Positions 1 to 64,000 of a stretch of DNA of 64,000 bases are shown in pieces (the stretch's first letter is position 1; the number at the start of each line of letters is the position of its first letter). Both the position numbers and the translations under genes were made by a program. The stretch is taken from positions 62,001 through 126,000 of the forward strand of contig JAGAFD010000007.1 in NCBI GenBank assembly GCA_017612805.1. The letters run 5' to 3'. This DNA comes from Bacilli bacterium. GTDB taxonomy: Bacteria > Bacillota_I > Bacilli_A > RF39 > UBA660. A model generated the notes under the pieces. It searched no databases. It was not told the DNA's origin and was given only the letters and a program-made list of their open reading frames with translations.

Positions 1-2
1 CA

Positions 3-47
3 TTCTTTGATACTGAATTAAACGCAGTGGTAAAGACCTTGAAATAG
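3..47 (+). CDS. C-terminal end of an upstream gene (partial)
   Basis: An open frame enters from the left edge and ends at a TAG at 45-47, giving the tail FFDTELNAVVKTLK. The stop lies inside the right arm of the following terminator hairpin, a layout repeated at several secure genes in this window (htrA, ung, uvrA). Fourteen residues are too few to name a product. The alternative is that 1-31 is noncoding. Confidence 0.4.
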   Translation, partial: FFDTELNAVVKTLK

Positions 48-55
48 GTCTTTTT
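32..55 (+). terminator. Rho-independent terminator
   Basis: Stem AAAGACCT (32-39) pairs with AGGTCTTT (46-53) around a six-base loop and runs into a T tract. It ends the gene entering from the left edge. Confidence 0.7.
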
Positions 56-113
56 AATTGCTATTTAAAATATTTTGTGTTAGTATATAAACCGATTTAA
101 AGAAGGGGATAAC

Positions 114-890
114 ATGGAAAAAGAATTACTACGTTTGATTTTTAATTATATTAATGAACATCGTGATCCAGATCTTTTATTTGCTTCAATGATTGGTAAA
201 ATTAGATTAGCTAATAATTCATTTTTTTATAAAAATACTGCTTTTGAACAAGTAAATATGAAACAAAGTGATGAAGGTTTATTTAGTGCTTGTTATGAAG
301 AAAGATTTGAAAGAATTTTACTTGATTTAAATGCATTAGAAAAGATTTATGAAGATATTTTATATAAAAATAGCGGTAAGTTTTTAGAATATGATTTAAT
401 GTTTCTTCGTTATAGTACTTTTTTACAAATTATATTACATGAATGTGAACATGTAGTTCAACATGATGATAACTATATTGGTATTAATGAAGATATGATT
501 GTTAAAGCTTGTCAAACCGGCTTGGAAGCAATGATGAATGAAGAAAATCCTGAAAACTTTAACATGTTTTTACGTGAAAACAGGTTTATTAATCCATTAG
601 AGAGATTAGCAGAAATTAATTCATTAAAGATAACTATTAATACTTTATCTTCTACATGTTTTATGCCTGTTAATTTATTGAAATATTATCATAATGTTTA
701 TGAAAATGTGATTAGTAACGGTTATGATTATACAAACTGTCCTACTCGATATTTTTTAGGTTTAATAAATCAAGAAGATAGCTTTAATGATCTTGATTCA
801 ACTTTAATTGCAAATTATCCATTAAGAAAAAGATTAGAATTAGGTTTACCGGTAAGTAAGCAAGAACTATTAAGTATTAGAAATCACTAA
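114..890 (+). CDS. Uncharacterised protein with an HExxH motif
   Basis: A 258-residue cytoplasmic protein with no signal peptide or membrane segment. Residues 109-113 read HECEH, a zincin-type HExxH, in a hydrophobic helix context (FLQIILHECEHVVQHDD). An acidic stretch around ERLAEIN (about residues 160-166) could supply a further metal ligand. I do not recognise the family. A metal-dependent peptidase-like fold is an inference from this motif alone. The start is supported by a purine-rich AGAAGGGG at 101-108. It stands alone: a terminator lies upstream and the next gene has its own extended -10 promoter. Confidence 0.75.
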   Translation: MEKELLRLIFNYINEHRDPDLLFASMIGKIRLANNSFFYKNTAFEQVNMKQSDEGLFSACYEERFERILLDLNALEKIYEDILYKNSGKFLEYDLMFLRYSTFLQIILHECEHVVQHDDNYIGINEDMIVKACQTGLEAMMNEENPENFNMFLRENRFINPLERLAEINSLKITINTLSSTCFMPVNLLKYYHNVYENVISNGYDYTNCPTRYFLGLINQEDSFNDLDSTLIANYPLRKRLELGLPVSKQELLSIRNH

Positions 891-917
891 AAACTCTTTA
901 TTTTCCAAAAATAACTA

Positions 918-926
918 TGTTATAAT
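918..926 (+). promoter_or_regulatory. Extended -10 promoter for the thioredoxin-like gene
   Basis: TGTTATAAT matches the TGn-TATAAT extended -10 form, 18 bases upstream of the start codon at 945, with GGGAGG in between. No good -35 is visible. The same nonamer recurs upstream of many genes in this window. Confidence 0.6.
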
Positions 927-944
927 GGAATTGGGAGGATTTAA

Positions 945-1493
945 ATGAAGAAGTTATTTGTTATAGCATTAGCAGCATTAATGTTAGTACCTACGGTAGC
1001 TTTAGCTAAAAAGACTACAAAGAAAACTTCTAGTGAAGAAGTAGTTGAGTTTAAAGAAACCGCTAAAGTTTATATGTTTAGAGGTGAAGGATGCCCTCAT
1101 TGCGAAGAAGCTTTAGAATACTTTGATAGCATTAAAGATAAATATGATTTTGAATTAATTACTTATGAAGTATGGTACGACGAAGATAATAAGAAAATTT
1201 TAAATGACGTTGCTGAAGGTTTAGGAAGAGAAGTTGGTGGAGTTCCATTTATCGTAATTGGTAAAACAGCATTCTCTGGATATTCTGAATCTTATAATAA
1301 AGATATTGAAGAAGCTATTAAAACTGAAGGTGTTAATGGTAACGCTAATGAATCTGTTTCTAAATATGCTAATGGTGCTAAAGAAGACGAAAAGAAAAGT
1401 AAAAACTCTGCAATAATTATTATTTCGGTATTAGTTGTTGCTGGTGTAGTTGCTTTAATCGTTTTAGGTAGAAAAACAGCAACTGAAGAATAA
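945..1493 (+). CDS. Membrane-anchored extracytoplasmic thioredoxin-like protein (CPHC)
   Basis: A 182-residue protein with an N-terminal signal peptide (residues 1-21, cleavage near ALA-KK), a thioredoxin-like domain with the redox motif C50-P-H-C53, and a cis-Pro loop in GGVPFIVIG. After a Lys/Glu-rich linker comes a C-terminal transmembrane helix (about 154-175) followed by RK, so the redox domain sits outside the membrane. Thiol-disulfide exchange on exported proteins is the likely role. Cys-rich surface proteins elsewhere in the window are plausible clients, though that is inference. RBS GGGAGG precedes the ATG. It is monocistronic between its own promoter and a terminator. Confidence 0.85.
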   Translation: MKKLFVIALAALMLVPTVALAKKTTKKTSSEEVVEFKETAKVYMFRGEGCPHCEEALEYFDSIKDKYDFELITYEVWYDEDNKKILNDVAEGLGREVGGVPFIVIGKTAFSGYSESYNKDIEEAIKTEGVNGNANESVSKYANGAKEDEKKSKNSAIIIISVLVVAGVVALIVLGRKTATEE

Positions 1494-1503
1494 TAAAAAA
1501 TAA

Positions 1504-1529
1504 AAACACATGATTTAATGTGTTTTTTT
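1504..1529. terminator. Bidirectional terminator
   Basis: AAACACAT (1504-1511) pairs with ATGTGTTT (1518-1525), with A and T tracts on either side. It can end both the plus-strand thioredoxin gene and the converging minus-strand phospholipase-like gene. Confidence 0.75.
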
Positions 1530-1533
1530 ATGT

Positions 1534-2466
1534 CTAAAATTCAAAATATTTAATAGGATTTAAAGTATTACAATCTGTTCCACGAATATAACCTTTATTA
1601 CCAATAATTTTTAGGAGCGGTTTAATACTCTTTTTATTATAGATGACATCATAACATGCATTAATAGCATTTATTCCATCAGTTAGGGCATTATTATATA
1701 AATCAATCATGGAATCAGTTTTAACAATGGTGTTGTCAGAAGGATATACCCATTTACGATGATTAACATTTAAGAAATTATAAGAAATATTATTTTTGCT
1801 ATATAAGTAATTTCTTAAAGATTTATTCTTTGGTATTGCATAATAAATACCATTTAAGATATTTGGTCTTCTAATAAGATTCATATATCTTCTAGCACAT
1901 TTATATCCATAGAATAAATAAATACCACCATTAAAGTTATACATATTTAAAAATACTTGATTAATACTAGCAATAGTTGCTTTTTTAACTTTTAAAAATG
2001 GAATAAACTCTTTTTTAATATTATGATTAATTAATACTTTTTGATAATATCTTTGATAAGTAAACAAATCATATTGGGTTTCCATTAAAGAGTGTAGTCC
2101 ATAATACTTTAATGTTTCTGGTTTGTGATTATAAATACCAGTTTTATAAACAATATATGGATGCATCGTTGCATCAAGAATTTGATGTAAGATAGATCCG
2201 AAGATAAAAGCGTTTAATTCATCGTTATTTTCGATTTTGGCAATATTTACTAATTCTTCAAAATATTTATTAACATTGATACGATGACATTTCTTACATA
2301 AATTAGTACATTCTTTATGTTTTTTTAAAGAGTATTTTAATAAATCAAAACTTTGTGAAGCCATTTCATAAATTTCATTATAATTATTTAATATTTCTTT
2401 AGCTTCTGGCTTAATACTTGCTTTTACTTCTTTAGCAAAAATATTATGGGTTATAAAACTTGGCAT
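1534..2466 (-). CDS. Zinc-dependent phospholipase C-like protein
   Basis: A 310-residue protein that fits the zinc-dependent phospholipase C/S1-P1-like fold (PF00882 type). It starts MPSFITHNIFAKEV (His7) and carries Asp41 in SQSFDLLKY. The core HQILDATMHP has His94, Asp98 and His102, and HSLME supplies His125 and Glu129. These match the family's metal ligands in order. A Cys/His cluster (Cys53, Cys57, Cys60, His61) is inserted after the first helix, which is unusual and might bind another metal. No signal peptide is seen, so it may be intracellular, unlike secreted clostridial toxins. RBS AGAGGTG lies upstream on the minus strand. The substrate is unknown. Confidence 0.75.
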   Translation of the reverse strand: MPSFITHNIFAKEVKASIKPEAKEILNNYNEIYEMASQSFDLLKYSLKKHKECTNLCKKCHRINVNKYFEELVNIAKIENNDELNAFIFGSILHQILDATMHPYIVYKTGIYNHKPETLKYYGLHSLMETQYDLFTYQRYYQKVLINHNIKKEFIPFLKVKKATIASINQVFLNMYNFNGGIYLFYGYKCARRYMNLIRRPNILNGIYYAIPKNKSLRNYLYSKNNISYNFLNVNHRKWVYPSDNTIVKTDSMIDLYNNALTDGINAINACYDVIYNKKSIKPLLKIIGNKGYIRGTDCNTLNPIKYFEF

Positions 2467-2557
2467 ATTATCACCTCTATTTACATTATATCACAATTCT
2501 TTTTAACTTTTATTTAAGTATTGTGATATAATCTATTATATATAATAGGTGATAGAA

Positions 2558-3487
2558 ATGAAAGTAAAGACATTTAAAACCCTTGATGAACAAGTTGAAA
2601 TATTACGTAATAAAGGGTTAATAATTGATGATGTTGAATCTACTAAAGAAATACTATTACGCGAAAATTATTTCTTCTTATTAGGTTATCGTCATGTTTT
2701 TCTGAAAGATGAAAATGGTAGGGATTTTATTCCTGGCACTAATTTTAGAGAGTTATATGCTTTATTTTCTTTTGACCGACAAGTAAGAAACATCGTATTT
2801 AAAAACCTATTAATTATTGAAAATAATATTAAAAGTATTTTATCTTATCAATTATCTAAGAAATATGGTATTAAAGAACGAAATTATTTAAATCCTAATA
2901 ACTTTACTAAGGATCCATCTAAGACTAGACAAGTTAATGATTTAATCAAGAAAATGAAAAGGCAAATAAGAGTTAATGGTGGCCAACATAGTGCAACAAT
3001 GCACTACTTAACTAATTATGGTTATATTCCACTTTGGATTGTTGTTAAAGTATTATCATTTGGAATAGTTTCAGAATTATATTCTATATTAACTAATGAA
3101 GATCAAAAAGAAATTGCCGATTTATTTGATGTTAATAAGAATGATTTAGTAACTTATTTATCAATATTATCAAATTTTAGAAACCTTTGTGCTCATGAAG
3201 ATATCTTATTTGATCATCGAACTCATCGGGTAATTGGTGATACGAAATACCATCATTACTTAAATATTAAACAATCGGAAGGTGAGTTTGTTTATGGTAA
3301 GGAAGATTTATTTGCATTGATTTTAATATTAAAGCATGTATTGCGCAAGGATGACTTTTCATTAATGGTTAATGAAATTAGTTATGAAATTGATGTTTTA
3401 GCGGGAAGATTACATTCTATTGAACTAAAAAAGGTTTTAGATTTAATGGGATTCCCTGAAAATTATCGAGATATAGTGAGGTATTAA
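2558..3487 (+). CDS. Abi_2 (AbiD/AbiF)-family HEPN protein
   Basis: A 309-residue protein of the Abi_2 family, known from lactococcal abortive phage infection. Supporting segments are the N-terminal FKTLDEQVEIL, the central FLLGYRHVFL, and a C-terminal HEPN-type R-x4-H motif, R208-N-L-C-A-H213, in LSNFRNLCAHEDILF. HEPN domains with this motif are often RNases, so an RNA-cleaving antiphage role is inferred. ATG 2558 is chosen because the in-frame GTG at 2549 is part of the AGGTG ribosome binding site. The gene is followed after one base by htrA, so the two are probably co-transcribed. Many gut Firmicutes carry several Abi_2 genes. Confidence 0.85.
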   Translation: MKVKTFKTLDEQVEILRNKGLIIDDVESTKEILLRENYFFLLGYRHVFLKDENGRDFIPGTNFRELYALFSFDRQVRNIVFKNLLIIENNIKSILSYQLSKKYGIKERNYLNPNNFTKDPSKTRQVNDLIKKMKRQIRVNGGQHSATMHYLTNYGYIPLWIVVKVLSFGIVSELYSILTNEDQKEIADLFDVNKNDLVTYLSILSNFRNLCAHEDILFDHRTHRVIGDTKYHHYLNIKQSEGEFVYGKEDLFALILILKHVLRKDDFSLMVNEISYEIDVLAGRLHSIELKKVLDLMGFPENYRDIVRY

Positions 3488-3488
3488 A

Positions 3489-4577
3489 ATGAATATAAAG
3501 AAAGTATTATTAAGTATTTTATTAGTAATTGTTTGTGTATTCTTTAGTGCGTTAACTACTTTAGGTATTTTATATTTATATCCTAAGAGTACTAAAAAGG
3601 TTACTAATGTAAATAAATTAGAAAAAGAAGTAACAATTACTGACAAAGGTATTAGTGAAGCGGTAGCAAAAGTTTACGATGCTACGGTAGTAGTTATTAC
3701 TAATAAAAGTGGTAAGACAGTAAGTAGTGGATCAGGATTTATCTTTAAAAAAGATTCCGGAAAAGCTTATATTATTACTAATAACCATGTAGTATCATCT
3801 GGGGATAGTTTTTCAATTAAATTATCTAATGAGGATGTTTTAGAAGCTAAATTGGTTGGTAGTGATACATTAGCTGATATTGCAGTATTAAGTGTTGATG
3901 GTGATAAAGTTAAGAGCGTTGCAAAGATTGGTAAAACAACTGATTTAAATGTTGGTGATACTGTATTTGCCGTAGGGGCACCACTTGATTATGAAGCATT
4001 TGCGTTTAGTGTTACCAGAGGAGTATTATCTGGTAAGGATCGTACTGTAGAAGTATCATTAAGTTCTTCTTATAATGCTGATTGGGTTATGAAAGTTATT
4101 CAAACCGATACAGCAATTAATTCTGGTAATAGTGGTGGGCCATTATGTAATGTTAATGGTGAAGTAATTGGTGTTACAAATATGAAACTAGCTAAAACTG
4201 GTGTTGAAGGTATGGGATTTGCTATTACGATTGAAGATGCCTTAGATTCAGCTGATAACATTATTAAAGGCATTAAAAAAGAATATCCATATATTGGAAT
4301 TAGTGTTTATAATGTTGCTGATTTAGCAGCTTATGGATCAACTTATACCCAAAACTTAAGTAAAGGAGTAATTATCACAAAGATTGATGAAGCTGGTTCA
4401 GCAGCTAAGTCTGGTTTTAAAGTTGGTGATATTATTTTAAAAGTTGATGGTAAAGAAGTTTCTAGTGTTGCAACATTTAGATATGAATTATTCCAACATA
4501 ATATTGGTGATACGGTTAAAGTAGTTGTTAGTAGAGATAATGAACAACAAACATTTAGTTTAAAATTAGAAAAGTAA
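3489..4577 (+). CDS. htrA: HtrA/DegP-family serine protease with PDZ domain
   Basis: A 362-residue membrane-anchored protease. One N-terminal transmembrane helix (about 6-30) leads to a trypsin-like domain with the triad His100 (TNNHVV), Asp130 (LADIAVL) and Ser215 (NSGNSGGPL), then a PDZ domain (about 265-360). Family members degrade misfolded or mislocalised proteins outside the membrane. A linker of about 20 residues separates anchor and protease domain. It starts one base after the Abi_2 gene, suggesting co-transcription. The stop codon lies in the stem of the terminator. Length and motif set are normal for a single-PDZ Gram-positive HtrA. Confidence 0.95.
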   Translation: MNIKKVLLSILLVIVCVFFSALTTLGILYLYPKSTKKVTNVNKLEKEVTITDKGISEAVAKVYDATVVVITNKSGKTVSSGSGFIFKKDSGKAYIITNNHVVSSGDSFSIKLSNEDVLEAKLVGSDTLADIAVLSVDGDKVKSVAKIGKTTDLNVGDTVFAVGAPLDYEAFAFSVTRGVLSGKDRTVEVSLSSSYNADWVMKVIQTDTAINSGNSGGPLCNVNGEVIGVTNMKLAKTGVEGMGFAITIEDALDSADNIIKGIKKEYPYIGISVYNVADLAAYGSTYTQNLSKGVIITKIDEAGSAAKSGFKVGDIILKVDGKEVSSVATFRYELFQHNIGDTVKVVVSRDNEQQTFSLKLEK

Positions 4578-4600
4578 AAGCTTAAGCTTTTACTTTTTTT
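4571..4600. terminator. Bidirectional terminator overlapping the htrA stop
   Basis: An 11-bp stem, AAAGTAAAAGC (4571-4581) with GCTTTTACTTT (4586-4596), has a TTAA loop and a T tract. The htrA TAA is within the left arm. The minus-strand regulator gene ends at its other edge. Confidence 0.8.
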
Positions 4601-5234
4601 AATACTTGATAATTATTTTTTTACCATAAGTAACAATTAAACCATCGTCTTTCATGTTTTTAAGTTCACGCATCATTGCGCAACGATCGACTCCTAAGTA
4701 GTCAGCAAACATAGTGTAAGTAAAAGGAAGATAGATGGTTTTTGATAATGCTTTTAATGATAGATTGTTAAAATACTCTAATAGCTTATCACGAATAGTT
4801 CTTTTACTTAAAATATTCATATGTTCATTTAAAATTTCTAGTTGGTTTGATAGAGTAATAAAAATATTATTTAAAAACTTAACTTGAACTTCATTATTAC
4901 TTTTATAGTTTTTTAAAATATATTCATAATCAAATAATATGATTTTAGTATCAATAATTGCTTTAATACTTAAGTCGTTGTTATTATCACTGGTAAAGAA
5001 TTTACCAAAGGTATCTTTGTTTTCGATGTGTTCAATAATCGTTCTGTTCCCATTGTATTCATATCTGATGATTGCTGCTTCACCATCTTCAATATAACCA
5101 ATTGTGTTTGTATTTTTAATATTGGTGATAATAATTGAATCTTTTTTGCAAGTAATTTTTTGCGCTTTGAAAAAATTTAACAGATACTTTACATCTTGCT
5201 CTGTTAGCCCGGAAAATAAGGAAATATCTGGCAT
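4599..5234 (-). CDS. Crp/Fnr-family transcriptional regulator
   Basis: A 211-residue protein. The N-terminal cyclic-nucleotide-binding-like beta roll covers about 1-115, with the typical opening SLFSGLTEQDVKYLL and YIEDGEAAIIRYEYNG. A dimerisation helix (about 120-140) and a winged HTH (about 145-211) follow, with recognition region FADYLGVDRCAMMRELKNM. No Fnr-type four-Cys cluster is seen, so the signal is unknown. It is divergent from the class III ribonucleotide reductase operon, and a perfect Crp-like inverted repeat lies between them. The simplest reading is that it controls that operon and perhaps itself. RBS GGGTGA precedes the ATG. Confidence 0.88.
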   Translation of the reverse strand: MPDISLFSGLTEQDVKYLLNFFKAQKITCKKDSIIITNIKNTNTIGYIEDGEAAIIRYEYNGNRTIIEHIENKDTFGKFFTSDNNNDLSIKAIIDTKIILFDYEYILKNYKSNNEVQVKFLNNIFITLSNQLEILNEHMNILSKRTIRDKLLEYFNNLSLKALSKTIYLPFTYTMFADYLGVDRCAMMRELKNMKDDGLIVTYGKKIIIKY

Positions 5235-5277
5235 TTTGTATCACCCGAATTCATCTATTTTTATTATATTTGCAAAT

Positions 5278-5293
5278 TGTTGCAAATGCAACA
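5278..5293. promoter_or_regulatory. Perfect inverted repeat, candidate Crp/Fnr-type operator
   Basis: TGTTGCA (5278-5284), a two-base centre AA, and TGCAACA (5287-5293) form a perfect 16-bp palindrome between the divergent Crp-family gene and the nrd operon. An extra TTTGCAAA half-site-like stretch sits just upstream at 5270-5276. Candidate -10 elements for nrd (TATGAT at 5307-5312 or TAAAAT near 5314) lie 20-30 bases downstream, a sensible distance for an activator or repressor of this family. Confidence 0.65.
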
Positions 5294-5346
5294 AAAACTT
5301 TTTTGATATGATGCTAAAATGAAATCATGGTAAGGGTAGTGAAAAT

Positions 5347-7206
5347 ATGAAAATAGTTAAACGGGATGGTAGAACCGTTGACTATGATCCTTTGAAGATT
5401 CACTTAGCAATAAATAAAGCGAATCAAGAGGTCGAAGAGTCAAAGAGGTTATCAGACAAATATATCGATAAGATAGTTCAATATATTGAATCACTCGGTA
5501 AGAAACGAATATTGGTTGAAGACATTCAAGATATTATTGAAGAGAAGCTAATGGAGTATAAAAAATATGAATTAGCTAAATGTTATATTATCTATCGTCA
5601 TAACCGAGCTTTAATTCGTAAGTCAAATAATACCGATGAAAATATCCTAGGTATTATAAAAAGTCAAAATAAACGGCTTGTTGGTGATTCATACAAAAAG
5701 AATTGTGCAATAGCAGCGTTACAACGTGATATCGTTGCTGGAGAAATTTCTAAGGATATTACTAAGCGAGTCTTGTTACCAGAAAAGATAATAAGTGCTC
5801 ACGAAGAAGGATTAATATATTTTCACGATATGGATTATTTCATTCATTCAATATTTAATGCTTGTTATGTAAATATTGAAGATATGTTAAATAACGGAAC
5901 GGTGATGAATGGTATTACGATTGAATCGCCAAAGAGTTTCCAAGTAGCTTGTAATGTTACGACGCAGATATTATCACAAGTTGCATCTGGTCAATATGGA
6001 GCTACAACCATAAATGTTTCGAAGTTAAGCCCTTACTTAAAAAAATCTTATTTAAAAATTAAAAAGAAATTAACAAAATTATATAAAGATAAAATCAGTC
6101 CTGAATTAATGGAAGAACTAATTGAAGAAAGAACTCAAACCGAATTATCTAACGGAGTTCAAACCCTTTTATATCAAACAAATACATTAATGACATCAAC
6201 TGGTAAACCACCATTTGTAACCTTGGTGTTACATTTGGATAAAGATGATCCATTAATTGATTTAAGTGCCAAGATAATTAATAAGATAATAGATTTGTTT
6301 AAAGTTGGTATTTTAGATGAAGATGGTAGCTTTATTAAATATCAATATCCTAAATTAGTTTATATCTTAAGTGATAATAATGATATTAATAAGAAATATG
6401 GTTATATTACGGAAAACTTATTAAACACTATCAATGAAATTGATGGATTAACAATTATTTCTGAACCAAAAATGAAGGAATTATTTGGTAGTGTATATGG
6501 ACCTTTAAATAATAATATGTTTTTAAGTCCATATAAAGAAAATGGTGAATATAAAGTTGATGGTAGATTTATTACCGGAATGGTATCAATAAATCTTACT
6601 AGTGCTTGTATTGATGCTAACTATGCTATTGATAAGTTCTTTAAAATCTTAGAGGATCGCTTAGAGTTATCAAAAGATGCTTTATTGTGTCGTTATCGTT
6701 CACTTTTAAATGTTTCTAGTGACGTATCACCAATCCATTGGCAATATGGTGGAATTACTAGAATAGCAACTAATGAAAAAATTGATAACTATTTAAAAAA
6801 TGGTTATAGCAATTTAGTATTAGGATATTCTGGATTAGAAGAATGTGCTAATGCAATGGATAATGAAAATAAGTTAGCAATTAAAACTAAGATCTTGCAT
6901 TTTATTAATGAAAAAATTAAGAGTTGGAATAAAGAAAATGAAATCGTAATAACCCTTTATAATAATTTAGATATCGGTAGTTATTTTATTAAAAAGGATT
7001 ATGAACGATTTGGAATTATTAAAAATTTAACAGATAAAGAAAGTTATGATAATGATCATTATATCGATTTAAATAACTATGAAAATCAGACAATCTTACA
7101 AGATATGTCTTTAGGGGGCTACACATTAAAAATTAAGAAGGAAGATTTAACGGTAGAAAATCTTTCAATTATTAAGAAAAATATTTGGTATGTAGAGGTA
7201 GAGTAA
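5347..7206 (+). CDS. NrdD-like protein lacking the glycyl-radical domain
   Basis: A 619-residue homologue of clostridial-type anaerobic ribonucleotide reductase. It has an ATP-cone (1-90, IVKRDGRTVDYD), then the NrdD barrel with ILLPEKIISAHEEGLIYFHDMDY, NGTVMNGITIESPKSFQVAC and ASGQYGATT. Two catalytic parts are missing. The chain ends near residue 619 before the four-Cys zinc site and the glycyl-radical loop. The segment aligned with the thiyl-radical Cys (MGCRxxLSPW in the next gene) reads PLNNNMFLSPY, residues 387-396, with no Cys. It is therefore probably not a reductase on its own. It could be a regulatory or structural partner of the adjacent NrdD, or a decaying paralogue, but the long intact frame argues for use. 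Confidence 0.85.
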   Translation: MKIVKRDGRTVDYDPLKIHLAINKANQEVEESKRLSDKYIDKIVQYIESLGKKRILVEDIQDIIEEKLMEYKKYELAKCYIIYRHNRALIRKSNNTDENILGIIKSQNKRLVGDSYKKNCAIAALQRDIVAGEISKDITKRVLLPEKIISAHEEGLIYFHDMDYFIHSIFNACYVNIEDMLNNGTVMNGITIESPKSFQVACNVTTQILSQVASGQYGATTINVSKLSPYLKKSYLKIKKKLTKLYKDKISPELMEELIEERTQTELSNGVQTLLYQTNTLMTSTGKPPFVTLVLHLDKDDPLIDLSAKIINKIIDLFKVGILDEDGSFIKYQYPKLVYILSDNNDINKKYGYITENLLNTINEIDGLTIISEPKMKELFGSVYGPLNNNMFLSPYKENGEYKVDGRFITGMVSINLTSACIDANYAIDKFFKILEDRLELSKDALLCRYRSLLNVSSDVSPIHWQYGGITRIATNEKIDNYLKNGYSNLVLGYSGLEECANAMDNENKLAIKTKILHFINEKIKSWNKENEIVITLYNNLDIGSYFIKKDYERFGIIKNLTDKESYDNDHYIDLNNYENQTILQDMSLGGYTLKIKKEDLTVENLSIIKKNIWYVEVE

Positions 7207-7208
7207 AA

Positions 7209-9359
7209 ATGGTAAAAAATAATATTAGAATTCTTAAAAAAAGTGGAGCCATTCAAGAGTTTAATGGTGAAAAAATTAAATCAGCAATTAGAAGAAGTGC
7301 TGAAAGAGTATGTGTAACTTTAACCGACAAGGAAGAAGAAAAGGTTGTTGAAACGGTAAGAAAACAACTTGAATTTAATGAGGTTCCAGTTCCGGTTTCA
7401 ACAATTCATAATATGGTTGAATGTGCACTTGATACCGTAAACACTTCAGTTGCTAAAAGTTATCGTGAATATCGTGATAACAAAAGTGCTTTTGCATCAA
7501 TGTTAGATAAAGTTTATAACAAAAAGTTATCGCTAAACTTTATTGGTGATCGTAGTAATGCTAATTCTGATAGCGCTTTAGTTACTACTCAAAAAGCAAT
7601 TGTTTATAACGAACTTAATAGTGAACTATATAAAAAATTCTTTTTAACAGTTGAAGAAGAAAAAGCAATGAGTGAAGGTTTTATTTATATTCATGACCGT
7701 GGTTCAAGACTCGATGCCATGAATTGTTGCTTATTTGATATGAAAAGCTTACTTACTGGCGGATTCCAAATGGGTAATCTAGATTATCAAGAACCTAAAA
7801 CCTTAGATGTTGCATTTGACTTAATTGCCGATGTTTCAATGAATGCTGCTTCTTGTCAATATGGTGGATTTAGTATTTCTGAGATTGATAAATTACTAGC
7901 ACCATATGCTGAAAAATCATATAAAAAGTATCTTAAAGATTATAAAAAGATTGTTGAAGAAGCTGGTGGTAAATATGATAAGAAAAAAGCCGACGAATAT
8001 GCAATGAAAAAAGTTGAACGTGATATGGAACAAGGTTTCCAAGGATTCGAAATGAAGTTCAACTCAGTAGCATCTAGTCGTGGTGATTATCCGTTTACTT
8101 CAATTAGTATGGGTTTAGGAACTGGTAAGTTTGAAACATTAGCTACATCAGTTTGTATGCGTGTAAGAAAAGAAGGACAAGGAGCTCCGGGATTTAAACA
8201 TCCAGTGCTATTCCCAAAAATTAGTTTCTTCTTTGATCATAACTTACATGGCAAAGGTAAAAAACTAGAGTGGTTATTTGATGAAGCAATTGATTGTTCT
8301 TCAAAAGCAATGTATCCTGATTATATTTCTTGTACAGGTGATGGTTATGGACCTTCAATGTATAAAAAATATGGGGTTACAATTTCAAGAATGGGTTGTC
8401 GTGCTAATTTATCGCCTTGGTATGAAAGAGGCGGTATGGATCCCGCTGATGAAAACGATAAACCAGTTTATGAAGGAAGATTTAATTTAGGAGCTATTTC
8501 CATAAACTTCCCAATGATTGCTTATAAAGCACAAAAAGAAAATCGCGATTTCTATGAAGTATTAACATATTACATGGAAATGATTAGAAATATTCATAAA
8601 AGAACATTTAATTATTTTTCACATAAAAAAGCTGGAACTAATCCATTAGGTTTCTGTCAAGGAGCTTTCTATAATGGGCACTTTGATCCAGAAGATGAAA
8701 TTGGTGAAGATTTCTTAAGACCAATGACCATGAGTTATGGTATTACTGCTTTAAACGAAGCTAGTATTATTCAAACCGGAAAAGAAATTCATGAAGATAA
8801 CAGTTTTGCTATCGAAGTATTAAAATTTATTAATGATTATACTAATCGTATTAAAAGAGAAGATAATATTTTATATGCTATTTATGGTACACCTGCTGAA
8901 ACATTATCTGGTACTCAAGTTAAACAATTTAGAAAAATGTATGGTGAATATAAAGGCGTTACTGATAAACCATATACAACTAATTCATTCCATTGTTCAG
9001 TAAAAGCTGATATTACGCCAATTCAAAAACAAGATATTGAATATCCAATGTTCCATTTATGTAATGGTGGAAACATTCAATATTGTCGATATAAACTTGG
9101 TTATAATAAAGAAGCTATTAAAACCATGGTACTTCGTGGAATGGATATGGGATTCTATGAAGGCGTTAATTTACAATTAGATTATTGTGAAAAATGTGGA
9201 CATCAATTTATTGATAGTGACACATGTCCAAAATGTGGTAGTAGCGATATAACTAGAATTGAAAGAATGAATGGTTATTTAGGCTATTCCAGAATTAAAG
9301 GTAGAACAATGTACAACGATGTTAAACTTGCTGAATTTAAAGATAGGGTGAGTATGTAA
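7209..9359 (+). CDS. nrdD: Anaerobic ribonucleoside-triphosphate reductase, complete
   Basis: A 716-residue class III reductase that makes dNTPs by glycyl-radical chemistry without oxygen. It has an N-terminal ATP-cone (about 5-95), the catalytic barrel with Cys397 in MGCRANLSPW, a C-terminal zinc site (Cys660, Cys663, Cys673, Cys676), and the radical loop RMNGYLGY with Gly689. The loop has Asn in place of the commoner Cys before Gly-Tyr. ATG 7209 is chosen over an in-frame upstream start because GTAGAGGTAGAG at 7193-7204 provides an RBS and the preceding gene ends at 7206. The stop overlaps the nrdG start (TAATG), implying translational coupling. Confidence 0.95.
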   Translation: MVKNNIRILKKSGAIQEFNGEKIKSAIRRSAERVCVTLTDKEEEKVVETVRKQLEFNEVPVPVSTIHNMVECALDTVNTSVAKSYREYRDNKSAFASMLDKVYNKKLSLNFIGDRSNANSDSALVTTQKAIVYNELNSELYKKFFLTVEEEKAMSEGFIYIHDRGSRLDAMNCCLFDMKSLLTGGFQMGNLDYQEPKTLDVAFDLIADVSMNAASCQYGGFSISEIDKLLAPYAEKSYKKYLKDYKKIVEEAGGKYDKKKADEYAMKKVERDMEQGFQGFEMKFNSVASSRGDYPFTSISMGLGTGKFETLATSVCMRVRKEGQGAPGFKHPVLFPKISFFFDHNLHGKGKKLEWLFDEAIDCSSKAMYPDYISCTGDGYGPSMYKKYGVTISRMGCRANLSPWYERGGMDPADENDKPVYEGRFNLGAISINFPMIAYKAQKENRDFYEVLTYYMEMIRNIHKRTFNYFSHKKAGTNPLGFCQGAFYNGHFDPEDEIGEDFLRPMTMSYGITALNEASIIQTGKEIHEDNSFAIEVLKFINDYTNRIKREDNILYAIYGTPAETLSGTQVKQFRKMYGEYKGVTDKPYTTNSFHCSVKADITPIQKQDIEYPMFHLCNGGNIQYCRYKLGYNKEAIKTMVLRGMDMGFYEGVNLQLDYCEKCGHQFIDSDTCPKCGSSDITRIERMNGYLGYSRIKGRTMYNDVKLAEFKDRVSM

Positions 9360-9886
9360 TGAGATATCATAATATTACTAAAGCGGATATGTTAAATGGT
9401 AGTGGACTTAGAGTAGTTTTGTGGGTAAGTGGCTGCTCTCATCATTGTAAGGGTTGTCAAAATAAAATTACTTGGAATCCGCTATGCGGTTTAATATTTG
9501 ATGATGACGCTAAACAAGAAATATTTACTGAATTAGAAAATGATTGGTGTAGTGGAATTACGCTTTCTGGTGGGGATCCTTTATTCCCTGGTAATAGAGC
9601 TGATATCGCATTATTAGTTAAAGAAATTAAAGAAAAATATCCAAATAAAAATATTTGGTGTTATACCGGATTTACTTGGGATGAATTAATGGAACAAGTA
9701 GAAACGGATGAAAATCTAAAAACCATTTTAGATAATATTGATGTATTATGTGAAGGTCGATATGTAGAAAATGAACGTAATATTAATAAGCACTGGGTTG
9801 GTTCAAATAATCAAAAAGTGTTAGATGTTCATAAGAGCTTATCTACTCATCACGTTAACTTGATAGAAGGAGAAATTTATGGCTAG
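9359..9886 (+). CDS. nrdG: Anaerobic ribonucleotide reductase activating enzyme
   Basis: A 175-residue radical-SAM activase. The 4Fe-4S motif is Cys26-x3-Cys30-x2-Cys33 (GCSHHCKGC), followed by the SAM-binding SGGDPLFPGN region. It cleaves S-adenosylmethionine to install the glycyl radical on NrdD. Only the second, complete NrdD in this operon offers a radical glycine. The ATG shares its A with the nrdD stop codon, and its own 3' end overlaps dut by 8 bases, so the four genes are one operon. Confidence 0.95.
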   Translation: MRYHNITKADMLNGSGLRVVLWVSGCSHHCKGCQNKITWNPLCGLIFDDDAKQEIFTELENDWCSGITLSGGDPLFPGNRADIALLVKEIKEKYPNKNIWCYTGFTWDELMEQVETDENLKTILDNIDVLCEGRYVENERNINKHWVGSNNQKVLDVHKSLSTHHVNLIEGEIYG

Positions 9887-10331
9887 AGGTTTTGAAATTG
9901 CTAAAGGATGGGAAGATAAAGGAATAAATATTCCTGTTAGAAAAACGAAAAATGCTGCTGGTTATGATGTAGAAGCAGCAGAAGATATTATTATTCCAGT
10001 ATGGAAACCAGGTATTAAACCAACATTAATTCCAACCGGTTTAAAAGCTTATTGTGAACCTGATGAATGGTATATGTTAGCTAATCGTAGTTCGGGACCT
10101 AAAAAAGGTTTTGTAATGGCTAATTCAATCGGAATTATTGATTCAGATTACTATTGTAATCCTGATAATGATGGACATTTCTATTTTTCATACTTTAATT
10201 GTTCAGATCATGATATAGAAGTTAAAAAAGGAGACGTAATTGGTCAAGTAATATTCATGAAGTACTTAATTACTGATGATGATAATGCTTCTGGAATACG
10301 CCAAGGAGGCTTCGGATCTACTGATAAATAA
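9879..10331 (+). CDS. dut: dUTPase-family deoxyuridine triphosphate nucleotidohydrolase
   Basis: A 150-residue trimeric-type dUTPase. Motif I is AAGYDVEAAED (about 27-37), motif II the RSSGP segment, motif III GIIDSDYY, and the C-terminal motif V RQGGFGST. It hydrolyses dUTP to dUMP and diphosphate, keeping uracil out of DNA and feeding dTMP synthesis, which fits with the nrd genes. RBS AAGGAG lies inside the nrdG end. The middle has a short insertion (NPDNDGHFYFSYFN), common in phage-like and Firmicute dUTPases. Confidence 0.9.
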   Translation: MARGFEIAKGWEDKGINIPVRKTKNAAGYDVEAAEDIIIPVWKPGIKPTLIPTGLKAYCEPDEWYMLANRSSGPKKGFVMANSIGIIDSDYYCNPDNDGHFYFSYFNCSDHDIEVKKGDVIGQVIFMKYLITDDDNASGIRQGGFGSTDK

Positions 10332-10354
10332 AGTAAGTTTTACTTACTTTTTTT
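10330..10354 (+). terminator. Terminator of the nrd-dut operon
   Basis: AAAGTAAGT (10330-10338) and ACTTACTTT (10342-10350) form a 9-bp stem with a TTT loop and T tract directly at the dut stop. Confidence 0.8.
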
Positions 10355-10355
10355 A

Positions 10356-10384
10356 TTGATATTTAAAAATTATTTCATTATAAT
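10356..10384 (+). promoter_or_regulatory. Sigma-A-type promoter for the ABC exporter operon
   Basis: -35 TTGATA (10356-10361), a 17-base spacer and -10 TATAAT (10379-10384), starting two bases after the T tract of the preceding terminator. It is one of the best promoter matches in the window. Confidence 0.8.
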
Positions 10385-10422
10385 TAATAGCGTGCGATAT
10401 AAATTAAATATGGAGGATTATA

Positions 10423-12186
10423 ATGTTTAAAATAATAAAAAATTTAACAATTAAAGATGTAATTTTTTGTTTAATAGCACTTGTTTTAATTGTTGGACAA
10501 GTCTATTTAGATTTAAAAACACCAGATTATATGTCGAAGATAACAGAATTAGTAACCACTGGTGGATTGATGAAAGATATTTTAATTCAAGGTGCTTACA
10601 TGTTACTTTGTACTTTAGGCGGATTAGTGTTAGCAGTAAGTATTGGTTATATTACGGCTAGAGTTGGAACTAATTTTAGTAAAGTTTTAAGAAGAAAAAT
10701 CTTTAAAAAAGTTAATTCCTTTAATATGGGAGAAATTAAAGGATTTTCAACAAGTAGTTTAATTACAAGAAGTACTAATGATGTTATGCAAGTGCAAAAC
10801 TTTATTACCATGGGATTACAAATGGCTGTAAGATCACCAATTATGGCAATATGGGCGATAACAAAGATAGCCAATAAAGGATTTGAATTTTCAATTGTAA
10901 CGGCTTTTGGGGTATCAATTATTATCGTGATGATTACAATTTTGTTAGTATCGGTATTACCTAAATTTAAGTTAATTCAAACATTAACTGATGATTTAAA
11001 TAATACTACCCGTGAAAATGTTACTGGTATAAGAGTTATTAGGGCTTTTAATGCGGAGAAATTTCATCAAAAAAGATTTAATAAGGCTAATAATAGTTTA
11101 ACAAATATTCACATGTATATTCAAAAAAGATTAGCATTAATGAGTCCAACGATGACTTTAGTAATGCAAAGCTTATCTTTAGGTATTTATGTTATTGGAG
11201 TATTACTAATTAATAAAACTATTAATCCAGCTGATAAAATTACCGTATTTGGTAATATGGTAGTCTTTACTTCTTATGCTGTTCAAGTAATCTTTTCTTT
11301 AATTATGTTAATAGTAGTATTTGTATTTTATCCAAGAGCAGCTGTTTCTGCTAATCGTATTAATGAAGTATTAGAAACCGATACAACTATTAAAGATGGA
11401 TTAGTTGATCACGATGTTAATAATGTTAAAGGGGAAGTTGAATTTAAAAATGTTAGCTTTAAATATCCAGATGCTGAAGAATATATTCTAAATGATATTT
11501 CTTTTAAAGCAAATAAAGGCGAAACAATTGCATTCATTGGTTCAACTGGTTCTGGTAAATCTACCTTAATAAATTTAATTCCGCGCTTTTATGATGCTAC
11601 TAAAGGCGAAGTTTTAGTTGATGGGGTTAATGTAAGGGAAATGAAATTATCTTATTTATATAATAAGATTGGTTATATATCTCAAAAACCAGTAATGTTT
11701 AAAAAATCAATTAAAGATAATATTTCATTTGGTAAGTGTGCGAGTGGTAAAGCTTCGGATAAAGATATAACTGATGCATTAAAATATGCTGAAGCATCTA
11801 GTTTCGTTAAAAAATTAGAAGGGCAAGAAACTTATGAAATTGCTCAAGGTGGTAATAATGTATCTGGTGGACAAAAACAACGTTTATCGATAGCTCGTGC
11901 TATTGCTCGGAAACCGGAAATCTTTATCTTTGATGATTCATTTAGTGCCCTAGATTATAAAACTGATTATGAACTTAGAAAGAATCTTAAAAAATATTTA
12001 AAAGATTCAACAGTATTCATTGTTGCTCAAAGAATTGGAACAATTAAGAATGCGGATAAAATTATTGTTTTAGATAATGGTACTTGTGTTGGAATGGGTA
12101 CGCATCATGAATTGTTAAAAACTTGTGAAGTTTATAAAGAAATAGCTGAATCACAATTATCAAAGGAGGAGTTAGAAAATGCATAA
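10423..12186 (+). CDS. ABC exporter half-transporter, degenerate-site subunit
   Basis: A 587-residue multidrug/lipid-type ABC exporter with six transmembrane helices (about 13-310) and a nucleotide-binding domain. Walker A is GSTGSGKST (373-381) and the signature VSGGQKQR (480-487). The Walker B segment reads FIFDDSFSALD, with Asp505 where the catalytic Glu is expected, and the H-loop has Gln536 (VAQRIGT) instead of His. Such changes are typical of the degenerate subunit in heterodimeric exporters of the BmrCD or TM287/288 kind. It overlaps the next subunit by 8 bases, so the pair should be made together. The substrate cannot be told from sequence. Confidence 0.92.
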   Translation: MFKIIKNLTIKDVIFCLIALVLIVGQVYLDLKTPDYMSKITELVTTGGLMKDILIQGAYMLLCTLGGLVLAVSIGYITARVGTNFSKVLRRKIFKKVNSFNMGEIKGFSTSSLITRSTNDVMQVQNFITMGLQMAVRSPIMAIWAITKIANKGFEFSIVTAFGVSIIIVMITILLVSVLPKFKLIQTLTDDLNNTTRENVTGIRVIRAFNAEKFHQKRFNKANNSLTNIHMYIQKRLALMSPTMTLVMQSLSLGIYVIGVLLINKTINPADKITVFGNMVVFTSYAVQVIFSLIMLIVVFVFYPRAAVSANRINEVLETDTTIKDGLVDHDVNNVKGEVEFKNVSFKYPDAEEYILNDISFKANKGETIAFIGSTGSGKSTLINLIPRFYDATKGEVLVDGVNVREMKLSYLYNKIGYISQKPVMFKKSIKDNISFGKCASGKASDKDITDALKYAEASSFVKKLEGQETYEIAQGGNNVSGGQKQRLSIARAIARKPEIFIFDDSFSALDYKTDYELRKNLKKYLKDSTVFIVAQRIGTIKNADKIIVLDNGTCVGMGTHHELLKTCEVYKEIAESQLSKEELENA

Positions 12187-13966
12187 TCACGGAAAACCAA
12201 ATAACTCTAAGCCTAAAGATTTAAAGGGTACCTTAATTAAATTAATTAAGTATTCTAAATCTTTTGCTCCTCTATTTATTTTAGCTATTATCTTAGCTTT
12301 CTTATCTAGTATTATTCAAATAATTGGACCAGATAAAATAAAAGATATTACCAATATAATTACCCAAAACTTAATGGTAGGTATCCCATTTGCCGAAGTT
12401 AGAAAAATAGCTATATTCTTAGCTATCATCTATGTATTAGGGTTTATCTTTAATTATATTCAAGGTTATATCATGGCATATATTACTAACATTATTTCAA
12501 GGAACTATAGAAATGATATAGCTATTAAAATTAATAAATTACCACTAGCTTATTTTGATCGCTCTGAAACTGGTGATATTTTATCAAGGGTTACGAATGA
12601 TGTTGATACCATTTGTCATACATTAAGTGATTCAGTTGGTGTATTAGTTGGCTCTGGAACATTATTTATTGGTACTACTATTATGATGTTTTATACTAAT
12701 TGGATTATGGCATTAACGGCAATCGTTTCGAGTATAATTGGTTTTATTGGAATGATTTTGATTGTTTCTTTAAGTCAAAAATACTTTGATGGTATGCAAA
12801 AAGGTTTAGGAGACATTAATGGCCATATTGAAGAAGTTTACTCAGGACATAATGTAGTTAAAGCTTATAATGGTGAAGAAGAAGTATTAAAAGAATTTGA
12901 TGAAATTAATGAAAAGTTATATAAAGACAGTAAAAAAGGTTATTTCTATTCGGGTTTAATGGGACCTTTAATGGGATTTATCGGAAACTTTGGTTACGTA
13001 TGTGTCTGTATTGTTGGTGCCGTATTAACTTCTAAAAACTATATTGATTTTGGAGTTATTGTTGCCTTTATGATTTATATTCGCTTATTTTCTAATCCGC
13101 TTTCTCAATTAGCACAAGTTGCTAATCAAGTCCAAATGATGGCAGCTGCTGGTGAAAGAGTATTTGAATTCTTGGAAGAACAAGAATTATCTAATGAAGA
13201 GGCTATTACTAAAGAATTAATACCATCAAAAGTTAAGGGAAATATTAAATTTGATCATGTTAAATTTGGTTACAATGATGATAAATTAATAATTAAAGAT
13301 TTTAGTGCTGATATTAAAAAAGGTCAAAAAATAGCTATTGTTGGACCAACTGGTGCTGGTAAGACAACTTTGGTTAATCTATTAATGCGTTTTTATGAAA
13401 TTAATCAAGGTTCAATATCTATTGATGGGGTTAATATTAAAGATATTACGCGGGAAAATATTCATAAATTATTTATTATGGTATTACAAGATACGTGGAC
13501 ATTTGATGGCACAATTAATGAAAATATTAAATATAATAAATATCATGTTACGGATGAAGATGTTGTTAATGCTTGTAAAACGGTTGGATTACATCACTTT
13601 ATTAAAACACTTCCTAATGGTTATGATACTAAATTAGGTGATGTTGATTCGCTTTCAGCTGGCCAAAAACAATTATTAACCATTGCCCGTGGTATGATTG
13701 AGGATGCTCCGTTCTTAATTTTGGATGAAGCTACATCTAATGTTGATACAAGAACCGAAAGTTTAGTACAAAAAGCAATGGATAAATTGACTAAAGGAAG
13801 AACAAGCTTTATTATTGCCCATCGTTTATCAACAATTAAAAATGCTGATTTAATCTTAGTATTAGATGAAGGTAATATTGTTGAAATGGGTAATCATGAA
13901 GAATTATTAAAACTTAATGGTTTTTATGCAAACCTTTATAATTCACAATTTCAAAGTATTGATTAA
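12179..13966 (+). CDS. ABC exporter half-transporter, catalytic subunit
   Basis: A 595-residue partner of the preceding subunit, with a six-helix membrane domain (about 30-330) and a fully canonical ATPase: Walker A GPTGAGKTT, signature LSAGQKQL, Walker B LILDEATSNVD with the catalytic Glu, and IIAHRLST with the H-loop His. This subunit should carry most ATP hydrolysis. N-terminal GKPNNSKPKD is a polar extension often seen in this partner. No regulator is adjacent. The tmk gene follows after 14 bases with its own AGGAGG. Confidence 0.92.
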   Translation: MHNHGKPNNSKPKDLKGTLIKLIKYSKSFAPLFILAIILAFLSSIIQIIGPDKIKDITNIITQNLMVGIPFAEVRKIAIFLAIIYVLGFIFNYIQGYIMAYITNIISRNYRNDIAIKINKLPLAYFDRSETGDILSRVTNDVDTICHTLSDSVGVLVGSGTLFIGTTIMMFYTNWIMALTAIVSSIIGFIGMILIVSLSQKYFDGMQKGLGDINGHIEEVYSGHNVVKAYNGEEEVLKEFDEINEKLYKDSKKGYFYSGLMGPLMGFIGNFGYVCVCIVGAVLTSKNYIDFGVIVAFMIYIRLFSNPLSQLAQVANQVQMMAAAGERVFEFLEEQELSNEEAITKELIPSKVKGNIKFDHVKFGYNDDKLIIKDFSADIKKGQKIAIVGPTGAGKTTLVNLLMRFYEINQGSISIDGVNIKDITRENIHKLFIMVLQDTWTFDGTINENIKYNKYHVTDEDVVNACKTVGLHHFIKTLPNGYDTKLGDVDSLSAGQKQLLTIARGMIEDAPFLILDEATSNVDTRTESLVQKAMDKLTKGRTSFIIAHRLSTIKNADLILVLDEGNIVEMGNHEELLKLNGFYANLYNSQFQSID

Positions 13967-13980
13967 TATAGGAGGTATAC

Positions 13981-14652
13981 ATGGCAGGTAAAATAATTGT
14001 TATTGAGGGATCTTGCGATGGTATTGGTAAATCAACCCAATACAAAAAATTAATTGAAAGATTAAAAGGAGAAGGCTATGACATCTATGCTCATCATTTT
14101 CCAACTTATGATACACCACATGGAATGCTAGTACAAAAGTACTTAAATGGTGATTATGGAGATCGTAAAAACTTACCACCATATCTAATTGCAGATTTTT
14201 ATGCAATTGACCGTGGTGTTATGTGGCAATTAGAATTAAAACAAGCTTATGAAGAAGGTAAAATAATCTTGTTAGATCGTTATACTACTTCATCATTATT
14301 TTACTTATCATCTGAATTTGACTCTAAAGAAGAAGTTATTAAGTTTGTTGATTATAATACGGACTTTGAATATAACAAACTGGGAATTCAAGCTCCAGAC
14401 TTAGTAATATTCTTGACTGCTCCTTATGATTTAGTAATGGAAATGAAAAAAAATCGTAAACAAAATGATGGAATTATTAACGATATTCATGAAAAAGATT
14501 TAGAATTTATGAAGCACGTTTATGATAATTCATTATTTGTTGCAGATTATCAAAACTGGAGTATTGTTAATTGTGCTAAAGATAATAAATTACGTGCAAT
14601 TGATGATATTCATGAAGAAGTTTATCAATTAGTTAAAAAAATAGGTATTTAA
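13981..14652 (+). CDS. tmk: Thymidylate (dTMP) kinase
   Basis: A 223-residue P-loop kinase that phosphorylates dTMP to dTDP. The P-loop is EGSCDGIGKST (residues 9-19), the DRY motif is at 99-101 (LLDRYTTSS), and a lid-like stretch RKQNDGIINDIHEKD follows. The P-loop Cys/Gly composition is somewhat unusual (GSCDGIGKST), and the protein is slightly longer than typical Tmk. A general deoxynucleoside kinase is a less likely alternative. It fits functionally with the nrd-dut operon upstream even though the ABC genes intervene. RBS AGGAGG is at 13971-13976. Confidence 0.85.
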   Translation: MAGKIIVIEGSCDGIGKSTQYKKLIERLKGEGYDIYAHHFPTYDTPHGMLVQKYLNGDYGDRKNLPPYLIADFYAIDRGVMWQLELKQAYEEGKIILLDRYTTSSLFYLSSEFDSKEEVIKFVDYNTDFEYNKLGIQAPDLVIFLTAPYDLVMEMKKNRKQNDGIINDIHEKDLEFMKHVYDNSLFVADYQNWSIVNCAKDNKLRAIDDIHEEVYQLVKKIGI

Positions 14653-14665
14653 ATACCTATTTTTT
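14638..14665 (+). terminator. Terminator after tmk
   Basis: A long AT-rich hairpin AAATAGGTAT/ATACCTATTT spans the tmk stop and ends in a T run. Part of the T run abuts the next promoter. Confidence 0.75.
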
Positions 14666-14675
14666 GTTGGTTATA

Positions 14676-14684
14676 TGTTATAAT
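14676..14684 (+). promoter_or_regulatory. Extended -10 promoter for the surface protein gene
   Basis: TGTTATAAT begins 11 bases after the tmk terminator T run and lies 31 bases before the ATG at 14716. Confidence 0.55.
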
Positions 14685-14715
14685 AATACTGGAATAATAG
14701 TAATGGGGTTATCTA

Positions 14716-16935
14716 ATGAAGAAGAAATATAAAGATAGGAATAATTATATTTATCTTGTAGCTGTAGTTACTATTTTAACAATAGTGTTTTTAACTATTG
14801 GTTTTTCAGATTCAACAATTTATGGAAATATAGATAATATTGGGGCTCGAGTAAGAATTCAAAGAGATATTAGAATAACTGAAGTTACTATTAATAATGC
14901 TTTAAATAATGCGGTTTCTAGTTGGGAAACTGAAAATGTTAAAACCGTTGCTGCGGGAATTAGTTTACCAGATAATAATTCACAAATAACATATAATGTT
15001 AAAGTAATGAATATCGGTAATATGGAAGCAGTGATTTCAAATATTAGTGGTCTTCCTGGTAATTTAACATATACTTTGAATAATTATAATTTAAATGATG
15101 TTTTATGTGATGATAATAATTCTTCACAATGTAAGCTTGGATCAGTAACAACGATTGCAATTACGATTAAATATGCAGCAAATGGTTATAATAGTAGTAA
15201 CACTGATTATAATATAGCTCTTGATTTTACTTTTGATTATACTGTTGATTCGGTTGCTAAAATTGGAGCAAATTACTATAACACGTTACAAGCAGCAATT
15301 AATGCGGTTCCAAATGATAAAACAGAAACAACAATTACGTTATTAAAAAATATCAGTGAAACTGTATCAATGACAGAGAATAAAAATATTGTTTTGGATT
15401 TAAATTATCATACATTATCAAATAATCAAAATAAACCGGTTATTTCAAACAAAGGTATATTAAAATTAACTAATGGTATTATTACTACTGATGCTGCCAC
15501 AAATGGGGCTGTAAATAATGAATCATCTGGTACTATTGTAATTGACGGTGTTAGAATAATTGTTACTGGTGGAAGACAAGCTTTTTATAATAATAAAGGT
15601 AAAGCAACGATTACAGGAAGTTCATACTTATATTCAGAAGCTACTGAAAGAGCTGCTTGTCAAAATGTTTCTGGTGGTACGATGACAATTCTTGGTGGAA
15701 CAATAATTTCTACTGGTTCAGCGGCTTTAAATAATGCCGGAACATTAACGATTGGTACTAAAGATGGTGAAGTAAGTTCGCTTATTCCATCTTTCCAAGG
15801 TACTACTTATGGTATTACTAGTACAACTAATTATAAATTTTATGACGGTATTGTTAAAGCGACAGGGTCAATATTTAATGATGTTAATAAAATTACGGAA
15901 AAAGAAGTTAATAGTAGTTTTATTTATGAAACCGATGGTAATTTAAAAATTGCATATTTAGCACAAGCTTGTGTTGTTACATTCACGGCTAATATCAGTG
16001 GGGCTAATTTAAGTGAATCAAGTAGAAGTGTTTTAAAAAATCATGAACTAGGTACGTTACCAACAGTTACAAAAGCCGGATATGAGTTCTTAGGTTGGTA
16101 TACGCAATCTTCTGGTGGTGAACAAATTAATGCTTCCACGGTTATTACTGAAAATATTACCTTCTTTGGTCATTGGATGAAAAATACTGATGTTGCATCT
16201 ATCGGCGATTCTTACTATGGAACATTATCAGCTGCGGTTAATGCCGCACCAGATAATATTGAAACAACTATTACAATGCATAAAACAATTAGTGAATGGG
16301 TTGTTATTCCAAGTACAAAAAATATTATTTTAAACGGTAATAATATTACTTTAACAAATAATGGTAATAAACCGATAATTGAAAATAATGGAACAATTAC
16401 CATTAATAATGCTGTTTTAAATTCTGGGGCAGCCCAAGCAGCAATTAATAACTTGGCTGGTCATTTAATAGTTAATAATAGTCGTGTTGTTGAAACCAGT
16501 GCTAAACAAGCAATGTATATTACTGGAGGTACTGTTGAAATAACTGGAAATTCTTATTTTGAATCACAAACATATGGAACACCCGATGGTAGTACAATGG
16601 AAAGAGGTACTGTTCAAGTAATTTCGGGTAATTTAATTGTTCATAGTGGAACCATTGTTGGTACTAAACAACAAGCTATCTCTAATGAAGGAACATTAAC
16701 CATTGGGGTTAAAGATGGTTCTATTGATAGTTCATCACCAGTATTAATGGGAGCAGTTCATGGTATTAGAAATGCTGGTACTTTCAATTTTTATGATGGT
16801 ATTATTAAAGGAAAAAATGATGCTATTTATGGAAATGTTGATGATCAAGAAACTGATTCTCAAATTGTAATTGGTTCAGAAACCATTAGTAATAATACTT
16901 ATATTACTGCACAATTAGTTTTAGATGAGGAGTAA
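14716..16935 (+). CDS. Large secreted surface protein: TasA-like start, beta-helix repeats, InlB B-repeat
   Basis: A 739-residue exported protein. A hydrophobic helix at 11-30 ends in IGFSDSTIYGNI, resembling the TasA/camelysin signal region handled by SipW peptidases. Residues 45-175 form a beta-rich N domain. Two similar modules follow (AKIGANYYNTLQAAINAVPN at about 181 and ASIGDSYYGTLSAAVNAAP at about 495), each succeeded by Asn/Gly/Thr-rich short repeats of right-handed beta-helix type. Between them lies an InlB B-repeat/Flg_new module (about 417-486, GYEFLGWYTQSSGGEQI). No LPXTG is seen at the C-terminus. Likely an adhesin or matrix protein. The SipW-like peptidase lies 0.8 kb downstream. 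Confidence 0.8.
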   Translation: MKKKYKDRNNYIYLVAVVTILTIVFLTIGFSDSTIYGNIDNIGARVRIQRDIRITEVTINNALNNAVSSWETENVKTVAAGISLPDNNSQITYNVKVMNIGNMEAVISNISGLPGNLTYTLNNYNLNDVLCDDNNSSQCKLGSVTTIAITIKYAANGYNSSNTDYNIALDFTFDYTVDSVAKIGANYYNTLQAAINAVPNDKTETTITLLKNISETVSMTENKNIVLDLNYHTLSNNQNKPVISNKGILKLTNGIITTDAATNGAVNNESSGTIVIDGVRIIVTGGRQAFYNNKGKATITGSSYLYSEATERAACQNVSGGTMTILGGTIISTGSAALNNAGTLTIGTKDGEVSSLIPSFQGTTYGITSTTNYKFYDGIVKATGSIFNDVNKITEKEVNSSFIYETDGNLKIAYLAQACVVTFTANISGANLSESSRSVLKNHELGTLPTVTKAGYEFLGWYTQSSGGEQINASTVITENITFFGHWMKNTDVASIGDSYYGTLSAAVNAAPDNIETTITMHKTISEWVVIPSTKNIILNGNNITLTNNGNKPIIENNGTITINNAVLNSGAAQAAINNLAGHLIVNNSRVVETSAKQAMYITGGTVEITGNSYFESQTYGTPDGSTMERGTVQVISGNLIVHSGTIVGTKQQAISNEGTLTIGVKDGSIDSSSPVLMGAVHGIRNAGTFNFYDGIIKGKNDAIYGNVDDQETDSQIVIGSETISNNTYITAQLVLDEE

Positions 16936-16991
16936 TAAATTGCTATTAGACACTGATATTTGTGATTTTTTACATATTATTGGTAATTTTG

Positions 16992-17000
16992 TGTTATAAT
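16992..17000 (+). promoter_or_regulatory. Extended -10 promoter for the TasA-like operon
   Basis: TGTTATAAT at 16992-17000, upstream of the AGGTG-led start at 17041. It makes the downstream three-gene unit transcriptionally separable from the preceding surface protein gene. Confidence 0.55.
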
Positions 17001-17040
17001 TCAATTGTAATAGTATAAGGATATGTTTGGAGGTGAATAT

Positions 17041-17679
17041 ATGAATAACAATGCTTATAAGATTATTTCAATTATTGCTTTAGTTTTAGGAGTTTTAGGA
17101 GTTACTTTAGGATATGCAGCTTTTTCTAGTACACTTACTATTTCATCATCAGCTAATGTTACCCCATCATCTTCGACATTTAATGTAGATTTTTCATCAA
17201 GTTCTTCTTCTGTTGTTGCTGATCCAATCACACCAACATTAAATAAAACTGCTACTGGTTTTTCTGCTACCAATGCAACTATTAATAATAGTAGTGATCC
17301 AATAATTTCAAATTTAGTAGCAACATTTACTGAACCTGGACAAAGTGTTACTTATGATTTTTATGCATATAATGCTGGAGAATTTATTGCTTATTTAAAT
17401 GGTATTAATTTCTCAGGTTCTAAAACATGTACTGCTGTCACTGGCACAACTCAAGCATTAGTTAATAGTGCTTGTAATGGTATTACGTTAAGTGTAAAAG
17501 TTGGTAGTGAAGATGCAACTACTACTTCTATTGGTAGTATTAGTGGACATTCACTTGCAAAAAATACAGCTGAACAAGTAACAGTAGTTATTTCATATGT
17601 TAGTGGTAGTGCGGTTGCTGATGGTAATTTCAATGTAACATTACCTGATATTGTATTAACTTATGATTCATTAGATTAG
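17041..17679 (+). CDS. TasA/camelysin-like secreted protein
   Basis: A 212-residue protein. A signal region, residues 5-26, ends LGVTLGYAAFSSTLTI, which matches the SipW-dependent TasA/CalY pattern (small residues then Ser/Thr-rich start). The remainder is Ser/Thr/Val-rich beta strands with few charges, as in fibre-forming matrix proteins. ATG 17041 is preferred over an in-frame ATG at 17023 because GGAGGTG at 17030-17036 is the ribosome binding site. It is followed by a SipW-type peptidase after 28 bases with no terminator, so they are co-transcribed. Fibre formation is an inference from family knowledge. Confidence 0.75.
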   Translation: MNNNAYKIISIIALVLGVLGVTLGYAAFSSTLTISSSANVTPSSSTFNVDFSSSSSSVVADPITPTLNKTATGFSATNATINNSSDPIISNLVATFTEPGQSVTYDFYAYNAGEFIAYLNGINFSGSKTCTAVTGTTQALVNSACNGITLSVKVGSEDATTTSIGSISGHSLAKNTAEQVTVVISYVSGSAVADGNFNVTLPDIVLTYDSLD

Positions 17680-17707
17680 TTAGTGTTTTTAAAAAGGAGG
17701 AAGTAAT

Positions 17708-18826
17708 ATGAAGCCTGGATATAAGCGATTAATAATATTTATATTTTGCTTACTTGGTATTCTTATAATCAACTCCTTTTTTTTTAATTTCCTATCGGGT
17801 TATCGAATAAGTATCCTGATTTTTGCTTTATTAGCTTTTTTTCATTGTTATTATGTTTTTGAAAAAAAAGATTTTCGCCATTTTTATGATATATTATTTG
17901 AAATCTTTGTCTTTGTAATGAGCTTTTTTATAATATATTACTTATTTGGAATAATTGTTGGTTTAGCAAAGACGGTTAATTATTTTACAATCAGAGGGAT
18001 ATTTATTATAATCTTACCTTTGGTTTTATATATTATTTTACGAGAAATATTAAGATATAACTTATTATTAAAGGCAGATGACAGTAAGATTATTTCTATA
18101 CTAGTAGTAGTCTTATTTGTTATGTTTGATTTAACGAATAGTATTTATTATGCTAATTTAAATTCTGAATATGCAACATTTAGATTCACGGCATTAAGTT
18201 TATTGCCTGTTATTTCATCAAATATTGCTTATTCTTATATTTCTAAGAAAACGGGATATATTCCAATTGTGATCTTTGATTTAATAATGGTTTTATATCC
18301 ATATTTGTTACCAATTATTCCTAATCCAAGTGAATATGTGGTTTCAGTTATTACATTTATTATTCCAGTATTATTTGCATTAAGAATAAGACGATTTTTT
18401 AATCGTTATAAAGATGATTTTATTCCGAGTAATTATCGTAAAAAAAGATATATTGGTTTGTTTCTACCAGCAATAATTATCATAGTTTTAGTATATTTAT
18501 ATAGTGGTTATTTCCGTTATTATGCGATTGCTATTGGTAGTGGTAGTATGGAACCGAAGATAAAAAAAGGTGATGTAGTTATTGTAAATCAAAAAACTTC
18601 TAAATTTGAAGTTGATGATGTTATTGCTTTTAAAGAAAGTGAATATATAATTGTTCACCGTATCGTAAATATTGTTAAAGTTGGCAATGAAGAATATTAT
18701 TATACTAAAGGAGATGCCAATCAAAATATTGATGATTTTGTAGTTGATAAAAAATCAATTATTGGAAAGGTTTATGGAAAAGTGGCATATGTTGGATATC
18801 CAACCGTATGGTTAGGAGAAAAGTAA
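17708..18826 (+). CDS. SipW-type (S26B) signal peptidase with multi-spanning N-terminus
   Basis: A 372-residue membrane protease. Residues 1-265 hold about seven or eight transmembrane helices. The C-terminal third is an S26B peptidase: Ser280 in GSGSMEPKIKKGDVV, His317 in YIIVHRIVN (His instead of the Lys of ordinary SipA-type enzymes), and Asp336 in TKGDANQ. SipW itself is about 190 residues, so the large membrane extension is unusual. Its gene lies directly after the TasA-like gene, which makes that protein and the upstream large surface protein its likely clients. RBS AAAAGGAGG lies just upstream. Confidence 0.85.
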   Translation: MKPGYKRLIIFIFCLLGILIINSFFFNFLSGYRISILIFALLAFFHCYYVFEKKDFRHFYDILFEIFVFVMSFFIIYYLFGIIVGLAKTVNYFTIRGIFIIILPLVLYIILREILRYNLLLKADDSKIISILVVVLFVMFDLTNSIYYANLNSEYATFRFTALSLLPVISSNIAYSYISKKTGYIPIVIFDLIMVLYPYLLPIIPNPSEYVVSVITFIIPVLFALRIRRFFNRYKDDFIPSNYRKKRYIGLFLPAIIIIVLVYLYSGYFRYYAIAIGSGSMEPKIKKGDVVIVNQKTSKFEVDDVIAFKESEYIIVHRIVNIVKVGNEEYYYTKGDANQNIDDFVVDKKSIIGKVYGKVAYVGYPTVWLGEK

Positions 18827-18839
18827 GGAAGTGTGTTTA

Positions 18840-19982
18840 ATGGCTAATACTAAAAAAAGTAAAAGTATTAAAAAAGTACCTAATAATCCTACAAATAAAA
18901 AAGATTCTTTAATAAAAAGAATATCTAATTATTTGAGTTTTAATATGCGTTTTTCTATTGATATCATCTTATTAATGGTATGTGCTTTTGCAATGGTTTA
19001 CTGTGTTGGTATGGCTTTTAAATATGCTCAAAACGAATTAATTACTTATACTGAAAATGGTAATGTTGATTATAAAGTTTATTTAAAGAAAAATAATTTT
19101 TATGATAAACCTTTCTTAAATAAAGATATGGTTTATGTAGCTAGTTTAATTGATAAGATAGTGATTGATTTTGATTATAATTTTAATGTTAACGAAGCAA
19201 GTGATATTATTTTTAAATATAATGTGATTGCTAACTTAGTTATTACTAGCCAAAATAATTCTAAAACCTTCTTTGAAAAAGAATATGTTTTGTTAGATGA
19301 TGTTACTGATGAAATAAAGAAAAGTAAAAATTATAATATTAAAAAAGAAGTAGTTATTAATTATGCTAAGTATAATAATTTAGCTAATCAATTTAAATCA
19401 CATTATGCGGTTAATACGGTTAGTTATTTAGATGTTTATTTACAAGTATTAGAACGTAGTAAAGACTCTAACTTATATCAATTAAATGATACTAATAAAA
19501 CTTTATTAAGAATACCAATTTCAGAGCAAGAAGTTAATATTAATTTGGATAATGAAAAAGTTCATGAAGAAAAACAAGTAGTTTCTAAATCAAGAATCTT
19601 AATTAAAAATAAAAAATACATTGTAGCAATGGGATTCTTGTTATTTATGATGCTAATTGCATTAATTGGAATTGTTCGTAAAGTGATAACATTAATTGAA
19701 GAAATCAGTTATTATGATCGTCATGTTAAACGTTTACTTCGTGCTTATGATCGTATTATAGTAAATGTTGTAACGCCACCTAATTTTAAAGGGTATAACG
19801 TTATTAAGGTAGAGAACTTCCAAGAATTAGTTGATGTACGTGATAATACGAAGGAACCAATTAAGTATTATGTTATTACTCCACATAAGAAGTGTGAATT
19901 CTTCTTAACTAATGGTAAAGATTTATACTTATTTGTAATTGAAGAAATTGGTATGAAAGAAATAATTAAAAACCATTCATAA
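18840..19982 (+). CDS. DUF5305-like membrane protein linked to SipW
   Basis: A 380-residue protein with a Lys-rich cytoplasmic N-terminus and transmembrane helices near 45-65 and 255-280. A beta-rich extracytoplasmic domain lies between them, with the start YKVYLKKNNFYDKPFLNKD characteristic of DUF5305. A cytoplasmic C-terminal region includes NFQELVDVRDNTKEPIKYY. DUF5305 genes are known next to S26B signal peptidases in archaea and some Firmicutes, as here. Function is unknown; accessory to secretion or assembly of SipW-cleaved proteins is inferred. ATG 18840 has GGAAG upstream. The start 10 bases earlier in another reading is less likely. Confidence 0.65.
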   Translation: MANTKKSKSIKKVPNNPTNKKDSLIKRISNYLSFNMRFSIDIILLMVCAFAMVYCVGMAFKYAQNELITYTENGNVDYKVYLKKNNFYDKPFLNKDMVYVASLIDKIVIDFDYNFNVNEASDIIFKYNVIANLVITSQNNSKTFFEKEYVLLDDVTDEIKKSKNYNIKKEVVINYAKYNNLANQFKSHYAVNTVSYLDVYLQVLERSKDSNLYQLNDTNKTLLRIPISEQEVNINLDNEKVHEEKQVVSKSRILIKNKKYIVAMGFLLFMMLIALIGIVRKVITLIEEISYYDRHVKRLLRAYDRIIVNVVTPPNFKGYNVIKVENFQELVDVRDNTKEPIKYYVITPHKKCEFFLTNGKDLYLFVIEEIGMKEIIKNHS

Positions 19983-20000
19983 TAAATGAATGGTTTTATT
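19969..20000 (+). terminator. Terminator of the TasA-SipW-DUF5305 operon
   Basis: A 12-bp stem AAAACCATTCAT (19969-19980) and ATGAATGGTTTT (19986-19997) with a 5-base loop. The stop codon of the DUF5305-like gene is at its tip. Confidence 0.8.
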
Positions 20001-20048
20001 ATGTCACCTAATATTTTGATGTTTCATATATTAATATAGGTGATTAAT

Positions 20049-21074
20049 ATGGCTAAAAAAGTTGTTATTGATGCTGGTCATGGTGGTAGTGATCCGGGTG
20101 CTATTGGTAATGAGATAACTGAAAAAGATCTTACTTTAAAAATTAGTAATTATATTCACAAAAGACTAAATGAATTAGGAATCGAAAATAGTTTAACAAG
20201 AAGTGGTGATGCAACATTAAGTCCTACTGATCGGGTTAAGAAAATATTAAGTTTTTATGGTAATGGTAATGATGTTATTGTTCTTTCTAATCATATTAAT
20301 GCTGGTGGTGGTGAAGGTGCTGAAATTATTTATGCTTTAAGAAATAATGATAATTTATCAAAAAAAATATCCGAAAGTTTAGAAGCAAATGGTCGTGAAG
20401 TGAGAAAATATTATCAAAGAAGATTACCTAGTAATCCGGCAAAAGATTATTATTTTATAATGCGCGATACTCCGGATACTGAAAGCATTATTATTGAGTA
20501 TGGTTTTTTAGATAACGTTAGTGATGCTAATAAGTTAAAGAATAATTGGCAAGAATATGCTGAAGCGGTAGTAAAAGGGATAGCCAATTATTTAGGAGTA
20601 CCATATCAAGAAGAAATTAGTGAGATCAATAAATATTACATTGTTAAGAAAGGTGATACTTTATATAGTATTGCTAAGAAATATGGTACTACGGTTGATA
20701 ACTTAAAACTTATTAACAATCTAAATTCTAATATGTTATCAATTGGCCAAAAATTATTATTGGCTAAAGATTCTGAAGATAATATTGATAATCAATATAT
20801 TGTGAAAAAAGGCGATACATTATATAGCATTGCTAAGAATAATAACACAACCGTTGATGACATTAAAATGACTAATAATTTATCTTCTAATTTATTATCG
20901 ATTGGTCAAAAGTTATTAATACCAATAACTTCTATAATATATGAAGTTAAAAAGGGAGATACTTTGTATGGAATAGCTAAACAATTTAATACTACGGTGA
21001 ATAACTTAATAGATATCAACAATTTAAAATCTACTTTACTTTCAATAGGTCAGAAATTATTAATCAAGAAATAA
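20049..21074 (+). CDS. N-acetylmuramoyl-L-alanine amidase with three LysM domains
   Basis: A 341-residue Amidase_3 enzyme that cuts the amide between muramic acid and the stem peptide. The zinc site is seen in VIDAGHGGSDPGA (His), the following Glu, VLSNHINAGG (His) and IIIEYGFLDN (catalytic Glu). It occupies residues 3-185. Three LysM repeats follow (about 197-240, 250-295, 298-341), each starting YxVKKGDTLYSIAK. There is no signal peptide: the protein begins MAKKVVIDAGHG. That resembles mother-cell lytic amidases such as CwlC or phage endolysins rather than a vegetative autolysin. ATG 20049 follows AGGTGAT, and the upstream GTG belongs to the RBS. Confidence 0.9.
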   Translation: MAKKVVIDAGHGGSDPGAIGNEITEKDLTLKISNYIHKRLNELGIENSLTRSGDATLSPTDRVKKILSFYGNGNDVIVLSNHINAGGGEGAEIIYALRNNDNLSKKISESLEANGREVRKYYQRRLPSNPAKDYYFIMRDTPDTESIIIEYGFLDNVSDANKLKNNWQEYAEAVVKGIANYLGVPYQEEISEINKYYIVKKGDTLYSIAKKYGTTVDNLKLINNLNSNMLSIGQKLLLAKDSEDNIDNQYIVKKGDTLYSIAKNNNTTVDDIKMTNNLSSNLLSIGQKLLIPITSIIYEVKKGDTLYGIAKQFNTTVNNLIDINNLKSTLLSIGQKLLIKK

Positions 21075-21103
21075 GATGTGATATAATGTAGTTAGGTGAT
21101 AGA

Positions 21104-22138
21104 ATGAATAAGAAAGTAGTAACAATTATTATATGTACAATTATATTAATATTATTAGCAACGGGAGTGTTGACAGCATTCTTCTATATCAGAGGAAGAA
21201 AACCAAATAATAATGGTGGAAGTAATAATAAAACGAAATATATTTATTTAAATAATCCTAATGTAGCTTATGAATATATTGATTCATATAAAAAATATAG
21301 TGATTTTATGGAAAAACAAGAAATCACTAAAGATGATGAATATGAATTATTTAGTAAAAATGATTTTAAAGATCAAACTTATTTATTTATCGTAGTTCCA
21401 TATGATATGTGTAGTGAAACTATTAAGAGGGATTATTTGAAAAAAGAAGGTAGTACTTATCGATTATATCTAGACATCGCCTATGGATGTGGAGTATGTC
21501 CACTTGCTAAAAAAGTATTTGCTTATAAAGTAGATGATAATTCATTAGAGGTAGAAATATTTACTAAAGAAGTATCAAAAACTCAATGTGATCCTAATGT
21601 AGCTTATAAACCAATTATTTACATTTATCCGCAAGAAGATCTTGATTTAACAGTTAAACTAGGTAATAAAAATGATTTACTTTATACTTATCCTAAATAT
21701 AATAATGGATGGAATATTCATGTAAGTAAAGATGGTAATATCTATGACTATAATACTAAAAGAAATTATTATGCTTTATATTGGGAAGGTAAAGATAATT
21801 ACAAATTAGATATGAGTAAAGGTTTTGTAGTAAAGGGTAGTGATACGGTTAAATTCTTGGAAGAAAAACTAAGTATTTTAGGATTAAATGACTATGAAAT
21901 TAATGAATTTATTATTTATTGGATTGATAAACTAGAAAATAATAACTATAATTTTATTTCATTTAGAAATCAAAGTGATATGATGCCTTTAAGTTTATCT
22001 AAAACTCCTGATACTTTAATTAGAGTAATGATGGATTATAAACCATTAGATAACTATATAAATGTTGAAGAACAAATATTAACTAAAGTTAATCGTACTG
22101 GATTTACGGTAGTTGAGTGGGGCGGAACTAAACATTAA
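21104..22138 (+). CDS. Conserved membrane-anchored protein of unknown function
   Basis: A 344-residue protein with one N-terminal transmembrane helix (about 5-28), a Asn/Gly/Lys linker, and a large extracytoplasmic part. Segments such as KPIIYIYPQEDLDLTVKLG, YPKYNNGWNIHVSKDG and GFTVVEWGGTKH belong to a family I remember as widespread but unnamed in gut Firmicutes. Four Cys (MCSE, YGCGVCP and TQCDP) fall within about 50 residues and could form disulfides. No catalytic motif is recognised. It has an AGGTGAT RBS and a likely TATAAT at 21080-21085. It lies among wall hydrolases, but no function can be assigned. Confidence 0.7.
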   Translation: MNKKVVTIIICTIILILLATGVLTAFFYIRGRKPNNNGGSNNKTKYIYLNNPNVAYEYIDSYKKYSDFMEKQEITKDDEYELFSKNDFKDQTYLFIVVPYDMCSETIKRDYLKKEGSTYRLYLDIAYGCGVCPLAKKVFAYKVDDNSLEVEIFTKEVSKTQCDPNVAYKPIIYIYPQEDLDLTVKLGNKNDLLYTYPKYNNGWNIHVSKDGNIYDYNTKRNYYALYWEGKDNYKLDMSKGFVVKGSDTVKFLEEKLSILGLNDYEINEFIIYWIDKLENNNYNFISFRNQSDMMPLSLSKTPDTLIRVMMDYKPLDNYINVEEQILTKVNRTGFTVVEWGGTKH

Positions 22139-22166
22139 AAAGATGTATATTGATACATCTTTTATT
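22138..22166 (+). terminator. Terminator
   Basis: AAAAGATGTAT (22138-22148) and ATACATCTTTT (22153-22163) form a strong hairpin at the stop of the preceding gene. The T-rich tail runs into the extended -10 TGTTATAAT at 22169-22177 that serves the next gene. Confidence 0.75.
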
Positions 22167-22195
22167 TTTGTTATAATATTAATGAGATGATTAAT

Positions 22196-23167
22196 ATGAA
22201 AAAGAAATTTAAGTTATTACTATTATTAATTACATTTATATGTTTAGTATTCATAGGAATAATGTTTTATATTCGTAATGTAAGATATACTTTTAAATTA
22301 GCAGATAAAGTGTCAGTTAATTTAAATGACTCAGTTGATCCAGCTAAATATATTAAAGACATGAAAAATGTTAATGTTTATTATGAATCAATTGATACAT
22401 CAAAAGCTGGTATATATAAAATTAAGTATACAGTTAAAACTAATTTAGGGATTAAAAAGGATTATTATTTAGAAGTTGAAGTTATTGATAATACGCCAGT
22501 AATCAAAGTAGAACCAGAAGTAGAACCAAATCCCGAAAAGGTTGAAATTAAAACTACTGAACCAGTTAAGAATAATAAGGTGGTTAGTAGAACATCAAGT
22601 AAAGGTTATAAAGTTGAAGAAATTAATTCGGTAACATATGTTAATGGTATTTTGATCGCTAATAAAACTTTTTCCCTTCCATCAACTTATAATCCAGGAG
22701 GATTAACAAGTGAGGTTAATGCAGCTGCTGATGAAATGTTTGCGGCTGCTAAAGTGGTAGGATTTGAAATGAAAGCACAAAGTGGTTTTAGATCATATGA
22801 AACGCAAAGAAAGTTATATAATAATTATGTTAATCGTGATGGCAAAGCAAAAGCTGACACGTATTCTGCAAGACCTGGCCATTCGGAACATCAAACTGGC
22901 TTAGCATTTGATGTGTGTGCTAAAGGTTATGCGTGTATTAATTCTAATTTTAATGGTACTGCACCGGCTAACTGGTTAGCTAATAACGCTCATCTATATG
23001 GTTTTATTTTAAGATATCCAAAAGGTAAAACAAATGAAACTGGTTATTTGTATGAATCATGGCATTTTAGATATGTAGGTAAGGAATTAGCAGCAGAATT
23101 ATATAATAATGGTGATTGGATTTCACTTGAAAATTATCTAGGAATTACTTCTGAATACAGTAATTAA
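22196..23167 (+). CDS. D-alanyl-D-alanine carboxypeptidase, M15B (VanY/DacB-like)
   Basis: A 323-residue membrane-anchored zinc peptidase. A transmembrane helix (about 5-27) leads to a small Ig-like beta domain (about 35-100, ending KKDYYLEVEVIDN), a charged linker, and the M15B domain (about 150-315). The domain carries SGFRSYETQRKLY, the ligands His and Asp in SEHQTGLAFDV, and the last His in ESWHFRYVG. It trims terminal D-Ala from peptidoglycan stem peptides. ATG 22196 follows a GATGA-type site and an extended -10 promoter. Its 3' end overlaps the converging CwlJ-like gene by 4 bases. Confidence 0.9.
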   Translation: MKKKFKLLLLLITFICLVFIGIMFYIRNVRYTFKLADKVSVNLNDSVDPAKYIKDMKNVNVYYESIDTSKAGIYKIKYTVKTNLGIKKDYYLEVEVIDNTPVIKVEPEVEPNPEKVEIKTTEPVKNNKVVSRTSSKGYKVEEINSVTYVNGILIANKTFSLPSTYNPGGLTSEVNAAADEMFAAAKVVGFEMKAQSGFRSYETQRKLYNNYVNRDGKAKADTYSARPGHSEHQTGLAFDVCAKGYACINSNFNGTAPANWLANNAHLYGFILRYPKGKTNETGYLYESWHFRYVGKELAAELYNNGDWISLENYLGITSEYSN

Positions 23168-23586
23168 TGTAATTCTTTGCATACTCCAGGATCTGGTTTA
23201 TAAAAACAATGATTTTTGTATTTTCCGGCTAGTTGTTGATCGTACCAAGTACTTTTACAATTATAGCCTTTTTTTGGTGCATAAAACCATAAAGCATTAG
23301 TTGCTGGATAATAATATTCGCCATTTAATACACGTTTTGCTAAATTTTTTTCTAATGTTGTTGAGGTACTTTGAAATAGTGATGAACTAGTACCAACAAA
23401 TTGATTCTTTTGGTAGATAGCATCATAAATTGTTGAAATGTTTTTAAAAGTTAAGCAATTAGCTAAAACACGGTTTACAACTACATTACCAACCATCAAC
23501 ATCCCTAGATTACCTTCTGCTAGTGCTTCGGCACGCATAATTCTTGCCAATAAATCTAATTCTTTAGTTGTATAGTTAACTAACAT
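23164..23586 (-). CDS. CwlJ/SleB-type spore cortex-lytic hydrolase
   Basis: A 140-residue Hydrolase_2 (SleB catalytic) domain protein. It starts NYTTKELDLLARIMRAEALAEGNLGM with the catalytic Glu20, and retains NVVVNRVLAN, FVGTSSSLFQ and ATNALWFYAP. It lacks both signal peptide and PG-binding domain and has the size of CwlJ (about 142 residues), not SleB. CwlJ is made in the mother cell and attacks cortex at germination; in Bacillus it needs GerQ, whose homologue is present at 58320-58625. ATG 23586 is chosen, as the in-frame GTGs upstream are part of GGTGGTGAT. A general wall hydrolase is the alternative. Confidence 0.8.
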   Translation of the reverse strand: MLVNYTTKELDLLARIMRAEALAEGNLGMLMVGNVVVNRVLANCLTFKNISTIYDAIYQKNQFVGTSSSLFQSTSTTLEKNLAKRVLNGEYYYPATNALWFYAPKKGYNCKSTWYDQQLAGKYKNHCFYKPDPGVCKELH

Positions 23587-23676
23587 ATATATCACCACTT
23601 TATCTTATGCATTTTTCTAATAAATGTTGTTATTTTTACGATTATATGGTAATATATAGAAGTCTTAAAGATTTAT

Positions 23677-23750
23677 AGAGGTGTAGTTAAATGGTATAAT
23701 AATGGTCTCCAAAACCACTGTTGGGAGTTCGATTCTCTCCACCTCTGCCA
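23677..23750 (+). tRNA. trnW: tRNA-Trp (anticodon CCA)
   Basis: A 74-nt cloverleaf: acceptor AGAGGTG (23677-23683) with CACCTCT (23740-23746), anticodon loop CTCCAAA giving anticodon CCA, T arm GGGAG-TTCGATT-CTCTC, discriminator G and encoded CCA (23748-23750). Its last bases GCCA, plus the following T, are shared with the ends of three downstream 30-bp repeats, and the sequence after the CCA is duplicated twice downstream. This makes it a plausible integration target. Confidence 0.93.
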
Positions 23751-23792
23751 TGGATTATTAAGTAGCTTAGGCTACTTTTTTCATGGTATAAT
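23751..23792 (+). repeat. Terminator-promoter module, copy A (next to tRNA-Trp)
   Basis: Directly after the tRNA CCA. It has ATTATTAAG, a hairpin AAGTAGC (23760-23766)/GCTACTT (23771-23777) with loop TTAG, a T run, and an extended -10 (TGG-TATAAT, 23784-23792). Near-identical modules recur at 25195-25236 and 25689-25730. It terminates the tRNA transcript and starts that of the next gene. Confidence 0.75.
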
Positions 23793-23810
23793 AATGTTGG
23801 AGTTGATAAT

Positions 23811-24365
23811 ATGTCTAAATATTTAAAAGTAATGTTTGGTAATAAAGGTGTTAACTTTGAATATAAAATAGATGAAGTAAATGTTTCAAATATTTGGAAT
23901 CCTAATGCATCTCGTCCTGAAGAAATGGGTGGATTTAATTTTTCTATTGAAGATAAAATATTAAGATGGTTAGTAAGAGGGGATACTCTTTATGATGTAA
24001 TAATACCTGATGATGCTGAAGTAATAGATTGCCCTAGTGAGTCCGCTCCACATGGTGTGTTTAGAAGTAATAAAATAATATTAACTAATCCTAGACCAAT
24101 GACTGATGAATTAGCAATGAATTTTTATTTAAAATCTGACTTGCCAGAAAAATCATATTTTAAGTCCCTTGCTGGTGTTGCTATTAGAGGATATAAAAAT
24201 ACAGCCATAAAAATAATAGAGGATAAAATTAATAATGATAATATAGATTTAGTATTAAGTGAGATAGAAGATTTTACTAAACCTTATCAAAATGATTTTG
24301 ATGATACATACACTGTCTATAATGAAGTAATGCAAAAACTTCAAGATATAAAAGAAAATATGTAG
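23811..24365 (+). CDS. Uncharacterised accessory protein, first gene of the cassette-like array
   Basis: A 184-residue soluble protein with no signal peptide. The most conserved-looking part is EEMGGFNFSIEDKILRWLVRGDTLYDVIIPDDAEVI, followed by SNKIILTNPRPMTDELAM. I remember similar unnamed proteins in Firmicutes and phage-rich regions but cannot name a function. The C-terminal 60 residues are helical and acidic. The gene has its own extended -10 promoter just after the tRNA-Trp terminator and a GGAG site. It ends 1 base before the first 30-bp repeat, the layout expected of a mobile gene cassette. Confidence 0.7.
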   Translation: MSKYLKVMFGNKGVNFEYKIDEVNVSNIWNPNASRPEEMGGFNFSIEDKILRWLVRGDTLYDVIIPDDAEVIDCPSESAPHGVFRSNKIILTNPRPMTDELAMNFYLKSDLPEKSYFKSLAGVAIRGYKNTAIKIIEDKINNDNIDLVLSEIEDFTKPYQNDFDDTYTVYNEVMQKLQDIKENM

Positions 24366-24395
24366 AGTTTTAAACCCTTATCAATTACGTGCCAT
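24366..24395 (+). repeat. 30-bp cassette-end repeat, copy 1
   Basis: Starts AGTTTTAAACCC (24366-24377), continues TTATC, and ends AATTACGTGCCAT (24383-24395). It lies immediately after the stop of the first accessory gene. The following sequence is unlike that after copies 2 and 3, so the repeat boundary on this side is GCCAT. Confidence 0.85.
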
Positions 24396-24405
24396 TTAGA
24401 ATATT

Positions 24406-24437
24406 AAAACACTAACTTAATTGTTAGTGTTTTTTAT
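24406..24437. terminator. Bidirectional terminator, AAAACACTAAC family
   Basis: AAAACACTAAC (24406-24416) and GTTAGTGTTTT (24423-24433) with a 6-base loop. The same arms recur at 26307-26332 and 27888-27914. It ends the minus-strand methyltransferase gene. Confidence 0.75.
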
Positions 24438-24447
24438 TTATATAATC

Positions 24448-25119
24448 TTACCATATAAATGGTATCAATTTATATTTTACTTTCTTTTTATACTCTTTAT
24501 ATCCCTTAAGTTCTCTTTCTAATACTTCTTCTTCATACTTTATTCTTTTGCTAATAATAAATGGATATATTAGGAATATTATAAATGAGATAATTGAACC
24601 TAGTATTAGTGGCATAGTTAAGAATAACATAAGAGAGGCAGAGTACATTGGATGTCTTACAACACTGTATAAACCACTATCAACTACTTTTTGTTCTTTT
24701 TGTACTTCAATAGTTCTGGAAAGATATGTATTTTCTCTTAATACCTCAGCATATAAGATATATGCAATCATAAATAAAAAAGAAGCAATTATTACAATAT
24801 ATTTAGGCATTATTATCCATGAAAATCTATAGTTTAAACCTGCAATTATAAATCCTGATAAAAACATAAATCCACTATATAAAATAACTAACTTTTGTTC
24901 TTTTTCATTTTCTTTAACATCTAATCTGCTTTTTAACAATTGTGGATTCTTAAATATTAATATTATACCCGCCATAAACATTGGAATAAATAATAATGCC
25001 ATAAAAAGCCATGCGTTCGAATAGTAAAATGAACCAGCTGAAATAAATAATATAGTACCAACCAATAATACTCCTAAAACAAATTTTGTTATGCCTGATA
25101 AAAACAATTTTGCTTTCAT
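24448..25119 (-). CDS. Isoprenylcysteine carboxyl methyltransferase-like membrane protein
   Basis: A 223-residue integral membrane protein with about five hydrophobic helices. The C-terminal part has the ICMT/PEMT-type signature: GLYSVVRHPMYSASLML (RHP with the following Tyr), then a helix and KRIKYEEEVLERELKGYKEYKKKV, where family members bind S-adenosylmethionine. Bacterial members methylate unknown small or lipid substrates; a prenyl-cysteine substrate is not implied. It is on the minus strand, opposite to the other array genes, and lies between 30-bp repeats 1 and 2 with its own RBS and terminator, so it can move as a self-contained unit. Confidence 0.8.
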   Translation of the reverse strand: MKAKLFLSGITKFVLGVLLVGTILFISAGSFYYSNAWLFMALLFIPMFMAGIILIFKNPQLLKSRLDVKENEKEQKLVILYSGFMFLSGFIIAGLNYRFSWIIMPKYIVIIASFLFMIAYILYAEVLRENTYLSRTIEVQKEQKVVDSGLYSVVRHPMYSASLMLFLTMPLILGSIISFIIFLIYPFIISKRIKYEEEVLERELKGYKEYKKKVKYKLIPFIW

Positions 25120-25164
25120 ATTATCACATCCTAGTTTAAGTATATCATAATATTTAGGATAATG

Positions 25165-25194
25165 AGTTTTAAACCCTTATTAATTACGTGCCAT
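25165..25194 (+). repeat. 30-bp cassette-end repeat, copy 2
   Basis: Same as copy 1 except one base (TTATT for TTATC). It starts AGTTTTAAACCC (25165) and ends AATTACGTGCCAT (25194), 799 bases after copy 1 and directly followed by terminator-promoter module B. Confidence 0.87.
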
Positions 25195-25236
25195 GAGATT
25201 ATTAAGCTGCTTCGGCTACTTTTTTTATGTTATAAT
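25195..25236 (+). repeat. Terminator-promoter module, copy B
   Basis: GAGATTATTAAG, a stem-loop with a TTCG tetraloop (GCTTCGGC) and T7, then TGTTATAAT at 25228-25236. The left arm AAGCTGC has two mismatches to GCTACTT, so this copy should terminate less well than A or C. It supplies the promoter of the Nudix gene. Confidence 0.75.
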
Positions 25237-25257
25237 GGATATATATGGAGGTATTAT

Positions 25258-25656
25258 ATGAGTACTAAAATTGTTTTAACTGGAATTTTAAAAGACGATA
25301 ACGAATTGTTAATTGTTAAAAGAAGTGAAAATGATGATTTATACCCTGGGGCTTGGGAGTTTCCTGGTGGTCATTTAGAAAATGGTGAAACTTTAAAAGA
25401 AGGATTAAAAAGAGAGTTATTTGAGGAAATTGGATTTGATATAGATTTTGAACCAATTATTACACATTATTATGATGAAATTAAAGAAAAAAATAATGAA
25501 TTGATTCATGACTTAGAAATTGATTTTATTATAAATGTAAAAAAAGAAGATATTAATGTTGTTTTAAGTAATGAGCATTGTGATTTTAAATGGGTTACTA
25601 AAGAATCTGATTTATTAGATGAATATATAAAAGATAAATTAATTAACATTAAATGA
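25258..25656 (+). CDS. Nudix hydrolase (MutT-like)
   Basis: A 132-residue Nudix protein. The complete Nudix box is present: GGHLENGE, spacer, then RELFEEIGF, matching Gx5Ex7REUxEExGU. Family members hydrolyse nucleoside diphosphates linked to other groups, such as oxidised dNTPs or nucleotide sugars; the exact substrate is not visible. ATG 25258 with GGAGG at 25247-25251 is the right start. The longer in-frame reading from 25162 would translate through the repeat and promoter and is rejected. It ends in TGA two bases before 30-bp repeat copy 3, again a gene-plus-repeat unit. Confidence 0.9.
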   Translation: MSTKIVLTGILKDDNELLIVKRSENDDLYPGAWEFPGGHLENGETLKEGLKRELFEEIGFDIDFEPIITHYYDEIKEKNNELIHDLEIDFIINVKKEDINVVLSNEHCDFKWVTKESDLLDEYIKDKLINIK

Positions 25657-25658
25657 AT

Positions 25659-25688
25659 AGTTTTAAACCCCTATCAATTACGTGCCAT
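25659..25688 (+). repeat. 30-bp cassette-end repeat, copy 3
   Basis: Same as copy 1 except CCTATC for CTTATC. It starts AGTTTTAAACCC (25659) and ends AATTACGTGCCAT (25688), 494 bases after copy 2 and two bases after the Nudix stop codon. Confidence 0.87.
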
Positions 25689-25730
25689 AAGATTACTAAG
25701 TAGCTTCGGCTACTTTTTTTATGTTATAAT
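25689..25730 (+). repeat. Terminator-promoter module, copy C
   Basis: AAGATTACTAAG, hairpin AAGTAGC-TTCG-GCTACTT, T run, and TGTTATAAT (25722-25730). The stem is perfect here, unlike copy B. It drives the P-loop kinase-like gene. Confidence 0.75.
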
Positions 25731-25746
25731 GTATCTAGGTGATATT

Positions 25747-26304
25747 ATGGAAGATATCGAGATAAGCTTATCAGTTGACAAAGAACCATATATAAAAAAG
25801 ATAACTGATGATAGAATTATTAATCTTACTGGACAAAGTGGATCTGGTAAATCTACGTATGCTATGAACCATTTTAACACTAATGAATATTTAGTAATTG
25901 ATACTGATGATATTTTTTCTGATAATCGTTTTAAAGATAGCGTAGGTATTAATAGAGAATTAGGAGAATATTTTAGAAATAAATATCCTACATTGCCTAA
26001 TTGTGGTGATGATTTTGATCTTATTTATAAGGAAATATTAGATTATTGTCAAAAATATGATAAAACGATTGTTATTGATTGTGCACAATTTCATTGTATT
26101 AAAGATATTTCCCTATTAAAAGGAACTATAATTGTGATTAGAACTTGTATTGATAATTGTTATAACAGGGCGATTGAAAGATATAAACAAATTACGAAGG
26201 ATTATACGGAAGAGGACTTAATTAACTATCAAAACAAGAAAAAAAGTTTATATGTATGGTATAAATACACTAATGAATTTTTAAATAAAATAGACAAATT
26301 ATAA
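25747..26304 (+). CDS. P-loop nucleoside/small-molecule kinase-like protein
   Basis: A 185-residue cytoplasmic P-loop protein. Walker A is GQSGSGKST (29-37), followed by a strand with IDTDDIF (adenylate/shikimate kinase-like DxD) and a second acidic strand IVIDCAQFH. The C-terminal RAIERYKQITKDYTEEDL resembles the LID/Arg region of small kinases. It may phosphorylate a small molecule, for example an antibiotic or nucleotide, but the substrate is unknown. ATG 25747 follows AGGTGAT. It is the last gene of the cassette-like array and, unlike the others, is not followed by a 30-bp repeat. Confidence 0.75.
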   Translation: MEDIEISLSVDKEPYIKKITDDRIINLTGQSGSGKSTYAMNHFNTNEYLVIDTDDIFSDNRFKDSVGINRELGEYFRNKYPTLPNCGDDFDLIYKEILDYCQKYDKTIVIDCAQFHCIKDISLLKGTIIVIRTCIDNCYNRAIERYKQITKDYTEEDLINYQNKKKSLYVWYKYTNEFLNKIDKL

Positions 26305-26306
26305 AT

Positions 26307-26337
26307 AAAACACTAACTTACGTTAGTGTTTTTTTAA
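26307..26337. terminator. Bidirectional terminator, AAAACACTAAC family
   Basis: AAAACACTAAC (26307-26317), loop TTAC, GTTAGTGTTTT (26322-26332), then T. It serves the P-loop gene and the converging GNAT gene. Confidence 0.75.
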
Positions 26338-26733
26338 CCACATATACATACCATCTTCAGCTACTTTTTTATTAGCTTTAAATCCGAATTTTTTATAAAA
26401 ATCTTGTTTACCTGGCGCTGATAATAGTTGAATCATTATTTGCTCATCATCTTCTAAATTATTTTTTAAGTGTCTTATTAAATATTGAATCATTTTTTTG
26501 CCATAACCTTTACCTTGGTAATCAGGATGAACAATAACATCCATTAATAATCCTGCATATCCACCATCAGTTACATATCTTGCCATACCAATGGTTTTAC
26601 CATCAAGCACATATTTAACATTAATACCGTTTGCTAATGAAATTTTTAATAATCTTTCTGATGGTTGCTTCCAACCAAGGGAGTTTAATAAATAATAGTA
26701 TTCTTCTGCTGTTAATTTATTTAGTTCAATCAT
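26323..26733 (-). CDS. GNAT-family N-acetyltransferase
   Basis: A 136-residue acetyltransferase. The acetyl-CoA binding motif A reads VHPDYQGKGYGKKMI (the Q/RxxGxG/A loop), preceded by the strand AGLLMDVIV and followed by FYKKFGFKANKKVAEDGMYM. Substrate is unknown: GNATs acetylate amines on antibiotics, proteins or metabolites. ATG 26733 is used because the longer reading from GTG 26745 starts in the AGGTG ribosome binding site. Its end overlaps the shared terminator. It may belong to the accessory cluster next to the cassette-like array. Confidence 0.85.
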   Translation of the reverse strand: MIELNKLTAEEYYYLLNSLGWKQPSERLLKISLANGINVKYVLDGKTIGMARYVTDGGYAGLLMDVIVHPDYQGKGYGKKMIQYLIRHLKNNLEDDEQIMIQLLSAPGKQDFYKKFGFKANKKVAEDGMYMWLKKH

Positions 26734-26827
26734 GTTAGTATTCACCTCATAATTATTATATCATAATAAAAATATTGGAGTTTCTCAATATAATTATGTT
26801 ATAATTAAAACATAGGAGGGTTTGTTG

Positions 26828-27598
26828 ATGGATTGTATAATAACAAATAAACGCAGAGAAAGAATTATTGAGAATACTATAAAGATAATAAATGATTTTA
26901 AAGATATGGATGAAGTAGAAGCAATATGGATTGAAAGCTATAAAGGACCTACTATTATTAGAAATATTATTGATGAAATAACTACTTTATCAGGAGGATC
27001 AGGTCTTACTAAAACAGGTAACGTACTATTTATTATGTTAATATGTAATACTGATGATCCATCTGAGGAATTTAGACGTAAGTTCTGGGATATTGGTACC
27101 GCTTATGAAAAGTTTAATATTTGTTCAAAACTAGGTGTCGATATTAAATTAAACTGGCGTGATAATAAAAACTACGTTTTATTATCTGATAGTGACAGGG
27201 ATAAAACAGCAAAATTGTATGATATGTTATATTCTAATAAAGTAGATTATGCTAGTGCATTAGATTATATCAAAAGGGTAGTAGTCCCAAAAGATTATAA
27301 ATTTAGTGATTATCACAATTATTTTAATCATATTCTACCATCAAAAATTGATAATGGTAAAAAAAGTAATGTTATACATCAGGCGCTTGAATATATTAAT
27401 AATAGTTATGTGAGTACACGATTTTTATCTGCTGGCCATGTTGTTGTAGATAAGACGCCAGATAATTTCTATAAAAAAGTTGCAACTCAATTTGATGAAT
27501 ATCCAGCAGTTAAACCAAGCTATGAATCTAGAACTAATCGACTTATGGATCTTGGTATTAATGATCAAATTGTTAAAAAATTAAGTAATAATAATTAA
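26828..27598 (+). CDS. Hypothetical protein
   Basis: A 256-residue soluble protein with no signal peptide, no membrane segment and no motif I can place. The N-terminal half is acidic and helical, with ETTxxGGSG-like glycine runs near residue 55 (TLSGGSGLTKTGN). The middle has SDSDRDKTAKLYDMLY and the C-terminus is basic. A nucleotidyltransferase-like or phage-related role cannot be excluded or shown. ATG 26828 has AGGAGGG at 26814-26820 and an extended -10 TGTTATAAT at 26797-26805. The gene is a single unit with its own terminator. Confidence 0.6.
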   Translation: MDCIITNKRRERIIENTIKIINDFKDMDEVEAIWIESYKGPTIIRNIIDEITTLSGGSGLTKTGNVLFIMLICNTDDPSEEFRRKFWDIGTAYEKFNICSKLGVDIKLNWRDNKNYVLLSDSDRDKTAKLYDMLYSNKVDYASALDYIKRVVVPKDYKFSDYHNYFNHILPSKIDNGKKSNVIHQALEYINNSYVSTRFLSAGHVVVDKTPDNFYKKVATQFDEYPAVKPSYESRTNRLMDLGINDQIVKKLSNNN

Positions 27599-27625
27599 AA
27601 GAACATTATCAATGTTCTTTTTTAT
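27597..27625 (+). terminator. Terminator
   Basis: AAAAGAACATT (27597-27607), loop ATC, AATGTTCTTTT (27611-27621) and T run, at the stop of the hypothetical gene. Confidence 0.8.
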
Positions 27626-27703
27626 TGACGCTTTTAAATGTAATATTCATGATATATTACCTAATATGATTATAACATGATATAATTTAATTAGGAGGAT
27701 GTT

Positions 27704-27904
27704 ATGAGTAAGGTAGTTAGAAAACAAGTTAAATGTATAAAATGTGGTGAAGAAAGTGAACAATTAATAGTTTACAGCGTTAATTATTTGCTTGGAACTA
27801 AAGAAGATAATGATCGATTAATGCAACATAAGCAAAAGTGTCCTAAATGTGGATATGAAGCACCAGATATTTCTAAAGAAGAAATTAAAAACACTAACAA
27901 TTAG
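27704..27904 (+). CDS. Small zinc-ribbon protein
   Basis: A 66-residue protein with two CxxC knuckles, KCIKCGEE near the N-terminus and KCPKCGYEA near the C-terminus, about 35 residues apart. This is a zinc ribbon of CpXC-like size. RBS TAGGAGG precedes the ATG and a TATAAT lies at 27679-27684. Function is unknown. The stop is inside the following terminator loop, typical for real genes here. Confidence 0.75.
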   Translation: MSKVVRKQVKCIKCGEESEQLIVYSVNYLLGTKEDNDRLMQHKQKCPKCGYEAPDISKEEIKNTNN

Positions 27905-27917
27905 TTAGTGTTTTTTA
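27887..27917. terminator. Bidirectional terminator, AAAACACTAAC family
   Basis: AAAAACACTAAC (27887-27898), loop AATTA, GTTAGTGTTTTTT (27904-27916). It is shared by the zinc-ribbon gene and the converging TfoX-like gene. Confidence 0.75.
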
Positions 27918-28200
27918 ATCCATTATAAGTATCAGTAATTATTTCTCTAATTAGTTCTTTATTATCAACATCACTTATCAAATACATTGGTTTAGCCCCA
28001 TTATAGGGGATTGCTTCTTCTAAGTGATACTTTTCATTATTGTTTACTTTTTTAACAAGCAGGCGATCATCATAAATACCACCAAATAAGATATTGTTAT
28101 AGTATAAAAGATATTCACCCATCATTGGTTTATAGGTAATACTATCTAATAAATCTAATTGTTCTAAGATAAAATCTTTATAATCTTTTGTTGTTGTCAT
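27901..28200 (-). CDS. TfoX N-terminal-domain protein
   Basis: A 99-residue protein matching the TfoX/Sxy N-terminal domain: KPMMGEYLLYYNNILFGGIYDDRLLVKK, of which PMMGEYLLYY and DDRLLVK are typical. In gamma-proteobacteria TfoX activates competence; stand-alone N-domains in Firmicutes are uncharacterised. ATG 28200 lies two bases after the stop of the upstream membrane-protein gene, so translation is likely coupled. An in-frame TTG 12 bases earlier is less likely. Confidence 0.8.
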   Translation of the reverse strand: MTTTKDYKDFILEQLDLLDSITYKPMMGEYLLYYNNILFGGIYDDRLLVKKVNNNEKYHLEEAIPYNGAKPMYLISDVDNKELIREIITDTYNGLKNTN

Positions 28201-28202
28201 GT

Positions 28203-28472
28203 TTAATTCCAATTCAAATAAAATAAGTAAACAAATAATAAAGCTAGTATAAAATAGAATATGGCGATTGCTTTAGAACGACGCCATGCATTAATACCAT
28301 CAGTAGTCATTAAAATAATAAATAATGGTACAAAATACTTAGTTGGGAATTTAATTAAACCACATGCTTTTAAAAATATTGCAATCATTATAGTAGTTGA
28401 AATTGTGAATGTAAAAACAGATAATGTTCTTTCTAAAGGTAGAGCATCATCCCATTTTCTTAAAAATCTCAT
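28203..28472 (-). CDS. Small membrane protein
   Basis: An 89-residue protein with two or three hydrophobic helices (about 15-37, 45-58 and 66-85), the last ending YLYFYLNWN. A basic patch WRRSKA lies between the last two helices. There is no recognised family. The RBS AGGTGAT is just upstream on the minus strand. It is co-transcribed with the TfoX-like gene. Confidence 0.7.
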   Translation of the reverse strand: MRFLRKWDDALPLERTLSVFTFTISTTIMIAIFLKACGLIKFPTKYFVPLFIILMTTDGINAWRRSKAIAIFYFILALLFVYLFYLNWN

Positions 28473-28534
28473 ATTATCACCTAACTTAATTATAACACTA
28501 TGTGATATAATGAGAAAGAAGTGTTGGTGATAAA

Positions 28535-29077
28535 ATGATTAAACTTTATATTGTTAGACATAGTAAGACATTATGGAATGAACAAAGATTAATTCAAGGA
28601 AGAACAGATTTAGATTTATCTCCTTTAGGAATTAGTGATGCTGAAAAATTAAAAGAACAAATTGATTTAAATAAAATCGATATTTGTTTTTGCTCACCAC
28701 TTTTAAGAGCTAAAAGTACTGCTAAAATAATTACTGATAATAAAATTGACATTATTTATGATGATTTATTAATAGAACGAGATTGTGGCATATTAGAAGG
28801 GACACCTTCGCAAAATATGGATAATTTAAGAAGAACATGGGATTTAAAGTTAGATGATACTTCGGATAATAATGAACCATTATCTAGTTTGTTAGAAAGA
28901 GCAAGATTATTTATTGAAAAGTTAAAAAATGAGTATGATGGCAAATCAGTTTTAATTGTTTCTCATGCTTGTTTAATTAAATGTATCCATTTTAATTTAT
29001 TAGGTTATGATGAAAATACAGACTTTTTATCTTGGTATCCCGATAATGCATGTGTTTATGAATATGAAATCAAATAA
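28535..29077 (+). CDS. Histidine phosphatase (phosphoglycerate mutase-like)
   Basis: A 180-residue branch-1 histidine phosphatase. The catalytic motif is IVRHSKTLWN (Arg8, His9, with Ser where RHG is usual), then QGRTDLDLSPLG, the Arg in FCSPLLRAKSTA, and the second His in VSHACLIK. It is too short and general to be a glycolytic mutase. A broad phosphatase acting on small phosphate esters is more likely. GGTGAT precedes ATG 28535. A divergent promoter region separates it from the minus-strand membrane gene. Confidence 0.88.
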   Translation: MIKLYIVRHSKTLWNEQRLIQGRTDLDLSPLGISDAEKLKEQIDLNKIDICFCSPLLRAKSTAKIITDNKIDIIYDDLLIERDCGILEGTPSQNMDNLRRTWDLKLDDTSDNNEPLSSLLERARLFIEKLKNEYDGKSVLIVSHACLIKCIHFNLLGYDENTDFLSWYPDNACVYEYEIK

Positions 29078-29100
29078 AAAACTCCTAATGGAGTTTTTTA
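29078..29100. terminator. Terminator
   Basis: AAAACTCC (29078-29085), loop TAAT, GGAGTTTT (29090-29097), flanked by A and T tracts, at the end of the phosphatase gene and 10 bases before the converging pyrophosphatase-like gene. Confidence 0.75.
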
Positions 29101-29109
29101 TATTTAAAA

Positions 29110-29448
29110 TTATTTTCGAATAAGGACATGTTTAAAGTATTGTTCTTGGAATTCAGTAAGTGCCTCAATGGCATCGTCTGAGTAATATTTATCAATAGGA
29201 ACAACAACTAGTTTATCATCGTCATCATCAGTACGATGAATAATTGCAATACATTTTCCTTCGTATTCTTCTACTGGTTGAAATACGCCAAGCAAATAAG
29301 CGTCAAGTTCTTCTCCATCACCACTAATAGTGTTAGGAACATATCCATAATTAACTGGATAGATAAATCCATGTTTTGGATGAGCAGATCCAAATTTGCG
29401 ATCAATCTTAATATTAATGATTTGATCTAAGTATTTTTCATTTTCCAT
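29110..29448 (-). CDS. Short inorganic pyrophosphatase-like protein
   Basis: A 112-residue protein related to family I inorganic pyrophosphatases: IDRKFGSAHPKHGFIYPVNYGYVPNT followed by SGDGEELDAYLLG, the region that holds the metal-binding Asp residues (typical form DGDPLDV). It is much shorter than standard enzymes (about 175 residues) and ends soon after DKLVVVP. This small variety recurs in Firmicutes next to metabolism genes; true PPi hydrolysis is plausible but unproven. ATG 29448 follows AGAGGTG; the longer reading from TTG 29466 is rejected. Confidence 0.75.
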   Translation of the reverse strand: MENEKYLDQIINIKIDRKFGSAHPKHGFIYPVNYGYVPNTISGDGEELDAYLLGVFQPVEEYEGKCIAIIHRTDDDDDKLVVVPIDKYYSDDAIEALTEFQEQYFKHVLIRK

Positions 29449-29570
29449 TAAAGCACCTCTTTTCAAAATTAATTATATTCTAATGCATTTGACACATATT
29501 GTAAATAGAAAGTTATAAAGCTTGCTTATAAAATTAAGATTATTTTATACTATAAGTGGAGGGATATAAC

Positions 29571-29837
29571 ATGAATTATAAAGATTATATTGTACGTAAT
29601 GCAAAACTTATACAAGACGGAAAGATATCTAATGAAAATGATATTTCTACCGTAGCTCACCATGTTCGTTGGGCTAATCAGTTATCTGCTCGATTAGATA
29701 AACTTGATCCAGATCAAAGACAAATAGCAATGCAAAATATTATTAATGTTATGAATGATGATTATAAAGCACTCGGTTTTATTATTGATGAAGATAACGA
29801 AATAACTGAAGAAATACCTACTATGGGTGGAATGTAA
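29571..29837 (+). CDS. Small hypothetical protein
   Basis: An 88-residue acidic helical protein (MNYKDYIVRNAKLIQDG to the end TEEIPTMGGM) with no recognised domain. ATG 29571 is preceded by GGAGGG at 29558-29563. An in-frame upstream ATG is part of that region and is rejected. Its own hairpin terminator follows. No function can be suggested. Confidence 0.6.
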   Translation: MNYKDYIVRNAKLIQDGKISNENDISTVAHHVRWANQLSARLDKLDPDQRQIAMQNIINVMNDDYKALGFIIDEDNEITEEIPTMGGM

Positions 29838-29839
29838 TT

Positions 29840-29868
29840 AATACTACGTTAGGTAGTATTTTTTTTAT
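29840..29868 (+). terminator. Terminator
   Basis: AATACTAC (29840-29847), loop GTTAG, GTAGTATT (29853-29860), then eight or so T. Confidence 0.78.
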
Positions 29869-29953
29869 GATAAGTTGATGTAAAGGTAGTAATAAAAGTT
29901 TGATTATAATAGTTTAATTAATGTTATACTTATTATAGAGAGTAGGTTTTGAT

Positions 29954-30532
29954 ATGGATCGAATTGAAAAAGAAGGTTTAAATACTATTCGCCTTGAAAC
30001 TTTAGTAGATTATTTTACTCCAGAAAATATTGGTTTTTTAGCTGATCATCATTTTTATTGTTTAGGAGATTTATTTGAAGCTGCTAATCAAGCTAATTTT
30101 TATGAAATGTTTAAAAATGAACAAAAGCAATACATGGATATTGTTGGTTCAATTAAAATATTAAAATGTAAATATTTAGATGAAGATCCATTTATTGATA
30201 TTAACGATAGTTATACTCGTATTGAAGAAGTTGCTTTTCGAATGGGATTTAAATTTCAAACTAGAAAAGAATTAGTTGATAATAAGATTAAAACGGTTAA
30301 AGAATTATTTGAATTAGTAAATAAAAATGGTTTTAATGAAAACCATTTCTTCTCACCATCATCAATTAACGAAATTAAAGCAAAATGTGGAGTAGTTTTT
30401 AATTATGGTAGAATTCATCAATTTAATAACAGCATTGAATTATTGAAGAATGATTTTGCTAAATTAAAAGTTAGAAATGATGTTTTAGATGTACAATTAG
30501 GAGCTAATAAAAAGAAAGTAGGGTTGTTTTAA
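29954..30532 (+). CDS. Hypothetical helical protein with two RpoA C-domain-like repeats
   Basis: A 192-residue soluble protein. Two segments look related to each other and to the helix-hairpin arrangement of the RNA polymerase alpha C-terminal domain: LVDYFTPENIGFLADHHFYCLGDLFEAAN (about 16-45) and LVDNKIKTVKELFELVNKNGF near residue 112. The similarity is of pattern (short helix, turn, TxxELF) and not a firm family match. The C-terminus is basic. The stop overlaps the start of a 37-codon reading frame (TAATG), so the two are probably co-translated. Confidence 0.6.
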   Translation: MDRIEKEGLNTIRLETLVDYFTPENIGFLADHHFYCLGDLFEAANQANFYEMFKNEQKQYMDIVGSIKILKCKYLDEDPFIDINDSYTRIEEVAFRMGFKFQTRKELVDNKIKTVKELFELVNKNGFNENHFFSPSSINEIKAKCGVVFNYGRIHQFNNSIELLKNDFAKLKVRNDVLDVQLGANKKKVGLF

Positions 30533-30645
30533 TGGATAAGAGTAGTATTATATTAGAAATAAAACAAAAATTAGATTTATTAAAACAAGAAATCCTAATT
30601 AAAGAATTAGAAATAACAAATATTATTATGGAAGATAACAATTAA
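30532..30645 (+). CDS. 37-residue coiled-coil micro-protein
   Basis: Frame from ATG 30532 (sharing its A with the preceding stop) to TAA 30643-30645. The peptide is almost one amphipathic helix (MDKSSIILEIKQKLDLLKQ then EILIKELEITNIIMEDNN) with regular Leu/Ile spacing. The tight TAATG junction and the former terminator just after it support a real gene. It may bind the protein encoded upstream. The alternative is a chance frame. Confidence 0.5.
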   Translation: MDKSSIILEIKQKLDLLKQEILIKELEITNIIMEDNN

Positions 30646-30660
30646 AAAGAGCTTTTATAA
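30646..30660 (+). terminator. Left half of a terminator split by the IS
   Basis: AAAGAGCTTTTATAA at 30646-30660 would pair with AAGCTCTTTTTTT at 31881-31893 if the IS (one target copy included) were removed: GAGCTT, loop, AAGCTC, T run. The original bidirectional terminator served the upstream pair and the converging InlB-repeat gene. Confidence 0.65.
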
Positions 30661-30672
30661 TGAAGTGAACCC
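30657..30672 (+). repeat. Target duplication ATAA plus left inverted repeat of the IS
   Basis: ATAA (30657-30660) is matched by ATAA at 31878-31881. TGAAGTGAACCC (30661-30672) is the exact reverse complement of GGGTTCACTTCA at 31866-31877. A further GTGAAC/GTTCAC hairpin lies at 30665-30684. Confidence 0.8.
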
Positions 30673-30720
30673 CAAATAGTTCACAAGAAAAAAAGAGAGT
30701 TTTAAAGGAAGTAAAGTAAA

Positions 30721-31479
30721 TTACTTCCTATTTTTTGACTTTAATCTAGTTGTATTATAGAATAATATCCATTCTTCTACAAGTTTTTGGTATTCTTGTA
30801 AAGATATGATATTATTGTTATGCAAGGTTTCCTTTTTAAGGATACCATGCCAACTTTCCATTGGTGAATCATCTATCGGAGTACCTTTTCTGGACATAGA
30901 AATAGTTATTCCATTAGATTTACAAATGGATTTGTATTCAAAAGATGTATATTGGAAGCCTTGATCACTGTGAATGATGAGTCCATGTACATCTTTTCTT
31001 TTTGAAATAGCTTCATTTAATGTATCAATCACAAGTTGATTATTATTAAATTTTGATATTTTATAAGCAACAACTTTTCTATCATATAAATCTAATATGG
31101 TTGATAAATATAAACGCTTATTTTTAAATATTAGATATGTAATATCTGTTGTCCATTTTTCATTAGGTTTATTTGCTTTAAAATTCCTTTTTAATATATT
31201 AGGCTGTACATTTTCTTCAATTCTTTTATAAGTATTTGGTCTAGTTCTCTTTATATATTCAGGCTTTAAATAATATTTTTTCATTATTCTAGCAACCTTT
31301 TTATGATTAAATATTACACCATATTCAATCTTTAAGCCTTCTGTTATCCTTCGATATCCATATGTGCCCTTAGATTTATTAAATACATTTTTAATCATTA
31401 AGTAATCTAAATAATCAGGATCATCTGAATTTCTATATTTATAATAAGTTCTTCTACTTATTTCCAAAACAGCACACAT
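30721..31479 (-). CDS. IS3-family transposase OrfB (DDE integrase domain)
   Basis: 252 residues from the first ATG. The frame is open further upstream to the frameshift site and is normally expressed as an OrfAB fusion. An HTH_21-like N-part (MIKNVFNKSKGTYGYRRI) precedes the rve core with Asp in KWTTDITYL, Asp in IIHSDQGFQYTS, and Glu in DDSPMESWHGILKKE. The C-terminus is short (LFYNTTRLKSKNRK), without the usual LSPVEYR tail, so it may be slightly truncated or belong to a subgroup that ends so. Confidence 0.92.
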   Translation of the reverse strand: MCAVLEISRRTYYKYRNSDDPDYLDYLMIKNVFNKSKGTYGYRRITEGLKIEYGVIFNHKKVARIMKKYYLKPEYIKRTRPNTYKRIEENVQPNILKRNFKANKPNEKWTTDITYLIFKNKRLYLSTILDLYDRKVVAYKISKFNNNQLVIDTLNEAISKRKDVHGLIIHSDQGFQYTSFEYKSICKSNGITISMSRKGTPIDDSPMESWHGILKKETLHNNNIISLQEYQKLVEEWILFYNTTRLKSKNRK

Positions 31480-31520
31480 GTTTGAAAGTTTATATTTATT
31501 AATATATAAATTTATAAATG

Positions 31521-31793
31521 TTACTTTCTCTTTCGTTGTGCCTTTAGGAAGGCTTGGTATTTTTTTAATATTTCATATCTTTCTTTATAATCAATATTTT
31601 CTTCTTTTCTACGTCCTCTTGAATGATTTATATCATTTTCTTGAGAATGATATAATTTTTCTTTTTTTAACCAATTAAAAATTGTTTTATATGATATTCC
31701 ATATTCTTTTTGTAAAGAATTTAATGTTCCATTGCCATTAAAATATTTATTGACAATTTCTTTTTTAAGATTAATATCATAGTGTTTTCCCAT
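31521..31793 (-). CDS. IS3-family OrfA (DNA-binding subunit)
   Basis: A 90-residue HTH protein: EIVNKYFNGNGTLNSLQKEYGISYKTIFNWLKKEKLY is the helix-turn-helix of IS150-like OrfA, followed by a basic and coiled-coil tail (YKERYEILKKYQAFLKAQ). It binds the terminal repeats. Ribosomes that slip back one base in the A7 tract continue into OrfB to make the active transposase. Confidence 0.9.
   Translation of the reverse strand: MGKHYDINLKKEIVNKYFNGNGTLNSLQKEYGISYKTIFNWLKKEKLYHSQENDINHSRGRRKEENIDYKERYEILKKYQAFLKAQRKRK
31560..31566 (-). other. Programmed -1 frameshift heptamer of the IS
   Basis: The minus strand reads A AAA AAA in the orfA frame (TTA AAA AAA TAC). Slipping back one base gives AAA AAA ATA CCA, which is the open frame of orfB. 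This is the standard control of transposase level in this family. Confidence 0.75.
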
Positions 31794-31891
31794 AAAAATA
31801 ACATCTCCTTTTCTTAAGATGTTATTTTATATTATTATTCTCTTTTTTTTTAAGTGCCCAAAATAGGGTTCACTTCAATAAAGCTCTTTTT

Positions 31892-32692
31892 TTATTTAGT
31901 TGTTTCAAGCGGTTTGGTATATTTAATACAAATATTATCAGTTAAGGTATATTCACTATCATTACATTTACCGGCAGTAATTTCTTCGCTAGTAGCATCT
32001 TTAGTATATTTACATAAATATTCATTATTTCTAGTGACTACTAATCCGCCTGGACATTCTCCTATACCTTCTTTAGTTTCTTCTTTTTTATAATATGTTT
32101 CATTTACTGTTGTTTCAGTTTTAGTTGATTTAGTAGTTTCTTCATTCTTTTCCCAATTAGCATATAAAGTAATATCATCACATGTTAATAGGGCACCATC
32201 TAAAATTACTTTACCATGTTTATCAGCCCATGAAACAAATGTATAACCAGCTTTAGTAGGATTACTTGGTAATTTTACCGTATCATCACATTTAATAATA
32301 ACGTTTTTAACTTTACTACCACCATTAGAATTAAATGAGATGGTATAAGTTTTAGGAGTATTAGTAGTTAATACCCATTTAGCAGTTAAAGTAATATCTT
32401 TTTTAAATGTATAATCTTCATCAATTAATGTTTCATCATAATACCAACCATCAAATTCATAACCATCTCTTACTGGTGTTGGTAAGTTAGTTGCTTCATC
32501 TTTTCTAACTTTAATACTTTTTAAATCATCTCCACCTGCAGTATCAAATTTAATAGTTATAGTAGTATTTTTAATACTGTTATCGTTTTTAACGAATACT
32601 AATGCACCTGTAATTAAGATAATTGCAACAATTAGTCCAATTATTGCTAAAGCTATAGCAATAATGGCACCAATAATAAAACCTTTTTTCAT
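31892..32692 (-). CDS. Membrane-anchored protein with two InlB B-repeats and a Cys motif
   Basis: A 266-residue protein. A transmembrane helix (about 5-32) leads to two Listeria-Bacteroides (InlB B/Flg_new) repeats: one ends RDGYEFDGWYYDETLI, the other KAGYTFVSWADKHGK, each finishing TLTAKW or TLYANW. A Thr/Glu/Lys linker follows, then a C-terminal Cys module (GECPGGLVVTRNNEYLCKY and GKCNDSEYTLTDNICIKY). The Cys module resembles those in the 61560-63170 protein. The helix likely keeps the repeats outside the cell as a surface protein. ATG 32692 follows AGAGGAAGG; the longer upstream reading is rejected. Confidence 0.8.
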   Translation of the reverse strand: MKKGFIIGAIIAIALAIIGLIVAIILITGALVFVKNDNSIKNTTITIKFDTAGGDDLKSIKVRKDEATNLPTPVRDGYEFDGWYYDETLIDEDYTFKKDITLTAKWVLTTNTPKTYTISFNSNGGSKVKNVIIKCDDTVKLPSNPTKAGYTFVSWADKHGKVILDGALLTCDDITLYANWEKNEETTKSTKTETTVNETYYKKEETKEGIGECPGGLVVTRNNEYLCKYTKDATSEEITAGKCNDSEYTLTDNICIKYTKPLETTK

Positions 32693-32779
32693 ATAATCGC
32701 CTTCCTCTAATCTTATTATTACAAATATCATTAATTATTTCAATTCTAAAATCATATATTTAAAAGAAAGGATAAAAAT

Positions 32780-33259
32780 ATGATTTTAATAATACATGAT
32801 CTTTTAGAAGAAGAATTTCAAAAATTAAATATTAAAGGTGATAAAGTTTTATCATCAGATATGAAAATAACTAAGTGCATGGGTTGTTTTGATTGTTGGA
32901 TTAAAAATCAAGGTTATTGTAAGTATAAAGATAATTTTTATAATATGAAAGACTTATATAATGAAGCGGATAAAATCATTGTTATTAGTAAGAATTGTTA
33001 TGGAATGTTTTCTCCATTTATAAAAAACGTCTTTGATCGTAGTATTGGTTATATTAAACCGTATTTTCGAACTTATAAAGATGAAGTACATCATCAAATG
33101 CATAGTGATAAAGTATTAAAAATGGAATATATCATTTATGGTGACATGAATAAGCTTTATCAAAATACCTTTGATAAATTATTAACATTTAATCAAGAAA
33201 ACTTTGTTAATGATTATCAAGTTAAATATGTTGATAGAATCGAGGATTTATATGAATAG
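32780..33259 (+). CDS. Flavodoxin-like NAD(P)H-dependent reductase
   Basis: A 159-residue protein of the NADPH-dependent FMN reductase/flavodoxin-fold group, although its N-terminus lacks the normal GSPR loop (it starts MILIIHDLLEEEF). The diagnostic part is CMGCFDCWIKNQGYCKYKDN, the Cys segment of iron-sulfur flavoprotein-like reductases, followed by ADKIIVISKNCYGMFSPFIKNVFDR. RBS AGAAAGG is upstream. It overlaps the next flavodoxin-like gene by 8 bases, suggesting that the two products may form a heterodimer, with the second supplying the missing FMN loop. Confidence 0.78.
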   Translation: MILIIHDLLEEEFQKLNIKGDKVLSSDMKITKCMGCFDCWIKNQGYCKYKDNFYNMKDLYNEADKIIVISKNCYGMFSPFIKNVFDRSIGYIKPYFRTYKDEVHHQMHSDKVLKMEYIIYGDMNKLYQNTFDKLLTFNQENFVNDYQVKYVDRIEDLYE

Positions 33260-33830
33260 GATTGTTATGTTAAATGGAAGTCCTAAGAAAAAAGGTAGTG
33301 CATCTGAACAATATTTAAATATGATTTATGAAAACTTAGATAATAACTATTATATTGAAGAATATGATATGAATAAATTAACTAATACTATTAAAAAAAG
33401 TATCTTAAATGCGGATATGTTAATAATAGCAACTCCTTTATATATTGATTGCCTACCTTCACATGTTATTAAGTTTTTGATGGAATTAGGTGATAATGAT
33501 ATTGCCGGTAAAGAAGTTTATTTTTTAGTTAATTGTGGCTTTTTAGAAGGAGTACATACTGATGTTTCGGTAGAAATTTTGAAAAATTATTGTGATTATC
33601 ATCATCTAATATATAAAGGTAGTTTAGGAATTGGGGCTGGTCCAATTGCTTATAAAAAACGTATTTATAATTATTTTGTTAAAAAAGAATTAATTATTTT
33701 TAGTAATTATATTAATTATCATAAAAATTATGAAGATGATTATGTAAGGCCATTAATTCCAAGGTTTATTTATATTTTATTTGCTAATATAAATTGGTTT
33801 ATTCAAATAAAATCTTTTAAAAAAAATTAG
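33252..33830 (+). CDS. Flavodoxin-like NAD(P)H-dependent oxidoreductase
   Basis: A 192-residue flavodoxin-fold protein. The FMN phosphate loop is VMLNGSPKKKGSASEQYL at the N-terminus, followed by ADMLIIATPLYIDCLPSHVIKFLM. ATG 33252 has GAGGAT upstream in the end of the preceding gene; the longer reading from 33204 is rejected. The C-terminal region (RPLIPRFIYILFANINWFIQ) is hydrophobic and may contact the membrane. Together with its neighbour, it probably reduces quinones or nitro/azo compounds, but the substrate is unknown. Confidence 0.8.
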   Translation: MNRIVMLNGSPKKKGSASEQYLNMIYENLDNNYYIEEYDMNKLTNTIKKSILNADMLIIATPLYIDCLPSHVIKFLMELGDNDIAGKEVYFLVNCGFLEGVHTDVSVEILKNYCDYHHLIYKGSLGIGAGPIAYKKRIYNYFVKKELIIFSNYINYHKNYEDDYVRPLIPRFIYILFANINWFIQIKSFKKN

Positions 33831-33874
33831 ATTATGATAATATTTAGATATAAAAGTAATAATAAGGTGTTTAT

Positions 33875-34822
33875 ATGAAAAAGAAAAATTTTATCATTTC
33901 AATAGTTATTATTTTAATCTTATTTTTATTATTAGTATCTTGTTATCAATATGATGTAGCAATTTCTGATTATTTAAAATCAATTAGTAGTGATGGATTA
34001 GATTTTGCTATGCAAATGATTACTTATTTTGGGAATATTATTTGTTTGTTAATCATTACGTTATTTTTAATAATTGCGCTTGATTATCGGACTTCTAAAA
34101 ATATTGTCGAAGTTATATTAACGGGTTTACTAACTAACACATTAATTAAATTAATTTTTAGAAGACCTAGACCATTATCAATATTTTATGAACAAGGTTA
34201 TAGTTTTCCAAGTGGTCATATGATGTTATCGGTAATGTTTTATGGCTACTTATGTTACTTGGTTTATCATTCTAAATGTCGAAAAAGTTTAAAGATTGCT
34301 TTTTATATTACCATGACACTTTTAGTAGGAGCTATTGGTTTAAGTAGAGTTTATTTAAATGTTCATTATTTAACTGATGTAATTGGTGGTATTTTATTTG
34401 GCTATTTAATGATGTTATTATTTATAATATATACAAAACAAAAACATAAATTAATTGATGAATCAATTCGCTTGGATCGTAGTTTTAAATATGCCTTTAA
34501 AGGTATTGGAACGGTTGTATTATATGAAAAGAATATGCATATTCATGTCTTGGCAACTATTTGTGTATTAATTCTTGGCTTGAAATTTGAAATTACTAAG
34601 TTTGAATGGTTAGCTTGTTTAATTGTAATTGGGATGGTTATATCTTCAGAAATCTTTAATACAGCTATTGAAAAATGTGTTGATTATATTAGCTTAGAGA
34701 AAAATAAATTAGCAGCTTCAATTAAAGATATGGCTGCCGGAGCAGTTTTAATAAATGCTATTATTGCTTTAATCGTAGGTATTATTATATTCCTACCAAA
34801 AATTATTTTATATTTGAAATAA
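33875..34822 (+). CDS. PAP2 phosphatase-DgkA-like lipid kinase fusion
   Basis: A 315-residue membrane protein with two enzymes in one chain. Residues 1-190 are a PAP2 phosphatase with motifs KLIFRRPRP (92-100), PSGH (112-115) and SRVYLNVHY (157-165), within six helices. Residues 200-315 are a DgkA-type kinase: FKYAFKGIGTVVLYEKNMHIH, SEIFNTAIEKCVDY (259-271) and IKDMAAGAV (283-291). In Gram-positives the former often dephosphorylates undecaprenyl pyrophosphate, and DgkA phosphorylates undecaprenol, so one protein might recycle the wall carrier lipid from both pools. A diacylglycerol or phosphatidate substrate is the alternative. Confidence 0.88.
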   Translation: MKKKNFIISIVIILILFLLLVSCYQYDVAISDYLKSISSDGLDFAMQMITYFGNIICLLIITLFLIIALDYRTSKNIVEVILTGLLTNTLIKLIFRRPRPLSIFYEQGYSFPSGHMMLSVMFYGYLCYLVYHSKCRKSLKIAFYITMTLLVGAIGLSRVYLNVHYLTDVIGGILFGYLMMLLFIIYTKQKHKLIDESIRLDRSFKYAFKGIGTVVLYEKNMHIHVLATICVLILGLKFEITKFEWLACLIVIGMVISSEIFNTAIEKCVDYISLEKNKLAASIKDMAAGAVLINAIIALIVGIIIFLPKIILYLK

Positions 34823-34845
34823 ACTTTATAGTTTATTTTTTTTAT
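34817..34845 (+). terminator. Terminator
   Basis: AAATAAACT (34817-34825), loop TTAT, AGTTTATTT (34830-34838) and T run. The stop of the PAP2-DgkA gene is in the left arm. Confidence 0.75.
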
Positions 34846-34880
34846 GCGTTCATTTATAATTAAAATAGCGAGGTATGGTT

Positions 34881-37073
34881 ATGACAAAGAACAATATTTT
34901 TAAATATTTAGGATATATCTTTTTATTGGCTTTAGTTGGCATTGGTGCATATCTGTTTATTAGTAATCACTTTAAAAAGAGTAAACTTATTAATTTAAAT
35001 AGTGACCGTATTTTATTATATGTTGGTGATTCTTACCCTTTAGAGGGGGAATATACCAAAGAGGATGGAACTAAAGCTAAGATTATTTATTCAATTAATA
35101 ATGAAAAAGTAGCTACAATTGATCGTGAATCAGGTGTTGTTATCGCCAAAAAACGTGGTAAAGCAACCCTTTTAGCATCAGTAGATGGTGATAATTCAAT
35201 TTATGGTGAATGTAGTATTGAAGTAAAACCATCTAGTAATAAGGCGGTTATTTCTAATTCTAAGAATATTGTTATGAAATCAAATGATAAACAAAGAATG
35301 TATATTAGTACTGGTAATGTTGATCCATCCCGTATTACTTATAAATCTTCAGATAATAGTGTTGCAACGGTTGATCAAAATGGGGTAATTACCGGAGTTA
35401 GTAACGGAAAAACAAAAGTTACCGTTTCTGTAGATGGGGTTGACCAAGCTACATCGGATGTTAATGTTGATAATACTAATACAAAAACAATTACAAATAC
35501 TAATAAAACTTCTACCGGTAATACAGATAATACTACAAAAACAACTAAAACAAATACTGATAATAAAAAGACGGAGAATAATAAACCAAAAACGATTAAA
35601 GTTACTTCAGTTACAACTAATGTTGCGGTAAAAAAAATGATCGTTGGGGATTCCTTTAAACTTGAAGCATATGTAAACCCTAGTAATGCAACTAATAAAA
35701 CGGTTACATGGTCAAGTAGTAATACTAAGGTAGCAACGGTTGATCAAAAAGGTAATGTTAAAGCCATTAAAGCAGGTAGTGCAGTAATATCTGTAGTATC
35801 AAAGGATGGTAATAAATCAGCTACTTGTAAGATTGATGTTGCAAGTAAGACGGTAGATGTTGAAAGTGTGGGAATTGTTAATAAACAAGTGACTTTACAA
35901 GTTGGAGCCGAAGCTACAATTGATGTAAGCGTATTACCAAGTAATGCTACTAACAAAACCATTACATGGTCAAGTAGTAATACTAATGTTGCAACAGTTG
36001 ATAAGAATGGGAAAGTTAAAGCAATAGCCATAGGTAGTGCGGATATTGTTGCTAAATCAAATAATGGAAAAACTGCAATGAGTAAGGTTACCGTTACTGA
36101 ACCACCAAAAAGTCATGTTAATAAGATTCATTTTTTAGATACACAATCGCAAACTAATCCATATTATCATAATGATGCCATATTATTAGAAAGTAATGGT
36201 AAATTTGCGATGGTAGATACTGCTGTTGGTGGTGAGTCTTGTAATAAAATATTAAATTATTTAAATTCAGTTGGTGTCAAAAAACTTGAATTTGTTGTAA
36301 TAACGCACTGGCATAATGATCATTATGGATGTAATGGTATATTTAGAGATGGTAGTGGAATTGAAACAGATAAGTTCTATTTAAAAAATATTGATGCTAC
36401 TTATCGTGTAAGTTTACCAGAAGCTTATCAAAATGATTATGTTTTATTTAAAACTAATGCTGGTAGTAAAGCAATTTTATTAACTGAAAACATTAATATT
36501 AATTTTGAGGATTATACTTTAGAATTAAAAAATATGACAAATCGTGTTCAACAATTGGTAAACGGCAATTATTGTAATGGTAACCATGCTACTTGTAGTG
36601 AGAATGCTAATAGTATTGTTATTAAAGGAACGGATAAAAACAGCGGTAAAACCTTCTATTTAGCAGCTGATGCGGAAGGATATCGTGATAATAATGGCGA
36701 TGTAGTTTATAATTGGGAATATGAATTAGCTAGAAGTGTAGGATATGTTGATATTTATAAAGTTTCCCATCATGGTCATGGAAGTTCTTCATTAACTTAT
36801 AATAATCCTCGTCAGCTAATGGATGTATTAAAACCTAAATATTCAATATTAACATCAGCGAGAACTTCTAATAATGCAACTGGTATTAATGATACCGTGC
36901 AATATTTAAAAGATGTTGGTAGCAAGGTATATTTTTCTGGATGCGGAACCGTTATTACTACCTTCCCTAAAAACGCCGGCGGTAATATTGAAGTTGTGCA
37001 AAAAGCTAATGTTGATACTACTGGTCTAGATGCTTGTAGTGATGTTGGCGGAACATTAACTCCTCAACCATAA
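34881..37073 (+). CDS. Extracellular BIG2-repeat protein with a metallo-beta-lactamase-fold domain
   Basis: A 730-residue protein. An N-terminal transmembrane helix (about 9-28) is followed by four bacterial Ig-like (BIG2) domains, each with a core like YKSSDNSVATVDQNGVI. A Thr/Asn/Lys-rich linker (about 197-236) splits them two and two. From about residue 416 there is a ComEC/Rec2-like metallo-beta-lactamase domain: FLDTQSQTNPYYHNDAIL, VVITHWHNDHYG (HxHxDH), then YKVSHHGHGSSS. The start at 34881 is preferred because GCGAGG at 34868-34873 is too close to ATG 34875. Metal-dependent hydrolysis outside the cell, perhaps of nucleic acid, is inferred. Confidence 0.85.
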   Translation: MTKNNIFKYLGYIFLLALVGIGAYLFISNHFKKSKLINLNSDRILLYVGDSYPLEGEYTKEDGTKAKIIYSINNEKVATIDRESGVVIAKKRGKATLLASVDGDNSIYGECSIEVKPSSNKAVISNSKNIVMKSNDKQRMYISTGNVDPSRITYKSSDNSVATVDQNGVITGVSNGKTKVTVSVDGVDQATSDVNVDNTNTKTITNTNKTSTGNTDNTTKTTKTNTDNKKTENNKPKTIKVTSVTTNVAVKKMIVGDSFKLEAYVNPSNATNKTVTWSSSNTKVATVDQKGNVKAIKAGSAVISVVSKDGNKSATCKIDVASKTVDVESVGIVNKQVTLQVGAEATIDVSVLPSNATNKTITWSSSNTNVATVDKNGKVKAIAIGSADIVAKSNNGKTAMSKVTVTEPPKSHVNKIHFLDTQSQTNPYYHNDAILLESNGKFAMVDTAVGGESCNKILNYLNSVGVKKLEFVVITHWHNDHYGCNGIFRDGSGIETDKFYLKNIDATYRVSLPEAYQNDYVLFKTNAGSKAILLTENININFEDYTLELKNMTNRVQQLVNGNYCNGNHATCSENANSIVIKGTDKNSGKTFYLAADAEGYRDNNGDVVYNWEYELARSVGYVDIYKVSHHGHGSSSLTYNNPRQLMDVLKPKYSILTSARTSNNATGINDTVQYLKDVGSKVYFSGCGTVITTFPKNAGGNIEVVQKANVDTTGLDACSDVGGTLTPQP

Positions 37074-37079
37074 TAATGA

Positions 37080-37112
37080 AATAAGGATATTTATATATCC
37101 TTATTTTTTATT
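37080..37112 (+). terminator. Terminator
   Basis: AATAAGGATAT (37080-37090), loop TTAT, ATATCCTTATT (37095-37105), then T run. Confidence 0.8.
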
Positions 37113-37140
37113 ATTTGATATAATATGTTTGGTGATATAA

Positions 37141-38212
37141 ATGAACAAAAACGAATTAATTAATAAAATCAATGAATTAAAAGAATTATTAAATGACCTT
37201 GGGAGGTCACTTTGACATTAATGATAAGATTAATCATTTAAAAGAATTAGATGTTTTAATAAACGATCCTAGTTTTTGGGAACAAAGTGATGCCATTAAT
37301 ATTAATAAAGAATATACTAATTTAAAAAAAGAGATTGATCTATATCAAGAATTAGATGAAACGCTATTATTAAATGAAGAATTACTAAATGTTTCAGATG
37401 ATGTAACTATTATTGAAAGCTCAATTAATGATCTAGATAGCAAAATTAATGAATTAAAAAAACTTACTTATTTAAGTGATAAGTTTGATGATTTAGCTTG
37501 TTATCTTGAAATTCATCCTGGAGCTGGTGGAACTGAATCTTGTGATTGGGCTTTAATGCTTTTACGTATGTATGAAAGATTTTGTGATAAAAATGGTTTT
37601 AAATATGAAGAACTTGATTATCAAAAAGGTGATGAAGCGGGTATCAAATCTTGTAATGTTTTAATAACCGGACCATATGCGTATGGTTATTTAAAACACG
37701 AAGTAGGGGTACATCGTCTTATTCGTATTTCACCTTTTGATTCAAATAAAAGAAGACATACTTCATTTTGTAGTGTTGCCATAACTCCAAAGATTGATAA
37801 AGATATAAATATTGAAATAAATGAAGCCGATTTAAAGATTGATGTTTATCGTTCTTCTGGCAATGGTGGTCAAGGAGTTAATACGACCGATTCAGCAGTA
37901 AGAATAACCCATTTGCCGTCTAAAATCGTAGTAACGTGTCAAAATGAACGTAGTCAAATCCAAAATAAAGAACAAGCTTTAAACATTTTAAAATCAAAAT
38001 TAATTCAAATTGAAGAGAATAAAAATAAAGAATTCTTAAATAGTTTTTCGGATAGTTCAATGATTAATTTTGGTAGTCAAATAAGAACATATACTTTGGA
38101 ACCATTTCAATTAGTAAAAGATCATCGTAGTAATTATGAAGTAGTTGATGCTTATAAATTCTTAGATGGCGAAATAATGGAAATGCTTGAAAATAATCTT
38201 TCTATCGAATAA
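37141..38212 (+). CDS. prfB: Peptide chain release factor 2 (programmed +1 frameshift)
   Basis: RF2, which releases peptides at UAA and UGA. The first 24 codons (MNKNELINKINELKELL and on to GRSL) end at an in-frame TGA at 37213-37215. The main frame continues from GAC 37214 to 38212, giving about 357 residues. The main part has the anticodon-like SPF motif (HRLIRISPFDSNK) and the catalytic GGQ (SSGNGGQGVNT). The presence of RF2 and its UGA autoregulation shows that UGA is a stop codon in this organism. It heads a prfB-tilS-ftsH group. A TATAAT lies about 20 bases before the start. Confidence 0.95.
37201..37216 (+). other. prfB +1 frameshift site
   Basis: Internal Shine-Dalgarno GGGAGG (37201-37206), three bases, then CTT TGA C (37210-37216). 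This is the canonical RF2 autoregulatory signal: low RF2 lets the ribosome slip from CTT to TTT and read GAC. Confidence 0.95.
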
Positions 38213-38244
38213 AATAGTTTTTTATAAAAAAGGAGGTGTAATAA

Positions 38245-39570
38245 ATGCACGTAGATTTAAGTTATTTAAAAGATAATGATGTAATTGTGGTTGCTACATC
38301 TGGTGGACCAGATTCAATGTATTTATTACATCTATTAAAGAGCGATTCAAGAAACTTTAAACTTATTTGTGCTCATGTTAATCATAAAATGCGCAAAGAA
38401 AGTGATATGGAATACCAAAAAGTACAAGAATACTGTGAAAAAAATGGTATTATTTTTGAAGGGCATGAAATTTTAGAATATCATAATGATAATTTTCATA
38501 ATGAAGCTCGTATTATTAGATATGACTTCTTTAAAAGCTTAATTAATAAGTATCATGCTAAGTATCTAGCAACCGCTCATCATGGTGATGATTTAATGGA
38601 AACTATTTTAATGCGTATTGGAAGAGGTTCTAATTTATCTGGTTATGCTGGTTTTAGAGAAATTGTTAAAAAGGATAATTATACTTGTATAAGACCATTA
38701 ATTCATCTTACTAAAGATGAAATTAAAGCTTATATGGATGAACATGATTTATGGTATGCAATTGATAACTCTAATTTAGAAGATCACTATACAAGAAATA
38801 GATATCGTCATCAAGTACTAACATTTTTAAAAAATGAAGATAATTTAATTCACGAAAAATATTTAAAATATAGTTTAGAACTATTAAAAAATAATGAATT
38901 TATTGAACGTGTTATTAAAAAATATGAAAAAAAGGTATTGGTTGATAATAAAATTATTATCAAAGAATATCTAATTTTAGAAGATTTTGTTAAGGAACGT
39001 TTAATTAGTAATTTATTACATAAAATATATGGTGATGATTTATTTTTAATTAATGATAATCATATTAAAGTAATTGATAAACTTATTTGCTCTAATAAAG
39101 CTAATAGTTTTATTAATTTACCAGGAAAATATGTCGGTATTAAAGAATATGATTATTTTAAAATAGTTGAAGATAATTTTAATGAAGTAGATAATAATAC
39201 ATATATTTTTGAAGATTATTTAAAGATTAATGATTATGTGTTTAGTTTATGTAATACAAAAGATTCTAGTAATTATACTATTAGATTAAATTCTAAGGAA
39301 GTTAGTTTACCACTTTATTTTAGATATCGTAAAGACGGTGATAAAATGGCGGTAAAAAACTTAAATGGGTCTAAGAAAGTTAAAGATATTTTAATTGATA
39401 GCAAAGTAGCTTTAAATGTTCGTGATAACTTACCTATCTTAGTAGATAGTAATGATCTAGTATTATGGATTCCCGGTATTAAAAAGAGTCAATTTGATAA
39501 AGACAAAGATGATTTTTGTGATATAATAATTAAGTGTGAAAGGAAAATAAACAATGAAGAAGAAAAATAA
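38245..39570 (+). CDS. tilS: tRNA(Ile)-lysidine synthase
   Basis: A 441-residue N-type ATP pyrophosphatase that converts the wobble C of tRNA-Ile(CAU) to lysidine. The PP-loop is TSGGPDSMYLLHLL (about 17-30), then HVNHKMRKESD, ATAHHGDDLMETILMR, and a C-terminal TilS domain with LYFRYRKDGDKM and KVKDILIDSKV. RBS AGGAGGTG precedes the ATG. Its end overlaps ftsH by 17 bases, as in many Firmicutes where the two are adjacent (hpt, usually between them, is absent here). Confidence 0.93.
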   Translation: MHVDLSYLKDNDVIVVATSGGPDSMYLLHLLKSDSRNFKLICAHVNHKMRKESDMEYQKVQEYCEKNGIIFEGHEILEYHNDNFHNEARIIRYDFFKSLINKYHAKYLATAHHGDDLMETILMRIGRGSNLSGYAGFREIVKKDNYTCIRPLIHLTKDEIKAYMDEHDLWYAIDNSNLEDHYTRNRYRHQVLTFLKNEDNLIHEKYLKYSLELLKNNEFIERVIKKYEKKVLVDNKIIIKEYLILEDFVKERLISNLLHKIYGDDLFLINDNHIKVIDKLICSNKANSFINLPGKYVGIKEYDYFKIVEDNFNEVDNNTYIFEDYLKINDYVFSLCNTKDSSNYTIRLNSKEVSLPLYFRYRKDGDKMAVKNLNGSKKVKDILIDSKVALNVRDNLPILVDSNDLVLWIPGIKKSQFDKDKDDFCDIIIKCERKINNEEEK

Positions 39571-41518
39571 TATATTTAAAACAATATTTCCTTACTTACT
39601 ATTAGTTTTAGTAGCAGCAGGATGTATGTATTTTTTAGAATATAAAAAGTATAAGGTTAATAAATTAACTACTGGTGATTTTATTAATGCTTTAAATGCT
39701 GAAAAAATTACTGAGTTAACAATCATGCCTAAAAGTAGCGATAGTGTATATTACTTAGAAGGTAAATTAGATGGTTATGGTAAATATGAATCATTTAAAA
39801 CTAAAGTTGTTGAATCAAATATTGCTTTAGTTACGGATTATGCTAATACCCATGAATTAGATTTATATGATACTAAAAAAGATCCAGGTACTAATTCGAT
39901 TTTATTAATTATTATTAATGTAGCACCAATCTTAATAATTTGTGTTGCATCATATTTCTTATTTACTAAACTTGCTTCAGGTAATTCAAAATCAATGGAT
40001 TTTGGTAGAAGTAGAGCAAGATTAAGTGAAGATGGTGGCAAAACTAAATTTAGTGATGTTGCTGGATTAAAAGAAGAAAAAGAAGAAGTATCTGAATTAA
40101 TTGATTTCTTGAAAAATCCTAAAAAATTCCAAAAATTAGGTGCAAGAATTCCTAAAGGAGTTTTACTTGTAGGTCCTCCAGGAACTGGTAAAACATTACT
40201 TGCTAAAGCAGTAGCCGGCGAAGCTAATGTACCATTCTTCTTTATCAGCGGTTCTGATTTTGTTGAATTATTCGTAGGTGTTGGGGCAAGCCGTGTTCGT
40301 GATATGTTTAAGCAAGCTAAACAATGTGCTCCATGTTTAATATTTATCGATGAAATCGATGCAGTAGGACGTCAAAGAGGTACTGGTTTAGGTGGTGGAC
40401 ATGATGAAAGAGAACAAACATTAAACCAATTATTAACGGAGATGGATGGATTTGGGGCTAATGAAGGTATTATCATCATTGCTGCAACTAACCGTCCTGA
40501 TGTATTAGATCCAGCATTATTAAGACCAGGAAGATTTGACCGTCAAGTAACCGTATCACTTCCTGATTCTAAAGCTCGTGAAGAGATTTTAGCAGTACAT
40601 GCTCGTGATAAAAAGTTTGGCCCAGATGTTAACTTAACTAATTTAAGTTTAAGAACTCCTGGATTTAGTGGTGCTGATTTGGAAAACTTACTTAATGAAG
40701 CAGCATTACTAGCCGTTAGAAGAAATAAAAACTTTATTACTATGGATGAAATTGATGAAGCAACGGACCGTGTTATTTTAGGCCCTGCTAAACCAAGTAA
40801 GAAGATTACCGATAAAGAAAAACGTTTAGTAGCTATCCATGAATCTGGACATGCCGTAATTGGATTAAAATTACAAGATGCTAATGAAGTACATAAAATT
40901 ACGATTATTCCAAGAGGTATTGCTGGTGGATACACTATGATGCTTCCAAAAGAAGAAAAAATTGGTATTATGACTAAAACTGAATTAATTTCTACTATCA
41001 CTGGTCTTCTTGGTGGACGTGTTGCTGAAGAAATGTTTTTAAAAGAAATTACTACTGGCGCATCAGATGACTTTAAAAGAGCTACATCAATTGCCCGTTC
41101 AATGGTTACTGAATATGGTATGTCAGATTTAGGGCCAATGCAATTAGAACAAAAAAGTGAAGGTGTATTCTTAGGAAGAGATTATACTTCACACAAGAAC
41201 TTCTCTGATCAAGTAGCTTTAGAAATTGATAAAGAAGTTAGAAAAATTATTGAAACTTGTTATGAAGATGCTAAAAAGATTATTAAAGAAAATGAAAAAT
41301 TAATCTATTTATTAGCTGATGCATTAATGGAAAGAGAAACTTTAACTAGAGAACAAATCGTTAAGATTGTAGAAACTGGTAAGATTGATGACGAAACTAT
41401 TAATGCCGAATTAACATTAAAAGAAAAAGCTAAAGCACTTAAAATCAAAGGTTATACAAAAATGACTGATGAAGAATTGGCAAAAGCTATAAAAGAAAAA
41501 GAAGTTAAAGATAAATAA
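39554..41518 (+). CDS. ftsH: ATP-dependent membrane zinc protease FtsH
   Basis: A 654-residue membrane AAA+ protease that degrades membrane and regulatory proteins. Two transmembrane helices (about 11-28 and 115-138) flank a small external domain. The AAA module has Walker A GPPGTGKT (207-214), Walker [11 protein letters not shown] and arginine-finger region RPGRFDR. The M41 peptidase has HESGH (429-433). The start lies inside the end of tilS with GGAAA upstream. The stop is in the loop of the terminator that follows. Confidence 0.96.
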
Positions 41519-41534
41519 TCTTTAACTTTTTTTA
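41502..41534 (+). terminator. Terminator of the prfB-tilS-ftsH group
   Basis: AAGTTAAAGAT (41502-41512), loop containing the ftsH stop, ATCTTTAACTT (41518-41528) and T run. Confidence 0.8.
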
Positions 41535-41579
41535 TTGAATATAATAGTTACTTATGTTACTATAAATATAGGTGATAAT

Positions 41580-42470
41580 ATGATATGTAATAAATGCAAA
41601 GGAATTAATGTTAGAGAAGAAAACTATCATCATGTTCTTAATATTAAAAACCATATTATTGAATATGATGCGCCAAGATTTATATGTAAGGATTGTCGAG
41701 GTATCGTTCCTGATAAAGAATTAGATTTAGCTGCTACAATTAAAGGCTATGATTTATATAGTGCTAAGTATGGTATTCCAAAAGAAGATATTATCCTTTT
41801 ACGTAAGAAACTAAATCTATCACAAGAATTATTTGCTAAAATTATTGGTTGTGCTAAAAAAACTTTAGTTAGTTATGAAGTTGGTTATTCTATTCCTAAT
41901 GATATCTATATGGGAGTTTTAAAGCTTTTAAAAGCAGATAATCGCGTTATTTTAGAATTATTAAGTGCTAATAAGGATAGTTATAGTAAAGAGGAATATA
42001 ATAAGTTAATTAATCGTATTAATCTTAAGAATAATAATTCAATTGTGGATAAAGATGAACTTGTTAACAATATCATTTTATATTTCAGTGAAAATGGTGT
42101 ATCTAAAACTAAAGTTATGTGCTTATTATTCTTATCTGAATATAATTATTATATGAAATATAAAAAATCTTTAACTAACTTAGATTTTATTAATAATAGT
42201 AATTATTTAAATATCTTTGGTTTTGAAGATACTATTATTAATTTAATAAATAATAAAAGATTACAACTTATTTATGATGTTAGTTCAAACAAAGAAATGT
42301 GTTACGTAAAAACTAGTGAATATGTTACTAGTGATGATTTTGATCCTAAGGTGTTTGAAATTATTGAAGCAATTAAAAAAGAACACAAATTATTAAGTGT
42401 AGAGCAAACCTTAAAATGTGTTAAAAATAATGCTTTATTCATTAATAGTACTGATAAAATAGTATTTTAA
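41580..42470 (+). CDS. Zinc-ribbon/HTH regulator with a Panacea (DUF4065)-like C-terminal domain
   Basis: A 296-residue protein. An MqsA/YgiT-type zinc finger (Cys3, Cys6, Cys36, Cys39) is followed by an Xre-like HTH (about 70-108, LRKKLNLSQELFAKIIGCAKKTLVSYEVG). The C-terminal domain (about 170-290) has the helix pattern of Panacea/SocA antitoxins (VSKTKVMCLLFLSEYNYYMKYKKSLTNLDF). HTH-Panacea proteins are known as antitoxin-like chaperones in toxin-antitoxin pairs, but no toxin gene is adjacent: the next gene runs the other way. It may act alone as a regulator. ATG 41580 follows AGGTGAT. Confidence 0.7.
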   Translation: MICNKCKGINVREENYHHVLNIKNHIIEYDAPRFICKDCRGIVPDKELDLAATIKGYDLYSAKYGIPKEDIILLRKKLNLSQELFAKIIGCAKKTLVSYEVGYSIPNDIYMGVLKLLKADNRVILELLSANKDSYSKEEYNKLINRINLKNNNSIVDKDELVNNIILYFSENGVSKTKVMCLLFLSEYNYYMKYKKSLTNLDFINNSNYLNIFGFEDTIINLINNKRLQLIYDVSSNKEMCYVKTSEYVTSDDFDPKVFEIIEAIKKEHKLLSVEQTLKCVKNNALFINSTDKIVF

Positions 42471-42500
42471 AAAGATATTACAATGTAATATCTTTTTTTA
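42470..42500. terminator. Bidirectional terminator
   Basis: AAAAGATATTA (42470-42480), loop CAATG, TAATATCTTTT (42486-42496), then T. It is shared with the converging MBOAT gene. Confidence 0.78.
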
Positions 42501-43877
42501 GAATCTAAAATAAATAAATGGATTATAAGTATTACTAATTAAGAATACTAAACATAGGATGAATAATAAGATTAAAATAATATCATAAATCATGTTTAAA
42601 TACTTATTTTTAGTTTCTTTAATAATTGGCATTGCAAATATAATACCAGCAATAAATGCAATTATATTTATTACGGTAAATGATTCCGTATAAATAAATA
42701 CTTTAAAACTACCAAATCCATATAAGCCAATTAAAGCTTTAAATGAATTTAATAAATCACCAATATTGGTGTGATAGAAGATATTCCATCCAAGCATTAC
42801 AATTATTAAAGTATAAAGATGTCTTATCAATTTTGGCATCCTATTTAAAATATTTTTTAATAGGTATTTTTCTATTAGTAGGAAGATCGCATAAAATAAT
42901 CCCCAACATAAGAAATTAATTGATGCGCCATGCCATAAACCAGTTAATAACCAAACAATTAAAATATTAATAATATGTCTAAATGGTTTAACTTTATTAC
43001 CACCTAGGGGAATATAAACATATTCTTTAAACCAAGTTGACAAGGTAATATGCCATCTGCGCCAAAAATCAGTAATTGATTCAGCAATATATGGATAATT
43101 AAAGTTTTTAGGGAAATTAAATCCTAACATTTTACCAATCCCAATTGCCATATCACTATATCCAGAAAAATCATAATAGATTTGTAAGGTATAACAAATA
43201 ATGCTTGTTATTACACCAATAAAACCATAAGTTGATGGTGATGTTTGAAATATATGATCTGCAACATAACCAACATTGTTAGCAATTAATACTTTTTTAG
43301 ATAAACCAATAATAAATAGCCTTAATCCTTGATAGAAATTATCAATATTAGTTTTACGATTAATTAATTCATCTTCGATTGTTTCATATCTTACTATTGG
43401 ACCTGCAATAAGTTGTGGGAAAGCAGTAATATAACAACCAAGGAATAAGATATTTTTTTGTACTTTTACTTTTCCTAAATAAACATCAATAACATAAGAT
43501 AAGATTTGGAATGTATAAAAACTAATTCCAATTGGTAATAAAATATTTTTATGAACAAATGAAGTATTAAATAAGAAATTATTAATATCAATAATAAAAT
43601 CAGTATATTTAAATATAATTAACAAGCCAATATTAATGGTAATTGCTAGAATTAATAATAGTTTATTTTTATGTTTATCCATTAATAAAGCTAGTAAATA
43701 GTTTATGATAATGGATGCAATCATTAATAAAATATAGATTGGTTCACCAAAGGCATAAAAGACTAAACTAAATAGTAAAAGGATAATATTACGATAGGTA
43801 TTATTCTTAATTAAAAAGTAACTAAATAAGAAGATTGGTAGGAATATTACTAAAAAGATGATACTTGAAAATTCCAT
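42498..43877 (-). CDS. MBOAT-family O-acyltransferase (AlgI/DltB-like)
   Basis: A 459-residue multi-spanning protein with about eleven helices. The MBOAT signatures are PQLIAGPIVRYETI, DFWRRWHITLSTWFKEYVYIPLGGNK and the catalytic His in LLTGLWHGASINFLCWG. AlgI-type proteins pass acyl groups across the membrane to a polysaccharide or teichoic acid. Its start codon shares a base with the stop of the AlgJ/X-like gene, so the two form an operon for O-acylation of a surface polymer. No DltA/C genes are near, which favours the AlgI branch. Confidence 0.93.
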   Translation of the reverse strand: MEFSSIIFLVIFLPIFLFSYFLIKNNTYRNIILLLFSLVFYAFGEPIYILLMIASIIINYLLALLMDKHKNKLLLILAITINIGLLIIFKYTDFIIDINNFLFNTSFVHKNILLPIGISFYTFQILSYVIDVYLGKVKVQKNILFLGCYITAFPQLIAGPIVRYETIEDELINRKTNIDNFYQGLRLFIIGLSKKVLIANNVGYVADHIFQTSPSTYGFIGVITSIICYTLQIYYDFSGYSDMAIGIGKMLGFNFPKNFNYPYIAESITDFWRRWHITLSTWFKEYVYIPLGGNKVKPFRHIINILIVWLLTGLWHGASINFLCWGLFYAIFLLIEKYLLKNILNRMPKLIRHLYTLIIVMLGWNIFYHTNIGDLLNSFKALIGLYGFGSFKVFIYTESFTVINIIAFIAGIIFAMPIIKETKNKYLNMIYDIILILLFILCLVFLISNTYNPFIYFRF

Positions 43878-45031
43878 TATTTCACCACCTTATCTTTCAT
43901 ACCATAATCATATTGATCAAAGAAGATGGAACCAGCTTCATAGATAAATAAGACATCACTGATATTATGTTCTTTAACAAATTTATTTAGAGATATTTTA
44001 TCAGGATAATATCTTAATTCAATAACATAGGTTTTATTATAATTACTGGCAATTAAATCATCAATTTGCCATCCATAAGAATCCCCAATAATTAATAAAT
44101 TATCTTTATTATTATGATAATCGTATTCTACCATACCATATAAACCATTATAGTAATGAACATATTGATCATAGAATGGATTAGTAGATTCTTTAATTGT
44201 TTTTGGTTTATAATTTTCATTTATATTTCCATCAACTAAAATATCATGATTAATTAGATTAAAATCGGCAGTGTAAAAATAATCAGATAAATCAGTTAAA
44301 TAACTGCTTTTAGCCATACTGCCATGATAATTAATATCATTTTTAGTAACTTCATAATTGATATAATTGGGTTTATTTAATAAATTCATGATTAAATTAT
44401 AACTAACTAAAGCACCTTCCATATTATAGTGATGATCAGTATGATAAAAATACTTGTTATATTCAACTTCACTATCTAATAAGAATTCGCCTACATGAAT
44501 ATTATCATTAAGTTTATCTAAAAACTTGGTACGGTATAAAGCCATATTACGAATACTATTATCATTATTGATATTTAAATATTCATAACGATAAGGAATA
44601 AAGATATTAATATTGGTATCTAAACTATTAAAGAATTTGACTTGATCATTTAATCTATTATTTAATTCTTCATTATTTAAATTATTAAATATAATATATT
44701 TTTCATTGTTTCTAAAAACATATTCATTATCATTATTAATACCTACCGGATAGTATTCTAGGCTTACTAAATCATATAGTTTATTATTTAATTTAGCTTC
44801 GGTACTTTTCTTAATTTTATTAACATTATCATACATAAATAGATAGTTAATACTTTTTGATTCAATACTAGCTTTAATGCTATTAAGTTTATTAGTAGTT
44901 TTAGTATTACTAACATATAAATTAGTAATATTTAAGTACCCTTTTTTTACTAAAATAAAATTAATTGGATACATGAATAATAATCCAAATATAATGATTA
45001 AAAATGTTATTATAAATAATTTCTTTTGCAT
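43877..45031 (-). CDS. AlgJ/AlgX-like SGNH-type O-acetylation protein
   Basis: A 384-residue membrane-anchored protein. An N-terminal transmembrane helix (about 5-27) is followed by an extracytoplasmic SGNH hydrolase-like domain with FYHTDHHYNMEGALVSYN (the conserved His/Asp segment of AlgJ/AlgX) and LLIIGDSYGWQIDDLIA (nucleophile Ser). The partner MBOAT exports acyl groups that this protein should transfer to the polymer. GAGGAG lies upstream of ATG 45031. The pair is divergent from a small membrane-protein gene. Confidence 0.85.
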   Translation of the reverse strand: MQKKLFIITFLIIIFGLLFMYPINFILVKKGYLNITNLYVSNTKTTNKLNSIKASIESKSINYLFMYDNVNKIKKSTEAKLNNKLYDLVSLEYYPVGINNDNEYVFRNNEKYIIFNNLNNEELNNRLNDQVKFFNSLDTNINIFIPYRYEYLNINNDNSIRNMALYRTKFLDKLNDNIHVGEFLLDSEVEYNKYFYHTDHHYNMEGALVSYNLIMNLLNKPNYINYEVTKNDINYHGSMAKSSYLTDLSDYFYTADFNLINHDILVDGNINENYKPKTIKESTNPFYDQYVHYYNGLYGMVEYDYHNNKDNLLIIGDSYGWQIDDLIASNYNKTYVIELRYYPDKISLNKFVKEHNISDVLFIYEAGSIFFDQYDYGMKDKVVK

Positions 45032-45117
45032 GTTATCTCCTCATTTAAAATAATAACATAATATTTAGATTATTGCTAATTAATAAAAAAATATGTATAA
45101 TGAAAATAGGTGATAAT

Positions 45118-45510
45118 ATGAATAATAAGATTGTGAAATTATTTAATCATAATCGTGTTTTAACGATAATAGTAGGAGTATTTGCTTTACTTTTGGTGTT
45201 AATTGTAACAATGTTACTTTTAAACAAATTTGTGTTTGATAAAAAGACTCATGTTGATGGTTTAGCTATTTATGATGTTAAAATTATTAAAGATGGTGAG
45301 TATTATAGCTACACTGCTACAATTGAAGCAGAAAAAGACCGTAATGTTAAAAGCATCGATGTTATTTTTATTGATAAAGATAAAAAAGAAATGGTTAAAG
45401 TAAATAATATTATTAATGCTAAATTAAAGGAAAAGCAAACAATTAAGATTAATGCATTAACGGATGTAAATATTAAAAAAGCTAAGAAAATTAAATATCA
45501 AGTTAATTAG
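45118..45510 (+). CDS. Membrane-anchored protein with a small beta domain
   Basis: A 130-residue protein. A single transmembrane helix (about 15-40) is followed by an extracytoplasmic domain with alternating strands (YYSYTATIEAEKDRNVKSIDVIFIDKDKK), similar in outline to FxLYD-type domains. ATG 45118 follows AGGTGAT, and the longer upstream reading is rejected. It ends 9 bases before the next gene, which has AGGAGG, so both are co-transcribed. Function unknown. Confidence 0.7.
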   Translation: MNNKIVKLFNHNRVLTIIVGVFALLLVLIVTMLLLNKFVFDKKTHVDGLAIYDVKIIKDGEYYSYTATIEAEKDRNVKSIDVIFIDKDKKEMVKVNNIINAKLKEKQTIKINALTDVNIKKAKKIKYQVN

Positions 45511-45519
45511 GAGGTTCTT

Positions 45520-47547
45520 ATGATTTGCCCTAAATGCGGAAAAGATGGCTTTGGTAAGTTTTGTAAAGAATGTGGTACCAAAATGCCAGTAAAGGAAAAG
45601 GTAAGCCCTGGTATTAAAAGATTGGATATTTTCTTAAAACTAGGCGTATTTATGGTATTAGTTGCTGGTTTAATACTAGCTACTAGTAATTATGAATTTA
45701 TCAGTGATATTGTTAAAGTCTTATTATTAATATTAATAAGCATTGTGTTTTTTGGTTTAACGATTATTAGTTCATTATTTATTAAAATACGAAGTACTAC
45801 TAAGAGCTATTTATTGATCGCCTTTTTATTCTCAATCTTCAGTATTGTAGGTATTGGATACTTTGAAATATTTGATGATTTATTTAGTTTTCATGAAAAT
45901 CCTGAAGTGGTATTGAGTGTTATTTTTGGTTTAAACCTAATTTATATGTTGCTATATGATATTTTCTTTAAATCAAGATTCGCCAAAATATTGGGTGGTA
46001 TTTCATTATTCTGCTTTAGTATTTCATTTATTTCAATTTTTGATTTAAATTTAATTAATAGTACTTTAATTTTAGGAATATTTTATTTATTACTAACGAT
46101 TATTGCTCCGAAAAGAGGCTATTTGTACGGTATTAGTATAATAAGTAATTATTTATTCTATTTGTTAGTTGTTATATCAATTAATACCGCTGAATTTAGT
46201 TTATTGGCGTTTATTGCCGGAATGTTAGTAATAGTTAATACCATCGTATTAACTATTAAGGATCGCCGAAGAATATTAGTTGTTTTAAATGTTATTGCTA
46301 CTTACTTGGTTGCTTTTGCTGTAGCTCATTTATTTGGTAAAAACTTAGGTGATTATGATTTAATTAATGTTGGATTAGTATTATTTATATATATTTTTTA
46401 TTATTTATTTACTAAGATATTCAATAAAAAGAATGAAGACGTATTATTTAAAGCTAACCAAGTAATTGCCTTTATTTTCTCAATCTTCTTAGTACTTGAT
46501 AACGTCGACTTAAATTGCGCTGTATTCTTTATTACAACATTAGCGGTATTATTAATTAATATTTTGAGTAGTATAACTTCTAAATCAGGTGTTTATAGTT
46601 TATTTAGACCATTAATCATTATTGCTAATGTCATTGCGATTGTTAATATCTTTGATTATTATTTAATTGATGTTAGTGCATTTAGTGCATTAGTAATAAT
46701 TAGTTTTATTTCATTACTTGCCCACTTTATTGCTCGCAAAGAAAGTATTAAAGGATTATATCTGGCGGTTAGTTTAGTGTTAATATCATTTAATATCATT
46801 GGAAATATAGTTACTAGTGATATTAGTAAAACAACCCTTTTAATTCAATTAATTGGTTTATTAACAGCATTTATAACTTATGTTTATAGTTTAATAAAAG
46901 GTAATAAGAATAAAGGTTATATTTTTATTGGTATATATAGTTTAATAACTTATTTATTTATGTTATCAATTATCTTTATGAAACATGATTTTATGGGTAT
47001 TGGTGTTGGAATTGGAGCAATTATTTGTTATATAGTTACATTAATTAATTACTTTATTCCATTTAAAAATAAAGCTAACAAATTTATATTAACCGTTTAT
47101 TCCATAATTCCGTTTGCGGTAATGATTGATCAATTAAATTTAAATAGTAATTTAAATGATTTATTATTAAGTTTATATTTGATATTAGATTTATTTATGG
47201 TAATTTTACCAATTAATAAAAAACAAAGTTTATTAAAACATATTTTATTTATTATTTTTATAACCATTATAATAATAATAGATATTTATGCTCCAGGTAT
47301 TTATTTAAGTATTTTAGCAGGCGTAACATCACTTGGTTTAATAATATATAGCTTAGTACAAAAGAAATATACTACAGCTTACTTTATAATTGGTATTATT
47401 ACTTCAATATTAAATTTAATGTATGCGTTAAAGGATGTATGGCGTGAGGTACCATTCTGGTTATACTTATTATTTGGTGGTTTAGTAGTAATTGTGTTAT
47501 GTACGGTATTATTAATAAAAGAAGCTAATAAAAACAAGACTAATTAG
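45520..47547 (+). CDS. Zinc-ribbon protein with about 18-20 membrane helices
   Basis: A 675-residue protein. The N-terminus is a zinc ribbon (MICPKCGKDGFGKFCKECGTKMP), then about twenty hydrophobic helices with short loops to the end. The architecture resembles DUF2157/DUF2339-type membrane proteins, which have no clear function. No transporter motif is visible. Regular helix pairs suggest internal duplication. RBS TAGGAGG is just upstream. The stop is in the loop of a bidirectional terminator. Confidence 0.75.
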   Translation: MICPKCGKDGFGKFCKECGTKMPVKEKVSPGIKRLDIFLKLGVFMVLVAGLILATSNYEFISDIVKVLLLILISIVFFGLTIISSLFIKIRSTTKSYLLIAFLFSIFSIVGIGYFEIFDDLFSFHENPEVVLSVIFGLNLIYMLLYDIFFKSRFAKILGGISLFCFSISFISIFDLNLINSTLILGIFYLLLTIIAPKRGYLYGISIISNYLFYLLVVISINTAEFSLLAFIAGMLVIVNTIVLTIKDRRRILVVLNVIATYLVAFAVAHLFGKNLGDYDLINVGLVLFIYIFYYLFTKIFNKKNEDVLFKANQVIAFIFSIFLVLDNVDLNCAVFFITTLAVLLINILSSITSKSGVYSLFRPLIIIANVIAIVNIFDYYLIDVSAFSALVIISFISLLAHFIARKESIKGLYLAVSLVLISFNIIGNIVTSDISKTTLLIQLIGLLTAFITYVYSLIKGNKNKGYIFIGIYSLITYLFMLSIIFMKHDFMGIGVGIGAIICYIVTLINYFIPFKNKANKFILTVYSIIPFAVMIDQLNLNSNLNDLLLSLYLILDLFMVILPINKKQSLLKHILFIIFITIIIIIDIYAPGIYLSILAGVTSLGLIIYSLVQKKYTTAYFIIGIITSILNLMYALKDVWREVPFWLYLLFGGLVVIVLCTVLLIKEANKNKTN

Positions 47548-47562
47548 TCTTGTTTTTTATTT
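47531..47562. terminator. Bidirectional terminator
   Basis: AAAACAAGAC (47531-47540), loop TAATTA, GTCTTGTTTT (47547-47556), then T. It is shared with the small converging gene. Confidence 0.78.
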
Positions 47563-47750
47563 TTCGTTGGTTTTAGTTTATATCCATTTTCATTAATTTC
47601 GATAGCGGCATTATATGTATCATAATCCATACTAATAGTACATTTAATCTCGATTAATTCGGCCACTTTTTTAATATAATCGTTTTGATCTTTTAATTCT
47701 CTACTTTCATCAGCAATTTTATTAAGCGATAAAAAAACTTGTAATTTCAT
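47544..47750 (-). CDS. Small hypothetical protein, possibly leaderless
   Basis: A 68-residue basic/acidic protein (MKLQVFLSLNKIADESREL and so on, ending KPTKNKKQD) with no family match. Its stop falls in the shared terminator, as for real genes nearby, but no Shine-Dalgarno is seen before ATG 47750. The promoter of the divergent plus-strand gene (47739-47766) overlaps its first codons. It may be translated from a leaderless transcript, or may be a chance frame. Confidence 0.5.
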   Translation of the reverse strand: MKLQVFLSLNKIADESRELKDQNDYIKKVAELIEIKCTISMDYDTYNAAIEINENGYKLKPTKNKKQD

Positions 47751-47766
47751 TATTTTTGTATATAAT
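47739..47766 (+). promoter_or_regulatory. Promoter of the small secreted protein gene
   Basis: -35 TTGTAA (47739-47744), 16-base spacer, -10 TATAAT (47761-47766), 23 bases before ATG 47789. Confidence 0.6.
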
Positions 47767-47788
47767 AAGTAGCAAGTTTGAGGTGGCT

Positions 47789-48154
47789 ATGAAAAGAATT
47801 GGATTTTTGTTAATTGTAATAATAGGGGCGGTTATCTTAAATAGTAGTGATACATATGGATTCTTTGATACAAACTTTAATTTTGATTTAAATAATTTAG
47901 ATGTTAAAAGTGATAAGTATCATATGGATGAAATGGATGAAGATACTTTTGTAAACAAAGCAAATGAATTAGAAAGTAAAGTTGGTACAGAGATTGATTT
48001 TAGTAAATATCAATGTAGTGAAGATAATACGGCTTACTTTGTAAATGACATTTGTTTATCAAATGATGATTTAAAAGAAATTATGACAAAAGTGATTAGT
48101 AATGTCACTCCTAATGAAGTTGAAAACGTATTAAATGAATTGCGAGCTAATTAA
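47789..48154 (+). CDS. Small secreted acidic protein
   Basis: A 121-residue protein with a signal peptide (residues 1-23, ending SSDTYG) and an acidic mature part containing two Cys about 16 residues apart (KYQCSEDNTAYFVNDICLS), which may form a disulfide. No family is recognised. ATG 47789 follows GAGGTGG; the longer reading from 47756 is rejected. Its stop is near the hairpin at 48143-48159. Confidence 0.65.
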   Translation: MKRIGFLLIVIIGAVILNSSDTYGFFDTNFNFDLNNLDVKSDKYHMDEMDEDTFVNKANELESKVGTEIDFSKYQCSEDNTAYFVNDICLSNDDLKEIMTKVISNVTPNEVENVLNELRAN

Positions 48155-48167
48155 GCTCGTCTTTTTT
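48143..48167 (+). terminator. Terminator
   Basis: CGAGCT (48143-48148), loop AATTA, AGCTCG (48154-48159), then TCTTTTTT. It overlaps the preceding stop codon. Confidence 0.7.
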
Positions 48168-48215
48168 ATTGCATTTCCTACATGATAGGTAGTATAATTT
48201 GATTAGGTGATTAAA

Positions 48216-48881
48216 ATGAAGAAAGTAAGGGTTATAGTCTTATTATTGGCACTGGTATTAGTAATTACGGGATGTTCAAAAAAATGTGACTGTAATTTAG
48301 ATAAACTTCCAAAACCAGTTATATCTGGAGGCCAAAGAGGCGAATTGGGAATAGACAAAAATATTAATGAAAAAACGATTGATAAATATTTAGGTCGTAG
48401 TGATTCAGTTTATCGTGATATGAGAATGCTTGAAGATCCTGCAACTTATGAAAATATTGGTGGAGATTCTTATTTATCAGGATTTGTTAATGGATTTGAA
48501 ATTGTACCATTACCATATTTGATTGAAGTTACTGGGTTACCTGATGCAGTAGGTAAAACTTATACTGGTAAAACTTTATTTAAAATGGATCGTGATGGTA
48601 AATATCAACCAGTATACGAAGAATCAATGGCTATTTTAGAATACTTATTCCCTAAAGATAAAACTATTTTCTTAATGTGTGGTGGCGGTGGTTATGCTGG
48701 CATGACTAAGAATTTGTTAGTATCTCTAGGTTGGGATGAAGAAAAGATTTATAATGTTGGTGGATACTGGTATTATGAAGGTAAGAATAAAGTAGAAGTT
48801 AAAAATGATAAAGGTACTTATGATTTTTGGAAGGTTCCATATCATAATATTAATTTTAAATCATTAACGGAGGTTAAATAA
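48216..48881 (+). CDS. Rhodanese-like lipoprotein
   Basis: A 221-residue lipoprotein. The signal peptide ends in the lipobox LVITGC (Cys near residue 20), so it is anchored at the outer face of the membrane. The body is a rhodanese domain: SVYRDMRMLEDPATYENIGG (insertion-bearing entry), then the active-site loop FLMCGGGGYAGMTKNLLVSLGW with the catalytic Cys, and IYNVGGYWYYEG. It may move sulfur or handle thiols or oxyanions. Its stop overlaps the start of a thioredoxin-like gene (TAATG), linking the two in one extracytoplasmic redox/sulfur function. ATG 48216 follows AGGTGAT. Confidence 0.85.
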   Translation: MKKVRVIVLLLALVLVITGCSKKCDCNLDKLPKPVISGGQRGELGIDKNINEKTIDKYLGRSDSVYRDMRMLEDPATYENIGGDSYLSGFVNGFEIVPLPYLIEVTGLPDAVGKTYTGKTLFKMDRDGKYQPVYEESMAILEYLFPKDKTIFLMCGGGGYAGMTKNLLVSLGWDEEKIYNVGGYWYYEGKNKVEVKNDKGTYDFWKVPYHNINFKSLTEVK

Positions 48882-49357
48882 TGAATAAGAAATCATTAGG
48901 TATTGTTGTAGTTATTTTACTATTGGTAGTAGTTATTGGTGGTTGTGGATTATTCTTCGGAATTAAAGCAATAAATAATCGTCCATTTAGACTAGAAGAA
49001 AAATATTACGATAATATGTCAATTATTGATATTGACCATAATCGTTATGAAGAATTAGTTGATAAGAAAGAAAGCTTTATCTTATATCTAACTTTAGATG
49101 GTTGTACTACATGTACCATATTTGCTCATAAAGCAACTGATTTTATTGTTAAGAATAAATTAACGGTTTATCGTATTGAGTATAAAGAATTTAGTCAAAC
49201 TGATTTAAAAGGTGAAGTTGAATATGCTCCATCAATGCTAATATTTAAAAAAGGTAAATTAAAAGCCTTCTTGGATGCACAAAGTGATGAAGATTTACAA
49301 TATTATAAAGATAGTGATTCATTAAAAACTTGGTTTGAAAAATACATTGAATTATAA
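48881..49357 (+). CDS. Thioredoxin-like membrane or lipoprotein (CTTC)
   Basis: A 158-residue protein. A hydrophobic N-terminal segment ends VVVIGGCGLFFG, which could be a lipobox or a transmembrane anchor. A thioredoxin-like fold follows with the motif Cys-T-T-Cys in LTLDGCTTCTIFAHKA and a cis-Pro in YAPSMLIF. It is translationally coupled to the rhodanese-like gene, so a thiol-relay pair outside the membrane is likely. Substrates are unknown. Confidence 0.8.
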   Translation: MNKKSLGIVVVILLLVVVIGGCGLFFGIKAINNRPFRLEEKYYDNMSIIDIDHNRYEELVDKKESFILYLTLDGCTTCTIFAHKATDFIVKNKLTVYRIEYKEFSQTDLKGEVEYAPSMLIFKKGKLKAFLDAQSDEDLQYYKDSDSLKTWFEKYIEL

Positions 49358-49384
49358 AACAAGGATTATTCCTTGTTTTTTTAT
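49356..49384 (+). terminator. Terminator
   Basis: AAAACAAGG (49356-49364), loop ATTATT, CCTTGTTTT (49371-49379), T run. It overlaps the thioredoxin-like stop. Confidence 0.78.
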
Positions 49385-49424
49385 GTATTTTTTGGTAATA
49401 TATAACTTGCTTTGGGGGATTATT

Positions 49425-50318
49425 ATGGAAAAGCTAGATTGTGATATTAATAATGCATCAAAATTTATTGAAGGCCAAGATATTGATAGTGAAGCTTTTA
49501 AAATAAACTTTGGTACTATTTATCCATTTACTAATGAAAATGTTTTTGATTATATTGGTAAATTTGATTTTATTAATCATAACTTATTAACATTGGGTTC
49601 TTCTGGTGATCAAGCAATTAATGCAATTAATCGTGGAGCTAAAGAAGTGACTATTTTAGATATTAATCCCTTTGTTAAATACTATTATAATTTAAAAAAA
49701 GCGGCAATTCTTACATTAGATCGAATTGATTATATAAGATTTTTAAGTAAATCGACAGATTATTATAATATGTTATATTCTAATTTATCTTTTAACCGAA
49801 ATGTTTTTTATAAAGTATTAGAAACCCTACAATCAATTGATTATGAGTCATTCTTATTTTGGGATACTTTATTAGAAAATTATGATTCTAACTTAATTAG
49901 AACTAAACTATTTTCAACTGATGAAGAACATGATTTAAATAAGATTAAATATAATCCATATCTACATAGTGATGTTAATTATGCAGCTACTAAAAAACGT
50001 ATTCAAGCCGCTAATGTCTCATTTGTAGAGAAAAATGTTTGTGATTTTTTCACTAAGACTAAGTATGATAATATTTGGTTATCGAATGTTGGGCAATATT
50101 TAACAATATTTGAATTTAAAAAAGTTATTGAAAAATATAAAGGCTTTTTGGATAAGAATGGTAAATTGTTATTTTATATTTTCTTTCAAGATGCTTTATA
50201 TACGTATAAGAATTTAATAAAGAGTGGTAAAACGGATTTGTATCCTTTATCCCTTAATTATTTTGATAAAGTTAATGAAGACGAACACCATTTTGCATTA
50301 GTTTATAATAATAAATAA
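49425..50318 (+). CDS. SAM-dependent methyltransferase-like protein (DUF3419-like)
   Basis: A 297-residue protein. Motif I of class I methyltransferases is LLTLGSSGDQAINAINRG (about 54-71), with the acidic end of strand 2 at Asp79 (VTILDINPF). Later strands include KYDNIWLSNVGQYLT and GKLLFYIFFQ. The arrangement resembles DUF3419/BtaA-type enzymes, which make betaine lipids from SAM, but substrate assignment is uncertain. ATG 49425 follows GGGGG at 49414-49418. Transcribed alone. Confidence 0.7.
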   Translation: MEKLDCDINNASKFIEGQDIDSEAFKINFGTIYPFTNENVFDYIGKFDFINHNLLTLGSSGDQAINAINRGAKEVTILDINPFVKYYYNLKKAAILTLDRIDYIRFLSKSTDYYNMLYSNLSFNRNVFYKVLETLQSIDYESFLFWDTLLENYDSNLIRTKLFSTDEEHDLNKIKYNPYLHSDVNYAATKKRIQAANVSFVEKNVCDFFTKTKYDNIWLSNVGQYLTIFEFKKVIEKYKGFLDKNGKLLFYIFFQDALYTYKNLIKSGKTDLYPLSLNYFDKVNEDEHHFALVYNNK

Positions 50319-50450
50319 TGCTTAACTGTTTATTTGGTAACTATTGCTAAAGATTAGTAGTTAATCTTAATATAGGGGCGTTATTGATTAACCGTAGCAG
50401 TAATAATAGGTATAATTATTTAGCAGGTATTAATATACTTGCTTTTTTAA
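50319..50450 (+). other. Noncoding stretch, candidate structured RNA
   Basis: About 130 bases without a convincing reading frame between the methyltransferase gene and a terminator. It contains a 7-bp stem AAGATTA (50350-50356)/TAATCTT (50362-50368) and the GC-rich island GGGGCG before ATTGATTAACCG. It ends in a good hairpin. TATAAT at 50304-50309, within the end of the preceding gene, could start it. It may be a small RNA or just a 3' untranslated region. Confidence 0.35.
50422..50449 (+). terminator. Terminator of the noncoding stretch
   Basis: AGCAGGTAT (50422-50430), loop TAAT, ATACTTGCT (50435-50443) with one G-T pair, followed by T6. Confidence 0.7.
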
Positions 50451-50493
50451 TTGCTTTTGATATAATAAAAAACAATTTTAAGAAACTTATTGA

Positions 50494-50523
50494 ATTGACC
50501 CTTATGGGTCAATAATATATAAT
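50494..50523 (+). promoter_or_regulatory. uvrB promoter with overlapping perfect palindrome
   Basis: -35 TTGACC (50495-50500), 17-base spacer and -10 TATAAT (50518-50523), 33 bases before uvrB. An 8-bp perfect inverted repeat ATTGACCC (50494-50501)/GGGTCAAT (50506-50513) with a TTAT centre covers the -35 and spacer, a typical repressor-operator position. It is not the Bacillus LexA box (GAACnnnnGTTC). A second possible promoter, TATAAT, lies at 50461-50466. Confidence 0.65.
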
Positions 50524-50555
50524 AAAAGAGTTAATAATAGATAGGAGGATTGGTT

Positions 50556-52505
50556 ATGGATCATTTTGAATTAGTATCAAATTATCAACCATTAGGTGAT
50601 CAACCAACTGCTATTGAAGCTTTAACTAACGGTGTTAATAATGGCGTTAAAGAACAAGTATTATTAGGTGCTACTGGTACTGGTAAAACATTTACTATGG
50701 CTAATGTAATTAAAAATGTTAATAAGCCTACTTTAGTATTAGCGCATAATAAAACTTTAGCGGGTCAATTATATAGTGAATTTAAAGAATTATTTCCAAA
50801 TAATCATGTCGAGTACTTTGTCTCTTATTATGATTATTATCAACCAGAAGCTTATGTACCGTCTAGTGATACTTATATTGAAAAAGATGCCTCAATTAAT
50901 GATGAAATTGATGAATTAAGACATGGCGCAACATCAGCATTAATTAACAATCGTGATGTTATTGTTGTAGCTTCAGTTTCATGTATTTATGGTATTGGTG
51001 AAAAAGAAGATTATGTTAAAAACTTGCTTATTTTAAGTGAAGGGCAAAATATTTCCCGTAATCAAATTATTAATCAATTAGTTGATATGACTTATGAACG
51101 TAATGATATTGATTTTCATCGAGGAACATTTAGAGTTCATGGTGATGTAATTGATGTTATTCCCGTTAATGAAAAAAGTCATGGGATTAAGATTGAATTA
51201 TTTGGTGATGAAATTGAAAAAATATCACTTTTTGATCCTTTGACTGGTGCTTTAATTAATCAAATTAAAAATATTACAATATTTCCGGCATCACACTTTG
51301 TAACTGATAAAGATAAATTAAATGAAGCTATTAGAAGAATCGAAGAAGAATTAAAGATGCGCTTAGATGAGTTACAAAAAGAAAATAAGTTATTAGAATA
51401 TCAACGTTTAAAAGAACGTACTAATTATGATATTGAAATGTTAAAAGAAACTGGTTTTTGTAATGGTGTTGAAAACTATTCAAGACATTTAGCGTTACGT
51501 GGTGAAGGTGAAACGCCTACTTGTTTAATTGATTTCTTTCCAGAAGATTTCTTAATGATTATTGATGAATCCCATGTAACTATTCCACAAATTGGGGGAA
51601 TGTATAATGGCGATCGAGCTCGTAAACAAACCTTAGTTGATTATGGATTTAGACTTCCTAGTGCGCTAGATAATCGACCATTAAAATTCAGTGAATTTGA
51701 AGATAAAATTAATCAAATAATATATGTTTCAGCAACTCCTGGTGATTATGAATTAGAACATGTTCATAATAAGTGTGTTGAACAAGTTATTAGACCGACG
51801 GGATTACTTGATCCAACTATTGAAGTTAAGAAAACATTAGGTCAAATTGATGATATTATGGAACAAATCATGATTCGTAAAGAACGTGGTGAAAGAGTCT
51901 TAATTACTACTTTAACAATCAGACAAAGTGAAGAATTAACGGCTTATTTAAAAGAACGTAATATAAGTGTTGCTTACTTACATAGTGAGATTAAAACTTT
52001 AGAACGTTTACAAATAATTCATGATTTAAGAGTAGGCAAATATGATTGCGTTGTAGGAATTAATCTACTTCGTGAAGGTATTGATATTCCGGAAGTAAGT
52101 TTAATTTGTATTTTAGATGCAGATAAACAAGGTTTCTTAAGAAGTGGCCGCAGTTTAATTCAAACAATTGGTAGAACAGCTAGAAATAGTAATGGTCATG
52201 TAATTATGTATGCTGATTCTATAAGTGATGCTATGGAATATGCGATGAAAGAAACAAATCGTAGAAGAACTATTCAAGAAGCATATAATGAAGAACACGG
52301 CATTATTCCTAAAACCATTATTAAAAAAATTAATGAAGTTATTTCTAATAAAGTTAAAAATAATGTGGAAGATAAAAAGTTATCGAAAAAAGATCAAGAA
52401 AAACTTATTAATGAATTATATGAAGAAATGCAACAAGCTGCGAAAAAGATGGATTTCGAACGTGCAATGGAATTAAGAGATATAATTTTCGAAATGAAGA
52501 AATAG
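50556..52505 (+). CDS. uvrB: UvrABC system protein B
   Basis: A 649-residue helicase-like subunit of nucleotide excision repair that verifies damage after UvrA loading. Walker A GATGTGKT (38-45), beta-hairpin region [21 protein letters not shown] (motif II), [19 protein letters not shown] (motif VI), and the C-terminal UVR motif [22 protein letters not shown] that binds UvrC. ATG 50556 with AGGAGG at 50543-50548 is chosen; the upstream TTG is not a better start. uvrA lies 6 kb downstream, not adjacent as in many bacteria. Confidence 0.96.
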
Positions 52506-52528
52506 TGTTTAAATTACACTATTTTTTT
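52500..52528 (+). terminator. Terminator after uvrB
   Basis: AAATAGTGT (52500-52508), 7-base loop, ACACTATTT (52516-52524), then T. The uvrB stop is in the left arm. An extended -10 TGTTATAAT for rplI follows at once (52528-52536). Confidence 0.78.
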
Positions 52529-52564
52529 GTTATAATAAAAATAGTATTTTATGAGGTGAATATT

Positions 52565-53005
52565 ATGAAAGTAATATTATTACAAGATGTTAAAAAACAG
52601 GGTAAAAAAGATGATATTCTAGAAGTAAGTGATGGTTATGCTAAAAACTTCTTAATTAAGAATAAATTAGCGGTTCCATATACTAAAAGAAGTAGTGAAA
52701 TACTTGATAATCAAATTGAAACAAGAGAGATTAAAGAACTTGAATTAATTAAAGAATGCGAAATATTAAAAAAGAAATTAGAAGCATTAACTTTAAAATT
52801 TAAAGTTAAGACAGGTAAAGATGATAAAGTATTTGGTAATATATCATCTAAACAAATTAGTGATGAATTAAAGAATAAGGGTTATGAAGTTGATAAAAAG
52901 ATTATCAGCTGTGACCATGAAATAAACAGTTTAGGGGTTCATGAAGTAGATGTTAAACTTCATAAGAAAGTGTGTGCTAGATTAAAAATAATGCTAGAAA
53001 AATAG
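52565..53005 (+). CDS. rplI: 50S ribosomal protein L9
   Basis: A 146-residue bL9. The N domain MKVILLQDVKKQGKKDDILEVSDGYAKNFLIKN binds 23S rRNA, then a long helix (about 55-75) leads to the C domain with VFGNISSKQI and HEVDVKLHKKV. ATG 52565 follows GAGGTGA. It is directly followed by dnaB, a common rplI-dnaB order in Firmicutes. The gdpP gene usual upstream is not here. Confidence 0.96.
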   Translation: MKVILLQDVKKQGKKDDILEVSDGYAKNFLIKNKLAVPYTKRSSEILDNQIETREIKELELIKECEILKKKLEALTLKFKVKTGKDDKVFGNISSKQISDELKNKGYEVDKKIISCDHEINSLGVHEVDVKLHKKVCARLKIMLEK

Positions 53006-53014
53006 GTGATTAAT

Positions 53015-54361
53015 ATGGCAGTAAGAAAAATGCCTCAAAATTTAGAAGCTGAGATGAGTGTTTTAGGTGTTGCGTTCTTAGACAAAGAAAGCATTGAAAA
53101 AGTATGCGAAGAACTAAGTAGTGACATGTTTTATAATGATAATAATAAACATATCTTTGAAGCTATTAAATCATTGTATGATCACAATGTACCACTTGAT
53201 ATAACTACTCTAAAAGAAGAATTAGATAAAAAGAAATTATTAAATGCTGTTGGTGGTGCGGAATATTTATCTGAGGTTGTAGATTCGGTTGCAACTTCGG
53301 CTAATATCGATTACTATATTAAAATTGTAAAAGAAAAAGCTATTTTAAGAAATTTAATAAATACAGCTACCGATATTGTTACTAATGCTTATGATGATGA
53401 AGAAAATGTAACTAATGTACTTGATAACGCAGAAAAACAAATATTAAATGTTGTTAAAGAAAGAGAAGCATCTGAATTCTTGTCAATTTCAACAGTTTTA
53501 AGAAGAGCGCAAGATCAATTAGAAGATTTAGCTAATAATCATCGTGCCATTACTGGTATTGAATCTGGTTTTACAAGATTAGATAAATCTACTGCTGGTT
53601 TTCACGGTGGTGAATTAATAATTATCGCTGCTCGTCCTGGTATGGGTAAAACAGCTTTTGCATTAAATATTGCTGCACATGCTGGTATGACAACCAAAAA
53701 AGCAATTGCTGTATTTAACTTAGAAATGCCTGCTGAAGCATTAGTTAATCGTATGATTAGTTCAGTAGGAAATATTGATGGTTATAAATTACAAACTGGT
53801 CAAATGCAACAAAATGACTGGAAAAGATATAATGAAGCGATGTCACAATTAGCTGAAACTAATATTTATATTGAAGATAATCCTGGTGTAACAGCTGCTG
53901 AAATTCGTGCTAAATGTCGTCGCCTTGCTAATAAAGAAGAAGGTTTAGGCTTAGTTATTATCGACTACTTACAACTTGTTACGAGTGGTAATAAACGTAC
54001 TGAATCAAGACAAGTAGAAGTATCCGATATTTCCCGTAGTTTAAAAACAATGGCAATGGAATTAAAAGTACCGGTAATTGCTTTAGCACAACTTTCACGT
54101 TCTGCTGAAAAACGTGAAAATAACGAACCAATGTTAGCTGACTTACGTGAATCAGGTTCTATTGAACAAGATGCCGATATTGTATTATTTATTAATCGTA
54201 AAGATTATTTCCAAGCTAAAGGACAATTAGATAAAGAAACCGTTGTTCCAGCTGAATTAATTATTGCTAAACATCGTAAAGGTTCAACTGGTAAAATCGA
54301 CTTATTATTTGAACTTAATACAAGTCACTTTAAAAATTATGCTGAACCTCGAGAAAATTAA
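53015..54361 (+). CDS. dnaB: Replicative DNA helicase
   Basis: A 448-residue DnaB/DnaC-type hexameric helicase that unwinds the fork. The N-terminal domain is PQNLEAEMSVLGVAFLD. The RecA-like core has Walker A ARPGMGKTA (206-214), Walker B LVIIDYLQL and the arginine finger region HRKGSTGKIDLLF. ATG 53015 follows AGGTGAT and the longer reading is rejected. It forms an operon with rplI and probably the downstream wall peptidase gene (17 bases apart). Confidence 0.96.
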   Translation: MAVRKMPQNLEAEMSVLGVAFLDKESIEKVCEELSSDMFYNDNNKHIFEAIKSLYDHNVPLDITTLKEELDKKKLLNAVGGAEYLSEVVDSVATSANIDYYIKIVKEKAILRNLINTATDIVTNAYDDEENVTNVLDNAEKQILNVVKEREASEFLSISTVLRRAQDQLEDLANNHRAITGIESGFTRLDKSTAGFHGGELIIIAARPGMGKTAFALNIAAHAGMTTKKAIAVFNLEMPAEALVNRMISSVGNIDGYKLQTGQMQQNDWKRYNEAMSQLAETNIYIEDNPGVTAAEIRAKCRRLANKEEGLGLVIIDYLQLVTSGNKRTESRQVEVSDISRSLKTMAMELKVPVIALAQLSRSAEKRENNEPMLADLRESGSIEQDADIVLFINRKDYFQAKGQLDKETVVPAELIIAKHRKGSTGKIDLLFELNTSHFKNYAEPREN

Positions 54362-54378
54362 GAATAAAGGGTGAAAAA

Positions 54379-55854
54379 ATGAAAAATTTTAAAATAATAC
54401 CATCATTATTATTAATTATAGTATTTATTTTAATTTATTTTTGTGGATTTACTAAACATACCACTTTAGTTCCTAAAACAGGTTATAAAGTTTATTTAGA
54501 TGGCAGTGAATTAGGTTTCATTGATTCTAAAAATGACTTATATGAACTGATTGATCAAGAACAAAAAGAAATTAAAAGTGAATATGGGGTAGATAAAGTT
54601 TATCCACCAAAAGGATTTAATATTAATAAATATATTTCTTATGATGAAGATTTTAATAAATCAAAAAATGTTTATAATACGATTAAGAATGGTGAAAATT
54701 TTACCATTAAAGGTTATAAAATAACTATTAAAAAAGAAGATCAAGAATTAGTTATTAATGTTTTAGATAAAAAGATCTTTGAAGAATCAATTAAAAATAT
54801 TATTAAATCTTTTATTAATTATGATGAATATCTTAATTATTTAAATGATACTCAACCGGAAATTGTTGATGTTGGTGAAATAATTGATAGTTTATATTTT
54901 GAAGAAACAATTACTATTAAAGAAACTTTAATTAGTGTTAATGATAAGATTTATACGGAAGTAGAAGACTTAACACATTATCTATTATTTGGTGATAATG
55001 TTAAAGCTCAAAAATATACCGTTGCAGTTGGTGATACGATTGCATCGATTGCTGAGGCTAATAAACTTAATAGTCAAGAATTCTTAATTGCTAATGCGGA
55101 TTTAAATTTACGTGATGAAACATCACTTTTAGCAGTAGGAGAGCAAGTATCTATTGCCTTAATTAATCCAGTATTATCCCTAACTTATGATTTAACATTA
55201 GTTGAAGATAATACCGTATATTATTCTAAGGAAACTAAATATGATTATAGTAAAAACACTTCATATAAAGAAGTTACACAAAAGGGTGTTAATGGTATAA
55301 CCAGAAATACTCAAAAAGTTCACATGGTTAATGGTGATATTGAAAAAGCTGTCATTATTAATTCCGTTGTAATTAGAGAACCTATTACTGAAATTACTAC
55401 GCGTGGACGTAAATATAATTACGTTACAAGTACCGAACAAGGTAATTATATTGATTTAAGTGGCGATTGGAAATGGCCTACTAATTCACCTTATATCATT
55501 ACTTCACCATATGGATATCGTGGTGGTTCGATTCATGAAGGTATTGATATTACTGGTACAGGTTATGGTTCACCAATTTATGCTGCTCGTGCTGGTTATG
55601 TAACAGAATCTTACTGGCAAAGAACTGGTGGTAACGTAATTATTCTTGATCATCAAAATGGTTATTTTACAATGTATGCACACTTATCAGCAAGATTAGT
55701 AGAACAAGGTCAATATGTATCGGCTGGTATGCGTATTGGATCAATGGGTTGCTCTGGTACAATGTGTACTGGTACCCACTTACACTTTGGTGCTTATAAC
55801 GGAAGACCATACCAAGGTGGTAAATCATTTGATCCTAGAAAGTTATATCAATAA
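54379..55854 (+). CDS. M23 peptidoglycan endopeptidase with LysM and G5 domains
   Basis: A 491-residue wall enzyme. One N-terminal helix (about 5-23) is followed by a helical/beta region, a LysM-like domain (about 212-260, KYTVAVGDTIASIAEANKL), a G5 domain (about 290-355) and a C-terminal M23 LytM-type zinc peptidase (about 372-485). The last has IHEGIDITG (first His and Asp) and TGTHLHFGAYN (HxH). It should cut peptide crosslinks at the cell surface. Its stop overlaps walJ (TAATG), a wall-homeostasis gene, and all belong to one transcription unit. Confidence 0.92.
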   Translation: MKNFKIIPSLLLIIVFILIYFCGFTKHTTLVPKTGYKVYLDGSELGFIDSKNDLYELIDQEQKEIKSEYGVDKVYPPKGFNINKYISYDEDFNKSKNVYNTIKNGENFTIKGYKITIKKEDQELVINVLDKKIFEESIKNIIKSFINYDEYLNYLNDTQPEIVDVGEIIDSLYFEETITIKETLISVNDKIYTEVEDLTHYLLFGDNVKAQKYTVAVGDTIASIAEANKLNSQEFLIANADLNLRDETSLLAVGEQVSIALINPVLSLTYDLTLVEDNTVYYSKETKYDYSKNTSYKEVTQKGVNGITRNTQKVHMVNGDIEKAVIINSVVIREPITEITTRGRKYNYVTSTEQGNYIDLSGDWKWPTNSPYIITSPYGYRGGSIHEGIDITGTGYGSPIYAARAGYVTESYWQRTGGNVIILDHQNGYFTMYAHLSARLVEQGQYVSAGMRIGSMGCSGTMCTGTHLHFGAYNGRPYQGGKSFDPRKLYQ

Positions 55855-56621
55855 TGCGTGTTTATGTTCTTGCTAGTGGTTCTGAAGGTAACTCAACCTA
55901 TATTGAAACTAGTAAACATAAAATATTGTTAGATGCTGGTAGAAATACCAAGTATCTAACTACTAAATTACAAGAAATTGGTGTCGATATTAATGATATC
56001 GACCTAATTTTTATTTCACATGCTCATAAAGACCATACGGAAAGTCTTCCGGTCTTATTAAAAAAGATACATCCGTTAGTCTATATTGGTAGTGAAATGA
56101 TCAAAGAACTAGATTTTATTACTTATTATGATAATTTAGTTTATTATGATAGTGATACTATCACTTTTGACGACTTTAGTATTGATTTAATCAATACTTC
56201 CCATGATGCTTTTGATTCACATGGCTTTATCTTCAATATTGACGGTAAAAGAGTAGTACAAATTACTGATACTGGTTATTTGAATGTTAAATATTTAGAT
56301 ATTTTAAGAGACGCAGATTATTATATCTTTGAAAGTAATCATGATGTTGAAATGATTATTAATGGTCCTTATCCTGATTATTTAAAAGCACGAATTGTTG
56401 GACCGAAAGGACACTTATCAAATAAAGAAGCTAGTATATATTTAGCAAAAGTGGTAGGAAGTAATACTAAATTAGTGGTTTTAGCCCATTTATCAAGACA
56501 TAATAATACTGAAGATGTAGCGCTTTCAACGGTTTTGGAGGTATTTAGAGAATATGCTAATCCATTTAATAATTTTATTTGTGCTAAACCAGATAGTGTA
56601 GTAGAGGTAGTAAATGATTAA
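55854..56621 (+). CDS. walJ: WalJ/YycJ-type MBL-fold exonuclease-like protein
   Basis: A 255-residue metallo-beta-lactamase-fold protein. It starts MRVYVLASGSEGNSTYIET, typical for WalJ, and has the metal motif SHAHKDH (55-61), ITDTGYL and ESNHDVEM. In Bacillus WalJ is linked with the WalKR regulon and DNA replication/mismatch repair and has 5'-exonuclease activity. Here it lies directly before rlmH, as in Bacillus and Staphylococcus, but walRK are not in this window. ATG overlaps the M23 stop. Confidence 0.92.
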   Translation: MRVYVLASGSEGNSTYIETSKHKILLDAGRNTKYLTTKLQEIGVDINDIDLIFISHAHKDHTESLPVLLKKIHPLVYIGSEMIKELDFITYYDNLVYYDSDTITFDDFSIDLINTSHDAFDSHGFIFNIDGKRVVQITDTGYLNVKYLDILRDADYYIFESNHDVEMIINGPYPDYLKARIVGPKGHLSNKEASIYLAKVVGSNTKLVVLAHLSRHNNTEDVALSTVLEVFREYANPFNNFICAKPDSVVEVVND

Positions 56622-57051
56622 AATAATATGTTTAGGTAAAATTAAAGAAGCTTATTTAAATGGCTTAATAGATGATTATCAAAAAAGAATTAATAAATAC
56701 CATAAATTAAGTATTATTGAACTTAAAGATACCGATAATTTAAGTGAAGAAAAAGAAGCGATATTAAAAAATATTGATAGTAGAGACTATGTAATTGCTT
56801 GTACGTTAGAAGGTAATATGTTAAATTCTTTGGAATTAGCGGAATTAATTGATAAAACCTTTATTACTAATCCGACAATTACCTTTGTTATTGGTTCTTC
56901 GACTGGAATTCATGAAGATGTTAAAAGAAGAGCCAATTACTTACTAAGTTTTTCTAAGCTTACTTATCCACACGGTTTATTTAGAGGAATTTTATTAGAA
57001 CAAATATATCGTAGTTGTAAGATTAATAATCATGAATCTTATCATAAATAG
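56614..57051 (+). CDS. rlmH: 23S rRNA (pseudouridine1915-N3)-methyltransferase
   Basis: A 145-residue SPOUT methyltransferase. The knot region contains FVIGSSTGIHEDVKRRANYLLSFSKLTYPHGLFRGILLEQIYRS, with GSSTG and PHGLFR(G) diagnostic of RlmH. It modifies helix 69 of 23S rRNA in assembled ribosomes. It overlaps walJ by 8 bases and is followed by ung after 9 bases. Confidence 0.95.
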   Translation: MIKIICLGKIKEAYLNGLIDDYQKRINKYHKLSIIELKDTDNLSEEKEAILKNIDSRDYVIACTLEGNMLNSLELAELIDKTFITNPTITFVIGSSTGIHEDVKRRANYLLSFSKLTYPHGLFRGILLEQIYRSCKINNHESYHK

Positions 57052-57060
57052 GGTGGTTTT

Positions 57061-57714
57061 ATGTTAAATAATGGATGGAATGAAATCTTAGCTGATTATT
57101 TAAAATCAGCTAATTATCTTAAGTTAATTAAGGAAGTTGATAAATTATATGGTAGTAACATATGTTACCCAAAGCATGAAGAAATATATGCTGCCTTAAA
57201 TATGCTTAAGTATGAAGATGTTAAGGTAGTCATTATTGGGCAAGATCCCTATCACGGTGAAGGGGAAGCTCATGGTCTTGCTTTTTCAGTAAGACAAGGG
57301 GTAAAGATTCCTCCTTCATTGCGGAATATCTTCAAAGAACTTTATAGTGATTTAGGTATTACCAGATTATCTACGGACTTATCGGATTGGGAAGAACAGG
57401 GCATTTTATTATTAAATAGTTGTTTAACTGTAACTAAAGATATACCAGGTTCACATAAAGATATAGGATGGCAAGAATTTACCGATTATATCATTAAAAA
57501 AATTAATGAAAAGAATGAACCCGTTGTTTTCTTATTATGGGGAAATTATGCAATTGGTAAAGAAAAACTAATTACTAATCCAATTCACCATGTTATTAAG
57601 AGTGCTCATCCATCCCCATTAAGTGCATCGCGTGGTTTCTTTGGCTCTAAACCATTTAGTAAAATTAATGAATATTTAGAAAAAGATTATAAAAAAACTA
57701 TCCACTGGGGATAG
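57061..57714 (+). CDS. ung: Uracil-DNA glycosylase, family 1
   Basis: A 217-residue enzyme that removes uracil from DNA. The catalytic loop is VVIIGQDPYHGEGEAHGLAFSV (Asp in GQDPYHG), then LLLNSCLTV and the HPSPLSASRGF leucine/His loop. RBS AGGGTGG lies just before the ATG. With dut at 9.9 kb it limits uracil in DNA. The stop TAG lies within the terminator stem. Confidence 0.96.
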   Translation: MLNNGWNEILADYLKSANYLKLIKEVDKLYGSNICYPKHEEIYAALNMLKYEDVKVVIIGQDPYHGEGEAHGLAFSVRQGVKIPPSLRNIFKELYSDLGITRLSTDLSDWEEQGILLLNSCLTVTKDIPGSHKDIGWQEFTDYIIKKINEKNEPVVFLLWGNYAIGKEKLITNPIHHVIKSAHPSPLSASRGFFGSKPFSKINEYLEKDYKKTIHWG

Positions 57715-57720
57715 TTTTTT
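57694..57720 (+). terminator. Terminator after ung
   Basis: AAAACTATCC (57694-57703), 5-base loop, GGATAGTTTT (57709-57718). The ung stop is in the right arm. It is A-rich on the left, so it also serves the converging LemA gene. Confidence 0.78.
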
Positions 57721-58264
57721 AAATTTTAAAATCATCAATGATATCATCAGTCATATCTTTACCATCAAAGAATGGTCTAATTTTAATACGATGAATTGTT
57801 GCAATAATATTAGTAGGAAACTTTCTTACAATATGGTTTAATTCGGAAGTTTCTTTATTGTAATAATTTTTAGTAGCAACTAACTTTTCTTCATTGTTTT
57901 TAAGTTCATTAAATAATACTTTAATATCTTTATTAGCATCTAATACGGTATGATCATTAACAACGGTTTCGCATAATGTAATATATTCCGTTAATTTGCG
58001 ATCAAAATCAAAATTAGAAATATTATCATTAGTTAAATTAGTAAAGTCTTTAAAGTATTCTTTAGTAGATTTTACTTTACTTTTAATAATTTTAACCATT
58101 TTATTTAATAAATCATAACGAATTCTTAATGTTTCATCAATTATACTTTCACTAGTAGCTATTTTAGTAATATAAAATTGCATTAAATTATATTTTGATA
58201 TATAAAACATTACAATTGCAAAAATAATTAATATAACTGTAACAATGATAAATACTTTAACCAT
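57719..58264 (-). CDS. LemA-family membrane protein
   Basis: A 181-residue protein with one N-terminal transmembrane helix (about 4-24) and a long helical body. It fits LemA: SESIIDETLRIRYDLLNKMVKIIKS near the anchor, FNELKNNEEKLVATKNYYNKETSELNHIVRKFPTNI in the second half (N..YN..V..F/P pattern). Function is unclear in all bacteria. ATG 58264 follows AGAGGTG; the TTG two codons upstream is rejected. Confidence 0.85.
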   Translation of the reverse strand: MVKVFIIVTVILIIFAIVMFYISKYNLMQFYITKIATSESIIDETLRIRYDLLNKMVKIIKSKVKSTKEYFKDFTNLTNDNISNFDFDRKLTEYITLCETVVNDHTVLDANKDIKVLFNELKNNEEKLVATKNYYNKETSELNHIVRKFPTNIIATIHRIKIRPFFDGKDMTDDIIDDFKI

Positions 58265-58319
58265 TTTCAAGCACCTCTACTATTAAAATTATAACAAATA
58301 TAATGAATAATTAAAAGAG

Positions 58320-58625
58320 TTAATTACTATTGTTATATGGATATTTATAGTTAATATTATCCATAAATTCTACGTAATTTAAATAAATCATTAAGATTAA
58401 ATAAACTCTTTTGGTTTCAGGATTTTCAATAATTAAGTGGTCTTTACCAGATTCCTTAATAATTCCTTGAAATATCTTATTTTTCCATGCATCACTATCT
58501 GGAAAAGAGACATAAGCATTAACCATTTTACCTTTATTTAATCTTAGAATGTTTTCAATATAACTTAGTTCACCATCATTTAAATAACTGGAGTTAGGAT
58601 AATAAGTTGTATTTATATAAATCAC
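58320..58625 (-). CDS. gerQ: GerQ-like spore coat protein
   Basis: A 101-residue protein matching GerQ (YwdL): SYIENILRLNKGKMVNAYVSF (21-41), then WKNKIFQGIIKESGKDHLIIENPETKRVYLILMIYLNYVEF and INYKYPY. In Bacillus, GerQ sits in the spore coat, is crosslinked by transglutaminase and is needed for CwlJ localisation. A CwlJ-like hydrolase is at 23164-23586. The start is uncertain: the only in-frame start in the right place is GTG 58625, which overlaps the AGGTG that looks like the RBS; ATA or ATT a few codons later are the alternatives. Confidence 0.85.
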   Translation of the reverse strand: MIYINTTYYPNSSYLNDGELSYIENILRLNKGKMVNAYVSFPDSDAWKNKIFQGIIKESGKDHLIIENPETKRVYLILMIYLNYVEFMDNINYKYPYNNSN

Positions 58626-58724
58626 CTCATTAATTTATATGTATTTATTAATAAATTATTCAAATACTATTATTGAATTACATCATTATTTTTGATAAAA
58701 TAAGGGCAATTTAGGGTGATTTTT

Positions 58725-61529
58725 ATGGATAAGATTATTATTAGAGGAGCTAGAGAAAATAACTTAAAAAATATTGATTTAGAGTTACCTAAAAATAAGT
58801 TAATAGTAATGACTGGTGTTTCTGGTAGTGGTAAATCATCTCTTGCTTTTGATACAATTTATGCGGAAGGCCAAAGAAGATATGTCGAGAGTTTATCTAG
58901 TTATGCTCGTCAATTTTTAGGTGGAACTAAAAAACCTGATGTTGATTCAATTGAAGGTTTATCACCTAGCATTTCTATTGATCAAAAAAGTACTAATAAT
59001 AATCCTAGAAGTACCGTTGGTACAGTTACCGAAATATATGATTATTTAAGATTATTATTTGCACGTATTGGTACACCTTATTGTAAAAATCATCATATAC
59101 CAATTAAAAGTCAAAGTATTGAAGAAATGACTAATAAAATTATGGATTATCCGGAAGGTACTAAAATTGAGATTATGGCACCAATCGTAAGAGGAGAAAA
59201 AGGTACTCATCAAAGTGTGATTGATGATTTAAGAGCTAAGGGATATTCTAGAGTACGAGTTAATGGTAATGTTTATAGTTTAAGTGATGAAATTACTTTA
59301 GAAAAAAATAAAAAAGATTCAATTGAAGTAGTAATTGATCGTGTAGTTATTAAAGATAGCGAAAGAAGTAGAATCTTTGAATCAATTGAAAATGCGACTA
59401 AAATAGCAAATGGTATGGTTCTATTTAATATTATTGATGGTGAAGAACTATTTATGAGTGAAAACTATGCGTGTATTCATTGTAATTATTCAATTCCAAA
59501 GTTAGAAACAAGAATGTTTTCATTTAATTCACCATTTGGTGCTTGTCCTGAATGTAATGGATTAGGGTCAAAAAAGAGTATTAGTGTGGATTTGTTAATT
59601 CCTGATAAGAATAAATCAATTATGGAAGGTGCTATTAAAACCATGAGTATTGATGCTAATATTCAAATGACGGAAGTTGAAACGGTTGCGAATACTTATG
59701 GAATTGATTTATATACTCCAATAAAAGATATTCCTAAAGAAAAACTAGATTATATCTTATATGGTTCACCAGATATTTTAGAATTTAACTATATTGCTAA
59801 GAATGGTAATACAAGAACTAAGACTGATTATTTTGAAGGTATAATACCTAATTTAGAAAGAAGATATTTAGAGACTTCTGGAGAATGGATTAGAGACTGG
59901 ATTGAAGGTTTTATGGTTGAATCTATCTGTCCAGTATGTAATGGGGCAAGATTAAGAGAAGAAATCTTAAATGTATTTATTAATAATAAAAACATTAATG
60001 ATTTTACAAAAATGAGTATTGCCGAATTATATCATTTTATTAATCATTTAAAACTAAATCCTGAAGAAAAACAAATATGCGAATTATTGATAAGAGAGAT
60101 ATCTAATCGATTAGAATTTTTAAATAATGTGGGATTAGGTTATATAACACTTGATCGTTCTGCAGGAACCCTTTCTGGTGGTGAATCGCAACGTATTAGA
60201 CTTGCTACCCAAATAGGTTCTAAATTAAGCGGTGTTTTATATGTTTTAGATGAACCAAGTATTGGTCTACATCAAAAAGATAATGAAAAATTAATTAATT
60301 CATTAAAAGAAATGCGTGATTTAGGGAATACTTTAATTGTTGTTGAACATGATACTGATACCATGTTAGCTTCAGATTATTTAGTGGATATTGGCCCTGG
60401 AGCAGGAGATTTTGGTGGCGAGTTGATGGCTTGTGGAACACCTCTGGAAGTAATGAAAAATAAAAATAGTTTAACGGGGCGTTATTTAACCGGTGAATTA
60501 AAAATTGATGTTCCTAAAAAACGTCGTAAAGGTAATGGAACATACTTAGAAATTAAGGGCGCTAAAGAACATAATTTAAAGAATATTAATGTTAAATTCC
60601 CGTTAGGAGAATTTGTTTGTGTAACTGGAGTATCAGGAAGCGGTAAATCAACGCTTGTAAACGATATTTTATATAATGCCTTAGCCAAGAGTGTTTATGG
60701 ATCAAAAGTAGTTGTAGGGTCTTGTAAAGAGGTTAAGGGATTAGATAATATTGATAAAGTAGTTCATATTACTCAAGATCCAATTGGTAGAACCCCACGT
60801 TCTAATCCAGCAACTTATGTTGGGGTATTTGATGATATTAGGGATTTATTTGCTAATATGAAAGAATCTAAAATACATGGTTATGGAAAAGATCGTTTCT
60901 CATTTAATGTTAAGGGTGGAAGATGTGAAGCATGTTGTGGTGATGGCGTTAAAAAGATTGAAATGAATTTCTTACCCGATGTTTATGTGCCTTGTGAAGT
61001 TTGTAAAGGTACTAGATATAATCGTGAAACGCTTGAAATAAAGTTTAAAGATAAAAATATTGCGGATGTATTAAATATGCGTGTTAGTGAAGCTTATGAA
61101 TTTTTTGATAGTATTCCTAAGATTAAGAATAAATTACAAATAATGATGGATGTTGGTTTATCTTATGTAACGTTAGGCCAAAGTGCACCAACGCTTTCTG
61201 GTGGTGAAGCGGGTAGAGTAAAACTAGCAAAAGAATTACAAAAGAAACCAACAGGTAAGAGTGTGTTTATTTTAGATGAACCCACTACCGGATTACATGT
61301 TGATGATATTAAAAAGTTATTAAGTATTTTAAATCGTATTGTGGATAATGGTGATACGGTAATTGTTATTGAACATAACTTAGATGTTATAAAAGTTGCT
61401 GATCATATTATTGATTTAGGTCCGGAAGGTGGTAATATGGGTGGAACCGTTATCGCAACTGGCACTCCTGAGGCAATTGCTAAAGTAAAAGAATCTTATA
61501 CCGGAGAGTTCTTAAAGAAAATTCTTTAA
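58725..61529 (+). CDS. uvrA: UvrABC system protein A
   Basis: A 934-residue damage sensor of excision repair with two ABC ATPase modules. First Walker A GVSGSGKSS (about 31-39), second GVSGSGKST near residue 636. Zinc sites include CIHCNY...CPECNG and CEACCGDG...CEVCKGTRYN. Signatures TLSGGESQRIRLA and TLSGGEAGRVKLA, Walker B VLDEPSIGLH and ILDEPTTGLH. ATG 58725 follows GGGTGAT. It acts with UvrB (50.6 kb); uvrC is not in the window. The stop is in the terminator stem. Confidence 0.97.
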   Translation: MDKIIIRGARENNLKNIDLELPKNKLIVMTGVSGSGKSSLAFDTIYAEGQRRYVESLSSYARQFLGGTKKPDVDSIEGLSPSISIDQKSTNNNPRSTVGTVTEIYDYLRLLFARIGTPYCKNHHIPIKSQSIEEMTNKIMDYPEGTKIEIMAPIVRGEKGTHQSVIDDLRAKGYSRVRVNGNVYSLSDEITLEKNKKDSIEVVIDRVVIKDSERSRIFESIENATKIANGMVLFNIIDGEELFMSENYACIHCNYSIPKLETRMFSFNSPFGACPECNGLGSKKSISVDLLIPDKNKSIMEGAIKTMSIDANIQMTEVETVANTYGIDLYTPIKDIPKEKLDYILYGSPDILEFNYIAKNGNTRTKTDYFEGIIPNLERRYLETSGEWIRDWIEGFMVESICPVCNGARLREEILNVFINNKNINDFTKMSIAELYHFINHLKLNPEEKQICELLIREISNRLEFLNNVGLGYITLDRSAGTLSGGESQRIRLATQIGSKLSGVLYVLDEPSIGLHQKDNEKLINSLKEMRDLGNTLIVVEHDTDTMLASDYLVDIGPGAGDFGGELMACGTPLEVMKNKNSLTGRYLTGELKIDVPKKRRKGNGTYLEIKGAKEHNLKNINVKFPLGEFVCVTGVSGSGKSTLVNDILYNALAKSVYGSKVVVGSCKEVKGLDNIDKVVHITQDPIGRTPRSNPATYVGVFDDIRDLFANMKESKIHGYGKDRFSFNVKGGRCEACCGDGVKKIEMNFLPDVYVPCEVCKGTRYNRETLEIKFKDKNIADVLNMRVSEAYEFFDSIPKIKNKLQIMMDVGLSYVTLGQSAPTLSGGEAGRVKLAKELQKKPTGKSVFILDEPTTGLHVDDIKKLLSILNRIVDNGDTVIVIEHNLDVIKVADHIIDLGPEGGNMGGTVIATGTPEAIAKVKESYTGEFLKKIL

Positions 61530-61540
61530 GAACTTTTTTA
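61507..61540 (+). terminator. Terminator after uvrA
   Basis: AGTTCTTAAAG (61507-61517), loop AAAATT, CTTTAAGAACT (61524-61534), T run. The uvrA stop codon at 61527-61529 is in the right arm. Confidence 0.8.
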
Positions 61541-61559
61541 TGGCATGAAAAAAGAGTTA

Positions 61560-63170
61560 TTAGATTTCAATAACTCTTGTTTCTTCAGTTCTTGTCCAAC
61601 CTTCTAAAGTTGTTTTAGAATTCCATGTGTATGAAGTAATAATTGTACATACAGTCCATTTTTTAGCTGGAACAGTTTGTTTATTAGCATAACACATAGT
61701 ACCATTTAAAGTATAACCAGTAGGACATTCATATCCGATGAATTCTTTTGGAACTTTCTTATAACATTTATTTGTTTTAGCATTTAAAGTATAAGTAGTA
61801 TCTGCACAATAGAATGTATCATCAGTTTTAATTGCTTTATAACATACCATTGAAGCTCCTGAACCTTTAGATTGATAATCTTTAGGACAAGAATAATTCT
61901 TAGTATATGTTACTTTTGGATCATAAGTTTTATCCTTATTTACTAAACATTGTTTATTAACAGGAGTTGATCCATCTTCACAATAATAATCAGTTCTCTT
62001 ATGAATTTCATAAGTTGTAGTTGAACCTTTATAACACATAGATCCACTTGGATTACCACCATTAGGACATGTATAAGATTCATTTTTAGTTCTTGTATAA
62101 ACATCATATTTATAATGAGTAACGATATTAATACATCCAGGTGATTTAGTACATTCATTTTGTGCATAAGCACCTTTGTATGAATATTTTGTAGTATCAG
62201 TATCTGCTTTAGTAGTAGTTACATCAATTGAATGACTATATTTCCAATCAGAATATGATGTAGATACAGAAGCAGCATAAGATTCTGTAGTTTGATGTTT
62301 ACAAACATTACCTTCTGGAGTATCACCATCATTACACCATGTTACAGTTTTATCTTTAGCATTAATATAAGTTTGTTCATTTACATGACATTTATTATCA
62401 GCACCGATAGTACCTTTTTCACAGAAGTATTGTGGGTTACCATTAGTAACGATTACATCTGCATAAACAGTTTTAGTATTACCAGTAACTTTAGTAGCAT
62501 CCATAGTTAATGTTTTTTCATCAGAATATTTCTTAGTTGCAGCTACTTTATTATCAGACATTTTACTACAAGTTTTACCATCAAGTACCCAACCTTCTTC
62601 ACATTTGTAAGTTGTTACTTTTTCGATTTCTTTCTTGTAATATCTGTATTGAGTTAATTTAGTAGTAGCAATAGTTGTAGTATTTTTATAACTATTGTTA
62701 TTATTGTTATTATTTGTATTATTAGTATTATTATTGTTGTTAGTGTTGTTATTATTATTTGTATCATCTTTAACATCAACTTTAATAGTTTCTAATACAT
62801 AATCAGATTCATTACCACAAGTTAAGTCTACTCTTAATTGATATTCATTATCGTTAATTTTAGTAATTCTTACATAACTCTTTTCAGTGTCACATGCTTT
62901 ACCATTTTTATCATATAATGATTTAACGATTTTTTTATCAATCATTTTTTGTAATGTTAACTTTTCAGTATCGTTTGGTAAACGATCTTCATCAGTTGTA
63001 TAGTATTTTCTTGCACTTGTTCTGAATTTATCAAAATTATCACCAAAGTTAGAAGCTTTGTTATCTTTCTTACTACCAAATGGGAATAACCAAACAAGTA
63101 ATAAGATGAATACAAATACAGCTAAAACTTCAATTCCAATTTTAATCCAATTAATTCTCTTGTTTTCCAT
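61560..63170 (-). CDS. Cys-rich repeat surface protein with polyasparagine linker
   Basis: A 536-residue membrane-anchored protein. A transmembrane helix (about 9-30) leads to a globular segment (35-130), a low-complexity Asn/Thr linker (about 140-165), and a long C-terminal region of repeated short Cys modules such as YKCEEGWVLDGKTCSK, YECPTGYTLNGTMCYA and YYCEDGSTPVNKQCL. About twenty Cys in pairs suggest many disulfides in an extracellular stalk. The module resembles that ending the 31892-32692 protein. ATG 63170 is preferred over ATG 63176, which is too near AGGGGG. Function unknown; adhesion is a guess. Confidence 0.8.
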   Translation of the reverse strand: MENKRINWIKIGIEVLAVFVFILLLVWLFPFGSKKDNKASNFGDNFDKFRTSARKYYTTDEDRLPNDTEKLTLQKMIDKKIVKSLYDKNGKACDTEKSYVRITKINDNEYQLRVDLTCGNESDYVLETIKVDVKDDTNNNNNTNNNNNTNNTNNNNNNNSYKNTTTIATTKLTQYRYYKKEIEKVTTYKCEEGWVLDGKTCSKMSDNKVAATKKYSDEKTLTMDATKVTGNTKTVYADVIVTNGNPQYFCEKGTIGADNKCHVNEQTYINAKDKTVTWCNDGDTPEGNVCKHQTTESYAASVSTSYSDWKYSHSIDVTTTKADTDTTKYSYKGAYAQNECTKSPGCINIVTHYKYDVYTRTKNESYTCPNGGNPSGSMCYKGSTTTYEIHKRTDYYCEDGSTPVNKQCLVNKDKTYDPKVTYTKNYSCPKDYQSKGSGASMVCYKAIKTDDTFYCADTTYTLNAKTNKCYKKVPKEFIGYECPTGYTLNGTMCYANKQTVPAKKWTVCTIITSYTWNSKTTLEGWTRTEETRVIEI

Positions 63171-63190
63171 ATTCATAACCCCCTATACTA

Positions 63191-64000
63191 TTAGTCGTTA
63201 CTTAAAATGTAAGCGCCTTCGTAATCTAAGCTGTTATTAGATTCCTTAACTGACATATCAACATATTTAGCAAGTAATGTTAAGTCATCTTCATCACAAT
63301 TTCTAACATTTAAATCGTATTCGATTTCTTCAATTGTTTTACTATGTTCAATTTCATGTTCTCCATCTTCATCGATTAAAGTGATTTTTTCAGAAATTTT
63401 GAAATCATCACCTAAGATTGCATGAGCAAATGGATTTAATGATAATAATTTAGTTAAGTATAATACGTTAGATGCGGCACTATCAGATTGATAGAATTCT
63501 GCACTATAATCTTTAGTAAACACATCATCAATATTTTCATAACCATTAAATGCTTCACCATTAATATATAGATCATCATGTGAACTAATTACTTGGTAAT
63601 TAATTTCCCATTCAATACGATATAACATAGCAGCAGCATCTTTACGAACTTGTGGATCATCAGATTTCATAGCTTCCTCTAAGATTTCAAGTTCTTCAAT
63701 TTTCTTTTTAGTTTCAATATCTCTTAATAAGATATTTGAAGTTTTATAGTTACCTGTTTCTATTCCAGTATCATCAAAGCCTAATGTTTTATTAATGATT
63801 AACATATTTTTATTTGCTTCAGCACCAATAATTGGGTTGATAGCACTATTTACAACATCATCAACAGAAATTTCAACATTTAAGTTATTATTATAATAAT
63901 CTAAAATATATTCATATTCTTCTTTAGTAATGTTTAATTCACCAGCGTCGAATTCATCAACGGCTTTATCAATTAATTCATTAATATCTTCTTCGTTTTC
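63191..64000 (-). CDS. Acidic hypothetical protein, N-terminus beyond the window
   Basis: The frame is open from the window edge (64000) to TAA at 63191-63193, so at least 269 residues; a Met at 63805 is internal. It is strongly acidic (ENEEDINELIDKAVDEF, DEDGEHEIEHSKTIEE, RNCDEDDLTLLA) with no hydrophobic anchor in the visible part. No family is recognised. It ends 20 bases before the Cys-rich surface protein start, so the two form an operon, perhaps a partner or chaperone for its secretion, which is speculation. Confidence 0.75.
   Translation of the reverse strand, partial: ENEEDINELIDKAVDEFDAGELNITKEEYEYILDYYNNNLNVEISVDDVVNSAINPIIGAEANKNMLIINKTLGFDDTGIETGNYKTSNILLRDIETKKKIEELEILEEAMKSDDPQVRKDAAAMLYRIEWEINYQVISSHDDLYINGEAFNGYENIDDVFTKDYSAEFYQSDSAASNVLYLTKLLSLNPFAHAILGDDFKISEKITLIDEDGEHEIEHSKTIEEIEYDLNVRNCDEDDLTLLAKYVDMSVKESNNSLDYEGAYILSND

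Follow-up and report, generated by a model that had tools for sequence, protein, structure and literature searches.

Surface fibres of the AbpX/TasA type are usually treated as needing signal cleavage and a starter only. TasA fibres have been described as assembling by donor-strand exchange with a TapA starter and no other machinery (PMC9674648). The tapA-sipW-tasA operon of B. subtilis pairs an S26B (Ser/His) peptidase, SipW (model length 189), with a subunit that carries an AAF-type signal and a PG...N.G domain and probably forms a donor-strand fibre. Aromatic residues at P2' hinder P-type signal peptidases, and the phenylalanine at P2' is part of the reason why LepB cuts TasA poorly (PMC10269814). 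The archaeal bundling pili (AbpX/AbpA) are likewise associated with an S26B peptidase of the archaeal type. In S. pyogenes, SipA, a signal peptidase homologue without catalytic residues, is essential for pilus polymerization (PMC4049620). It has a bacterial-type fold and a single anchor helix, and serves sortase pili.

The locus described here lies in a window of 64,000 nucleotides (the whole stretch of DNA that was analyzed) from a Bacilli bacterium with a genome of 1.05 Mb and about 27% GC. Four genes at 14716-19982, all on the plus strand, encode a large repeat protein, a TasA/AbpX-like subunit, a signal peptidase and a DUF5305 protein. We use PEP for this signal peptidase, an S26B (Ser/His) enzyme with eight additional membrane helices. 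The features are as follows.

14716..16935, plus strand: large surface protein, 739 aa, with export signal, TasA-like N-terminal domain (about residues 1-180), repeats, and a PF09479 repeat at residues 421-484
17029..17035, plus strand: ribosome-binding site GGAGGTG, read from the sequence, setting the subunit start at ATG 17041
17041..17679, plus strand: TasA/AbpX-like fibre subunit, 212 aa, with signal end LGYAAFSS and motif PG...N.G (P99, N111, numbered within this protein)
17708..18433, plus strand: PEP residues 1-242, eight-helix membrane domain with invariant G81, E113, R116 and P205
18434..18826, plus strand: PEP residues 243-372, anchor helix and S26B catalytic domain with S280 (18545-18547) and H317 (18656-18658)
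18840..19982, plus strand: DUF5305 protein with N-terminal helix, Ig/FN3-like extracytoplasmic sandwich (about 19017-19610), second helix (19611-19694) and C-terminal domain (about 19710-19976), predicted to be cytoplasmic
19969..19997, strand not assigned: AT-rich stem-loop overlapping the DUF5305 stop codon, a possible end of the transcription unit (a weak signal, one found against 1.3 expected by chance)

The gaps between the four genes are 105, 28 and 4-13 bases. Use of an earlier ATG would lengthen the subunit to 218 aa; the 212-aa start is the one with GGAGGTG upstream. PEP (17708-18826) has 372 aa. The DUF5305 protein has 383 aa from GTG 18831 or 380 aa from ATG 18840, for which an AGGA is better placed. 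A thymidylate kinase-like gene flanks the cassette on one side and a LysM amidase on the other. The amidase (window 20040-21074) and a VanY-type carboxypeptidase just downstream (22187-23167) fit a peptidoglycan wall in this small genome.

PEP scored 75.5 bits against TIGR02228 (ER/archaeal-type signal peptidase I, S26B; curated cut-off 51.85) and has the catalytic motifs SM (280-281) and HR (317-318). The AlphaFold2 model (pLDDT 87.8) places eight helices before the usual anchor helix and the S26 domain. A sequence-only reading of this DNA had called an S26B peptidase with about eight membrane helices, and was right on both counts. The best structural match of the S26 domain was a chain of the human signal peptidase complex, followed by S. 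pyogenes SipA. The same reading had set the locus apart from the tapA-sipW-tasA operon, and this held: PEP stayed below the cut-off of the Bacillus SipW model NF046067 (68.2 against 190 bits), SipW has no eight-helix domain, and no DUF5305 protein was found in 14 control genomes including B. subtilis.

Foldseek with the whole of PEP found relatives for the S26 domain only, and Pfam searches of 27 PEPs revealed no recurring family over the membrane domain. The eight-helix domain was seen only as part of long PEPs, never as a separate protein. Across 392 evenly sampled genomes of the phylum, it occurred in the lineage's own family alone, apart from one chance-like match (G093). This match and weak ones in G409, G180 and G108, where the frames contain stops, were discounted as chance. 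An origin from CAAX proteases, suggested by E113 and R116, was rejected as unsupported, since the spacing is different, the matching histidines are absent and there is no Pfam match. In a check for a phage origin, two phage contigs matched the S26 domain only.

Conservation was counted in 100 non-redundant sequences, left from 104 long PEPs at a 95% identity limit. Across the family, identity is higher in the S26 domain (45%) than in the membrane domain (34%). Four membrane residues are conserved at least as well as the catalytic pair: G81, R116 and P205 are present in all 100 sequences and E113 in 99, compared to 98 each for S280 and H317. P167, N172, P202 and P220 are retained in at least 90%. 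Judging by these patterns and by the dyad-less clade described below, the membrane domain probably does more than anchor the enzyme.

In searches against solved structures, the profile of the subunit (33 members) matched AbpX, the archaeal bundling pilin, above any other protein (4.4e-8 at best, and also 3.5e-6). A second subunit alignment (52 members) matched it at 1.2e-4. AbpX is thus the nearest solved relative of the subunit, which had not been foreseen, and an archaeal-type S26B peptidase is common to both systems; unlike the bundling pili, the present system has a bacterial host. Four of the 33 subunits match PF12389 (Peptidase_M73/camelysin) at up to 5e-4, but the subunit of the window is not among them. 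The SipW type of the signals is recognized by motif alone, GYAAFS/GFAAFS being the commonest pattern in 95 cassette subunits, while TIGR04088 matches only 2 of 33. The commonest signal end is GFAAF[S/T], which puts an aromatic residue at the inferred P2' position. Together with the PG...N.G pattern, this end fits the TasA/AbpX class.

SipW-type export signals had been proposed for both exported proteins, and both have them: LGYAAFSS in the subunit and LTIGFSDS, a shortened GYAAFS type, in the 739-aa protein. The first 180 residues of the latter match a TasA-like profile. Its description as a beta-helix/InlB-repeat protein was borne out for the InlB-type repeat (PF09479, Listeria-Bacteroides type, 3.1e-11); the repeats make a beta-helix plausible, with no match to a Pfam beta-helix family. 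The source genome holds several more TasA-like genes and encodes two ordinary Ser/Lys (P-type) signal peptidases. An aromatic residue at P2', a hindrance to P-type enzymes, fits a dedicated S26B enzyme. Cleavage of the neighboring exported proteins by PEP is very probable.

Of 60 genomes, 19 have full-length PEP. Alignment A1 as a whole is too diverse for a pattern scan, and a closer subset of it was used to find PEP in 80 named loci. All loci were scanned with iterated profiles of each gene. Duplicates between the 60-genome set and the named loci were removed for the conservation counts; about four remain in the linkage counts. DUF5305 was the immediate next gene on the same strand in 95 of the 100 long-PEP loci with more than 1.3 kb of 3' flank, and was within reach in 97. 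A TasA-like gene was found at most four genes from PEP in 85 of the 87 loci with flank on both sides. Conserved linkage among relatives, on which the sequence-only reading had staked its case, is therefore present, and with open reading frames, domain matches, and an order and co-occurrence far above chance, the four-gene set is real. The commonest order is subunit, PEP, DUF5305, then often a larger protein sharing the N-terminal module of the subunit; in the window, the larger protein precedes the subunit instead.

Among the 60 genomes, 19 had both PEP and DUF5305, none PEP only, one DUF5305 only, and 40 neither (Fisher 1e-14). Inside the lineage's own family the same tally was 18, 0, 1 and 18. 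The single genome with DUF5305 only is 69% complete and has the gene at a contig edge. The form of DUF5305 is inherited together with the PEP subfamily, with two changes on a tree of 110 tips. Nearly all cases of the eight-helix architecture come from one bacterial family; PEP next to DUF5305 was also seen in one member of another family (G050, locus L059). Named relatives with PEP are metagenome-assembled genomes filed as uncultured Bacilli, Erysipelotrichaceae or Tenericutes, and many of the isolate names refer to gut or rumen. They include Candidatus Faecisoma, which NCBI places in Mycoplasmatota, and Candidatus Aphodocola. These names suggest that the source belongs to the uncultured order RF39. 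A full cassette also occurs in a record titled Candidatus Saccharibacteria (L130), perhaps through mis-binning or transfer.

The last protein scored 43 bits against PF17231 (DUF5305; gathering cut-off 29), and all 21 members of alignment A3 match this family at 0.01 or better. In the structure model (pLDDT 87, pTM 0.62), an Ig/FN3-like extracytoplasmic sandwich stands between two helices, and the second helix leads into an alpha/beta C-terminal domain that the topology predicts to be cytoplasmic. A profile search against solved structures gave no match, and a fold search gave only generic Ig/FN3-like sandwiches with Z < 8, from which no function was read. No publication on DUF5305 was found in the open-licence literature. 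In one PEP clade (12 tips), DUF5305 is mostly short, about 130-230 aa, and keeps only the helices and/or the C-terminal domain, which therefore form the conserved core. The C-terminal domain, with conserved L303, Y306, I310, F330, P343, I344 and F357, is kept in all forms.

The window's PEP keeps its catalytic dyad, and only three long PEPs lack it: L053 and L055 (S280A, M281I, H317D) and L190 (S280T, M281I, H317D, R318K). They form one clade (SH-aLRT 100 in a quick tree) with 41-46% identity, and all retain G81, E113, R116, N172, P205 and a TasA-like neighbor. Between L053 and L055, the membrane domain is as similar (44%) as the S26 domain (43%), unlike in the family at large, where the S26 domain is ahead. 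The membrane domain is thus still under selection after dyad loss and should have another role, which suggests that the enzyme may also be an assembly platform. The clade shares loss of the dyad with SipA, in which a signal peptidase fold has been recruited for pilus polymerization. In L055, the dyad-less peptidase (8935-10101) is followed three genes on by an ordinary Ser/Lys signal peptidase (11470-11955), as if catalysis had been handed over.

From the computed gene order, co-occurrence, domain identities, conservation, and retention of the membrane domain after dyad loss, we infer cleavage by PEP, complex formation, donor-strand assembly and a role of DUF5305 as follows. The small subunit and the larger proteins with the same N-terminal module would be exported via Sec with SipW-type signals, which are probably poor substrates for ordinary signal peptidases and would be cleaved by the extracytoplasmic Ser/His domain of PEP. 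The eight-helix domain and the two-helix DUF5305 protein would form a complex that keeps each newly cut subunit at the membrane and thereby allows its N-terminal strand to be handed to the following one. This strand may be received or capped by the sandwich of DUF5305, whose cytoplasmic domain may link assembly with the cell.

We lean slightly towards this reading, in which the locus is a dedicated export/processing and assembly platform for AbpX/TasA-type surface fibres, because it accounts for the linkage, the invariant residues, the dyad loss and the partner. That the extra function of the membrane domain is fibre assembly has, similarly, a little better than an even chance. The sequence-only reading had suggested an additional part for the peptidase in assembly. 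The dyad-less clade and the invariant residues of the membrane domain are real evidence for this, and the assembly role itself stays conjectural. Several findings count against an assembly platform. TasA itself was not significant in the subunit profile search (E 0.28-0.33), about half of the family does without PEP, the clade with short DUF5305 forms lacks the sandwich, which is thus not essential everywhere, and the fold matches of DUF5305 are generic. Moreover, the dyad was lost in a single evolutionary event, known from three genomes, and intact long PEPs are encoded as well in two of these.

The locus might instead provide a dedicated signal peptidase and nothing else, its membrane domain merely positioning the active site or recruiting Sec, DUF5305 being a passive anchor or stabilizing subunit, and the cut fibres assembling by themselves, as the TasA precedent would allow. 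The intact dyad in 98 of 100 sequences agrees with this. We nevertheless consider it unlikely, as the dyad-less clade has kept the invariant membrane residues and the subunit neighbor while more than half of its positions changed, and as other S26B peptidases, including two in the source genome, work without such a domain. SipW of B. subtilis has a second, regulatory role, and PEP and DUF5305 could similarly inform the cell about the status of fibre export by way of the C-terminal domain, which is conserved and is the one part common to all DUF5305 forms including those without the sandwich. Such a sensor is improbable, since the DUF5305 proteins match no kinase, phosphatase or nucleotide-cyclase family and no conserved regulator gene was seen beside the cassette. 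Display of an adhesin, with the large repeat protein as main cargo and the small protein as accessory, would explain why a large protein that shares the N-terminal module of the subunit is often encoded beside or near the cassette. It is highly improbable, because the TasA-like gene that nearly always accompanies PEP is mostly small and directly 5' of it, whereas the large one is often absent.

The pairing of DUF5305 with an S26B peptidase has an analogue in haloarchaea, which was unexpected. On haloarchaeal plasmids, DUF5305 was found at most two genes from an annotated signal peptidase I in 4 of 6 loci; in a fifth, the distance is five genes. The S26B partners carry extra helices, and proteins with [GS]GAF-type signals are encoded nearby. 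The domain order is opposite to that of PEP, with the catalytic domain first and the helices after, and no recognizable similarity was found between these helices and the PEP membrane domain. The Bacilli-class genome G271 (L168) has the haloarchaeal arrangement together with two small signal-bearing proteins. G249 (L167), which is filed in the same class, was left out of the bacterial cases; its contig has 60% GC and haloarchaeal-looking proteins (DUF5305, a signal peptidase and GAF-signal proteins) and is probably mis-binned. As the haloarchaeal and G271 pairs show, DUF5305 is associated with helix-rich S26B peptidases beyond this lineage too, and the N-terminal eight-helix version is a local form of the pairing.

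More tentatively, and with somewhat less than even confidence, we propose that PEP and DUF5305 together could be the first assembly machine for AbpX/TasA-type fibres, a membrane device of two parts whose core subunit is a signal peptidase; the dyad-less clade would have turned into a pure assembly factor, and haloarchaea would have arrived at a comparable pairing by using another membrane module. The conserved partner set raises the question of a dedicated assembly machine, which is now testable. DUF5305 gains its first functional context, in bacteria and haloarchaea, and the cassette becomes a candidate element in the surface biology of a gut lineage that is widespread and uncultured.

The source genome has a second SipW-type cluster outside the window (L063, contig C4, 1445-14331). 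It encodes two S26B peptidases, one short and the other of 676 aa with a long tail, as well as an AAA+-like ATPase with a membrane anchor, a DUF2357 protein (1.1e-13) and several proteins that bear signals. L064 and L052 have similar clusters, which in L052 lie beside the PEP cassette.
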